From Liolophura sinensis (taxonomy: Eukaryota; Mollusca; Polyplacophora; Chitonida; Chitonidae), in NCBI RefSeq assembly GCF_032854445.1, contig NC_088300.1, positions 58,688,984-58,752,983 of the forward strand: 64,000 nucleotides of DNA, read 5' to 3'. A program made the translations under genes and the position numbers. The notes below the pieces were generated by a model. It did no database searches. It was not told the DNA's origin and saw nothing but the letters and a program-made list of their open reading frames with translations. This document shows positions 1 through 64,000 of this stretch, piece by piece; position 1 is the first letter of the stretch; every line of letters starts with the position of its first letter.

Positions 1-28
<28 letters not shown>
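1..28. repeat. (TA)n microsatellite at window edge
   Basis: Pure alternating TA from the first base. It is cut by the window edge, so its full length is unknown. Confidence 0.95.
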
Positions 29-31
<3 letters not shown>

Positions 32-103
32 GCACATAGTTTCTGGACGCCGTACACAAGATGTTCATAACGCCGACAGCATGGGGCATATTTCTACCAA
101 AGG

Positions 104-329
104 TCACCGTGCTATATCGCATTTGTCTGCTGAGATAATATAATTTTGCTGAGTGGCTTGGATGAAATATTCTTGGCATCTGCTGTAATTTAATAATCCG
201 GGTCTGTCTTCGGAGATAAGTCGTATGTGGCCGTCCGAGAAAGTCTTATGGAACATTGGCCATGTGTACAGGCTGCCGTCTCCGCTATCAATCACCGTCA
301 AGGTAACCACGGCGCATGCGTAACCAGGG
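104..329 (-). CDS. possible terminal coding exon, unrecognised
   Basis: On the minus strand a fair splice acceptor (pyrimidine-rich stretch ending TTACACAG) is followed by about 75 open codons ending in a stop at 104. The peptide has mixed composition (for example GDGSLYTWPMFHKTF) and is less biased than typical random ORFs here. I do not recognise a family, and no partner exon is visible upstream within the next kilobases, so this is a candidate only. Confidence 0.22.
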
Positions 330-624
330 CTGTGTAATGAAAAATGGCCTCTTATTTTGATCTTTAAAGCCAAATATCTTTCCTAGGACGTTAACCTGTT
401 TTCTCCAATGTGCTGCTGAAGACGATGATGGGGGCGCCTCCGGGCCCTGAGGAGATAAACAACTACTGATGACAGAGACGCCGCTTGTTTTATCACGAAA
501 CTAAGGAATTATAGATGACGTATACAACCGTAGTGTCAGCATGATCGTCGGAGAGGAACAATTCCCGTCACACACCACTGGCCTCTTCCTGAGATACCTT
601 TCCCTTATATCGTGTATATTGAGG

Positions 625-1335
625 TGTCAGGGGTACATAGTTTTACCCTGAATACAGACACATAATACCCTTCCCTTAAAGCATGTACCAGACAAAAAAT
701 GTGAACACTTTTGCAATAGGCTGAATACATACGTATGCAATACCTTTTCCTTTCTGTGTGAATATCCAGGTGTTACACAAAAAATACGCACACTTTCACA
801 ATGTGAAATACCCATGCAGGTGCTGGACAAAAAATACGCACACTTTTACAATACACTGAATACAGACAAATAATACTCTTCCCTTTCTGTGTGAAATACC
901 AATGCAGGTGCTGGCCAAAAAATACGCACACTTTCACAATACACTGAATACAGAGACATACAATATTCTTCCCTTAAAGCTTGTTCATCGATGTACCAGA
1001 CATACAATGTGCACACTTTTGCAACACGCTTTGAACACCCTTTACAATATCGCTGCACTGAACATAGAAACGCGTCATTCCTTTGTCTTGTGGTATGATA
1101 ATTGGGCAAAAAATGCCCAATTTTATTATAACACACTGACTATGAAGATCCCTTTGTCTTAGGACAATATAAAAAAAATAAAACATATATACATATACAT
1201 TTTTCAACACACTTAATACAGACATACACAAAGCCCTCACCTTACAATATATATGTCGAGCTTTCACAGAGACAATATCCACACTTTTCCAATGCATTTA
1301 TAACAGACACATACCATACCCTTCCCTTACACATT
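625..1335. repeat. degenerate tandem repeat, period about 85-88 bp
   Basis: Units carry the landmarks 'CACACTTT(T/C)(A/G)CAATACACTGAATACAGACA', 'CTTCCCTT(A/T)' and 'ACCAGACAAAAAATACGCACAC'. The CACTTT landmark recurs near 703, 791, 841, 929 and 1014, so spacing is 85-88 bp with one shortened unit of 50 bp. About eight diverged copies are visible. ORFs on both strands here are repeat by-products. Confidence 0.8.
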
Positions 1336-4300
1336 GGGTATCACTGTTCCTCAAAATCAATACTCACAATTATCTATTCAAAGAGATATGCGATAGTCTT
1401 GTTTCTCGCAACATAATTATCTCTGAAATGCAAAACCACCGCTCAATCCATCCATTAATGTTCCATCTCTAAACACAATGACCAACAATATCCTTGTTTC
1501 CCAAATTGAACCAATGTTGTATCCTTGATGCATATCGAACACCTTGGACCCGAACGTATCATTATTCTATTCTTGACATACTAATCAATACAATCCCTAT
1601 CATTATTTTAATATTGAAATACACATTATCTCGCTATACATATTTATTACATCACTGCAAACCATGTATACTTTGAAAATAAATACTACACAAAACCTAT
1701 ATATTTTTATCTCCAAATTAATTTATATCCCCAAACTATCTATAGTATATATCCTTGATATGAGTAATAATCGTTGTGCTCTTGAAAACTTGGATATATT
1801 CAGATGCAAAAGCTATATCAAACGTATTTCCAGGTTACAATTTCTGATTTCGTTCATCATTGCCTCGGAGCATAGCGTTCAATAACCCAATAAATTCATT
1901 CTCTTTGCCTATATGTGACACCTAGTTGTATGATGTACCAAATTTGCCTCTTAGCATTTCCATTGTATGATGTATCGAGCATGATGTATTGCAAGTATTA
2001 AATGCGAAATCTGAGGCGGCTATTAACGTTAGGGGAATGCTACCATAATGATTATATAGCTTTTACAATACCGCATGCTGGTTATTATCACATGGTGTAA
2101 GGAATGACGCCGAGGGCTTATTGTCTCTTAAATTGTTCTGTTATGAGCCATTCGTGACACGCGAGATGTAATAAGGACTGGCATATTTATGAGCCTTGTG
2201 AGCATTTAATATCAAGAGATATTACATTACGCCAAATCGGAGTAATGAAATGCTTTACACACGTGGGTTTGTCACCGTGCATATTATTTATCAGAATACA
2301 ATTATACATATGAATGTGTTTTGTCCCTTATAATCCCTTATAAATGGCAGGTATAACCCACTTTTTAGTTCCTGTAAACACGGATGAATCATTCCTGTTA
2401 AACGTACGTCTTAGCAAGCTTAACGCCACCGTGTACAGCAGTTGGCTCATAAATTCGTAACAAATTGTACAGTAACTTTGGAGAGCGACCATATTGATTA
2501 TGAAGTGATAACGTCGTCCAGCCAGATCAATCCCACAGCGGTACGTAGAGATTTCAGAATAACAACTGTATGTATATACGCGGGTGGTACTGAGAGGCCG
2601 GGTCTAGGTTTAAGCCTTCGTATTGGGATCACTTCAGCTGCTGTTGTAAACTCGTCGGCAGTGTCGTGAACTGGTGAGATTGTAGACGCCCCGGTATCCC
2701 ATCGATCAGGGCGCCATTCTTCTACGCTTCTTCACCTCTCACGATCGAGCTAGATCTCCTCAACACTATTCGTCAGTGTATAAAAGGCCTGTGGTTTGTT
2801 GGTGAATAAGGTTCCCGCTGGAAACTCTTTGCTTTACCGGTCGGCGATGCATCACTCTGCACTAACCGCGCCACTCATATCGCCGTTTCCTGGAGGCGTC
2901 AATGTTTCCCACGTCGGGCATTGTGCTCTCCGCATGAAGCCATCCAGTTGCTCGCTGTCCCTGATTTTTGCCTATAGACCTCTTACTTATTAATTATGCT
3001 CGTTTTTCTATCCCAATGTAGCGTTTAGACTGTTACAGCCGGTGTCAGGTTGACCACACGGGCGTGCCAGCTAAAGGGACAGCGTGCGGGCAAGTGTTCC
3101 TCTCTTGTCACCGAGTGAGGATTATCCATTGAGAAAAACCGATTTCGAGTGTTTTTCTGATGGCGATCCTTGGAAACCGGTGGAGAGCTTATAACCAGAG
3201 AGTGTTGTTAATTACTAGTGGAAAATCCGATTAGGCTGTGGTCACGGGATGTTCGACGCTAACTGCATGGCCTCAGAAAGCAACTGTCCCATGGTAAGCC
3301 TATCCGTATGTAACCCAACCTAGGATCTATGGCCAATTCCACAGAGCCAAATTTTGGCTTGAGGCAGTATTTGTAATTTAATGCCAATGCTTGTTTTGGA
3401 CTGAAAGTTTTAAATTCTTAACACTTTAATAACACTTAAGCTATGCATAGCAATGAGTGTTTTAAATTTTGATTTAAGTCAAAGAACCCTTTATGGAATC
3501 GATCGCAATTCGCTGATCGAAATTCCTCAGGTACAACATTCTTTTCGTCGCACGCGTTTCTCTCACAAACTTCAATCATTTATATTAAATTCGTTTGCTG
3601 TGGTACAATGACAAGGACAGTTCAGTGAAAGAAATATAGTCATAACCTTCACAACAGATATGCGGACAACACGCTGTTTCTTCGACTTTTGCAAAGCGAA
3701 AAAGAGAACAGACTGGATTAACAGAGTACCAAGAGATATGAAATGATCCATTAAGCACCCCCTGGAAATCCCTGGCGAATGAGCTGGCAGTTAGGTGGCC
3801 GCAATGATCACAGCCCTTTCTATCTTTGGAAATTAAAGCTCAGAGAGGTTGTGAACCTATCAGTCTGTGTAACTCAGGTCATTTTCTGAAGTGATTGCGT
3901 CTATTCAGAGATGGGCTCTCGGTACATATTGGGCGTCTGTCTGGGATAATGGGAATTCTGTTGTTGTGTTTATGAAGGTAACCACACACTCTTGTCCAAA
4001 TTCCTCATTTCACACCATGGCTAAATACCACAACTCCAGAGCTAAAATTTACATCAAAGCGTTGTGCACTGACACGCAGTGGAGATATTAGGGGGATGAT
4101 TTTGATGGAGTGGTGTTCGTTTTGGGCGACAGGTTTCGGTGCCAGAAATTAATTCATACAATATCATTCCAAATGAGAGCGAACCAATTCAAACACTAGA
4201 CCGAATAAGCCAGGACTGTGGTGAAAAACGTAAAGAAACCTATAAAGCATTTTTATTTTCCCAAGTCTGAGTCATGCCACCAATGTACAGTCATTAGGGA

Positions 4301-6305
4301 TCATAAGAATGAGGGTAAACTCATTTTTAGTGCCGGAGGGGTGGAAATTATCAATTCAGGGATGCGAAAATGTTTCCGAATGAAAACATCAAGCAACATC
4401 GAAGTGGTGATAACAAGAACACTAGCTGTGGTTGAATCACTGAGGCTGAAATCTTTGTCTAATACCAGGCTGGTGATAGTTTGCCTGTAGTAAAAACACA
4501 CGCTTTGAAAACGTAAGAAGGGTTATCAAGCGAAAGAAATCCCTGTTCCCGTGAGAGTGCGATTCTTGGCATGTGAAATAATCAATAAGACTTCAGGAAC
4601 TACAGAGGCATAGCTCGTCAAAGACGACTCCTTATATGAATTAATAATGATTTGTCATGTTGAAATTAGCCGGCAGGAGTCCATGGTGGAGAAGTACGTA
4701 GGTGAGCTTGCAGACAGGCTATCTGTCAGCGTTAGTCTTGCGGGCAAGCACCAGGAAAATCTTCAGGCTGATTCTGCTTTTCACCGACTGATTTATTCGG
4801 CTGCCTGCAATCGCTGACCGGCAGTTTCTTTAACCTTTTGTGCGAACATGTGATCTACATCCAGCGTTAATAGTCACCAAGGAGAGGGAACGTGGATCGA
4901 TGAATCCAACAGTTTGGTAAACCTAGTGCTGCTTACAGAAATCAACGAAAACGCGGAACAAATATGGCAGACTGACACCAAAGAGATGATTCATTCTGCA
5001 CATCGTGTAATAACGTATTCTGCTTACGTGAATAAAAACGATCCAGTCTGGTTAGCTGAACTTTTTTCCTAACTTGTGAAGCCTGTTTACATATATAGCT
5101 CCACAAGAGAACACTCGCCAAGCTGTTAAAAATGAAATCATTATTATAGCCCCCACTCCCACCCCAAAAAAGGAAATGTTCTGGGACTTATGTGAAAAGA
5201 ATGGTAGAAGTTTTTGAAAGATGCTAGAGCTTTGATCTATATCAGAAAAGAGGCTGTGGCAAAGCTGGCCAGAAATCCGAATCAAACGACATCATATGAC
5301 CTATCATCTTATTGGCCAATATTTTGAAGGTATAGATAACAAATGTTGATCAGACTAGTCAAGTACAAACAATTATAGAGGGATTCGAGACGATTTCACA
5401 ATGGTAATCCAACTGAAAATGCGGTACAAATGAAGGAGTGATACGTTGTAAGTGTGTTGCCTTCGCTGTTTTTTTATGTGTGTGGTTTTTTTTTCTTTTT
5501 TTGCTCTTGTTTGTTTTTGTTTGTTGGTTGGATTTACCGACAAATATGCATCACAAAATTCAGCAGAGAAATACACAGAGCGCAACCAGTCAGCATTCCC
5601 CTAACTGCTACGTTAGGGGAATGACCACATAGAGGTATAGACCCAGCCTCCACAGGGCCCACTCTGAACCCCTAGCATCGATCGTCCAGGTTTGGCTAAT
5701 TCGTCAGATACTCGATTTCCTGCCATTGGTACTTTGTCGAGTTAGTATCGTGTCAGCGGCGGACAAAAAAGAAGCAAGGAACAAAGATGTTAAGATGGGA
5801 TCGATGAGAAAGTGTTGGAATCTTTATCAAGTCAAATCGGCAAATTGGTAGACGGCTTTATAGAGGACACAACTTGTGGTTGGCAGCGGAATGGCGGGAG
5901 AGGGTAATAACTGTTACCAGCAGACCTGTGGCGGTCCAGCTTTTCGAGATTAACCGTTGTTTAGGAAATATAACGATACACAACTCCTTTGGTTACAACG
6001 TGGCTTTTAACAAACACAAAGCCATTAATCCGCTTTTCTGCCAGTTAAACCAAAGGGTTAAGCAGAGAACTGCTTGCCATATTATACTGACACTCCTGTC
6101 TGAACGCACGTAAAGCAGCATTAGGTAAACATGGGCGTATTGTTACGTGGAAAGATGACGGTTGTCAAAGGAAGATTAATTGGTGCATTTTAAGATAAAA
6201 CACATATTTCAACTTTTACAAAGCTTTCATCTTGTTATAGATTGAACACTTATTAAGTATAGCCCCATGTACCTCACAGACAAAGAAACAATTTTTATCA
6301 CTTGT
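1336..6305. other. non-genic stretch
   Basis: No supported exon, RNA gene or intact mobile element. A TATA-box-like TATAAAAG lies near 2778 but no coding sequence follows it. The GC content rises locally at 2680-3300 without an open frame. A T-rich tract sits at about 5467-5520. A small 56-codon ORF at 4647-4817 has no context. Confidence 0.6.
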
Positions 6306-6537
6306 ACGTTATTTATTTCACTCGTACTCAAGAATAATTCACCTATACAACAGCAGCCACCATTATGTAGGGAGGAAATCATTCAGAGCTAGAGGGAAAC
6401 CCACGACAACCTGCTGGTTGCTGCCAGATCTTCCAACCTACGACCGGAGAGGAAATCAGCATGGGTGGAGTACAATGAATCTGTTTGATTGGCACTAGAA
6501 GGGTAACGTGGTTCACTACTTAAGTGCAAGAATCTAA
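6306..6537 (-). mobile_element. diverged copy of tRNA-derived SINE family 1
   Basis: Shows the family tail (TTATTTATTT, ACTCAAGAAT, TTCAC), the body landmarks 'CAGC-ATTATG-GGGAGGAAA', 'CCACGAC--CCTGCTGGTTGCTGCCAGA' and 'GACCGGAGAGGAA-TCAGCATG', then decays before the tRNA-like head. The tail comes first on the plus strand, so the element is on the minus strand. Confidence 0.7.
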
Positions 6538-6779
6538 TGACGATATAAAACATGTACTGGCTCAATCCCGAGACTGGGCATGGAATTTGATGCCTCCAAA
6601 GGAGTTCAGCGATTTACCGGGTTCAAATAGCCCTTTTTGTTGCCTTTTTGTTGTGAAAACACAGACTTAGAAACAAGTATCCCACCAAACTTCTCACTAC
6701 CACTGCCGACCGTAGTCATTGTAAGGTGACACGAGGAACTATTCTAGTGCTCAGTGACAGGGTGATACAATGACTAAAG

Positions 6780-6990
6780 ATAGTGGAAAGGGAAGCAAAT
6801 AGATTTTATAGGTAGACCTCAAGAGAAAGTGAAACCAATGGCCTGTGGTAGACCTTAATGCAAAATTAAAACAATGAACTGAGACAGATCAAATGAAAGT
6901 GAAAACAATGGACTGGGTTAACCTTCAAAATGGAAAGTGTTAGACCTCAACATAAAGAAAACAAAATGACCTGAGGTAGATCTAAATAAA
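6780..6990. repeat. degenerate tandem repeat, about 40 bp unit
   Basis: Recurring 'AAAGTGAAAACAATGGACTG-GGTAGACCT' blocks at irregular spacing of roughly 40-50 bp, four to five copies with heavy divergence. Confidence 0.5.
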
Positions 6991-7386
6991 GGTGACAGCT
7001 TTGGGCTGTTGAAGAAATTGCTGTGATTTATGTGCCCTGCACATGGTCTGTTTATACAGGCATACATTCTACCTTTAGCACGCTCGATGAGCATGTAGCT
7101 TCAAAGGGACACAACCGTTGGTCTCAAGGCTGGTTCAGTTTTCTCGCTTTCACTTAAGGCATTTATTTTTGTACAGTGTCTACATGTTATTTTAAATCGT
7201 AGGTGTTTTGTTTGGACGATATGATTTTTGACTTGGTGTAAATAATACTTCCATTTCAAAATTATCTTTGTGAGCATATTTAAGATATATGTAATATTTC
7301 AGTTCCTTTCACGACTTTTCGTGTATTATGTTTTTGTTTGTTTATTTACCGTTTGTTGTTGTTATTATTATTAATATTGTTATTAT

Positions 7387-7698
7387 TAATGCTGCTTTTC
7401 CCGCCTGACACAACTCGGGGTCTAAGCTGTGTGGTATTTTCTTCATTTCTTCCAATACTATGACGATCTGTGGACAAACGTAGTACACAGTAATGCTGCT
7501 TTTCCCGCCTGACACAACTCGGAGTCTAAGCTGTTCGGTATTTTCTTCATTTCTGCCAATACTATGACGATCTGTGGACAAACGTAGTACACAGTAATGC
7601 TGCTTTTCCCGCCTGACACAACTCGGAGTCTAAGCTGTTCGGTATTTTCTTCATTTCTGCCAATACTATGACGATCTGTGGACAAACGTAGTACACAT
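7387..7698. repeat. three tandem copies of a 104-bp unit
   Basis: The block starting GCTGCTTTTCCCGCCTGACA begins at 7391, 7495 and 7599, an exact 104-bp period. It ends in CAAACGTAGTACACA. Copies 2 and 3 are nearly identical, and copy 1 differs at a few bases. The unit length is not a multiple of three, so the similar ORFs across it appear in shifting frames and are not coding evidence. Confidence 0.92.
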
Positions 7699-10102
7699 GT
7701 ATTACAATACAAGAAAACAATGGTAAATCCGAAACTTCTTTGCACAGGAAAGTGTGCCCCATTCGTAATGTATCATAATATATCTACTTCCTGCAGATCG
7801 GGGAATGTGGTTATACAGGCAATGTATTCTGAAATTTGGGTAGAATCCTTATTTGATTTTCTTAAAAAAAAAAAAAAAACAACATTCAAATGGATATGAA
7901 AAAAACACACCTGTTCCTTCCACTGACAACATTACTGGGTCAATGTCGCGCACTGATGTCCTTTAGTTTTGAAATCACATTTATTTTGATCTTGATTTAT
8001 TTCGGATCTGGATTATTTTTTTACCTTGATTAGCATGCTAATACATTTATAAGACTAAATACATATTTACACCTTGGCATATTGCTGTAATAATTATTTT
8101 TATGCCTCGAAAATCACTCATGTATGTCAAATAGCGTGTACCAACATATACTCCGAAAAATTTGTGCACTGATATAATTCTGATTATGCTCATTTCATTA
8201 CAAAAAATGTGTTTGTGGGACTTAACTATGATTAAAGACTTTATTTCTACACTGAAAAAATACCAATTATATTTAAATTTGAATAAAATCTGCCTTTTGT
8301 TTTCAAAATTTGGTGTCTCTAAATTTTCGGTCATCTCCGTCACGGATGGATGATCTGCCTTACTATAGTTCCGAAAAGACATGTGACTGATCACGTGGCT
8401 CTCAACAGTTGACAGCAGCTCTATATTTTTGAAACCAACTGGAAAGTTAAAGGTTCTCCATAATTTGTTATAAGAACTTTTACTTCAGTACCCAGATGTA
8501 GGTTATTTTCACATTTATTTGTCATCTACGAACGCCAAAAGGTAAGTAATTATTAAATGGTGAATTCAAAATGTTGACTGCTAAGTTACAAAATATTTTG
8601 ACCTCTATAGTACCAGGTTACAGTACTGTCTGCTAGGGAATCAACCAGACTCAAACAAGCCAGTAACATAGTTTTCCGTCATCTGTGTCATTTTCATATA
8701 CGTCACATTTTGCGTGACGTGGATGACCATTCCCGTTACAGAGATGACAAATGCTGTTACATAATGGCTCGTCTGTAAAACAAACCGACACCAACGCGCA
8801 CACATATGCTGCTGTATATGAACATATATGTATATACATCACTGATTGTTGAATTCACACCAAAATTTTCGGAAAAAATCGATCAGCGAAATTGAATTAT
8901 AACTTTTAATTAGAATACCGTTAGCCCAAATAATTACCTTGCACAAAATATCAACCTCGTCTTTGCACATGATACCGTTCCAAACTGGTAAAATTTATGT
9001 GCATAACATTTATAAAACCTGTTCATTTTTAACTTTTTCAAAATTTATAGATATTTTAACACTATACATAGTACAGGTGCAAGTCTGATACTTGCTGAAA
9101 AGCAAAAATTTGCACTATACTTAATAAATGGAAAAAATTTGATTTGATTTTAATTTTCAGCGAAATGGATCTTTTCCAAAAATCTTCTGTATGCCTGTTT
9201 AAACTAGATATGTCTTAATCAAATCTCAAAAAAGTTTTTTTATGAAAGTTTGGCTTCCGAAAGACAATAACTTAAAAACCTAGAACCCTTGGGTGTAACA
9301 GGGGCCTGGCTAGTGGTATTAAACGGTAAGTCCAACTAATCTGTGACTATCGGCTGCAAGACACTAGTTTTTAAACGATGCCATTGTTAGATTTTTGGGA
9401 CCTACGTTCATGGTGTGAAGAAGAATGTGCTTTAAAATAGTGGACGAAATGAATTGTCTTCTGGCTCCAGTGAGAGCAAACCCTTGATACTGAACCTAAT
9501 TTCTGTAAATCAGAGCACTGCAGTGGTGCGAGTTAGGCAATGTTTGTCTCCCGAAGAAAGAAATTCTCACAGTTCTGGAGGGGAAATTGAGTCGGCCCGA
9601 ATTTAACGACTCAAGTCACCTTTCTTTTAAAACCACGGCCTGGTTGAACCCCTGGCAATACGACTACTTTTTAGCATGCATACAGCTAAAGAGTAATTTG
9701 ACCGGTAATTTTATGAACTAATTATTGTGCCACACAATAAAGATGCTCTAGGCGGGTTTACACACCCAAATAGAAGAAAACTATACGGGCGTGTTAAAAC
9801 ACACTGCGGCAGTACACACCAGTAAAACTGGAACTACAGCGGTAAATCGGTGACAATTTTCAGCACCTCAGAAATGACCTCATATGACCTCAATGGACCG
9901 CTTCGCTTCCAGGCCCAAAAAAACAAAACCAAAAAAACTCGTAACGGATTTCTTCTTTCTTGGTTGACGAGGTTATAAAGAGCACATCTACGGCCTCTCA
10001 TTTGACATGTTCATTTTATTGTCTAATAACAATGATATATTACCCATGCCTCTTTTGTTGAGTTTTCGCGTATATGTACACCTAAGACCCACATACGTAC
10101 AT
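7699..10102. other. non-genic stretch
   Basis: AT-rich sequence without recognisable exons. It contains a run of 15 A near 7865. Short ORFs on both strands at 8050-8390 and 8650-8840 are low-complexity and overlap one another. Confidence 0.6.
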
Positions 10103-11111
10103 TGTTATGTATGACTATTTAACGTTTTCATGTACTGTTAGTCTGCGGACCTTTGTGTTGTATGTTATAAGCATAACAGGCCCTGTTATATATGTACAGT
10201 GCGGACCTGGCCGAAAGCACCTCGTTCAATGCTCTGTTTATTTAACTGGATGTTCATTGGCTGTTAATTCTGTGTCTAAGAATAGTTGAATCCACCTGGA
10301 CCGTATATAAGCCGTGTTTTCCGTGCAGAGTGGAGGTATTTTTGCTGCATCCACTGGGAGCCAGGAGAGTGTGAGACGCTCTCGTATCGAGTCCATTGTT
10401 TTGATATGAGCTGGTAATGCCAGTTTCATTTGGGAGGACAGATTTTTATGCCGACACCGTTTGTGTACCACAGTAGTACTGATGTCTGGTTTATGTGAAT
10501 TTCTGCGGAAGTCACGTTTATTGGTGTTCGGATCTTTATTATGATTATACAGTGTGGACTGTGTAATTTGTTTAACACGCTGACCTCACCTGACCGACAA
10601 GGTCGTCAAGGACTCTAAACTGAAGTTTTCAGTTTTGTAAAGGACGTTCGTTCTGCAAGGTGACATTACTCTACGTCTCTGAACGGCTCGTTTGTGAGCT
10701 TCTGCGGGAGCTGTGACTGATCTGAAGTGGATTATACCTCCATGCCTGTATTTACCCTGTGTTGTGCTCTGCGGGTGTGACGTCATTCAAAGGCTTGACT
10801 GTTCCAGTTCTGTGTAACCTGTGTACTGTGTTCGTGTTCGCTAACCTGGCGAAGTACCTGTCTAGGACAATTTGTGACTTGTGTGGATTGTGTGTTCATC
10901 CCATGGTCTTTACGTTGGATTTCCTGGAATACATTCCTTGGGATGCAAAGGTGAACTGGAAACTTGTAAAGACCGGTAATACTGATGTGTATGTTGTTGT
11001 TGTTGAACTGTCTGTAAAACTGTACGTCTCATTTTATATATAAAGCATTGTTTACATTGTAATATTGAGTCACTGAGTCTGTTTTCTGTTGCCGTTTTCA
11101 ATACCGTAACA
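10103..11111 (+). mobile_element. probable solo LTR (about 1.0 kb)
   Basis: The block begins TGTTA and ends TAACA, a 5-bp terminal inverted repeat of the usual TG...CA form, and is flanked on both sides by ACAT (10099-10102 and 11112-11115), a 4-bp target duplication. Inside, TATATAA at 10304 would be the promoter. The stretch after about 10330 would be the transcribed part, and a TATAAAG near 11039 could serve as a weak poly(A) signal. No gag or pol remains, hence 'solo'. The short duplication fits Gypsy-type integration, but this is inference without a second copy for comparison. Confidence 0.5.
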
Positions 11112-14100
11112 ACATCTGTAAGTGAAATACATACCACCGTCGTTGTTACTACTTCATTTCATTCAAACGTCAGTTCAAATAACTACCTAGACTTTTCCTT
11201 TTGTTATTAACTGTCATCTACGCCATAGTTTGTCATCTCCATCACACCATGTCACCTGCGTCACGCGACACGTTTTTCCTTGATATAATAGTTATGTTCT
11301 TCAAATAAGGCAAAAGCTAACCATTTTCAGATCGACATGTCAGAAAGCTTTTGAAAATTAAACCTGAGGTGGATCATTGCACATTTCTGGAGTGACAGTC
11401 GGTAGTGAAGTGGATTGTTTTAAAGCTTGTTGTCATTATGCAACAGAAGATATCGCTAGATTTTTTACTTTTTTACTTTTAATTAGGTTTTGGAAACCAG
11501 ATCTGATGTGTAAGCTTTCACGGCGAAACTGAAGATAAAACTTCAAAGATCTCTAAAACATGGAGCAAAGATGTTGGGATTTCAGATGACCGCAATATGC
11601 CTATCTCTTTAGTGACGGAGATGACATTTTATACTGAACAGTAGCGGTGAAGGTGGAATCATACAACCCAAAGTATAACGTTGATCATATAGCCCAAAAT
11701 ACTTGGCAAATATGAAGTTGAAAAAAACATGTCTGCCCCTTTGAAATCTCGACATTTACCAAATATTATGACCCTACTATGATTTCAAACAAAGTAAACA
11801 GTAAAAGTAAAGTTGAAGTAAAATTGATTCAAGAATGGGTTCGTAAAATCCATTTCAAGATCCAAACAATGAAAGTTTTCTGTTTACAAATAAAATTGTA
11901 CTTGATTCCTTCCCATGTTTGATCCGTTGATAGTCCTTTTGGAGGAAGCATCAAAGCATCAAAGATTTGTTCACTAGGCGACTCAATTCCTGTCACATTT
12001 CTAAAACTAGTCGCTCTCAGGTTGTAAGGTGTTTAAATCAGTTTGCTCATAGAGAGTTAAGAGCGGCAAAGAACAGGAAGTAGGTCGAACAGTAGGAAAT
12101 GGTCGTTGACCGACCGAGCGTGTGGTCTTTCTACAGTGGGTAAATGTATATATCCAGAGACCAGGGTGCCAGCTACCTACCCAGTGCGCTGAATGATGGA
12201 GCGTATATCAATATGTCGGCCGAGGAGCTACAAGATCTGTCGGCGAGCAGTTGGTTCCTATGCATGTGTCACGCCAAGATAGATTACCACCTATAGATTA
12301 GCTTACATCGATTAACTTGGTCCTTTAACGCATACTATAGCAGATTGACGTCTCTGTCGCTACACTGTCCTATCTGGCCAGTTGGAATACGGTCCTATAT
12401 TAAGTCACTCGGGCCATTCTTTCGAACGAGCTTTTGATCAATTGCTGTTGTTCGCCGTCTGGGGTTTCAAATTAACTACAGGCGATGCTCTATAATGGAT
12501 TAGGTTTATGCGAGGCGCGTTTCTTACGCTGTGCTTTATTGTGCACTTCTACAATGGTGGTTGAGCTTATGTCGTGGCGAAGACAATTTTCACCAGCGTC
12601 TTTAAATGTAATCTACTTTAAAGAAAATACCATGCTTTCAAGTAATTCGTTACGGCCGGAAGTCACAGACAATTGAACGGGATTGAAGGGTATTGGAGCA
12701 GGTGTCTAATCTGTAGTGAATCACGTGACGATGAGACCTCCTGCTTCTCTACCCACAAAAACTCCGCCGATGGGTCACGCGCTGGTCATCCCAGATTTAC
12801 TCCGCCAGGCCGTGATTGCTTCCATGTGACAAGATTACCAAGAAAGTTTCTAACTGCTATTGTTGTCATGGATTACGTCCATCGCTGTAATTCAGTACTA
12901 GACGTGGTGCCAGACGTTGTGAAACACTCTATATATCGCTGACACATCTCACGTCATATGTAGACGCTCGCGCCACCTGGTGGAGAAATATGCCAACCTC
13001 TTGGGTGGAAATTGTGACCTGAATCATGGGAAATCTAATTGTAAACGGATGCTACAATCAATAACTCTAAAACAAATACTATCAAAAACACTGTTCTCCT
13101 TTTACAAAACACGTCGTTGTTGTAATTTTTTAAAACCGCGTTTGGATCCCACAATGAATCAGCCGTTTCTCAAAGGTTAGCTCCGCAACAGAGAGAAAAA
13201 AATACATGGCTGCGCAGATACGTCACATATTGTATTAGAGATCGATGGAATGAGAATAGCATCCTAACGATATTTGAGTTTCATTTTTGAAGTTTTGCTT
13301 TGAAAATTTAATATTGTTGTACATTAAATTACACGAAAGGCAACAACCAACAAAACGTAGCAACATACTGATCTGTTTCTATGCAAATTAAATTGAAGTA
13401 AGCCCGTAATGACTTAAGTGAGGAATACCACCTGTCTACTTCACTGATGTTCTCAAATGGGAATACACTCTCATTTCGAAAAAATTGTTAGTTATGGACA
13501 TATTAATAGCGAGATCGATGTAAAAGTGTGGTTAGATTTGGTATTATTGAACAGAGGTCACCAGTAAGCGTGATCTGCCAACTGATTTTGATCTTGAACG
13601 TTGTTCAGTGTTGTAGAAAGTGTCGTGGCTTGCTGAAAACATGGATGTAATGCATTGTCATATGATACAGTGAATGTATTACGGACCCAGTGAAACTACA
13701 GCTACACATAATGTGCAAGGGCAATTCACAATAGCTGGAACACCTCACAAAAAGTCGATGTCTTTTACACTCAGGTGGCACGTTAGGGGATCCGTCCGTT
13801 TTAAAAGACAGGACATCGAAATTCTGAGCGACAAGCCCCGTAGTGTAACTTAAAGGTGCTTGTCGCAGCTAAAGTAGCTTGTTACTCTGGGCAAACAGAT
13901 GGCTTTGACTGATATGTTGCCACCGTCTGAACTTATGACACACAGGTAAAAACATGAAGGGTTAAGTGATTTATGAACTCTCATCAAGTTGACTTTTAGA
14001 GCTTAAAGAAACAAGCATAAGTTCGCAATAGTTGCGACGCCTCCAGTGTACTATTCTGCGTCGTCTGGCGCTGAGGACATTATTAAGTGAATTAGTGAAT

Positions 14101-16059
14101 TAAGTGAATTTTAAAAGTTAGGCAGTTCATGTTAAATGATATGCTGTCCTAAATGTGACGGACGGAACAAGTTGGTAGTCTCTTGCTTTACGTAATTTAC
14201 TAATAGTGGTGATATCCAAGGACGATGCTTTAACACAGTCACGCAAACATATATAGATTTATAGTGGGGGGGGGGCGGGGGGCGGATTTGTAGAAAGCGG
14301 CTGAATTGTTCAAAACGAAAGTTGAAAAATTAAGTGTAAATATTTTAGGCTGCAACAATGGTCACTGTGACGCGACCTGACAGAAGTGACGCCATCATTG
14401 AATACATGACATGAAATTGCCTCTCTATATAAGGAGCATGCAATTAACGTACAGCACTGTCCAGTTTGAGGATCTTACGCAAGAGCAAGAACTGTTCAGA
14501 AGGGTATAGTGTCGTAAAGTCACGGCTCTTCTTTGTGTTCCATTTCGTTTAAGACAAGGGTCCCGATATTTAGATAGTTCAGAAGTAACCAAGTGTTGTC
14601 CTCTGCCAAGCCATTTTATACTGTGTGTTTCTTGTTATTTGCATTCCCCTTGGAAATCGAATAGGCTGTTTCTTGTTATTGTCGTATTAAATTGTAAAGT
14701 GAATAAAATGACAATGCATTTGATCTGATCGAGGTATGATACTTTGAAACAGAAAACTGTTTACCTCGTTTCCTGGTTTGATAGCTCATATATGTAATAA
14801 TTTCTTACTGAATCACACCTTTACGTTATTTATATGTATATAGTGCTTTCGTTTGCTTTCTGTTGTTTTTTTTTGTTTATTTTTTTTTTTTTTTTTTTTT
14901 TTTGTTTAATTATGTGTCAAGTATACTGGTGAAACGGGTAATTCTAAAAGGATCCATAGACACAGAAACATGACGTTCGATCAATATGCTTAAAGTTAGA
15001 ACGAAATTGTACAAACTTAGACTGGAAAACCAATCTCCTATAAACTTTTTTTTTCGTTAATGATTCTCTAACACCCAGCACGAAGAAATTGTTATAAAAT
15101 CTGAAGTAAGCAGTGGTCAATATTTTATCAGAAAAAAGTAGCCTTATCCTATGAATGTGGGAGGAATATTTGTCTCCTAGATATGGAAACACGCAAAACT
15201 ATTCCAATCACCGCGTGGAGAAAAAAATCCATCCAAAGTTTATTTCAACCAAAAAGTTTGACCATATACTTTTCTTGACCTTGAATGAAATCCGGGAACA
15301 GTATATGGATAAATATGCAAACCAATTTAATATACAAATGATGTCATCGTGTTAGGTAGCCTGACAACGTGAGGAAAATCAAATTAATGTTGACACGTTT
15401 TATAAATTTCGGCTTCATCTTTCCTCTGTCAAAACATCCATTTCAACGAATAATTGTACATGAGTAAGATATTGTAAAAACGCATTGCTTTTTTGTAAAA
15501 CTCAAAGAAATCCTGTCCTTCCAGCATATTACTGAAACAACAGTGAGTACCCGCATGAAAAGTTCTAATAATAAACCTGAAATAATTTTATTAACGAATA
15601 ATGATTATATAGGTTGGCGGGAAGACCAAAAGTCAAGCTTGACTTTGAAGTGATGAAAGAGTGAGTAGAAAGCGGCACGTGCGCTGAAAAGAGCATGAAC
15701 CGGAACAGTTATAGAGTTAAATTATAACACGCGACCCTCACTGTTCAAAGGCCGATAATCGCAGCGAGCCAGCACTACAACGACCCGAGTTACTGTGAAA
15801 GAGTATTTTTTGTGTGTAGTATTTAGAATGCATTACCGGTATTTATAAAACACATCCCACAATTTCAAACGCCTAATGTAGGGCCCTAACGCATCACCAC
15901 ATTTCTAGATTCACTGGGTTTCATATCCTATGATACCTCCCCTAGAGGTGAAGTGATGCCTGGAATTATGATTTTTGTGAAAAATGACAGGATGTTGACT
16001 AGTATTTAGCCCATCTCTCAGCATAGCGGTAATCGATGTCTTAATCTATTTCGTGCCTC
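11112..16059. other. non-genic stretch
   Basis: No supported exons. A G-run of about 22 bases at 14264-14285 could form a quadruplex. A T-run lies at about 14865-14905. TATATAAG (14426) followed 275 bp later by AATAAA (14702) resembles an LTR-like or short transcription unit, but its ends could not be defined. A cryptic open stretch near 12150-12300 has no matching splice sites. Confidence 0.55.
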
Positions 16060-16069
16060 GTAACTTTCA

Positions 16070-16375
16070 AATGCATTGGCGCGGCTTGTAGCATTTGTTA
16101 GGTCCTGCGTGTTGTGTGACGATTTCAATCAACGTCACAAGTTATTACTGCAAAAACTAGTGTGTCAACGTTATTCCATAAAACGCCTTCACTCCATGTT
16201 TCTTAAGTTTTACAATGAGTATAATTCTCTTGTAAGTAAATATGGACATCTGATTCGTGATTGTGTCTAATTCCACTTAACCCGGGGCTAGGGAGCCATA
16301 GTGTTAAATAAGATCGCCACGTTGAATTTATGAACAGTTGTAATCAAAGCGCAACTGAGATACATATTTTGTTAA
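16070..16375 (+). mobile_element. 3' remnant of a reverse-transcriptase retroelement, copy A
   Basis: Encodes about 64 residues ending at 16270 of the region normally downstream of the RT core: a DDFNQRHKLLLQKL segment, then Y-x-x-KRLHSMFLKFYNEYN. The same segment, decayed, recurs at 17095-17215 next to an RT core, which identifies it. The 3' UTR shares 'CTTAACCCGGGGCTAGG' and 'AACAGTTGTAATCAAAGCGCAACTGAGATAC' with copy B. It is 5'-truncated. Confidence 0.65.
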
Positions 16376-16570
16376 AAACAACGTATATTTTCGTACATTA
16401 TATACTTTCTAAGTTCTTTTTTTGTGATATACGTCATTTTTGGAATCGGCCTTGAATATCGCCGTTAATTCTCTCGGTATTTACTAAAACAGATCACCGT
16501 TACATTAACGTCAGAAGCAATAAGGCTTTCTTTAGTTCTACTTTTTATAAAGGTTACCACTCATGGGGTG

Positions 16571-17610
16571 TTACATTATTTATTGAATTACTTGAATTTC
16601 TCATTAATAACATCTATGTGAAATTCGGGGATACCATTTACCAACAGTGCATAGGTATTCCAATTGGTACCAATTATGCGCCTCTTTTGGCAGACCTATA
16701 CCTGTTTTCATATGAATACGACTATATGCAGAAATTACTTAAAAGTAATATCTTTAAAGCTCGATCCTTTTCATTTACCAAGCGGTATATTGATGATCTA
16801 CTGGCGTTAAATAATCCCCATATTGCTGAAGCGGTGAAGGAAATCTATCCGCCTTCATTGGATTTAAAGGAGACAACAGATAGTTCTGATGGTACATCTT
16901 ATTTGGATCTATATCTGTACAAAGACCAACAAGGTCTCCTTTCACGCCGCCTTTACGACAACAGGGATAATTTCAATATTTCAATAATTTGATATTGTAA
17001 TTATCCTTATTTTGATAGCAATATACCAAAAGGTCCTACATATGGCGTATACATATCTCGCCTTGTAGCATGTCAGATCTTGCGTTAATTGTGATGACTT
17101 AAATCTGCGTCACAAGTTGCTAGTTCAAAAACTAGTTTGTATAGGATACTCCATCAAACGCCTTCATTCTAAGTTTCTCAAATTTTACAATGAGTATAAC
17201 ACTCTCGTTGGCTGGTATGGACAGAGCGTTCGGAATCTCTGGCGATCTGCATTGTGATCAACCACATAGACGGCGCTGTTATCCCTATGTACATATCTAT
17301 CACATACGTGCTATTTAACAACATAGATGGCGCTGGTTGCCTAGTGTAACCGTCTATCTTGTATGTCATGTGTAACATTATAGATGGCGCCTCTTGTAGC
17401 ATGAGATCTTTACATATTAACGGGAAAGACGTAATCGTCCGTTACTTTTGAATCACAATCTGATCGGTTAGGGTCTATAATGCTCGTCATTTTCAAACCG
17501 CTTAACCTGGGCCTAGGGGCCGTAAAGGTAGCCATGCTAATTACATCAGCATGATGCCTTTATAAACAGTTGCAATTAAAGCGCGACTGAGATACTTGTT
17601 TAATTGTTAT
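16571..17610 (+). pseudogene. decayed reverse-transcriptase ORF, Penelope-like (tentative), copy B
   Basis: The open frame from about 16571 to the stop at 16992 carries RT palm-domain motifs: the 'LLEFLINNIYVKFG' region, then 'QQCIGIPIGTNYAPLLADLY', then the catalytic box YIDDLL, then 'SYLDLYLYKD' and 'RLYDNRDNFN'. The frame then breaks, but 'GPTYGVYIS-LV' and the LRHKLLVQKL/KRLHSKFLKFYNEYN segment continue out of frame to about 17215. The N-terminal RT part and any endonuclease are missing or broken. The GIP(M/I)GTN-APLLADL type RT is, from memory, the one in Penelope-like elements; the class is not certain. The element has several stops and frame breaks and is not functional. Confidence 0.7.
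17262..17402. repeat. three diverged copies of a unit containing CATAGATGGCGC
   Basis: ACATAGACGGCGC, ACATAGATGGCGC and TTATAGATGGCGCC recur about 60 bp apart, each followed by a pyrimidine-rich piece and TATGT-CAT. The block interrupts the 3' part of retroelement copy B, since copy A lacks it. Confidence 0.6.
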
Positions 17611-17970
17611 TTGACATGGAACTCATTCACGGACTACGAATTTGAACTTTGATACGGAATTCATGCCTGGAATATTCATTGTCTGCCCGCCATCATTGAA
17701 AACTGATGACCGCTTCTCTCTTGTGTGTTACCGGCTTTATTTCTTATTTGTATAATTTCTTACATACCTTTGTCTTTGGGAGTTAGTGTTAAACGTTATT
17801 TTGGAAATGGATCTTGCGATTATCGACTTGGAACGCCCTTTACGGACTACGAATGGTATATGAATGTCGAACTTGACGCTTATATTGCAATTATCGACCT
17901 GGAACGTCCTTATTGGTTGACGGCTGGTATACGAAAGCCTGTTTCGATGCATACATTCTGGTATGTTTGA
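17611..17970 (+). repeat. interspersed repeat shared with 57.6 kb
   Basis: Contains 'ATTGACCTGGAACGTCC-TATTGGTTGACGGCTG' type sequence that recurs at 57650-57735, and an internal partial duplication (GGAACGCCCTTTACGGACTACGAATGGTATA beside TTCACGGACTACGAATTTGAAC). It directly follows the 3' end of the RT element and may be part of that family. Confidence 0.6.
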
Positions 17971-18552
17971 AGGGAGACAACTTTCACGTCAACGCTTTTC
18001 CTGAGGACAAGCCAACCATTCAGATTGCCCTCCCTTGATAAGACGTTAGTCAAAACTCCCTGTTCTGCCAGTCAATATCATAAATCTTGACGTATATCTT
18101 CATATTTTCCGAAGAAATGTATTACCAGTGGTTTGCACCGTATGTACAGAATTGTATCAGATTAGTGGGTGTCATTTCAAAACGGATTTTATAAGCACTG
18201 CAATAAGCACTGCAGTATTACCGGTGCTGTTATTTGGGATTTCCAATTTCCGAATATTTTCAGTAGATTCTATTGCAAATTTTCCATACTAGAACCTGCG
18301 CTACATAGTCAGAAGAGTAAATCCCAAATTACGATAACACTGTTGTGAAATGGTATATGACGGCAAAAGAACCAGCTACCATTAATAGTGTGTACATCAG
18401 TTACACTTTTTGACAATTCTTCTGTACCTATAGTTGCTGTAAACTTAATTATTGTGAGATGACCAAGGATCAGAGAAGTAAGACAAGGGAAATTAAATGT
18501 CTTTGAAATATTTTGTGGAGTTGTTGGTAAAAGCAAAACACATTTTTGTCAT

Positions 18553-18910
18553 TTTTTTAAGTTGTGTACAATAAGAAAGCATAAGATAGCCACAGAATTT
18601 CCAATAAGTTGTACTTAATGAAACCTCAATATAGCCATTAAACTTTGCCGCGTTTTGTGTAATGACAAATCATAAGATAGTGTTGTCGAGTTTAGCGCAA
18701 TAAGAAACCACAAGGTAGCAAAAGAATTTTGTCAAGTTATGGACGACAACAAAGCAAAAGATAGTTTTGTCAAGTTTAGCGCAGTAAGAATGCACAAGAC
18801 AGCCATAGAATTTTGTCACGTTGTAGACAATGACAAAGTACAAGTAGCTAACAAAGTACAATAACAAAGCATAATATAACCACAGAAGTTTGCCGAGTTT
18901 CCCTCCAAAA
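18553..18910. repeat. degenerate tandem repeat, 84-bp unit with 42-bp half-units
   Basis: AGATAG(T/C)-TTGTC(A/G)AGTTTAGCGCA recurs at 18675 and 18759 (84 bp). Intervening half-units carry CACAAG-(T/A)AGC--AAGAATTTTGTCA-GTT. Outer copies are strongly decayed. Confidence 0.6.
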
Positions 18911-20364
18911 GCAAACGACAAAGAACACATTTGCACCTTTGTTTATGTTCACAAAAAACGTTGACTTGTCAGTGAGATATACAATACAATAATGTTAGGA
19001 CAAAACACAAGCCATCTAAAACAGTATCGACCACTCAACCTTTTTCTAAATATGAATATAAACATATACTAACGTAATATAATTTCATTACCAAGCTACG
19101 TCCACGTGCTATCAAATATTCACAATAACGAAGTACATTTGAATCTGACCACAGGCCTTCTCCCATTACATTGTTTGCATGCTATTGTTTATTAAATTGT
19201 GTTATGACAACACTGCATTTTGACTAATTCTAGGACCAGTCACGGTTAACAAATTGCAGTTAACATCATTGCATTTATTAACAAAGCTTTGCTCAAGCCG
19301 TGGTGGTATATAGGTTGCCACTATTTAAGCCTTTATATGAACAGTTAAAATTATACCTTAATTTGTCAACTATCACACTGTCGCCGCTTCATTGTTTTTA
19401 ATCTTTATGCTGTTGTGTTTTACACAACAGCATAAAGAAGAAAACACTTGTTCTTGAAAACAGAATGCCTTGATCTCATCAACAAAAAAATCCCCCAAAA
19501 TTTACTCGTGTGCGGGCCAAAACAGCAACAATTTCCGAGTCTTAAGCATGTTTAATTTTCCGCAATAAAAAAATCCAGAATCAAATACACCAGACAGGTT
19601 TTGTCAATGTGCGTGTCTGAATCATGGTAAAGAGTCTTGTTGTTACCTCAACCATTCAACGTCGATGGGTAATGTGAATGTTGACAAAATGGCGGTTACA
19701 TCAGATGTCGCACCATTTTGGGGGTCGCATGACCTCAAACATGTCATTGTTTCGCCGTTTGAATCTTCACTATGAACAGAGAGCAGACGTTGTCCGTGCG
19801 GGGGTACCTTATAATCTAATTTCTTTGACGATCAGTCTAAAAAGGCTGCTTTCGACAGCGAAAGTTGCCCATGCGCGTTGAGTTTTAGATTCTTTACAGG
19901 CTTAATCCTGATATGCAAAATACGACACTTGTTTCAGTTTAACATAACTACAGGAATTTTAATTGTTAACTGTTTGTAACGTAATTACACAATCTTCCAT
20001 CAGGGCAGAGTCAACACAAGCCCGTATAGTTTAGCAAACAGGTGAAGGAAGGGGTGGGGATTTTAAAGCCCTCATTAATAAAAACAACATTTGCTTACAT
20101 TTACCCCCAAAACCAATGCGGCCAAAATGAAGCGATAAACAGTCGTATACGTATCCATGAGCAGCACATAATCAGTAATATCAGTATGTCAAGAATCGGT
20201 TAATTCCTTTTTTTTAAAGAATTATCTGTTTGATGTCCACATAATTAACTATGGAATGTAAAGTGCCATAAGCCTTTGAGTAAATCATACTGAATGTATA
20301 ATAACTCTTCACGTTTAAAACTCTAATCCGAAAACAAAAGTATAAATACAACTTGTCTAGGTAA
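18911..20364. other. non-genic stretch, probable 3' flank of the METTL24-like gene
   Basis: Apart from the hairpin at 19402-19438 there is no recognisable feature. Part of it may be the 3' UTR of the minus-strand gene that ends at 20365. The nearest minus-strand AATAAA is at 19274-19279, which would imply a UTR of about 1.1 kb. Confidence 0.45.
19402..19438. repeat. perfect 17-bp inverted repeat, 3-nt loop
   Basis: TCTTTATGCTGTTGTGT and its exact reverse complement flank TTT. No T-run follows in either direction as a terminator would need, and no gene is adjacent. Its function is unknown; it could be a cruciform-prone spot or the end of a small inverted element. Confidence 0.9.
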
Positions 20365-23300
20365 TCACGCGAACCCTGCACAAGATGGTATTTTCATGAG
20401 ATGAATTTCGTAACAGTTTGTTTTCGGGGGTTTTACTGTGCCAGATTCAAATTTTGCAGCACAGGGTGGGTTTTTGTGGGCATAAAATATTCTAAAGCCT
20501 AAAGACCTAACAGATCTGAGAGTGGTCAGTTGTTCTATCAGCATGGATTTGTTGTAGTGGAGCAGACCATGCAGCTCAACAAGCAACTGGCCGACGTTCT
20601 CTAGCGATCCATCCGCCACAGCCGTCTTCAGTGTTGGCCATTCGCAGTGTTCAATGTCCATCTTCATAACATCCACGTGTCGCTAAAATACATACAAAAT
20701 AGAAGAAATCAAAATGTAATAGCCGATGCGGATAGAGAATCTTCAGTTTAACCTCTCCGTATGGTTTTCTCATAAATCCACTTTATATAAAGGGGTGAGA
20801 AATTATTCAACCTTTCATGTTACATAAAAGTGTAATATGGAGTCCAGTGATTCTAACATTCAACATTTTCGATATTTTTAAAAGCAAAAAAACGTAGCTT
20901 GCCATGCACAAATTAAACAGTGAACCCCGGTATTTACTTCTATCCTAACATACCATTAGGAAATAATACAGCTTTAAATTTTTTTTTAAAAAATGCAGGA
21001 CTTTAAACATTCTTGGTCCTCTTCTTGCATCTTCCCAGCCAGTCAGCAAGGTTGATATTGTGCTATAGGCTTCGTAATCACCCTTTTTTCACAGTACACA
21101 TGGAAGTCTTCAGGAACCGAGTCGTCCTTTACAAATGTGTATTTCGTTTTTGGTTTGTTTTTTTTTTTTTGGTTTTTTGAAGCAAATGTTCGGATCCAGT
21201 TCATTCCTTGACACAACATTAAAAGACAACTATAAGCAGTGCTGAGAACGGTGTTAATGTGCTTTTATCGAACACGCAGCGTAAAGTTACTGTTCTGTCG
21301 GTGATAGCGAAAGAGCTTGAACAGCCAATGTATAGCCTATGTTGTTATTTCGTCGCTAATTTCTGTCATGCCTATTTTACCTCAGAATGACTTTTCCGCC
21401 GAAAACCTTCAACATGTCGATGCGTAGAGCTCACACTTCTTCCACGTTTACTGTGAAATACATTTATTCTTTTCACCGTATACAACCAATTTCCAATGTC
21501 ATGCTGTTTCGAACTCCTGTCAGTTTTATTAACTAAGGTGCCTGTCGCCCCATGTAAAGCGGAACCTGATTGGGCAGTGCATATTTATGAAGGAAAGCTT
21601 AGGGCTTTTTAGAGTTTATATGGCTCAGTAAATCAAATCAGATAATGTTGGACATTGCTAGCTTGATTAAATGAAGATATCTTTTGTTAATATTTAGGTG
21701 TCTGGGATTGTGTTGTTATTGTTTTGGGCAAGTTCATTCCCTTGACAACGGTGTGAATGTGTATAGTACCAAACAATCAATAGCAACAAACCTGCTGATT
21801 CTTTAGCCTGAGAGTTCGACTCATGCATTTTGGCACCTTCCAAAGAGATGCACCTACGATGGCCTACTAATTTGGACTCTTCGTAATAAAGGTTGCATAC
21901 CTTACGGTCATAATTGTTTGCTGACTGTTTCAAAATATAAACAACTCACTCACTGTTGTCAAAATGTAATATCGTAATAATTGGACAAGATGTCAAGGTT
22001 AATGAAAGTATAAGTTAAGATATTCAAATAGAAAAAAAGACGTTCGAAAACTTCCCACTCCTATTTTCTCTTCATTGGAATCGCCCACTCTCACACCCGG
22101 ACTGGTAAGAGTGTATACTTAAAGGAATGAATTCAAAAATGCAACACATAGGCAACATTTCTTTTGAAATTGATGTGTCAAAAATAAAGTTTTGATGTTT
22201 GCATCGTCCTCAAACAGTGGGTGTGTTGGTTTACCCGGCATATATTCAAGGCATCTTACTCTTTTCATCGACTAAACACTCTTGGCGTACAAGAAAAGTA
22301 TTAAATCCGTGACTGAATATCGTAAACCTTTAATTTATTTATTTATTTATTTCATTGGTCTTTCACGCTTATATGACGGCGACCAGCACTATGGTGGAAG
22401 GAAACGGGGCGGAGAGCCCAGTGGAAACTCAAGACCATCCTCAGGATGCTGCAGGCCTTCCCACTTAGGGCTGGAGAGGAAGCCAGCGTGAGCTGGACTT
22501 GAACTCACTGCGGCCGCATTGTTGAGAGGCTACTGGGTCATTACGCTGCGCCAGCGCGCTAACCAATTGAGCCACGGCGGTCCTCGTAAACCTTTAAAGT
22601 TAACAACCTGGCCAACATGTAAATCAATTTATTTTTTCGGAAAAATAGCAAAGCTGTAAAATTTTGAAGAAAGGAATCGCCCGATTGTTAATGACGAGGA
22701 CGGCAACTGTGTATTCAGTGTTTTCAGCTTGACCACACTTTGATCACAATTGCTTTAATTAGTAAATGTTTTAGGGGTATGTTACAATGATAAATGTAAG
22801 TCTGTATCAATGAAAATGTCTTGTAGTATTCATGCCTTGAATACTAAGTTCATCAAGACTAAAAAATTCATTTAAATGTACCGATAGTTTGTTAAACGAA
22901 ATCCATAAACGAATCATATCAATAAGCTGTTGTTTCTTTATCTGCTTTGCATAGCCCTTATAAAGCATATCATTACAGAGGCCGAAATACACCGTTATAA
23001 AGGGATTGAAGCCGTTCAGACTTGAACCCATATTGTATCTGTTCGGATTATTATTATTCTCAATAAAATTGCTCAGCTTAAGTTTTTTGAGCTTGTTTTA
23101 AGGAAACGGCTAATTGAACATATATGAAACTGTTTTAGGTTAGTGCCTGAATTTCTGGCCCCAGTTGTTCGTAAGTGAATTAACTAATAGTGGTATCGAG
23201 TCATATTTTATATTTAAAATTTTTGTCAAACTCAGCAGACCAAGCAGTTCTCCAAAGACAAAGTATAACAGCAGCAGTTTTAGTTCATATTTAATATACT

Positions 23301-26300
23301 TGTGCACAATTTCTTTAAGGCTGAGTTCAAAATTGAAGACTTGGTTTAAAGTTAAATCTGGTATTAAGACTTAAACCAGTTTTGAACAACGGGGCCCTAA
23401 ACCCTAACTTTTGGAAACTTTTCATCACGTAACATGTTGCAATTGTAGAAAATGAACAAAAAAATGCATGAGCACTTTCTCGGTTGGAAAATGTACAAGC
23501 TCGCTATTGAGTGAAAATGTCATGTGACCAAAAAACTCTTTCATTTTGGACAAAAATGTCTACACTGTTGAAAATTTCACTGTGGGAAAGTCTATCTGTT
23601 GCAGTTTTGGACACTGATTTCAAACATCCAGTTTTTGCAAAAGTGGAAGTGACATCCTCGAAACAGAAAGTGGATATTTCTCCTTAACAAATAAAGCTAG
23701 TGACGCAGTCTTTAGGCACAACATCATCCTAATGCAAAGAGATGAACTTAATCTAACCAGAAGTGACTTTTGCAAACCGGAAGTAGGACATTCCAAAAAA
23801 AATCGCACTTTTTGCATATTTCAAAACTGAAAATCTTCTGCAACTAAAACGGCAAAACAGAAATGGCTAAAACTTTGGTATGTAGCCGAAACAGAGATAG
23901 ATTTAGCGAGTAAAACTTCTTCAGAACCCCTCGTCCGATTCATTTGAAATTTAGTACACGTAACAAGCGTTCCATAGATGCTATGTGGAATGAAAACAAT
24001 ACAGTGTCTGTCCAAATAAAGAATTAGCTTATACTGCGAAAGTGATGTCAGGTGAAAACGAAAGATTTCAATTTGAAGGGTCCTGATCACGAAACTGCTT
24101 TTTCGTGCGATACATACTTTTGTCGCAAAATGCGATCCATGTGCGAAAAAGCGCAATTTCTCCGATATTTCCAGGTCACATAGAGCTGCAAACCTGAAAA
24201 TCGTTGAGTAAAAAGGGCTATAGATGTAATGTATGCATGCTGAAAATCGTTGAATTGTGTTGGAAAACACAGGACTTGTCCATCAGAAATTGTCAAAAGG
24301 GTGATTTACTACATTTGGCATTTACATGTATGTGATATAAAGTGTACAAACAATGTACACTAAGAAGAATGCGCTTTTTAATTGAGTTGTTGGGATCCCA
24401 ATGCATAGACACCATTCAAGCATAGCCGGGAAATACCGGCTTGAACACCAGACTCGCTACTTTAGCAGCTGTATTTATTTATGATTTTGTTACTTTTCCT
24501 TTTGGCTCTCACTTGGGTATAAAGTTTTCATCTGGATGGAAACAAATCATCAGAGCGGAAACGGTTTTTACCTGTGTGACGACAGTTCTCCTTTAGATGT
24601 AAACAGTATTTACCTGAGTTAAAACAGTTCTTCTCTAGGTGGAATCGTTTTACCATAGTGAAACAGTTCACACTTGGTGAAAACAGTCTTTAACTTAAAT
24701 GGAAACTGTGGAAACATTTTCAACTACATGGGGACAGTTCTCTCCTGGATGGAAATAGATTTTACCTGATTGGAAAAAGCACTCCCTTGGACGGAAACCT
24801 TTCGGCTCGATTGAAGACCACATTAAATTTTACAAAACTTTTGCAAAATAAGAAATTATATGCCGTATCTACATTGGTCAAGTTATATTAGGATGTATGA
24901 TGCTGTAGTTTGCCTAACAAAAACTCGAAAAAATGCATAAGGGCACCTGTGAATGTCCTAAGTCCTCCCGAATCTTGGAGAGCTTATTAACTGGCCAAGT
25001 CGGTACTTCTCCAGGCACCTTCACCGGCCACGTCTCAAATATCTTTGTGTTTTCTCCGTGCACTCCCAGGCGGTAAAACATCACATTTTTGTTTCTGCGG
25101 GATGTGTTCGTCTTCATGCTAAAAAACAAACGGCAATTCTAAATTCTCGTCGCGTTATCTTACACTTGTCTTGTTTTTCTGATGTTTTAGTTTCATAACA
25201 CAGAATGTTTGTTATTCCTGACATGTGCGTGTAATAACAGAGCTCAGCTTCATACGATATGAATGGATATAGAGAATGATGACACTAGATTTACTGCTCC
25301 TTGGAATTCTCCTGTGTGGTCATGACAGTGGACGATTCGGAACATAATTTTAATGCTACTGGTTAAAAAAAAAAACACCCTCCCTCAGCCACCCTCCTGA
25401 ACTTGTATCCTAAATGTGCTCAATCATACAATACTTCAAAGAAAAAATAATGCAATGTTCATTTATAGACGTAAGAAAAAATGACACGAAAATTTTATAT
25501 ATAATTGACATCAAATAAATATAAAAATCACACACAGTTATGTGAATACCATGCTTACCTTGGATCAAAAGAATGAACTTCGCATCCATAGTTGTCACCT
25601 ATCATGTCATCGAAACTAAAGTCATAGTTTATTCTAAAATAAAAATGGAAACGATGAACAGTGTCATGCAGTATGCATGTATAAGATTACGCCGTAATAT
25701 CATTATTGTTATTTGGCGAACTTTGGCGAAGATATTTCGAAAAATTTCTATATAAGCTACTTTATATTTATAAACATGTCCACTTCCAAATGTATATATA
25801 CAAGAAAGACATGTATATGAGTTCTGAAAATTCAGCGCAAACTGAAATATCTTCCAAAATGACAAGAAAATCTGCTAAATAATATAAAACTTACACTTCC
25901 GCGAACTCGTGCACGTGACACACTAAGGCTAAAACATCCACCATGATAACACTGGCTACGATTACATGATCAAGAAAAAAAAAACTTGCACAACTGTCTT
26001 GGGTGACGGAGCTATAACTGGCTCCATACCGCCAAACCTATGCTGGTTACATGTAAGACAGAAACAATTGCTGTACGACATATTTCGTATAAAGTACCGA
26101 AGTATATAGTATACTGCTCAATCTTGCGGAAAGAGAACTAGCTGTGACAATGAGTCACACAGAGGTTTTTGGTTCCGAGGCCATGTAACAACTTACTCCT
26201 TAATAACGACTGGTTATTGGTGAGATTGGTCTCTGTCCATTTACAGTATTAAATATATCATTCGCAAATCTCCAGTAGAGTTGAATGACAAGGAGTGAAA

Positions 26301-29300
26301 CTTTTTTAATACAGAGGATAGCTGATATATAGAATTGCCCGAAAAGCTAAAATTAATGTCTCTACTGTCCGACAAAATTTTGATGAGACCAGATTGCTCC
26401 AAATAGGAACTCTCTCATGTGCTTACGATTTACGGATAGTTGATATCTACGTTATGTATGGATTCAATTCATCAAGTAAATAGGATCCATTTTCGATTTT
26501 ATGTGCATACATATGGATCAAAGTCTTTGTAGGGTGACCCTTACCCAAAGGAATACACGATACAGTTGTTTGGGGAGGGCCTGATGTGGGGGTCATCACA
26601 CACCTCCCAGCCACCATCCCCCATGCGGCCCATCCGTAACATCCTCTGACATAATACCTCAGCGTTACTTCCGTAACTGAAATGCAAATGTTTCAATGAT
26701 ACGTACAGTACAAACAAACTTTATCCAACACTTTCGGAACGCAGGTTGTCGTCAACCGCTCAAAGATTAAAAACGAGGAATTCGAAGGCCGGAAACCGAA
26801 AAGCGGAGTTTTGGCGGTTTTGTCTTGAACTTGTCTTGGTAATGGTCAGTCCACAGAATCGACAAGGTGATGTTAATATGCTGTGACACATGTACATGTT
26901 CGCATTTGTGTTCCACAACAACAGCACAAATCAAAGGTAAAATTAAGTATCCACGAAAAGCAAAAACTTTTTCGCAAAAAGCAACATTATGAAATCGAGA
27001 TCTCAATTTAACCGATAATGAATGAAAGTAAAAACGCGAAATATAAGCTCAGTGCATGCGAGTAAGGCGAACCTGCCGAGCCGTTGCACTATCCCCTTAA
27101 TGCTGAACGCTAACTTCCTCTTTCAAAGATCTCGAGTCTGACCTGATCCAGGATTGACCCTGGATCTACCTCCCCCGAATCGGGCGCTCTACCAAGTAAG
27201 CTATGGGGTCCGGTTCAACGCCTATAATTATAAAATTCCCTTTATCATTAAAACGGAAAATAACTAGCTTATGCACCATTTTTTTGAGTTATGTGTCTTA
27301 CTTGTGGTAGATATCTTTTATGGCGTTTTCATCCATGGTTTCCATTGCCTCCGGACTTGGAATATGTCCTGGTTCAGGGCTTGGGCAAGAAGGGAACTGT
27401 TCAATAAATACAACATGTAGGTAAATAATATAATTTGCAGAACTTAAATAAAAGCCCAGCAGACACCAGAGCTTAAAACCCAACTCAACTTCACCCGACC
27501 ATTGGATTGGGTCGTAAGTTTATGGAATTTGGACGCGACCATTCGCCTTTTCTTAGATTCGATCTTACTAGTACTAGGTCGAAAACGCAAAAACATGAAT
27601 ATGCGAAGGTGGATAACGCAATAAAACGAAAGTGCCAAGGTCGAAAACGCGAAAACACGAAAGTGCCAAGGTCAAAAACTCGAAAGAACGAAGTTAACTT
27701 CGGGTTTTCGCCTTCCGGTTTCTGCTGTTTCCATTTCTCGACTGAGCTTGTTGCTGCCTGTTGGAGTGAAGTCAGCCCGCATGAACCATGATCACTAACC
27801 TGCACTGCAAAGCAAAATCAAGAGCAGGACTAAAAATAGAACCAAAATCGAACTAAAGTCGAACAAAAGTCGCTAATATCTGCAAACACCCTATTAAAAT
27901 AGAAAAACAAATAATGCACTCGGATCTTCAGGAATTTTCGGAAAATGTTCATACGAAGTTAAATATATCCGATAATAAAGAAAGAGTAGTTACTGAGCTT
28001 AATTTTATTCTCAATCACAAATGGTTGGTTATCGCCGAAGTGTATGACGCATTAGTGCTCATTCGTGTCCATGTGAATGCATCGGTCAATTTAATTTCAG
28101 TCAAGTCGTAATAAGTTCCACCCAAGTCGTAATAAGTTCCACCCAGGTCGTAATCAGCTTAAGCTTAGTCGCATTCAGCTCCAGTCAAGTCGTATTCAGC
28201 TCCAGTAAAATCGTAACCAACTGTCAAGTTATTACCCCATACCAATAAGCTGAAAATAGGTATAACTGTATATATTTCCTGACCACGGGAGTGGGGGGGG
28301 GGGGGGAGTCGGGTGGATGGGGGTGGGTGAGTGTCTGCAACTTCATAACTCAGTGTTTAGGCGTCATTCCTCCGTATAGATCAGTCTGGACATTAGTTGA
28401 TGCTACTACCGAATGAAGTGACTAACCCATGCTCACAGTGTTTCCATTTTACATGGGTCCTAGCTGTCTTCTAGGTAACTGTTTTATCCTTTATTTGCTT
28501 ATTTATACACAAAATAAAGGCGATCAACAACCGTCATCTGTAAATCTCAATTAAATCAGAACGTGTTACCGCTGATATGTATAGTCAGTGTCGAGAGGAT
28601 CCAGTTTCTTCGTCAGCGAGGCACTGCTTACTTTTTGAAAGGGTATAAAAAGCATATATTGTTGAAAAATATGAAAAAGAGTACAAACATACCATACTAT
28701 GCACATCTTGATAGTTGCTACTACACTCTAGAAACTTCACTTCCATACTAAGGAGGAGTTGATTGCATAGAAATGCACCCCATATCAGAATTAAATGACA
28801 AGGCAAGACAAGATATAAGTTTAGCACCAGTTTAGAACTAACAAAAAGATCATTTTGGATACAAATTGAAATACTTTGTACATCTTGAAGGTGTGTACTA
28901 CACAATCTGTGAGTTTCATCAGCTTTACTTCCCTGCTGTTGGAGGAGTTGATTACTTAGAAATGCAGCCCCTATTAGAAAGACATGCTGACTGAGATAAG
29001 AAACAAGATGACACCACCTAGACCAGCATCATGAACTAATCATGAGGATTTTATGACGTATACATCTCTTCAGTACATGTTTGGAACTCGAAGTCGCCTA
29101 CTTGCCATGTAACAGGAAAAGAAGAGTAAACAGAACTGAAGAAAGTAGCCTTACGGGTGTGTCAGCAGCTGTCACTCACAGCTATCGTCAATTTTGCTAC
29201 TTGAGCTGCATATTTTCTTGCACTGGGCCGATTCTCCGCTTATTATACCAGGCCGTTTAAGATAACATGCACATCTTAAAAGTACAAGCTATACTACAAA

Positions 29301-30503
29301 ATAAGAGATTAGAAGAAACTTCCTTTGTTTACTGTTGTAGGACATGATTACAAAATAATTATACACGACTTTTTCGATAATTTGTTTCATGTCTCAACGT
29401 CTGTGTGTAATCTTAATTCAACAGCGTGTATTTTAACAAGTCGAAAAATATGATCTAAAAAAAAGAAAACAATCAAAAGGTCGATTGTCATCGTCATATA
29501 GCGCTGACTAGGCCCTATAGGTGAAATATTCTTGAGCACAATATAAGACAAGAATCAAATGACATATATAGGAACGTGTATTATAAATTATTACTGTTTA
29601 CGACTTGACTGAAGTTGGGTGGGGCTTGGACCAAGTTGGGCACGACTTGACTAAACTTGGGAATGCCTTGACTAAAGTTAGGAATGACTTGACTAAAGTT
29701 GGGTATGGCTTAGCCTGGGTACGAGTTAACATGAATTCAAGTATTTGCTGTACAATAGACACCGAATCGCTACCAACATGAATTTCAACATCAAACAAGC
29801 ACAGTGGCATTAAGATAACCATGGCCTTTTAACATGTAGTAACCTGACAAATCCACACATGAAATTAAAGTAAAACCTGGCTCCGACTGCCGGATTCGAA
29901 CATGTTACCACGCTATAACCCACTATAAGCCGGAGATAGCCCTGGCATAATATGCCTACCCTTGACAACGATTGTAGTTGATAACCTATCCATTTAAAAG
30001 GCAATAGCGGTATATCTTTTACGTTAAACTGCGATGTAAAGTGTGGAAATTTGCTTAGGCCAAACACACCAAGGGCATTTTAAGCATGTTGGAGCATTAA
30101 AACCTGAGGGACAAACGACCTTATTTCATACTAGTGGATCATTCTCGCACGAACGGCACATACTGGTGCGAGTTTTCCTCACGTGCACTCGAGATTTTGC
30201 GGCATGTGCATGTAGAAATTTGCCACGTGGACGAACATTTTTTTTTAACATTCACGCCCTTAGCTCCATGGTCGAATAGCGAGATGGCGAGTGTTCGTTA
30301 AAACTCCAATCAATTAAACAAATAAAAGAAACCACGACGTAGTGCAATTGTGTCGTGTTGATTTACTGTAAAGTTCTTACCTGCGGTTCCACTGCCTTTA
30401 TTGTGCGGCCATGACCAGCTTCCATTGATAGCAGAAGGAAATGCGTTATGAGCAAACATACAAAAACCATACCCAAAACTACACATAAAATTTTACTCTT
30501 CAT
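20365..30503 (-). CDS. METTL24-like: METTL24-like membrane-anchored methyltransferase, six exons, 304 aa
   Basis: Exons in transcript order: 30503-30381, 27396-27302, 26676-26545, 25633-25559, 25118-24947, 20682-20365. All junctions are GT/AG, the phases agree and the sum is 915 nt. Residues 1-41 give MKSK followed by a hydrophobic stretch (about 5-26), a type II signal anchor. Residues 92-102 read GDGGWEVCDDP, 113-126 VYSFGINYDFSFDD, 133-142 GCEVHSFDPS and 203-214 DVMKMDIEHCEW. This is the motif order of the METTL24/Methyltransf_22 family of putative SAM-dependent methyltransferases, whose substrate is not established. Human METTL24 is somewhat longer. The start lies just inside an exon that opens with an acceptor at 30527, so a 5' UTR exon, or a short N-terminal extension (the upstream frame is open), is expected further out. 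Membrane topology suggests the secretory pathway. Introns hold SINE, MITE and tandem repeats. Confidence 0.88.
22334..22583 (-). mobile_element. full-length SINE family 1, in METTL24-like intron 5
   Basis: Read on the minus strand it starts with a tRNA-like head (box A-like TGGCTCAATTGGTTAGCGCGC, box B-like GAGTTCAAGTCC), then a unique body, then an (AATA)n tail. A 14-bp target duplication TCGTAAACCTTTAA flanks it at 22320-22333 and 22584-22597, proving retrotransposition. Confidence 0.93.
23157..23397. mobile_element. MITE-like element, about 241 bp
   Basis: The ends are inverted: GGCCCCAGTTGTTC at the left, and GGGCCCCGTTGTTC when the right end is read in reverse. Subterminal GTTTAAA/TTTAAAC motifs point inward. 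It has no coding capacity. The target duplication could not be settled. It lies in intron 5 of the METTL24-like gene. Confidence 0.6.
24535..24800. repeat. degenerate tandem repeat, about 40 bp unit
   Basis: Repeating pattern of 'TGGAAACAGT(T/A)-TTACCT(G/A)' alternating with 'AAACAGTTCTC-CTT-GATG'. About six diverged copies lie between METTL24-like exons 5 and 6. Confidence 0.55.
27040..27217 (-). mobile_element. truncated SINE family 2, METTL24-like intron 2
   Basis: On the minus strand the head reads GGACCCCATAGCTTACTTGGTAGAGCGCC (box A-like) followed by GGGTCAATCCTGGATCAGG. The family landmark GGGGATAGTGCAACGGCTCGGC comes at the far end. The same landmarks occur in the longer copy at 63415-63762. 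The 3' part is missing. Confidence 0.8.
27580..27700. repeat. short tandem repeat, about 30-36 bp unit
   Basis: 'CGAAAGTGCCAAGGTC(G/A)AAAAC(G/T)CGAAA' occurs twice in near-perfect form, with partial copies on each side. It lies in intron 1 of the METTL24-like gene. Confidence 0.7.
28098..28220. repeat. 21-bp tandem repeat
   Basis: 'AAGTCGTAATAAGTTCCACCC' is repeated exactly, then decays into AGTCGTATTCAGCTCCAGT variants. About five to six units lie in METTL24-like intron 1. Confidence 0.8.
28640..29060. repeat. tandem duplication, about 190 bp unit
   Basis: GGAGGAGTTGATT(G/A)C(A/T)TAGAAATGCA(C/G)CCCC occurs near 28752 and 28942, with preceding matches (ATCTTGA-(A/G)GT--(G/C)TACTACAC, TTCACTTCC) at the same offset. 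Just over two diverged copies. Confidence 0.7.
29600..29722. repeat. 24-bp tandem repeat
   Basis: GACTTGACTAAAGTTGGG(A/T)ATG-type units repeat five times. On the minus strand the 24-bp period makes an 8-residue repeat (xLVKSxPT) that keeps an ORF open by chance. It lies in METTL24-like intron 1 and is not supported as coding. Confidence 0.8.
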
Positions 30504-30527
30504 CTCTTCATCAGCTGCCTTGAACAC

Positions 30528-33451
30528 CTGTAAGTATGATAATTTAAGTTAAACATCAAGATGAGTAGGTTATACAGTGAAACGCCATTTACATAACAAA
30601 GAAGCTGCCGTTGCAGGTCTCACCTCTGTGAAAGCGGAGACTGGCTTACCATGACAATGTGGCCACATGTGTGTTCAGACACCAGCCTCTGCACATGCTC
30701 CATACAGATGACGTGTCGTCACAGGAGCAAGCATTATGATGTATATTCCACACCTTCACAGCCCTTCCCCCACCTCCCCCACAACCCCTACCACCACTAC
30801 TTTTTACCCTAACCATATAAAAAAAAAATACACCCCAGTGAAAATCCACTGCTTTCCTCACTTTTGAAATTTATCAGAAACGGATGTTAAAATACTGCTT
30901 TTAACTTGTTCAAACAGATCAACGAACTGCAATTTTGGTGGGCAGATATTTTAACCTTGGGAAGAACAACAATCTCGTTATTGAAAATTGATGTCTGAAA
31001 TTTTGTGATTTACTAAATCGGGTAATATAACTCTGTATTCAAACGGGAATAAAGAATATACATTCAGTGCTCCGAAAGGCCATTTATCCGCCAACAAAGC
31101 TCAACGCAGTTTTTGCACTATTTTAAGGCATATTTTTAGCAATGCGACTAAACAAATGGTTTATACAGCCAAGTCTGCATCTTTTCTATTACAAAAAACG
31201 TAAGTCCAGTATCGAGTTTATCTAGGTTTTTACCATAATGCTCGACAGAAATTCCCTTTTGTTATTTTGCAGGATGTCCCCTCCCTGGTCTTACGACACA
31301 ACCTTTTAACTCTTCCCAGCCTTCTTTTGTTTGCATACTTTTACTGGTTCCGAAAAAAAAGGTTTACGGTGGTTATAGTATAGTATAGTATAGTATAGTA
31401 TAGTATGAACATTGTTCAGTTTGTTCGCATAGTGTCTCGTGATCTCTTTTTCTCTGAGTTTTTCTCTTTTTTTTTAGGCCTGCTTAATAAAAAGAAAAAC
31501 TCCCACCAGGTCTCTTTTTCTGGGAGTTAAAAAACGCAGAGTGAAAAAAAAGAAAACCGCCACGTTCGTTTAACCGGTGCACACTACCTTGAGGATGGAT
31601 ATTTTTTTCTCGATCACTTGAACGGCTATATAGGATCCAAGGATTTTCTGGACCTTGGCGCCCACTGGGCACTCGCATCTTTGGCTGCAGGCGATAATGT
31701 CAGACTATATATATAAATTATGAATAAACCATAAATAAACCAGAAATTGTAGACATACATGAATGTGCAAGTATGTGTACATATGTGTAAAACAATTTGA
31801 CCATATAATGCACAATTTAAGTACATGTCTAAACACTGTAGACATGTGTGCAAATAATAATTTTATTTACATTTCTTTGCAAATATATATAATTTGAGAG
31901 TAAATACAGACCGTGTCTGCCCATAACATCGTTGTAAACAGTGATCCCTTTCTACTCTCGCAAAACTAAAACTTTCGTTGAAATTATATATACTTGTAAA
32001 TGTTATAAAATTAGTCTTTGCTAATTCTGAGAAATTCCGGAACTGTTTCAGATCGACGGTTACAGGCGTGACGACTCACATGAAGAGCGAGTAACTCTTA
32101 TTGTAAAAAGAAAGACAAATAAAGAACCATCCAAGACACCGCTTTAAATTTTATTTGACAGGAGCCATCATGGTGTATTTCCCCTTACACGCATCGGTAA
32201 AAAAAAAAAAAAATTTCATCCACCACGGTGTAGGACTGTGACAATAAGGACATTCAAACCATAAAACCTGAACAAAAAACACCTCACGCACTTCAACAAA
32301 TTACCCCCAACACTTCAACAAGTCTCACAAAAATTCATTGAGAATATTAGTTGCAGTTGAGCTGACACAATCTCAAAATCCAACATATATCATAAAAGGG
32401 TGATAAGAGTAAATAATTGATACACCGTTACCCCCAACAAAACATTAATATCTGTATATCACCCACGTGTATCATGCCCACAAAGTTTCACAAATATCGA
32501 CAAAACCGTTGGAGGAGGTGCGCTCATCAACACTTCCTCTTCAGATTACATCATGAAACTGGGAAAACTGTGAAACCCCTGCTTTTGATAATCATACAAC
32601 AAATCACTCGTGTATATTCAAGTATATTCAGAAGATTATAGACCAAACAATAGGCCTATGCATAAACCCCGAGGTTATATAATATACACTCTGCAATCTA
32701 TGAGTTTCATGATTCTCTCCACATTAATTTTCAAGACATAAGAATGAGATTGATGAAAGACATTTGTCTGAGCCGTTTCAAATCGAGAGTGACACTGGCG
32801 AATCCCATTTCCTTAACCGATGTGTCATCGGGTCAATTTTGGATCTATGTTATGGAATCTGATTGTAATCGTGTGACACAAAACTCCAGGAGTTCATCTT
32901 TTTTTTTTATCTCATTACGTGATTCAACAACAACACCATGGGTCATTGTTCTGTCACATCACTACAAAACTGTCAAGTCACCGATTTGAATAAACCCGCG
33001 GGGATTTCATGTGGCCAAAGAAACATTTACGGGAGGGACCTTGTGACAAGCGTCATCATTCAACTCTACTGCCATCAACGGAGAGCAAACCAAGTAATTC
33101 CGCTTCTTGCCCAACCCAGTTTTGTTGCAGACGTTTATTCGCTTGTGCATGCGGAAAGGTAAGACTGTTCACAGAGACCTGTTTTAACACCACAGATTAC
33201 TTAAATGACATTACTGAAAAGGCTACCAAACCCCTGGTTGACATGATCTCTGTTAATATATCAGAAATATATCAACTATTCGAAAAGCTCGATATATTAT
33301 AGCAGGAAATTGTTTTACAGGGATGTTGACATTGAAAACTACGTACAGCATTGTAGATCCGGGCTGAAAGTGTTGTTGTAGTAAAGACCCTTAAGTATAC
33401 ACATCAGAAAAGGACTGCCGTTCCAGTTGATGTGACTACGTGTATTGCCTT
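30528..33451. other. non-genic stretch upstream of the METTL24-like coding exon
   Basis: It should contain the promoter and 5' UTR exon(s) of the minus-strand METTL24-like gene, but no clear donor/TSS could be fixed. A C-rich tract lies at 30768-30800, (TATAG)n at 31374-31406, and AT-rich sequence elsewhere. Confidence 0.5.
31374..31406. repeat. (TATAG)n microsatellite
   Basis: Six to seven perfect TATAG units. Confidence 0.95.
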
Positions 33452-33704
33452 GTTTATTTTCCTAATTGATTCGTGTTTTATGCCGTACACAAGAATATGT
33501 CACTTATACAACTGCGGCCAGCATTATGGTGGGAGGAACCCGGCACAGCCCGGGGGAACCACGACCATGCGCAAGTTGCTGGAAATCATTCCCAAGTACG
33601 GCCGGAGAGGAAACTAGCATAAACTGGATTTGAATTTACATCAACCGTATTGATGGGAGGCTCCTGGATTATTGCGCCGCGCTGGCGTGCTTATCCCCTC
33701 GGCC
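33452..33704 (-). mobile_element. SINE family 1 copy, older
   Basis: Carries the family body (GCCAGCATTATGGTGGGAGGAA, CGGCCGGAGAGGAA) and a mutated head (GCGCGCTGGCGTGC). It is more diverged than the copy at 34887, and no clear target duplication is seen. Confidence 0.8.
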
Positions 33705-34886
33705 AGTTTTGGAGATTTCCAAGTCGGCTTTGCGGACCTGTGTATTTAGGTCTACATTCTTTAACTTATGTTGTTTTCAAAACCAACATCAGTAGGAACA
33801 GCAGACAGTCTACTACAACGCCCTTCTATCAGGATACTATATGGCGATGATATATGAACATGTAATATAATGTAAGACACAGAGCAAAAAGAGTAAATCC
33901 AGAGCAACGATGACAGTGTGATAGCTGGCAAATGGTCACACGTAACCAGTGAAATATGGCCTCTTGTGAGTTACCTCAGTCAGAGTTTTATTCTAATTGT
34001 CCATGTAAATGCATAAATAGTAATAATTTACACGCCCCCAAGCACCACCGCTTAAGCAGAATTAGGGGGGGGGGGGGGGGAATGCATTGATGTTAATTGC
34101 AATTTAATTAGATCAGACTGTGCAACATATTATACGTTCCCAACATATATGCATTTTTCTCTGGTTACCTAACTTTATATTTCATGTTGCATCATACAGT
34201 GCAGTTTGAACTCTTGTAAGATTTGAATGGGTAAACCTACTTTTTCCTATCCAGGTGATTTTGTACGTAACCAGTTCATGTGATCTCGGATTTTAGATTT
34301 AATACTTCCCAAAATATACAAAGACCACCTATCCACATGTATTTTTACTAACCTCTTCAATTTTTCTTGGCCACGGTACTGTTAGCAGGCAATACTTTTC
34401 CTCCGGTACCTAATTTCTGTTAGTCAATTTGATTGTCGCTAATACTAAATATTATCATTATATAAGTTTGCACTGACTTGCCAAATACTAGGACCAGCTC
34501 ACAAATTGGCACTTGGTTTGCGACCGCACTGCTGGGAGGCTCCTGTGTCATTTTCCATTGTACCGAGAAGCCAAAGAATCTCGTCATGCTTTGCATTTGT
34601 TTCAATTTTGTTGCATTATAAGAGTAGTTAATCTTTACAGCAGGTACCTCGGCATTCTCCGGCATTTCATCAGTTCTCTCTGATGTCTCTCTGTTCATGT
34701 CAGTCACTCCGTAAGGTCATGTTTTTGGAAAAAGGCCTTATTCAAGGAGTTTTGTACATGTATTTTTGTTATATGTTTTGGGAATGTATATTACCGAACG
34801 GTCTCTATTTTGTTTTGATCAGGTATAGGGTGGTGTTAGTGTTTCCGTAACGAGACACACCAAATATACACGACTGGAAATATTAA

Positions 34887-35151
34887 TTTATTTATTTATT
34901 TGATTGGTGTTTTAAGGCGTACTCAAGAATATTTCACTTACATGACGGCAGCCAGCAACATGGTGGGTGGAAACCGGGCAGAGCTCGGGGGAAACCCATA
35001 ACCATCCGCAGCTTGCTGGCAGACCTTCGCACCTACGGCCGGAGAGGAAGCCAGCATGAGTTGGACTTGAACTCACAGCGACCACATTGGTGAGAGACTC
35101 CTGGGTCATTACGCTGTGCTAGCGCGCTAACCAACTGAGCCACGGAGGCCC
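34887..35151 (-). mobile_element. full-length SINE family 1 copy, young
   Basis: The tRNA-like head, body and (AATA)n tail are all present. A perfect 13-bp target duplication CTGGAAATATTAA flanks it at 34874-34886 and 35152-35164. Its low divergence from the 47571 copy suggests recent activity. Confidence 0.95.
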
Positions 35152-35369
35152 CTGGAAATATTAAGAAAACATTTGGACTGGGCTACATTGTAAATTAAAT
35201 ACACTACTCTGTGTACCATCCTTGAAATATTTTGTCAACATCTGACATCTCGGAATAGTTGGTGGAGAATAACAGACAGAAAGCAAATTTTAATGTCAAA
35301 ACTTGATGACTTGAGATATTTATGGTTCACTGAACCAACAAGGACTGACCCAGAGGGAAGTAAAAAAAA

Positions 35370-36095
35370 GAGACCCATGAAATGACGTTGACAAATGGAG
35401 ATTAGACAAAAACAATCTCATAAGAATGATGCTGACAAATGAAAAAAAAAAAGCCCTGGACAGTTACATGAAGATGTTGACAAAATGGAGGGAAGTAATG
35501 AACGGTTCCATAGAATGACACTGACAAATGGAGAAATGATGCCGGCAGATGGAGAGAAAAAAATGAACAGTCCCATCAAATGTTGCTGACAGATGGAGAG
35601 AAGAAATGAACAGTCTAATAAAATGACACTGATGAATGAAGAGAACTAATGAACAGTCCCATGAAATGATGTTGACAGATGAAGAGAAGAAATGAACAGT
35701 CTAATGAAATGATGCTGACAGATGGAGAGAAGTAATGAAAAGTCTCATGAAATGATGCTGACAGATGGAGAGAAGTAATGAACAGTCTCATGAAATGATG
35801 CTGACAGATGGAGAGAAGTAATGAACAGTCTCATGAAATGATGCTGACAGATGGAGAGAAGTAATGAACAGTCTCATGAAATGATGCTGACAGATGGAGA
35901 GAAGTAAGTGAATAATGAATAGTAAAACTGTTATCAAATGTTTGCTGATAGATGAAAAGTAGCCATGCACAGTCACATGAAATGGCTGATACGTAAAAAA
36001 AAAGCCATGAACAGTCCCAACAAAAAATGTGAACTGTTGAAGAGAGGTCATTGATAGTCCCTGATGATGACAGATGAAAAGAAGTCATGCACAGT
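35370..36095. repeat. 43-bp satellite array
   Basis: The core unit GATGGAGAGAAGTAATGAACAGTCTCATGAAATGATGCTGACA starts at 35721 and 35764 and continues at the same 43-bp period. The central units (about 35700-35905) are almost identical, while outer units are decayed, as expected of an array that turns over by unequal exchange in its middle. Minus-strand ORFs rich in FHETVHYF are translated repeat, not protein. Confidence 0.9.
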
Positions 36096-39058
36096 ACCAT
36101 GGAATAATGCTAAGAAATAGAGAAAACCATCCAATACGTATTATTTTCATAAACAGCTCCCAGATCAAGATCACAAAAGATCAAATTAATGTTTATAAAA
36201 TGTGTTCACCTTTTGTACCTTAAGTTTTGCTTGTTTTTTATTACACTTGATTAATTCTGACTGTTCCATTCCCCTATTAGATTCACTTAAGAGATTTATG
36301 TGAAGTTTAATTTCTTATCAGAAAACCTACATGCTGACATCAAAAGTATCATTTTAAGAAGGTGGTTTTAAATGTGAAACTCGACTTCGTACCACTGAAC
36401 ATTTTGAAAACAACTTGATTTAAACCTGTTTAAACTTGCTTATTGTAATATTTTAAGGCATACATACAGTCACAAGATTAATCATTACGAAAATGCTCAT
36501 AGCAGAACTCCCTATCATCAAAATAAAAGTAAAAAGAGGAAAAAAGGAAATTTGAAGGTAATGCAATGAAATGAGGACTTCAAAGACAGATGTCCTAATA
36601 TTAAAAACTCACGTGGAACAAACCATTCAGAAAAAACGAAAACAAATGACTGATTCGCTCTGTTTTATTACAACACAATAAATTAGCATTTAACTCTTCT
36701 CTGAATATCTCATACATTACACATGTAAATCAATGCTTATCTGCCTTAATTACCACATATTTGACAAATGTGCATTTCACAATGTATCTTTGTCAACAGA
36801 ACTGAGAACTGGTGTGTTCTGACCATCTCAAGTGATCCATACTATTACCATTTATACTAAAGTACTAGAGTATACCATTTACACTAATAGTATAAATGCA
36901 TTAAACCCTGTATTACAGTTGTAAATTAGAACAAGCATTATGGCACACTTTGTAGAGTTACATGCACCTTTTCTTTACTACCAGTGTAAACTTCCTGCTA
37001 TTGTAGTAATAAATAGCTCAAATTGACAAAATAAATATGTGAGTTATTCAAAAAAAAAAAAAAAAAACAGAAAATTTAAATGCACCCAAATGTGGAAAAC
37101 ATACAGAATAAAAACACACAAATGAAGTGAGACTCCTACAGTGTAATTGCGCAGTTTGAAATCTCCCTTCAAGTGGAAATGGAAGTACATGTACCATTAC
37201 AAAACCAATGAAAAAAAAAAACAACCACATGTAGGTTTTCATGTAAAAATATGACAACAAAAGCGCAAATACTTAACCTGGTGTAAATGTCACAACTACA
37301 TGTAGTTGTCCTGTTACCCATAATGACCAAAACAATCTACAAAAGCTGTTAAACCTGGGATTAAGATAGACGTCTATCTTAATATTACAACGCATATCAT
37401 ATCAGTTTAATATCAGGTGAAAACTGTTTCATAGATTCCTATCCTCACATACCAATGGCAATATCACACAAATATAAGATTTCATGTGAGTCTTTCTGTC
37501 ATTTCTACTGTGCACGAGTGTCAGGCCATATATACATTTTATGTAGTTAATTTTATTCTTTATCTATTATGACTGCTTATGAAAATAGAGATGCTTATTG
37601 AGTCATAATATTTACTTTTCAATCAAAATGTAATAGAATTTAAAGAAAATTCTGTTTTAAAGGGTCAATCCCGCCTTTACACATAATTATTTAATAACTT
37701 TGCCTGACTATTACATGCAGGAGTCATGAGAAACAATTAAATAAGAGTGACCTAACATGTGCTTGAAACTGCTGACCTAGTGCATACAGAAGCTGACGCT
37801 GTTACATGTATATACATCCACATAGTCTGACATAATTTGCTGTAGAACGTATTTACGTATGAACATTGTGACTCCAGTGCATATTTTTTGTTGTGAGACT
37901 CTCTGTCAAACAGTGGCATCTACCAAACCTCTGAAAATAAAGTTAAAACTCTGCCCTTATACAAATGGGCAAACAAGTGAATCTCTTAAATTAACTCCAA
38001 GTTTGCCTCATAACTTGAAACACTGGTTGGATATTACAGACTGCTCACATCTACTCCATGTATAATTCTTGTCTTCACAGGTAATACAGGTACTTCTAAA
38101 TGCCAAGCACTGCATTACATTTGGGTGACACTCAAGCACTGTAGCAGTGTATAATTCTAACGCATACACACATGTACATCAACTACATGTATAGCATTTC
38201 ACAAATACTTCACGACACCAAATTAACACCTCAGCTCACTCCTATATCATTAACATGTTGTTCTGTTTGTACACACAAAGTACCATTGCATAAACAACAC
38301 ATGATATATATATGCCTGAAGGTGTGAGAAGTTCCTGTATGAGGAAGGTATCACATATTGTTTAATATGAGTGGACCACAGTGACTAATGTCTCTACACT
38401 CCCATTAGTAGAGCTAGCTCAATACCTTTTGAACAGTCTGCCTTTCAGAGACAGACATGCGTACATGTATTCTACTTCCTCTTAATGCACTAATGACTTA
38501 ATTACTCCTTATTTCCAATTTTTCAACCAAACTCGAGATGCAAACAATACTGAATAATCAGAATATCACATCTGCATACTGCAGATTTCTGGACATAAAC
38601 ATTCAGTGTGCTGTATCCCCAAATTTTACACAAATGATACAAAGATGATACGAAATACATGGACCACATATCTTTTTGCACAAAATTATTAAAGCGGACT
38701 CTACATATTTCTACAGAGTGATTATCCACATACAAAAACTGAATACACATGTTTATGGTTACCTGAACAAAGCTCATACTGGCACATGTTTGGTTTGTTC
38801 CTTAAAAATATTTTTTGATTCATCACTGAGAGACCTGGATTCATAAAAAAAAAATGTCATGAAAACTGCTGTGTTCATTTCGTAACATGTACAATACATC
38901 ATTATGATATAAAACAATTGAATGCTAAAAAAAATAAAATATTTGTAAAATAAATGAATTAATGCTGATTATACGTAAACATGTGGTCCTAGGAATGACA
39001 GTTTGGAGACTAAACTCATCAGAATAAAAGTGCAACTTGAACTCAAGGACATGCGTCT
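36096..39058. other. non-genic stretch, 3' flank of the transporter gene
   Basis: AT-rich. It should contain the 3' UTR of the minus-strand transporter ending at 39059. Minus-strand AATAAA motifs (TTTATT on the plus strand) near 37552 and 36663 are possible poly(A) signals. An A-run lies at 37051-37067. Confidence 0.5.
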
Positions 39059-42000
39059 TCAGAAGAATTCACATCCCATGCTGTCCGAGTTATCAGAGAC
39101 TGTGGAATGAGCAAGCTGAAGTTTCACTTCACAACCAATAATCCCTGTCTTGATTGGATCATTTGACTCTGAAGATTCGCTGAGATCAGACTGCGGACTA
39201 GTGTTGCCAGAGATGTCGTCAAGGTTACGACCAGCAGTCTCAGTCCTCAACCCAAAGGAAAACAAGAGTTGGAGGAAGAAGCAAGCTGCCCAGACAACGG
39301 GATAAAGCCAGGGAATCTGACTGGACAAAAGGGTCTCCCCGACAAATGGAGTCACTAAGCTGGGAATCTCAATAATGATATTCATCCACGCCATGGCCGT
39401 ACTTCTCACAGGGGTTGGGTAAATCTCGGGGGTGAAGGTGTTGAGGATGGAATAAACGGGTACCATGAAGAAGTAGCACACAACGGCACAGACAGCCCGG
39501 AGAAAGTCTACATTGACCATTGCAAAAGCAATCAGGCAGATACATGTGGAGACGGAGAAGAAGCGCAAACACCAAATACGGCCAAACATGTGACGCTCAA
39601 TCAGTATCATGGCCAGCAACAAGCCCGGAATTTCTCCAATAAAGATGGTGAACATACTGAAGTAAGGGTCCACCCCTTGCTTCATCATATACTCTGGCAT
39701 ATACATTGTCACCCCCCAAAAACCCATTGACTGCAAAACCCAGACAAATGAAGCAAACACAGTCTTGCGTCTGAGCTTCTTGGTGAACAGGTGCTGAATG
39801 CGTCCCCGTTGTGAGTTTTGTGGGCAGTCCACAAGGATTTCAACTGAAAAATGAGATTAGAAACATTTGTGATTTGTGAGAACTGATGCACTTAATAATC
39901 TGTCTAAAATGACTCTTCATGCTATGTTGAATGACTTCAGAAGCAAGCTTCTTTCTGAGAGCTTGTGCTGTGAGAATGTCAATACATTCACTTTCAGGAC
40001 AGTACCCACTGAAAAGAGGACCACTTTGTGTTTTGCGTATATGTATATGATGTTATCTAGTTCATTTCAGGCCGCCGACAACTTGGCATTTGCTGTCTTA
40101 CACGCATCAACACTCTCATTGTCTAAATAGCATGTGAGTTAATACAAACTTCTGTTTCACAGCCTCTTTTATCCCAAACCAGGTTTTGTTAACGTTCACA
40201 ATTCAACCTCTAAATCTCTTTCTTCAGTTGAATTTACGCTTAGAATTATTTTGAAAATAATGCTGAAAATAATTGGTTTTGTCACTGAAGATGACATCTT
40301 CATAGCATTATACAGATTATTTCTCTATACCCTGTATTTCTCTCAGAATGTTTCAAAATATTGGTCCCCGTTTTTCATGAAAGGGTTGAAGAATTAGGGT
40401 ATGTTGTGCAGGTTGTTCAGTTGTCTATATACGATAATTTCTAGTCATTCTCAGATGTAGTTCTCAGAATATCTCAAATGCAGTGTTGTTCATTACACTA
40501 TACCGTCCCACTTTATTCATCTTCTGCTCACAGCCTCCACCGTATGAAGTGCTCAGATATGTCAGGTCTCAAACAGAACCTTACTAGTTAAGTTTACCAA
40601 AACTGATTTATGAAGTTTTGTGAAAATGGGCCCGGTACTACATGTACATGAGACAAGAAAAAACCCCTACCAGTCACATCATCCCTGTAACATATTATCC
40701 ATACACAATATCCATCTAGTCACAGCATAACACACCATATCTATACACAACATCCATCTAGACACAGCATAACACACTATACTCACATACAACATCCATC
40801 TAGTCACAGCATAACACACCATATCCATACAAAACATCCATCTAGACACAGCATAACACATCATATCTATACAAAACATCCATCTAGACAGCATAACACA
40901 CTATACTCACAAACAACATCCATCTAGTCACAGCATAACACACCATATCCATACAAAACATCCATCTAGACACAGCATAACACATCATATCTATACAAAA
41001 CATCCATCTAGACACAGTATAACACACTATACTCACAAACAACATCCATCTAGTCACAGCATAACACACCATATCTATACACAACATCCATCTAGACACC
41101 GCATAACACACTATACTCACATACAACATCCATCTAGTCACAGCATAACACACCATATCTATACACAACATCCATCTAGACACCGCATAACACACTATAC
41201 TCACATACAACATCCATCTAGTTGCAGCATAACACACCATATCTATACACAACATCCATCTAGACACATAATAACAAACTATACTCACATACAACATCCA
41301 TCTAGTCACAGCATAACACACCATATCTATGCACAACATCTATCTAGACACAGCATAACACATCATATCCACACACAACATCCATCTAGTCACAGCATAA
41401 AACACCATATCTATACACAACATCCACCTAGTCATAGCAAAACACACCATACTCACATACAACATCCATCTAGTCACAGCATAGCACACCATATCTATAC
41501 ACAACATCCACCTAGTCATAGCAAAACACACCATACTCACACACAACATCCATCTTGTCACAATATAACACACCATATCTATACACAACATCCATCTAGA
41601 CACAGCATAACATACTATACTCACAAACAACATTCATCTAGTCACAGCATAACACACCATACTCACATACAACATCCATCTAGTCACAGCATAACACACC
41701 ATACTCACATGCAATATCCATCTAGTCACAGCACAATGCACCGTACCCACATACAACATCCTTCTAGTCACAACACATCATATCCACACACAACATCCAT
41801 TTAGTCACAGCATAACACACCATGTCCAAACACATCCATTTAGTCACAGCATAACACATCATATCCACACACAACATCTATCTAGTCACAGCATAACACA
41901 CCATGTCCACACACAACATCCATCTAGTCACAGCATAACACACCATGTCCACACACAACATCCATCTAGTCACAGCACAACACATCATATCCACACACAC

Positions 42001-44994
42001 CATCCATTTAGTCACAGCATAACACACCATGTCCACACACAACATCCATTTAGTCACAGCATAACATGCCATGTCCACACACAACATCCTTCTAGTCACA
42101 GCATAACACATCATATCCACACACAACATCCATTTAGTCACAGCATAACACACCATGTCCACACACAACATCCATTTGGTCACAGCATAACACATCATAT
42201 CCACACACAACATCCATCTAGTCACAGCATAACACACAATGTCCACACACATCCATTTAGTCACAGCATAACACATCATATCCACACACAACATCCATCT
42301 AGTCACAGCATAACACACCATGTCCACACACAACATCCATTTAGTCACAGCATAACACATCATATCCACACACAACATCCTTCTAGTCACAGCATAACAC
42401 ACCATGTCCACACACAACATCCATTTAGTCACAGCATAACACACCATGTCCACACACAACATCCTTCTAGTCACAGCATAACACATCATATCCACACACA
42501 ACATCCATCCAATCACAGCATAAAACACCATGTCCACACACAAAATCCATTTAGTCACAGCATAACACATCATATGCACACACAACATCCATCTAGTCAC
42601 AGCATAACACACCATGTCCACACACATCCATTTAGTCACAGCATAACACATCATGTCCACACACAACATCCATCTAGTCACAGCATAACACACCATGTCC
42701 ACACACAACATCCATCTAGTCACAGCATAACACATCATGTCCACACACAACATCCCTCTAGTCACAGCATAACACACCATGTCCACACACAACATCCATT
42801 TAGTCACAGCATAACACACCATACTACTGTAATGCAGAAAATTCCATCCTGTCCCCATATAACACACTATCCCATCTAGCCACAGCATGTTAAAACACAA
42901 CATATTCATAACACAGCATCCATCTAGTCACAGCTCACCATGATATGGCTGAGATATTGTCAATGTGGGGTTGAGCCATAATCACCCCATAACAAACCAT
43001 ACTTACACACATACACACAATTATGGCTTATATGGCATTTTTTGCTATTTCTCTTAATCAAGCCTGCAGACATCCGGGCATTTGCCACTTTACTTGTGCC
43101 AACACACTTTACTTGCATGGACACAGTGGTGAAAACATAATCTAAATATCATTGGAGTTAATACAAAACTATGCTTCACTGCCAACAATGTTTGTTGCTG
43201 TGTGAATTGTTCTGTTGTCCTACATACTATAATTTCCAGTTATCATCAGCTGTACTTCTCAGAGTATTGTCCAGTGTACTTCAATTCCCTTTACCTTTCC
43301 ATGTTACTTTTCACATCGTTGTCTGTTGCAGCATGCGATTTATTTTCCCGGATATGCATAATTTCGACAGCATGTTAGACTTACCATCAGGAAGTACTGT
43401 TTTGTTGTCCTTGGCAATAAGCTTCAGAACTTTTACAGCTTTCTCCGTCTGGTTGCTTGTAAGCAGATATCGTGGAGACTCATGGGTGGTAAAGATTCTC
43501 ACAAGTACAACAAAAACTGATGGAATGGCACAAGTGGCGAGGAACACCCTCCACCCGTACTTATCCAGGAGAAGCCAGGCCAACCCGCCAGCCAGCACCG
43601 CACCCAGGGCACCACACAGTGTGATGACCACCATAAAACATCCACGATTAGACCGGGGAAGGAATTCTGAAAATAGTATGATTTAAGACAAACATTAGTT
43701 ATGGCCTCAAAAAATTTAATAGTTCAATTTTGAAAGTATACGTGAAAAGTTAGTATAAAACGAAATGTATGGTTGTAAGGAAATGAAGATGTGCCCAAAA
43801 AATGGGAATCAACTTTTGATAATAGACCCTCTGTTTTATGGAATGGTGGGAAATGATGTTAATGAACATAATGAGAATGTCAGCTTAGCGACCCCTATTC
43901 AGACTCACATCCACTCAGAAAAACCACAAAAATTATGGTTAACACACTACAATAAACAGTCAACATTTGCTACATCCAAATACATGTCAATGGCTAGGTC
44001 TGGATGCCCACACACCTACCTAAGATGAGGACGAAGTTGACGGCAGATAAACCTCCAATGGCCATGGACACAAATGCCCTCAGAGTTATCAACAAGCCAA
44101 AGGACGTTGATGCTGATGATGCAAATCCAAACACCATAAACATCAGCATGCTAATCAGAAATGGCTTCTGTCTGCCAAACCGATCACTGAGAGTTCCGAC
44201 CACATATCCGCCCACAATTCCCGACACACCTGTACAGAAGGGCAACCAAGAAAAGCTGTACTTTGACAAGTTCCACTGCTTCTTCAAAGGTGTGCTTAAA
44301 AATACCAAGCACATAATTTGAGCGCACATTGCGAAATATGCCCCACCAGTCAACACCAACATTTTGATCTGGAACCAGCCAAACTTCAGTTCCATTAGCA
44401 CATCATCAAGATTTTTAGTGAGGCATCAGATGTCAGTAGATGAGATCCTGGACCTGGGTCGACAGCAGTGCAGTTCACATCCCCATTTGCTCTCGTCTCT
44501 GTCATATCCTGTCCACTTTCATCATCTAACACAAAGGTTTCTGTAGTTTCTGATGATGGCAATAAGGCTTGGTCTCTTTCCAGTTGTCTGCTCTTAGGAC
44601 AAAAATTTTGCTCATTAATTTTGTCTTCAGGATCAGGAACCTGTTTTTTACTTGACAGATCATCATCACTTACACCAATGCTGGTCTTCTCAGGTGTGAC
44701 GTTCAGGCTTTTAGTACATGCATCATCATCGTCACCATGGCAGAATCTGACCCCATCACTGTACTCTTCAGCATTATTATGGTTAGTCTGGCCCTCCATA
44801 AGAGAAGTAGTTTCTGCTTCTGACTGGGGTAGTGTCTCACACTTTTCGTCTTTTTCCATCCCTGGTGGTTCCTGTCCCTCTCCACAGACAGCCTCAGGTG
44901 TATCCCCATCTACCTGTTCTGAAAAACTACACTTACTGCTCTCATCATCTCTATCTTCTTGACTAAGTGTCAAACCCTTCCTTTCCGTATCCAT
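39059..44994 (-). CDS. SVOP-like: SV2/SVOP-like major facilitator transporter, three exons, apparent 1-nt frameshift
   Basis: Exons are 44994-44020, 43666-43385 and 39843-39059, with clean GT/AG sites. The start has a strong Kozak context (ACCATGG). Exon 1 encodes about 190 acidic, Ser/Asp-rich cytosolic residues, then 'LMELKFGWFQIKM' and TM1-TM4, including the MFS loop motif GTLSDRFGRQ and the LRAFVSMAIGG segment. Exon 2 encodes 'EFLPRSNRG', TM5-TM6 and THESPRYLL (the PESPR-type motif). Exon 3 encodes TM7-TM12 with TPEIYPTPVRS. Twelve helices are accounted for. This is the SVOP/SV2 group (SLC22-like fold) of synaptic-vesicle-associated transporters; the substrate is unknown. The acidic N-terminus is longer than in SVOP. 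The exons sum to 2042 nt, one short of a multiple of three: the N-terminal frame stops at 44395, and the transporter frame is reached only by one extra base in the five-A run at 44414-44418. Either this is an assembly or allelic deletion, or translation starts at the internal ATG (44395). Confidence 0.87.
40680..42940. repeat. 42-bp minisatellite in the last coding intron of the transporter
   Basis: About fifty units of CATCCATCTAGTCACAGCAT + AACACACCATGTCCACACACAA. Units alternate between two types, making an 84-bp higher-order repeat: CACCATATCTATACAC / CACTATACTCACATAC at 40680-41640 and CACCATGTCCACAC / CATCATATCCACAC at 41780-42830. A few 39-bp units lack three bases. Because 42 is 14 codons, minus-strand frames stay open for hundreds of codons (MLCVDMVCYAVTRW repeats). 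These are artefacts of the repeat and lie inside an intron whose flanking exons join in phase. Confidence 0.95.
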
Positions 44995-45257
44995 GGTAAA
45001 AGTTCTGAGATTCCTGGGACATCTCACAATGCAGTAGATCTAAAAAGTGTTCAGCCTTTTCGTCCAACCTCTCTGAAGGATTTAAGCAGAGAAACTTTCT
45101 AATCTGTCTCCCATGTATTATACTGGTCACAGGCACAGCTACTCAGGGACCACAGCTGCACCCAGTCTGAACACCCAGTTGTCTGCCCATGTTACCTGAG
45201 GGAAACACTTTCTAGACACATCTGTCTCTGGTCTTCTGCCTATTGTCATGGTGACAT

Positions 45258-47027
45258 CTGTTAAAACAAGCAATTTACATATTCCATTAAAACAGAAAAA
45301 CAAAACCATAAAAGCCTATGTACACCAATCAGGCTATTAAAGAACACCTAGACTGAGTTAGGGGCAGTACATTTTCTTTCAACATGAGTTTCTGGGTCAA
45401 TCAGTAGGTAGTGTACTTGACTCATCAAATTAAACTTTTCCAGGTTAGCACAAGTGTGATAACATAGAGTTATACTTATTAAAACCTACTTGTATGCCTC
45501 TATTAATGCACATGTCGATACATCCTTTTGTGTTTCATGGAGACGTACACTTCATGTAGTAAAGAACCATCCAGTATGAAACTACATGTATACATGTGCT
45601 GTGGCATAGGCTGAATGTAGCAAAGCACTGTCATGTGATCTACATATACACATCCATACAGATGTAGACACTATGCACAATCAGGTTGGGCCATCCTTGA
45701 AAATATGTTCGTTGGGCATAACCCAACCAGTCCTCTAAAAAAATGGCCCATTCTAAAGTCTTATTGGGATATTGATGAGAAAGTTTTTTTGCTTTCCTTT
45801 TAAATCCCTATCATTTTCATTAGTCAAAATAAATAAAAAATCTCTGACCAACTTCCATTCTTAGTGATGGGGTCCAGTTAGTCCTAACAAAGAATGTTTT
45901 AAGGATGGCCAAACTGTATATCAGTATACAACTTGAGCCAGGTACGTCTCCATCCACAGGCTGTGTAAGATAGCAATGAAGACTCTCTGCCAAATATGAT
46001 ATTGCCAAGACTAATCATTCGTGCGGCTTAGGCTGGCTGGTTTATAACACTGTATCAACCCATACTATAGATCTTATCAACTAGACCGACTTATTAGGTT
46101 GCTGACAAAATTGCTGGGTATATGATACATATACTGAATCAATCATCACAACCTTACCTATAATGTACACGTAGAAGTACCTGAACATGCATATACAGAT
46201 GAACAAGATTTATTCTATGTATAACACAAGCTGTTTTATTCTCGCAAAAAGACGGTGATTGTGATACATCATGAGAAAGTACAAACTATTCAGTACAAGA
46301 CACTATGAGTGTTAACATGCACCTCCTATTTACACTCAATGCTGTTGGTTGAAAAAGCAGTTCATGATCACAATTACGCTTTGTATTAGAACGTATTGGG
46401 TATATACATCTACATCTAGTTTGTAAAATCAAACTAAATTATCTGAAGAGAAACACAAAAATATACATATTAATGAAGTGGAATATTTCAAGTAAAAAAG
46501 CATGACCCAAAAAGATCCAAAACTATAGGATCTTGATTGACATGTAACTTAACGTTCAACTGCTTGTCTTGCAGAAGAATTCCTCAAACAAAAACTTGCT
46601 TAACTTCTATCAACAGCAAACCAGAAAACATTTTTTTCTGAAACACAGCTATCATGATTATAATCGTGCAATGGGGAAGTAGATGTTAGGGCGGGTGGGG
46701 GTGGATGATTTTAATAATGTGAACATTTTAATCTTTACTTGAGCAATTAGCTTGTAGGTCAAGTAGGTACCATATCTACCTATTTAACATACAAGCTAGG
46801 GAAAATGATTGCCTATGCTGGATCAAACAGTGAAGAATGGGAAAATAATAAAGTATCTGGTACATCCGTACACCTGCATGTATCATTTTTCTGAAACTCC
46901 AATGAATGAATCACATTATGACACAGCTAAATAATCACACAGACACAAGATATATATGATTTAAATTATTTCCGATTTCTAAACCTTTCCTTACTGCTGC
47001 TGTCTTCTGACGATAGGAAGAAACACC
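45258..47027. other. probable 5' UTR intron of the transporter gene
   Basis: A good minus-strand acceptor (TTGTTTTAACAG) ends at 45258, so exon 1 probably includes 5' UTR from 45257, with a short upstream ORF (ATG TCA CCA TGA). The intron would reach up to the minus-strand donor CGG|GTAAGATG at 48485. No exon is visible inside. An imperfect palindrome (TAGCTTGTA...TACAAGCTA) lies at about 46748-46800. Confidence 0.5.
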
Positions 47028-47955
47028 ACATTGTGAGGTAACTCTGTAGGGCTATGATCATGTATACTCTCAAAGCCCTGTCTTCTTCCATAAGCTTACC
47101 TTGAACACCTCTGTACTTCCCTTGCTGGCTTCAGTATACTACTGCAGGGCGCAAAAAACTTTGTCTGCCTGTAGTCACAGTCGTCTCAGCTATCAGTTCC
47201 AGATAGGTGTTACCATGTGTCATCACTAGTAAACCCACACAAGCATAAAACTATAATGGAAATTGGATAAATTCCAATTCCAACTCCAACCCCCATGTTT
47301 GAATGCATACTCCTCACAGTGAGGGGAATCATGTATACAATTACCACTGCCACTACAGAGTATGAAATATGCTAAAAGTGTCAGTAGTCATCCCCCTTGT
47401 ATGGACTGTGAGGAGTATGCAGTCAAACATGGCAGTTGGAGTCCACTATTGTTTGATGCTTGTGTGGGTTTACTAATGATGACACATGAGAACACCAACC
47501 TGGAATTGATAGCTGAGATGACTGTGACTACAGACAGACAAATTATTTGGTGCCCAGCAGTAGTATACTGATTTATTTATTTGTTTATTTGATTGGTGTT
47601 TTACGCCATACTCAAAAATATTACACTTATATGACGGCAGCCAGCATTATATTGGGAGGAAACCGGGCAGAGCCTGGGCGAAATCCACGACCATCCGCAG
47701 GTTGCTGGAAGACCTTCGAGGAAGCCAGCATGAGCTGGACTTGAACTCACAGCGACCGAATTAGTGAGAGGTTCCTGCATGGGTCATTGTGCTGCGCTAG
47801 CGCACTAACCAGCTGAGCCACGGAGGCCCCCAGTAGTATACTGAAGCCAGCAAAGAAAGTACAGAGGTGTTCCAGGTAAGCTTATGGAACAAGACAGGGC
47901 TGTGATTGTATGGGTAATCACTGCCCAACATAGCTAACTGTGAGGTAGATCCAAA
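47028..47955. repeat. long inverted repeat (foldback), right arm split by a SINE
   Basis: The left arm (about 47028-47335) read in reverse matches the right arm (about 47385-47955, minus the SINE). Examples are GGTAAGCTTATGGAA-AAGACAGGGCT, CAGTAGTATACTGAAGCCAGCAA-G-AAGTACAGAGGTGTTC, and GACTGTGACTACAG-CAGACAAA. The arms differ at several per cent or more of positions. The turn is near 47340-47380. It may be a foldback/MITE-type element or an inverted duplication. Confidence 0.85.
47571..47830 (-). mobile_element. full-length SINE family 1 inserted in the inverted repeat
   Basis: The head, body and tail are complete. A perfect 13-bp target duplication CAGTAGTATACTG flanks it at 47558-47570 and 47831-47843. 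The left arm of the inverted repeat keeps the unoccupied single copy of this target in reverse at 47132-47144, a within-window empty site. Confidence 0.96.
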
Positions 47956-48479
47956 TAATTAATTAGCCTACATAACTTTCATTATAGATGTTCATAGTTG
48001 ATTGCCTCCATTAGCGCATACTGTAAGTGCACACATAAACAGGTATGAAACATTTATTGTATTTTGACAGAGCATGGTTAGCTCTCCATGGCAGTGTGCA
48101 ATGAGGTTTAACACTTACGTACATAGGCTTGTGTCTACGTTCATACATAAACATGTCCAGCATCTGCAGCTTCTGTCACGTTAACCGTGAATTACTCTAC
48201 CAACAGTCGCTTAAGGTCGCTTACATCCACTTAATGGCTAGTCTCTATTAACCGCGTGTATCGTGTAGAAATTAGCTCGTTTAATCAGTTCTCTTTCGAG
48301 ATTTGGTAGGCCTGTGTATTTGGGCCAAACGTCAACAAATAATAATCATACATAATCAGATGAAGCTAATGCATTTCACCGTTACTGCAATATATCGTTC
48401 TGGAGTGCTCAAAGAAACGTGAACAGGTTTGATCTAAGTAATAATAACTGTAGTTCGAGTATAAACACGCTAAACCTCA

Positions 48480-48738
48480 TCTTACCCGTCTCTTCTTCTG
48501 TCCGCATCAGTTTAAAATTGGCAGACAAGGCTGCAGGGCCCAGCACTTAACTCTCGCATGTTCACCTCGGTGATCGGCTGACCTTTATCATTCTCCACGA
48601 CCCGGATATTTTCACGAATCAATTGTGCGGAGATCTTTACCACAGAAACACGTGTTGTCACGAACTCGACAAAGACGCCGGGAACGAGTGGTCAGTGCAT
48701 CCCGGCTCGCATGGGTTTTGGCAAATTGCCTGTATTTA
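48480..48738. promoter_or_regulatory. probable bidirectional promoter and first exons
   Basis: This stretch is richer in CpG and GC than its surroundings. It has a minus-strand donor (exon end 48486, GTAAGATG) suited to a 5' UTR exon of the transporter, and a plus-strand donor (exon end 48738, GTAAGCTG) suited to the first exon of the BPL_N gene. A CACGTG E-box lies at 48649-48654, between the two. No TATA box is seen. The start sites themselves are inferred. Confidence 0.5.
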
Positions 48739-51700
48739 GTAAGCTGTTAGTGTTGTATACTATATACATGGTGTAAAAGACAGCAGAAGGCGTTTGTCTG
48801 AATGTTCTTGTGTGGGAATGATAACTTGGCATTCACTGATTCTTTGGACATCTGTAAGCATCCTCAACTCAGACACTTCATATTTTACCTTAATGTTATT
48901 CCTTTGTGTTAACTTTTAGCTCTGGATATGCAATTTGGGTGAGGTCAGAGAATATAACCAATTTTATAAGCATAGAACCACACATCTAAACCAGTCTTAC
49001 ATGAACAACCAGGAGAGCCTGATCAAGACTGATAAAGTGTTAAGATAACAACATGAACAAAATCAGTTCAGGAAATATTCATAATATATGTGATCAGATT
49101 AAATGTTTTTAAGACAGCTATACACAGTAGGGTCTTTACATGCATTCTACTAAGACAGTGGGAGTTGTAAAGGCTAGGGTTATATTTACGTGTTGATTTC
49201 CACATGTATTCTGGCGTCCTTTTTTTCCCCACAGTCACATGCTTTTACTGACTTTTCATTGGATAAAATTGAATGGGAAGATGTTCAATCTGCATGCAAA
49301 GAAAAACAGCATAAATAAGATGTTCATCATTCTAGTTTCTGTCACGTGTCACTGTTATAGATGAGATTTCCGCATTGTATTATTCGCGATTCAGACATGT
49401 TTGAAAGGATTTCCAAAGTTTTTTGTGAAAAACTCTGGATTCCAACTTCCTTCAGACAGCCTGTCTGGTCCATAGCCAGATGCTTATACCACTGCACCAC
49501 TCAAGTTGTTGTGCTAGAGTGTGGTTTTTAGACGTCTGGAAGACAGATGAACATGGTAAGGGTTGAATGTGCATATGCGTGTGCCACATGCTTTTGTCAT
49601 GTGGACTACATCTGAAAAGGGTCTCCTCTATATCTGGCCAGCCTCATTCAGGGAAGCATGAATGAATTGATGTAAGTAGTGACATAGAAAGTTACACGTA
49701 AATATTATCCTAGTCTTTACAGCTTTCAAGATGTAAAGTTTGTTGGTAATATTGTCATTATCTTATTTATATCGAATCATATGTTTTCTATTCATATATT
49801 CACAGTTGGCCGAGCCTTGACAAGTTTGAGGATGTCAGGGAGTGACAGGAGTAAGACAAAAGTGTATGTGTACAGTGGGTTGGGATGTTCTGACATGAGT
49901 TCATCTATGCTTCAGGCAGCTCTTGATAAACATGTGGACCTCAACATTCATCAAGTGGAACCCATTTCTGGGGAGAAAATAATAAATGGTATTCCTGCCT
50001 ATTAATTTATGTCTGTATGTGCATATGTATCGTTCCAAAGAAATATCACAGTTAACATATATAGGGGAGCAGATCGTGGATCGTAGCAAGGATACACAAC
50101 TGAGGTGCATGGTTGGTCAATCCTGGAGCCACCGTGGCCTAGTAGTTAGCATGTCAGTGTGGCGCAGTGACCAAGGAGCCTCTTGCCAGTGCTGTCACTG
50201 CGAGTTCAAGCCCAGCTAGCTCATGCTAGCTTTCTCTCATATCATACATGGGAAGGTCAGACATCAACTTGCAGGTGGTCATGGGTTTCCCCCAGGATCT
50301 TTTGGTTTCCCCCCACCACAATGCTAGCTGCCATTGTATAAGTGAACTATTTTTGAGTATGGCGTAAAACACCAATCAAATAAAATAACTAAATATATAA
50401 AATAAGTTGATCTCGGTCTTGAACAGGTAATGTGTACATGCATAATGAAATGTTATAACAGAAAACTCAAAATGAGACTTTCTGCAAATGAAAACTTAAC
50501 TTTTTATTGGTAAACCATCATGTTTGTGCTCAGTTTACTTGTTACAGTTAGGTTTAATACAGCTTGATCAGTTCTGAAACTCAGTAGTTTGAGAGGCCAA
50601 ATGTTTTCCAAAACTGAAATGGCTCATGATATGGCCCTGTGAACATAGTGTGGCATCTGTTTATTGAATGTATGGTTAGATTTGTGCTGTTGGTTTCAGG
50701 TACCTGGAGAACAGATGCAGCACTGATGATATTTGGAGGTGGATTTGACCTTGGGTTTATTGAGTCTCTGGGAAAGAAGGGTGTCCAGTCAGTCCATGAC
50801 TATGTATGGGCCGACGGTGGGGCATACCTGGGTTTATGTGCTGGAGGCTATTTCGCCTGTGACAGTATCGCGTTTGACAAGGCAGGGCCATTAGAAGTAT
50901 GTGGAGAAAGACACCTCAAGTTCTATCCAGGTAATTAAATGAGTTCAGGGGTAGCTCAAGTTCCACTTTACCTCAAAAGCTGTCCATATTTTTCCAGCAT
51001 TAGGGTCATTTGTCTCTGCTTTTTTTGCCTAAAAAGTTTACAAGGCAGTTGGAATAGTCATTCCGCTTGCATTTGTGCAAAAACACAAATAACTGTTAAA
51101 AAATAATACTATAGATGTAGATTGCATTCATTTCACATTGACTTAAGAGTTGTCTCCCCTATTTACCCACGGATGTTTGTCCTCAAGAGAGCTCACACAG
51201 CTTAATCCAGTTCTCAGAGCTTTACTCAGAGCTTCCTTGGTTGGGTAATTTGCCCTATAAATCATTTCATGACTTTATTCCTGCTTTCGTCCACAGGTCA
51301 AGGTATAGGGCCAGCTTACCCAGGGTTTGAGTACAAGTCCAATAAGGGTGCTGTGGCAGCTTCGACAGACTTCTCTTGCCATCAGCCATTGGGTAAACTG
51401 GGGACAATCTGCCTCTACACTGATGGAGGGGGCTACTTCACTGGCCATTCAAAAAATGGAGACAAAAAAACAGCCAGTGATGGAGCAGAGAAATGGAATG
51501 AGAAGCCCGATTCCAGTGAAGGTGTGTCAAATGGCATAGATGTAGAACGGGTCAAGGTTGAAGTTCTTGCTCAATTCCAGGATCTGCCAAATTCTCCTGC
51601 AGCCATTGTTAAGTGCCATGTAGGGAACAGAGGTGGAAAAGCCATCCTATCAGGTGTTCATTTCGAATATTTTCCTGACAAGCTTGTACCTGGAGAAAAG

Positions 51701-51808
51701 TTTTTATCTCCATCTGTAGTGAGCAAATTATTGGCCTGTGATGAGGAAAGACAACTCTTGCTTGTTTCACTTCTCAGTGACTTGGGACTGAACATCAGGA
51801 AGCAGTAA
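48711..51808 (+). CDS. free BPL_N (GATase-like) domain protein, four exons, 317 aa (299 aa from the internal ATG)
   Basis: Exons are 48711-48738, 49806-49988, 50700-50930 and 51297-51808; all GT/AG, all phase 1, 954 nt. The protein is essentially one domain, the glutamine-amidotransferase-like N-terminal domain of fungal-type biotin-protein ligases (BPL_N). Residues 30-35 are KVYVYS, 79-87 LMIFGGGFD, then the nucleophile elbow GLCAGGYFACDS with Cys117 (Cys99 of the short form), and later YPGFEYKSNKG, LYTDGGGYF and ILSGVHFEYFPD. No ligase catalytic domain follows: a stop is at 51806 and AATAAA at 52231. The first exon adds MGFGKLPVFIGRALTSLR, basic and without acids, like a mitochondrial presequence. 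The ATG at 49832 (A at -3) would give a cytosolic form. It lies next to a biotin ligase gene on the same strand, which suggests a joint role in biotin metabolism. Its own reaction is unknown. The first exon is less certain than the other three. Confidence 0.87.
50126..50400 (+). mobile_element. SINE family 1 copy, plus orientation, in the BPL_N gene
   Basis: It starts GGAGCCACCGTGGCCTAGTAGTTAGCATG (head, box A), has GCGAGTTCAAGCCC (box B), and ends in GGCGTAAAACACCAATCAAATAAAATAA. It is the only copy in this window that points along the plus strand. It sits in the intron between exons 2 and 3. Confidence 0.9.
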
Positions 51809-52230
51809 TAATTTACCACTGCACTAGATCTTGTTTGAAGTAGAAACATTGCGTTATTTAAAAACATTCCTATCTGTTTTTCAACAAGATGGTACAGTAT
51901 TCTGTATAAGAGATAAATGCCCATGCACTGTGATAGATTCCACATCAAGAAATCTCATTTTGTCTTAACTTTTGTGCCAAAAAGATAACATTGCACTTAT
52001 TGAACTTTTGTCAGTCTTAAACAGTTACTTTATTTCCCTAACAGAACAAATGTTACCTCAAATGAGTCACTCACCCAAGAAATAGCAACTCAGAAAGAGA
52101 TAAAATACTTTACACCTTTGTATATTTGTGTATTTATTGTGTTTATGTGGTGCTAAACTTCTCTATATTTGTTCAAGTTTATGTCTACACATTGTCATAT
52201 CATTGTTTTTCGATTACTTTCTCTGGCAGA

Positions 52231-52236
52231 AATAAA
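52231..52236 (+). terminator. poly(A) signal of the BPL_N gene
   Basis: AATAAA 423 bases past the stop codon, in AT-rich 3' UTR-like sequence and before the next gene's start, so the two genes are probably separate transcripts. Confidence 0.6.
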
Positions 52237-52316
52237 GTATACAGTTTTTATTTGTTACCATGTTAACAGTCTCTGAAACTTTGCCAGAAAGTGACTAATT
52301 CATGTTTGTACCCAGC

Positions 52317-52590
52317 TACACTCTTAACAGTGTTTATGTGCACTTGACTACACTTTTAACAGAGTTTATGTATGCAGCTGCACTTTTAACAGTGTTTATG
52401 TGCACTGGACTACACTCTTAACAGTGTATATGTGCACTTGACTACACTTTTAACATAGTTCATGTACACAGCTGCACTTTTAACAGTGTTTCTGCGCATC
52501 AGACTACACTCTTAACAGAGTTTATTTACACTTAGCTACACTCTAAATAGAGTTTATGTGCACTTAGTTACACTCTTAATAGAGTTGTAC
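52317..52590. repeat. 31-bp-class tandem repeat between the two biotin-ligase genes
   Basis: ACTCTTAACAG(T/A)GTTTATGTGCACTTG-CTAC units recur at 30-32 bp (starts near 52321, 52353, 52383, 52415), about nine copies. Each unit has the inverted pair CTCTTAACAG / CTGTT-like, giving weak hairpins. Confidence 0.85.
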
Positions 52591-53287
52591 ATTTGGCAAC
52601 ACCAGTACCAAAGACTTGGCTACAACAGTAAAAAAAGGAACAAAAAAAAACCCCAGAAAGCATCAGATTCTATTAGTAAATATATATCAAAGACTTCAAG
52701 TACTCGCCGAGCTGAATTTATTTCTGCAATCATGGGAGAGTATGCTATCTTGTGAAGTACAGCTGCTTTATCTCCCCTTGATCACGTGACTCCCTGTTAC
52801 GCGAGAAATGGAGGTCAGACGTTGTTGCATAAGACGTGTGATAAATCCTTGAAATGCGTCTGTGCCAGAGAATAACTGAAGACGCTGTCTAGAATATAGC
52901 CTGAGATGGAATAGATCCGCGGAAGTTAGCCGCATGAACTCCTTTCGGAAACCCAAGTAGGCCTATACATGTATACGTGCAGTGATGCTGAGACACAAAT
53001 TATTCAACCTACATACATGACGAAATAGGCCAAAGTCGAACATGAACACGCATACATATTGATACTACGTACACGAAGCCTACAAATTCAACCTACTCTG
53101 GACGTTGAATGAGGATACTTAGTGGGGTACAGGCCACTGGTATATAGGCCTACGCAATATTTTTGCTGAATCGGACTACTTTCCGAGTAGTGTTAATCCG
53201 GAAAACTAAAGGAAGCGCTTCATCTTTACTCAGTATTTTACTTTTCAACATTTGCTGAACTGAAAGCAGTGTAGGAGATCTAAAAGA

Positions 53288-53685
53288 ATGGCTAGTGCGG
53301 AAGGCCCTGAACACAACAGTCGCCAGTTCAACGTTGATCACATGGTTAAGCACCTACGTACGAAGTATGTGGGACGGAAAGTGGTGTACAAGCCCAGTAC
53401 CGGTAGTACGATGGATGACGCAAGGGATGAGGCTCTTAAAGGTATAATTTACATGTATTTGATTTAATTGGTGTTTTACGCCACACTCGAGGATATTTCA
53501 CTTATACGACGGCGATCAGCATTATGGTGCGAGGGAAACGGGCGCAGCCCGGGGGAAAAACCCACGTTTAAGTTAAAGGGTAAAGGTGCTCAATTGCATA
53601 GGGCGTACTGAATATGGAATGCGCATGCATACTGTGAATAGATATGCAGATGGCTATTCAGATGTTATTTTATGGTGTCGTACAC

Positions 53686-53743
<58 letters not shown>

Positions 53744-56700
53744 TCATACTGTACATGTAGGCTGTCCAGAAGGGCTGGCGGTTATAGCTGACCATCAGAC
53801 GAAAGGTAGAGGACAAGGTGGTCACACCTGGAGCAGCGAAGATACAGCCAACTTGTACGTCACTTTCGTGTTCCAGAAACCAGAGAAATTCCAGGTAAGA
53901 AATAGCAGATGTCGGTGAAAGAAATAGCATTGGTATAATTATACGATGTCAGTGAAATATTTATGTGTATACATGCAGTCAATTAAGTCATACAGGCTTA
54001 TACAAATATTTTGCAGAAATGAATCCAAGGCTGCATGTTTTACTTTTTTCCCATATATTTTCATACATGTGTTAGGATATATAGAGACTATAGATTTTTG
54101 GCGAAAAATCCAAATTCGCTATAATCAAATCACACTTTTCCTGTATTTACCATGAATAGTTCAAATTACTGCCTTTCAGTAAATATCAGACTACTACCCG
54201 TACTCTTTATACATAGTGTTAACAAGATTCTGAAGTTTGAAAAAGTTGTAACTTTTGCGGTTTGGCGAAGAACATTTTAGGAACTTTATTAACAAATTTT
54301 AAACTTTACACAGAGGAGGCTGATAGTTTGTGAAAGGCCCTTATGAATTCCACTGAATTTGAGCTGATCGATTTTTGTTGCGCTAAATAACCTCTAATTT
54401 TCAGTGTGGAATGTGTATATGATAGATTGCATATATCTAAATAGTCATCAGCAGGGGCGTAGGAAACAGTTTCAAAGTAGGGGGACCAAGAGTCACAGCA
54501 AAAATGGCGAGGGTCCAGGGGGCGCCAAGGCCCCGGAAACTCTGAATGAGCTATATCGCCTTAGAGACGATTTGCCGTATCTTAGATATGCCAATTGAGG
54601 TGTTATTGACTATTTAAGCCTGCCTGAAAAAAATTGAAATAGACGTTTAGCTCAATTGTTGACACTTTTACCTGGAGAACCACGGGTCAACAAATAACAT
54701 TGTAACAATTTATCCGGAATTCAATATTAAATTCATGCTCGTCGGAGAATGGTTGGTGTAGATTGAGTAATACAAGCATTTAACTCGTATGGAGGAGAAT
54801 CGGTGGAAAGAAACATCCATGTTTTTACTGGGCCTTGATGGTAAAATTGCCGGCCTTTTCGCGCTGGCTTGCTATCGATTGAAACCAATGTCATTCACAT
54901 GTATGATCAGGCCTTTGGCTCAGAAAAAAGGCTTGAGCCCGAATTAGGGGAATTGTCAGTAACGCACCAAAGTCGGTGGTTACAGCGGTTACTTATCTTT
55001 CCTTCACCGATGAATCTTGCAACCCTTCCTAAGTGAAATGATCTTGGAGTGGCGATAAACCATAATGAAATAAATAACTCAACACCGATGAGTTCATATA
55101 TTGTACAAATATATTAATTATTCTGCTTTTTGGGCTGAATAGAACTGCAACGTCATCGCACTGAAACAGTCACTACATCAGAAAAAAAAAGATTGTGTTT
55201 GGAGACAAATGAGCCCACTTTTTTGTCAGATTACACTGCAGATGATTTGCCCTTCCATGGGAGAATTGTGTATATTAATATATGCTACTTTTATATGTGT
55301 ACTGAAAGTTAAAAGTAAACCTACATAAACCTATGTAGGCTAATTTTGGCACACTATCAGTGTGGAAAAACAGGCATACATGTATATAACTTCGTGACAC
55401 TATATCATGTGATCTGGAAAAGCAAATTTTTGAGAAATAATCAAAATTCACAACCTTACGACAATTGCAGCCATGGTTGCATGGATAGGGAAAATACAAA
55501 ACCCACGTTGCAGAAAATAACTGTTAGGCCCCTATTAAAAAAAGACCATTATTTCAGTACATGTGGCATGAACATTTGTACTTCAAAAGCTGCCTACGCT
55601 AATTAACTGTCATAAAAAGAAAGTATAACAATAATATGAACTATATGTCAAACTCCATGGAAAATATCTAGGTGGTTGGATTTATTTTAAAGTTGAACTC
55701 GACGAAGTTTGTCGGGCGGTTCCATTTCAATCGACTGACGAGCCCCATCTAAGGGAGCTAACTCACAAACATATATAAATATGTAGGCCCAAGAAAAAAA
55801 AAACACGTAGGCCCTATATTAATAGTGATGTGCAGTGGGAAAATTGCAGTTTACCATGTTTAGTTTACCGAGAAAATATATTTTCAGTAGTGTTTGTGTT
55901 ACAAGTATATATAATTTCCGGAACCTGAAAAGTTGTGTGTGTTGGGAGGGGGGGCAAAAGATATGCTGGCCCCCCCACTTTCAAAAGTGGGGGGAGAGCC
56001 CTTGGACCCTGTTTCCTAGGCCCCTGCTTCCTACGCCCCTGATCAGTAATGCAATGACATATTTGCTACTTTCTCTAATCAACGTGAAAGATACGGTTGT
56101 CATCTATATTTTTATACATGAGGTAATGAAATAAGAGTTTATCAATTTGTATAATGTTTACATTGAAAAGCGATATTTTCATCTCTATAAAGGTGTAACC
56201 AGCAATAACTTGTATGGAGGAATTTCAAGTAATTTTCATAATATACGGTCATAATATAAATTATGTTTGTACTATTATCAATTGTCAAATAAAATTGTTT
56301 GAATTACCAGATTCAAATCCGCGAAGAATTTCGTCAAGCTGGGCTCCCCATTTTCGCCAAGACAAATCGCGTTTATGGACATTTGAAGAATGTAAATGGC
56401 TGTTTGCGTTTCTTGGTCTAGAATCGTGTTGGCATTCAGGATGTGGAATTTGCTGGATCCTGTGCAGTTCTACAAGCCGTCCATGATGTTGGCGTCTCAA
56501 CGGCCAAGCTGAAGTGGAAAAACGATGTGTGGTGCTCTGGGCACAAACTGGCCGGTGCCCTCGTGGAAACCACTTCCCTCCCACAGGGTATAGATCTACG
56601 AATCAGCTATGCTGTGAAATTAACGATGTGTTGCTTTGACTAGATCTAGATTACCGTGTTACGCTTAAAAATAACTCAAGGTATGGGTATTTGATGGGCT

Positions 56701-59700
56701 ACAATGTTAACACACTCAAAAACTTAATCTGTTAATTTTAACAGGAAGTTTGTTGGCTGAGTGGTGCTAGAATGTATTCAGCTATTGCAGCAGACTGTTC
56801 TTTAGATATTCGTCACACTTATTCTGTTAATTCAAAATGAAAATTCTATTAGACTAACAGAATATTATGTTACAGTAACAGAATATATTCTAGCATCACT
56901 CAGACAACGGATTTTCTGTTAAAATCAAACAACGTTAAGTAGGAGAGCTTGTAAGGAGTCAACTCAGCTGTATAAAATCAGCGCCGTGAAAATATCAGTA
57001 GCCATGAATTGTCTAGCATAGATAACAAACACACGGAAATAGGTTGACGTTAACTTTCGTGAAACCTAAACTACTTCTAATTTGAGCACTACAGGCCCCT
57101 TATTTACTCTTTTTTTATTATACCTCCATTTTAGATGACGAACACCATCACAACAACGTCATCTTTTTGTTGGGTATTGGCGTCAACGTCAACTCTGACG
57201 TTCGGAGGAATCCGAGTTTGCGGAAGCTGGCGACCAGCGTTCGAACAGAGTTAGGTGGCTGTATCGTCTATAGAGAGGAACTGCTGGCTAACATTTGTAA
57301 TTATCTGGAGACGTGTATGCATATGGACAGGACTGACCTGTTAAAGGAAATGAACTCCCATCAGCTTTTTCAGCCAGGCTCTGCTGTAAAGGTGCTGGAT
57401 TTTGTAGACTACAGAGAGCTGTACACTGGGGTTCTTACTGAAGTGAGACACGACTGGACATGTGTTATCAAAGGTACATCCGTATGCATGCTTAATTACA
57501 ATTGTTTAAAGCCATTGTTGGACTTGTATCATAAAGTCAGTCATATGCGGTCGAAATTACTGCTTCTGTATGCATGATTTGGTCCTAACGTCATACTTTA
57601 CATACTTTCTTAGTTCTTTGGTGCGTGGGTTGTATCGAACGTCGTTTGGAAATTGGCCGCGCGATTATTGACCTGGAACGTCCATATTGGTTGACGGCTG
57701 ACATATACGAATGTCTGTTTCGACCTATATATTCAAGCCAATAAGTATATGAATTTGATTGTAAATTAAACATCATGTATATTGACAACAATATTTCAGT
57801 GTTACGGCGACGGTTAATTTCACGAATAAAAGATTCCGGACATAGTCTGAAATCTCTACCGTTCGTTAGGCTACCGAAGAGGCAAGCGCTGGATTTGAGC
57901 GCGCGACCTGATTGGGTGTATGTGGGTTTGTGTAGGCCTGTGTGTGAGTGTCCATGCACGTGGTAGGAGTTTGTGTCTAAGCAATGTATAATATCGATAC
58001 TTACGCCTACGCCATGACCATCTGCAATGCAGTCCTCAAAAAGGCAAAGCAAAACGTTATACTGTAGTCTAAACTTTTTTCAAATGCTGGATGTTCTTGT
58101 TTCTGGTCTCGTCAATGACTAGTAGATGTATTGCTGTGTATACATGTATACTTATTTAAATGCAGTCTGAATTATCAACATCCGCCAGCTGCTCCTATAC
58201 GTATATATCCTGGAACGAAGCTGGGCAGAAACTTAGTTAAGTAAACGTGCTGGCTTGTAGATTTATCGCGGAATACTGATGGTATAAGTATCGGTTACAT
58301 GACCCTCAGTTATACCTGTTACTGTGAGCCGTAATACCCCACTGTTAACTTACTGTAAGAGATCGTAAAAAAAAAAAAAAACGTCATGAATGTTGCAGAT
58401 GACCAGGGCAAAAACCACGAGGTTGGCGACGGCGTATCGTTGCGGCCTTATCCAAATCACTTTGTCTACGTCTTGTCAGAGATGGTGGAGTGTGGTGGGG
58501 ACAGTAACCTATTGTACGACACCGTACTCTCTCTACTAGACACCACTGTCTATACCGTGAAGCTGGTCAACATGACGGATCTTGACAAAGGTATAGGATT
58601 TGTTTATGGTTGTTTTTAACTTTTTGCACGATTGTTAACATACGCGGTACTCTATATATATAATTTTATATATATCATTCCCATTTGATGTTAAGGGAAT
58701 AAGGGACCAACAATTAACAGTAATAGATTTTCAAAGTGGAACATTAATCGAACTAGCGACAGATTGAATAACCGGTATAGAAGATTTTACATTGTCGATT
58801 TAGTGCTACGAGTATTTGGTGACCTCTTGATATAGATGCCCTTGTATGGCTCTACAGAAGGAAGCAAAGCCATCGAGACCCAACGTGTAGATAACAATAT
58901 CATAACCAAATGTCAGGAAATTTAATGAGAATTATTTCTACAAACAATGTTTTCTTTCTTTTGCTACATATGGGCAGGATGTCTCCATGTCGACTCAAAA
59001 ATATTAATACTAACAAAGTGAAGTATGTTGATACAGATGTATATTGTTGTTCACCGGTTTAGGTTCCAGATGCGGTATGATGCAGAAGCTTTATAACTAT
59101 TTTTGGATTCTTTCGGCATCCACCGAGGTCTTAATAATCGAAGGCCGTTCTAACGCCATCAGATAGTAATTTTCTGAAAAGACTTCAACTGCCATTTCCT
59201 TCACTTTCGAGATACAGTATAAAAGACGTCCTATTTGTGTAGTCCCACAGTTATCTCTCGTCATTGTAAGATTGTAATTTGGCTGACATCTCATGCTCAT
59301 ATTACTTTTGTTTAATACAACCAGGCGACTGGGCATGCAACTGCGACCTTCTGGTCGTTGGTGACCATGTGACTACCGCAAATGAAACCTCTAAACAAAT
59401 GATACGAAGATACGTCCAAGAAGGGGGGAATCTGTTGGCGATTGGTTCCGGATGCATTCTGGTCAGCCAATCACTGAAGAGCCTATCTGGTAAATATTCC
59501 TTCAGCATAACCTAAAAACGTTGCTCAAAGGTATCCTGGTGATGTAAAGACGGATGATTTCAAAGTCAGCCAATAAAAAAATTAGCAGATTAAAATTTTA
59601 ACCAAAACAGAATAATTCTTAATGAGTGTACCTTCCACGTCACTTTTCTAACATTGACTTTTCCACTCTTCTTCACTAGGAATGAAATGCGAGACTTTAG

Positions 59701-60056
59701 TGGCTGTGGTCAAAGGCATGCTTCAAGTTATCTTCAAGGACAAGTCAGCCAAAGATTGTTCTTTCTTTAACCCCCAATCAGAAGGTGCCTACCAGATCAC
59801 CGACACATCCGGGTCAATGACTGTCCTCGCCAGGACAAAGTCTGAAGAGGTGATAGCTGGCTGCTGTGGAGTGGGTGAAGGCCTAGTAACTATGGTGGGA
59901 TTTAACATTGAGAGGACATATGCTGAGGCTAGTAACCTACAGTGTCTCTCAGAAAAAGATGCCAAAACACTATCCAACACAGTTTATCAAAGAGACAGCT
60001 TTTTAATTGACATTCTTAAAACCCTGTTACAGAGCAAAAGCAATAATGATCGGTAG
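53288..60056 (+). CDS. HLCS-like: biotin-protein ligase with C-terminal GATase-like domain (permuted HLCS), seven exons, 508 aa
   Basis: Exons are 53288-53441, 53761-53894, 56422-56587, 57135-57473, 58399-58590, 59325-59489 and 59680-60056; every junction is GT/AG and in phase, 1527 nt. The expected reaction is ATP-dependent attachment of biotin to carboxylase lysines through biotinyl-AMP. Residues 35-44 give the STGSTMDDAR start of the catalytic fold; 66-75 KGRGQGGHTW is the biotinyl-AMP loop; 127-133 KWKNDVW has the catalytic Lys (127); 137-143 KLAGALV; 165-171 GIGVNVN. Residues about 225-285 form the C-terminal cap, ending VSLRPYPNHF. Directly after it, within exon 5, begins FVYVLSEMV, the start of a GATase-like domain like that at the N terminus of animal holocarboxylase synthetase. 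It continues CDLLVVGDH and GGNLLAIGSGCIL (Gly369 at the usual Cys), then LVTMVGFNIE. So the order is inverted. The loop Arg (R118 of E. coli BirA) is Gln70. The ATG has A at -3 and G at +4. Activity is untested. Confidence 0.9.
53455..53566 (-). mobile_element. truncated SINE family 1 in HLCS-like intron 1
   Basis: The tail half only: GATTTAATTGGTGTTTTACGCCACACTCGAGGATATTTCACTT... up to CCCGGGGGAAAAACCCACG. The tRNA-like head is absent. Confidence 0.85.
53692..53739. repeat. (AT)24 microsatellite beside a splice acceptor
   Basis: 48 bp of pure AT end 20 bases before the AG of HLCS-like exon 2 (53759-53760), where a polypyrimidine tract would normally lie. Confidence 0.97.
54452..56041. mobile_element. 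probable non-autonomous DNA transposon, about 1.6 kb, HLCS-like intron 2
   Basis: The left end CAGGGGCGTAGGAAACAG and the right end in reverse CAGGGGCGTAGGAAGCAG match at 17 of 18 bases. Both are flanked by ATCAG (54447-54451 and 56042-56046), a 5-bp target duplication. Subterminal sequence is G-rich on each side (GGGTCCAGGGGGCGCC; GGGTCCAAGGGCTCTCCCCCC). The interior is AT-rich without a transposase ORF. Two independent fragments of one family cannot be fully excluded. Confidence 0.6.
56723..56939. mobile_element. MITE / foldback element, 217 bp, HLCS-like intron 3
   Basis: The terminal inverted repeats are about 58 bp. The left starts CTTAATCTGTTAATTTTAAC and includes GAGTGGTGCTAGAATGTATTC; the right in reverse starts CTTAACGTTGTTTGATTTTA and includes GAGTGATGCTAGAATATATTC. 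Internal TTCTGTTA/TAACAGAA pairs extend the hairpin over nearly the whole element. There is no coding capacity. Confidence 0.8.
57590..57740 (+). repeat. fragment of the interspersed family seen at 17.6 kb
   Basis: Shares ATTGACCTGGAACGTCC-TATTGGTTGACGGCTG and TACTTTCTTAGTTCTTT with the retroelement region at 16.4-17.96 kb. It lies in HLCS-like intron 4, close to the exon 4 donor. Confidence 0.65.
57741..58398. other. rest of HLCS-like intron 4
   Basis: Nothing recognisable except an A-run (58367-58381) just before the TGTTGCAG acceptor of exon 5. Confidence 0.6.
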
Positions 60057-60331
60057 TATTTAATACCACTTCAACTAATCAGTCTTCTGATTCTAACATC
60101 ATGATGTACAAGGAACTGTTTTAAAAATATTTAATCAACATGATTCTCTCTTTGGGAATGACCACTGTTTAAATCAGATATATTCAAGGGATTACGGTGT
60201 TGTTTGTTGTGTAATGGCTGAACCGGCTGGTGTGTTGCATATCTGAAAGGCCATCTCTTTTTTTAATATGCATATTTGCACACTGCCCGCAACAGTGGGG
60301 TAGAATGTCACCCACAAACGTAATTTTCTCT

Positions 60332-60551
60332 AATAAACCTTACAGACACAGCACAAAGTACTGAGAAGTGAATAACATGTTTCACCCTGCAGACCAAAAT
60401 AATGTACTAGGTACTGTGTAGTCAAATGATGCTCCTTCAAATATTACTTAAGTGAAATCTTACCTTGGCAGTTTATTTTCAATATCAGGAGCTACTGCTT
60501 CTGTTTTCAGTGAATACAAGCACACAACTGTTAAAACTTAATGGAAATAAA
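60332..60551 (+). terminator. poly(A) signal candidates of the HLCS-like gene
   Basis: AATAAA at 60332-60337 and 60546-60551, which are 276 and 490 bases past the stop. A SINE fragment begins right after the second. Which one is used cannot be told. Confidence 0.5.
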
Positions 60552-60595
60552 TTTCTATTTTAAGTGTCTTGTTGCCAAGTCCTATGAAGTTTCAT

Positions 60596-60692
60596 CTATT
60601 TATTTATTTGTTTGCTTGGTGTTTTGCGCCATAATCAAGAATATTTCACATATACGACAACGGGCAGCATTATGGAGGGAGGAAACCAGGCT
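60596..60692 (-). mobile_element. truncated SINE family 1
   Basis: Only the tail third: TTTATTTATTTGTTTGCTTGGTGTTTTGCGCCATAATCAAG... to GGAGGGAGGAAACCAGGC. It then joins unrelated sequence. Confidence 0.85.
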
Positions 60693-63414
60693 GTGATATT
60701 TCACATTTCCTCAATTGTCTTTGAATAGCTTGATCTCTAAACTCATTCTGCCAATCTGTCCTTCTTGGAGTTCTGTTTTCATTGTGTTTTGCCACTGTGT
60801 ATTATTGTTTGCAAGATAATATAGACAAATGCAATACTATAAGTACATGTACATAATGTTTAAAACGTTCCAGGTATTTTACCTTATCTGTTCTTAAAAA
60901 GACACTGCCGCAGTGCTTAGAATTGAATATGAGACATGATTTTCTTAGCTGAAAAGGCATGTATATGTAAAAATGTTAAGTTTTCTTTGAAACTTGTGCA
61001 GCAGCCTTAGTAGCAACAACTAAAATCTGTTGTCAGATTTCAGCAACAAAGTCAAATCCGTTGTGATGAAAACTTCTTTTTTACAAAACCAACATGGGTT
61101 CCACAACCTATGGGTATGAATTTTGTGGTGAGAGATTTTTGTATCACTTCAAACTAGGGCTGTCACAAAGGACCTCTACGGTTGTCAAACCAGAGCTCTT
61201 CACTATACAAGCTCTCGCACTGACCACTGTTCCAGCAATGGACAGCTCTGGCTATAATCTGTTCATCACTGTCCATTTTGAAGCCTCATCATTCGTCCTC
61301 CATCCTCAAGTACCGCTTCGTCAAATTAACAATATCATCTGTAACAAACATTTAAAAAGTAGAATACCATCTTAACATGGCCTGTAGAGCAAGGAAATAG
61401 GACTGGTTGCCTGGTGTCAGTGTAGACTGTGTGGGGTGTCATGTATGGTGTCTTCAGCATGACATTTCAGTGGACGCAGCACTTTCGCATCATGGACTCA
61501 CACGGCCACAAAAAGACACAGCATATGTACAAATATCTAATTACTCATCATCGTGTGACTGAAAAATTGTTAAGTACAAGGTAAACCCCCAAACATACAT
61601 GTACAAACATGGACTGTTCAGACACTAAAGGGGATGTCAGGAAAACCGTTCTTCTGAGTACAAGTGGCTAATCATGAAATATCTCACCACAACCAGATTC
61701 ACCCAACAGTTTTACGGCGTTGTCACGCTAATACTCTGTGATCACGAACTATTTTTGATATCAACGCCCTATTTATGCCCAACAAAGACTTTTTTTAAGG
61801 ATGGCCACTGGTCTCGTTTACCAGGGAGTTCACCTACCTGCTACAATATTAGCTGTTCTAGTGGCCGTTTCCCTGTCTCTATAATCATCATACTGGATAC
61901 GGCCATTCACAAACACACGATCCCTGCAATGATGCAAAAACATATACGGAGGATGCAACATAGCCAGTAAGTAGAATGTCAGAAGAATTCAGTTGGGATT
62001 TAATCATGACAATAAGGCCAAACCACTTAATGTCTTACAGGTAGAATACATCTTCTTCAAATGTCTGAGGAGGATATAAAATAAACGGGTTCATAGAAGT
62101 CATTTCTCCACATACCAACCACCTCTATCTGGGTGAAATTGAGTTTTTCTTTTAGCTGAAATTGAGTGGGTTTTTTTTTATTTTGATGGACTGTTCGGGA
62201 TACTAAAACTGAATATTTTTGTACTTTATTATTCTTCAGTGATTAAAGTGATTATCACTGCCTATATATGAACTCAAGCTGGCCTCCCAGTTGACACTGT
62301 TAACTGATAATCGGCGCATATTGCAGTTACTCTTACATGTATTCAGGATACCAGTCCAGTGAAGTGCGAGGGCCTGCCCAGAAAGCTTACAACCTAGAGC
62401 ATCGGTCTAGAATGACTGATGAGCAATTGGTCTTGACATCACAATTGGTCACTTTTATTTTATTGACATCACTTTTAAAAACATTCAAAAGTCATGAATA
62501 AAGAGAGAATGGTCCTGTATTAATGGCTTAAATATGGAATATATGGTTGTCATTCTCAGTGTGTAAAAAGACATTTTAAAAATGATCTAAAGAGAAAAAA
62601 AATATATTTGAGAAAATCAAAAACCACCCAACACATTACACGTTGTGTATACTAGAAACTAACCTGAATAAAGAATCCAAATGAATGTTCTGTGCCTTAT
62701 CTAAATTCTCCTGAAATATTATCCTTACTAGTCAAATTCAACAAAGATTTCTGTCAGCAAAAGCAGTTTAAAAAGAAGCCTGATTTGACTTATTGACAGG
62801 TCGAGGATCACATGAAATATACTGTGAAAATCAGCCACAGGCAATGAGAAAGAGACCCACAGACAGTGAATTACCCCCGAGTATGAACTATAGTGATCTT
62901 TAAATAGAGAGGCTCTCCTCTTTAGAGAGATAAAATACACTGCTAACGAAACTAATGAAAACGAGACCTGTACGCAAACTGCACGCTTGCCTTAAAAGGA
63001 GCTGAAGGTATTAACGCCACCTGGTGTCAGGGGAGGACATCAGTCAGGCCGGGTGCATTCACATGCAGTCACTGGTGTAGCTCAACACCTCGATCTAAGG
63101 GTGGTTTACACATACGGATACGCGGGGACTGCTGGCCACCCTTATTCGTTAGGATAAATTTGGCAGAGACCAAAGAAGCTTACAATTAGACATGTTTGAT
63201 TTTATACGCCCCTCCGCTTCCAAAAGTTGGGTTCTTAAATCTAATCAACACAGAGGATCATGAAGATTTCCATAAAAGGGAGATAACTCATAACACGAAC
63301 AGATTGCTTTGTGGAATTTGGGATATGTTCAAATTGAATTTATGTAAAATTTAAAAAAAATTTTTTTTTAAAAAACACAACCTCAAACTGAATAAACGTT
63401 ACCAGTTATTGAGT
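60693..63414. other. non-genic stretch
   Basis: No supported exon on either strand. The longer plus-strand ORFs at 61094-61375 and 61674-61970 have no recognisable motifs or splice context. Confidence 0.55.
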
Positions 63415-63762
63415 GAGTGAGTGAGCACTTGGGGTTTGACGTTATATTTAACAATTTTTCAGTCATATGACGACGAAGAAGTTCTTAGAGTGCATGTAAT
63501 TTGCCTCAACGTAACAGGACGGATTTCAACCCCTCTTTTATCTAGTGCTCCTTCACTCAGACAACTTACCGAAGACAAGTAAGCCGTTCGCCAAGCCATT
63601 ATGCTGATATGGCTCAACTAGTCATTGCACTATCCCCTTCATGCTGAACGCCAAGCCACTTTCTCTTTTTAGGTCTTAGGTGTGTGACCCGACCCAGGAC
63701 TGGCCGTGGATCTACCACTTATTGAAACGGATGCTCTACCAACTGTACCATTGGGACCAGTT
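63415..63762 (-). mobile_element. near full-length SINE family 2
   Basis: On the minus strand: the tRNA-like head GGTCCCAATGGTACAGTTGGTAGAGC (box A), a degenerate box B near GGTCGGGTCACAC, the body with GGGGATAGTGCAATGACTAG, a central block TATGACTGAAAAATTGTTAAA, and a CTCA-repeat tail. Imperfect 13-bp flanks (CCAGTTATTGAGT at 63402, CTAGTTACTGAGT at 63763) suggest an old target duplication. Confidence 0.85.
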
Positions 63763-64000
63763 CTAGTTACTGAGTTGTTTTTTTTCAATCGATGGACTGA
63801 ATACTGGCTCATCCAGATGACTTCTATGAACCACTGATAAAACCTGAATAATTTGAACTGTCCCAGCCATTCACCATTTTTCCTGATGAGGATATATCTA
63901 CATGATTGGAAAGCTTTGAAAAAACAAAAACATCATAAAAATATCAACTTCAAATGCTTTGCAGGAATATGTGACAAAGGCCCAAAGTACAATGAAAATG

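Follow-up and report, generated by a model that had tools for sequence, protein, structure and literature searches.

Does this locus of Liolophura sinensis encode a biotin-protein ligase that carries its GATase-like module at the C terminus, and if so, is that ligase the animal's HLCS? The window (the whole 64,000-nucleotide stretch analysed, part of contig C6 in a genome of 609 Mb, with no N and so no assembly gaps) had been predicted to hold such a gene, on the premise that the module is N-terminal in fungal and animal ligases. That premise agrees with PMC12582158, where the GATase-like module of class III ligases is N-terminal in animals and fungi; for eukaryotic ligases in general, PMC3199775 places the activity C-terminally and describes one ligase per organism as usual. 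The gene in question, here called gene B, is in our view probably a second biotin-protein ligase, with a class I-like catalytic domain and cap to which a BPL_N-type GATase-like module is fused at the C-terminal side.

Gene B and the joint between its two parts

Gene B appears as a predicted gene, read from the DNA of one genome. Its seven exons (53288-60056, plus strand; Table 1) have GT-AG borders and consistent phases, and when joined they give 508 amino acids and a stop codon, with no frameshift or internal stop; all seven in-phase exons of the original prediction are thus present, and the junctions it named (57473/58399, 58590/59325 and 59489/59680) match the borders that we find. The start ATG is in good context, and an in-frame stop lies upstream of the exon 1 ORF. 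GC content is 0.44-0.54 in the exons vs 0.33-0.40 in the introns. A search of the animal's own genome with the gene B product gave, beyond these seven exons, one noise-level match (E 0.72; C11:16476781), which lies in tandem repeats and was rejected.

Table 1. Positions in the window of the exons and possible polyadenylation signals of genes A and B
Feature	Positions	Strand	Remarks
Gene A exon 1	49832..49988	+	further upstream exon possible
Gene A exon 2	50700..50930	+	nucleophile motif GLCAGGY
Gene A exon 3	51297..51808	+	triad His and Glu in GVHFEY; stop
AATAAA after gene A stop	52231..52236	+	candidate polyadenylation signal, favouring a separate gene
Gene B exon 1	53288..53441	+	start ATG, N-terminal part of ligase catalytic domain
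Gene B exon 2	53761..53894	+	GRGQGGHTW, biotin-binding loop motif
Gene B exon 3	56422..56587	+	KWKND and KLAG motifs of catalytic domain
Gene B exon 4	57135..57473	+	GIGVNVNS motif, most of the cap
Gene B exon 5	58399..58590	+	last cap strand VSLRPY, then first part of GATase-like module; residues 265-329
Gene B exon 6	59325..59489	+	GATase-like module; nucleophile-elbow region degenerate (GSGC)
Gene B exon 7	59680..60056	+	C-terminal half of GATase-like module, stop; GFNIE vs GPHPE of yeast BPL1
AATAAA 3' of gene B	60332..60337	+	possible polyadenylation signal, read from the sequence

The catalytic domain and cap take up the residues up to ~282. PF03099 matches residues 48-151 (E 6.6e-14), and the NCBIfam model birA_ligase (TIGR00121) matches residues 32-238 with 84.2 bits, passing its curated cut-off of 83.1; the best-scoring model for this part, the prokaryotic ligase model PRK08330, reaches 98.6, far under its own cut-off of 311. 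(A PF03099 family search of this genome found nothing, not even gene B, because the exons were matched singly.) The GATase-like module follows at residues ~285-508 (~225 amino acids), its first strand, HFVYVL, running from residue 285 and beginning no more than 3 residues past the cap, almost without a linker. The order of catalytic domain, cap and GATase-like module that had been proposed is therefore borne out by the domain matches along the 508 residues.

It had also been claimed that one exon holds both sides of the joint, and this is sound. Exon 5 begins in residue 265, the module starts within it, and ligase matches reach into it: among the 80 prokaryotic ligase matches kept, 25 extend into the exon (to residue 265 or beyond), 24 to at least residue 273 and 12 to 280-281. 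Part of the cap is thus encoded by exon 5, as is also suggested by the aligned ends of gene B (SLRPY) and BirA (SLRSAEK); the BirA, yeast and human sequences compared here and below are working copies rather than database entries.

That the C-terminal part is GATase-like was likewise upheld, by a domain search of the product that passes the PF09825 (BPL_N) cut-off. Two stretches of gene B match this family, the better being residues 309-380, which start in exon 5. Taken alone, the tail scores 34.6 bits (E 1.3e-8; Pfam gathering cut-off 24.2), the best stretch spanning only positions 24-100 of the 283-position model, and the next Pfam family is weaker by five orders of magnitude. In the same comparison the N-terminal module of the animal's canonical HLCS (described below) scores 27 bits, making the tail at least as good a BPL_N member as the animal's known example. 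We also built a module profile from gene A (below), the canonical HLCS of this genome, and the yeast and human modules, leaving gene B out. Against this profile the tail scores 31.2 bits, compared with a maximum of 6.5 among the 1567 reported of 2000 shuffles, and exon 7 alone 9.2 bits, compared with a maximum of 7.1 among the 1635 reported of 2000; the ligase part of gene B scores 1.7 bits.

Other searches gave weaker results or came back empty. Exon 7 alone found no Pfam family, and plain BLASTP of the tail against the four modules found only the human one (E 0.25), not those of gene A, yeast or contig C1. Aligned by hhalign with profiles of two sequences each, the tail matched weakly (E 0.0028 and 0.0053, with probabilities of 11% and 7%), and a PDB sequence search with the tail and gene A as queries gave chance-level matches only. 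The specificity of PF09825 is itself limited: across 198 genomes of a single bacterial phylum it matches in 40, above the cut-off in 38, and in 37 of the 198 the best match is at 24-38 bits and mostly covers model positions ~49-94 only. Those matches are perhaps cobyric-acid-type GATases, which is a guess on our part. One of the 40 is strong (86.8 bits). Across 20 genomes with ligase loci, PF09825 gave one match.

A neighbouring BPL_N gene and a separate HLCS

On the same strand, 1.5 kb upstream of gene B, lies a gene of three coding exons and 299 amino acids (gene A, 49832-51808). It is a nearly full-length BPL_N protein (PF09825, E 2.2e-55, positions 2-267 of 283) that has no ligase domain, and it is 29% identical to the yeast N-terminal module (E 1e-25). 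A plasmid search gave no match for gene A; among plasmids searched with gene B, the five records listed of 39 are 25-28% identical to it. Prokaryotic and viral contigs searched with gene B's own peptide patterns yielded no relative.

The same genome carries a class III HLCS on contig C1, in the usual order, with GATase-like module, linker and catalytic exons on one strand. We mapped it within 30 kb around a VKWPND match, with human HLCS as the query, and the piece located runs from the module through the catalytic exons, the cap not being among the parts located. The degenerate VKWPND pattern has four matches in the genome: one is this HLCS exon, and the other three (a pair on C11, another on C3) were judged by eye to be repeats and rejected. 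Two matches to the pattern GxGRGGNxW were also rejected, one for an internal stop and the other because, although it spells the motif, it lies in a G-rich tandem repeat; that search is blind to the HLCS on C1, whose motif is split by an intron. As a separate observation, contig C8 holds eight hemocyanin beta-sandwich domains in tandem; the domain family is molluscan, in keeping with a mollusc genome.

In the catalytic part, the C1 HLCS is 51% identical to human HLCS, and gene B is 28% identical to the C1 HLCS. By its genome sequence, then, the animal has two ligase genes, and gene B is not the species' HLCS with an inverted order, as had been supposed. The original prediction thus stood in its domain order, its joint and its kind of module; it fell on the HLCS identity, and it had overlooked gene A.

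Origin of the catalytic part and the tail

For the catalytic part of gene B, BLAST gives 38% identity and 109 bits to the best bacterial ligase (L015), 30% and 65 bits to human, 28% and 58 bits to the C1 HLCS, and 23% and 46 bits to yeast; since the bacterial sequences had been selected as resembling gene B, this ranking leans towards bacterial closeness. A quick tree with 84 rows groups the three HLCS sequences (support 99) to the exclusion of gene B, whose long branch (1.82) is placed next to them with a support of only 26.8. A clade uniting gene B with the animal HLCS is not rejected by the AU test (p 0.36).

These last two results are what one might expect if gene B had arisen from the HLCS of this animal by duplication and circular permutation, a reading that we consider unlikely. 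Against it stand the scores just given, by which the catalytic part is nearer the bacterial ligases (in the set chosen for likeness) than the C1 or human enzymes, and also the introns. Gene B has four introns up to the cap. Three of them lie where the C1 piece allows a comparison, and all three sit at other positions than its four introns; the closest pair is five columns apart and differs in phase. (A common intron near KLAG was dropped once the true C1 junction was used.) The tail, moreover, has an intron in common with gene A and not with HLCS: the first intron of gene A (residue 53) and the fifth of gene B (residue 329) each interrupt a Gly codon in phase 1, with a Trp two residues further on, and the corresponding region of the C1 HLCS is one exon with no intron. 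All 15 alignments (five MAFFT settings on each of three sequence sets, hence not independent of one another) place the two introns in one column. The second introns of the two genes differ, with an offset of -32 to +9 columns. A match by chance is not to be neglected: we estimate it at ~0.6% if any codon position is allowed and at ~5% if only phase 1 sites in G-starting codons are counted; 77 of the tail's 227 codons start with G.

An intron common to gene A and the tail, with none in the C1 HLCS, suggests that the tail derives from a gene of gene A's type and not from a permuted HLCS. The simplest and most likely reading of these sequences is that such a gene was duplicated and the copy captured downstream of a ligase gene, to which it became fused.

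Predicted activity and place among the biotin ligases

The active-site motifs of biotin ligases, including Lys138, are kept in gene B, with exceptions at the Arg118 position and in KWPND. The positions that are invariant among gene B, the Pyrococcus horikoshii ligase and E. coli BirA include S40, T41, Q64, G67, G69, W75, K127, W128, N130, D131, K138, G141, G165, G167 and N169. Where BirA has Arg118, gene B has Gln; we dropped the idea that this is unique to gene B, as Gln also occurs in 8 of the 74 prokaryotic ORFs parsed of 80. In KWPND, gene B has Lys for Pro, a substitution found in 0 of the 79 prokaryotic ligases parsed of 80. Judged from sequence, these two substitutions could alter the activity of gene B. 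Together with the long branch, they would fit a product that is not a working ligase at all, i.e. a regulator, a decoy or the product of a decaying gene. We regard this as quite improbable, given seven clean exons without frameshift or stop, the retention of Lys138 and the other motifs, and a score above the cut-off of the birA_ligase equivalog-domain model. The kept motifs instead suggest ordinary two-step biotinylation by gene B as a second ligase: it would make biotinyl-AMP from biotin and ATP and then transfer the biotin to a target lysine.

A still less probable arrangement, which we think very unlikely, is that genes A and B form one gene of 811 amino acids (module, catalytic domain, cap and second module) from which the gene A stop is spliced out: the two lie on the same strand 1.5 kb apart, the gene A module resembles the yeast N-terminal module, and a weak donor-like GTAATA across the gene A stop (51805) joined to an AG at 53273 would leave 811 codons in frame, but gene A has a stop followed by the AATAAA at 52231, gene B has its own well-placed ATG and upstream in-frame stop, the candidate donor lacks G at -1, eight AG dinucleotides within 53200-53290 mean that some in-frame splice pair is expected by chance, and the ~60-100 residues found between module and catalytic domain in HLCS would be absent.

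With genes A and B read as separate genes, their modules differ at the amidotransferase triad. Gene A keeps Cys, His and Glu in alignment with yeast Cys89, His215 and Glu217 (numbering from PMC12582158), and the gene B tail has Gly, Asn and Glu at these positions, so that two of the three are lost and only Glu is kept. The C1 HLCS has Cys, Tyr and Asp, so gene B is not alone in its imperfect triad, and human HLCS has Ser, His and Glu. A catalytic class I glutamine amidotransferase carries a Cys-His-Glu triad, which the tail lacks, and glutaminase activity of the tail is improbable. The yeast enzyme, too, is described in PMC12582158 as having no GATase activity in vitro, and the N-terminal module of the yeast and human ligases is there proposed to help select or hold the protein substrate. 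By analogy, the tail of gene B may serve a similar role from the opposite end of the chain, helping to select or hold the substrate without amidotransferase chemistry. Since it follows the cap almost without a linker, it would reach the active site by a different route than in class III. More speculatively, gene A might supply an N-terminal-type module in trans.

Compared with known systems, gene B resembles the class III enzymes (yeast BPL1, human HLCS and the C1 HLCS) in having catalytic domain, cap and a BPL_N-kind module in one polypeptide. It differs from them in that its module is C-terminal, with none at the N terminus, where class III ligases have theirs, and its catalytic part is 23-30% identical to the three that we compared. 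Like class I ligases, e.g. that of P. horikoshii (35% identity over the stretch compared), it has its catalytic domain near the N terminus, followed by the cap; unlike class I ligases, which consist of catalytic domain and cap only, it adds a module of ~225 residues after the cap and has spliceosomal introns. Gene A shares with the gene B tail the kind of module and one intron position and phase, and differs in its intact triad and in having no ligase domain. It is a tentative idea, and one that we would not expect to hold, that gene B stands for one more structural class among the biotin ligases of eukaryotes (catalytic domain, cap, module) that exists beside a canonical HLCS, arose by capture of a neighbouring BPL_N gene, and is accompanied by an intact-triad product acting in trans. 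A literature search by titles and opening lines, with most subscription papers outside its reach, found no paper treating the reversed order, and the architecture may already be present unremarked in databases.

If real, a module at the opposite end of the chain, in an animal that also has the standard enzyme, would allow a test of whether substrate selection depends on where in the chain the module sits. The intact triad of gene A beside the degenerate tail of gene B likewise offers a natural comparison of a possibly active module with a degenerate one.

The residue at the BirA Arg118 position

Arg118 of BirA is the residue altered in BioID. By sequence comparison, the corresponding position in gene B, the putative second biotin-protein ligase with a C-terminal GATase-like tail, is occupied by Gln, as it also is in 8 of the 74 prokaryotic ligase ORFs that were parsed (out of 80).

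Repeats and other open frames in the window

The second intron of gene B holds an element of about 1.6 kb, flanked by inverted repeats (28 nt at 86% and 18 nt at 94%), that is probably a small DNA transposon. A tandem repeat lies between gene B and the stand-alone BPL_N gene (gene A), and a SINE-like repeat, read by eye, recurs in the window, with words that include gtgttttacgcca and acttatacgac. Long stretches of a minisatellite (51 copies of a 42-bp unit) are open on both strands. Other open frames resemble, by eye, exons of a candidate transporter-type membrane protein.

Coordinates of the features described (window positions unless stated)
Feature	Position	Strand	Contig
Minisatellite	40696-42823		NC_088300.1
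Transporter-like open frames	43311-45039	-	NC_088300.1
SINE-like repeat	near 47600, 50350, 53470, 60615		NC_088300.1
Tandem repeat, 32-bp unit	52316-52586		NC_088300.1
Gene B segment with Gln	53761-53894	+	NC_088300.1
Intron 2 element	54450-56041		NC_088300.1
Degenerate exon-start copies, canonical HLCS	L012-L014 (joined pieces), 17168-17619	reverse complement	C1

The canonical HLCS gene

In the canonical HLCS, carried on another contig of the same genome (C1), the start of one exon, GRGGNAWMSPVGCAV, is repeated in degenerate form several extra times before the full exon; these copies are a local tandem duplication around a catalytic motif.
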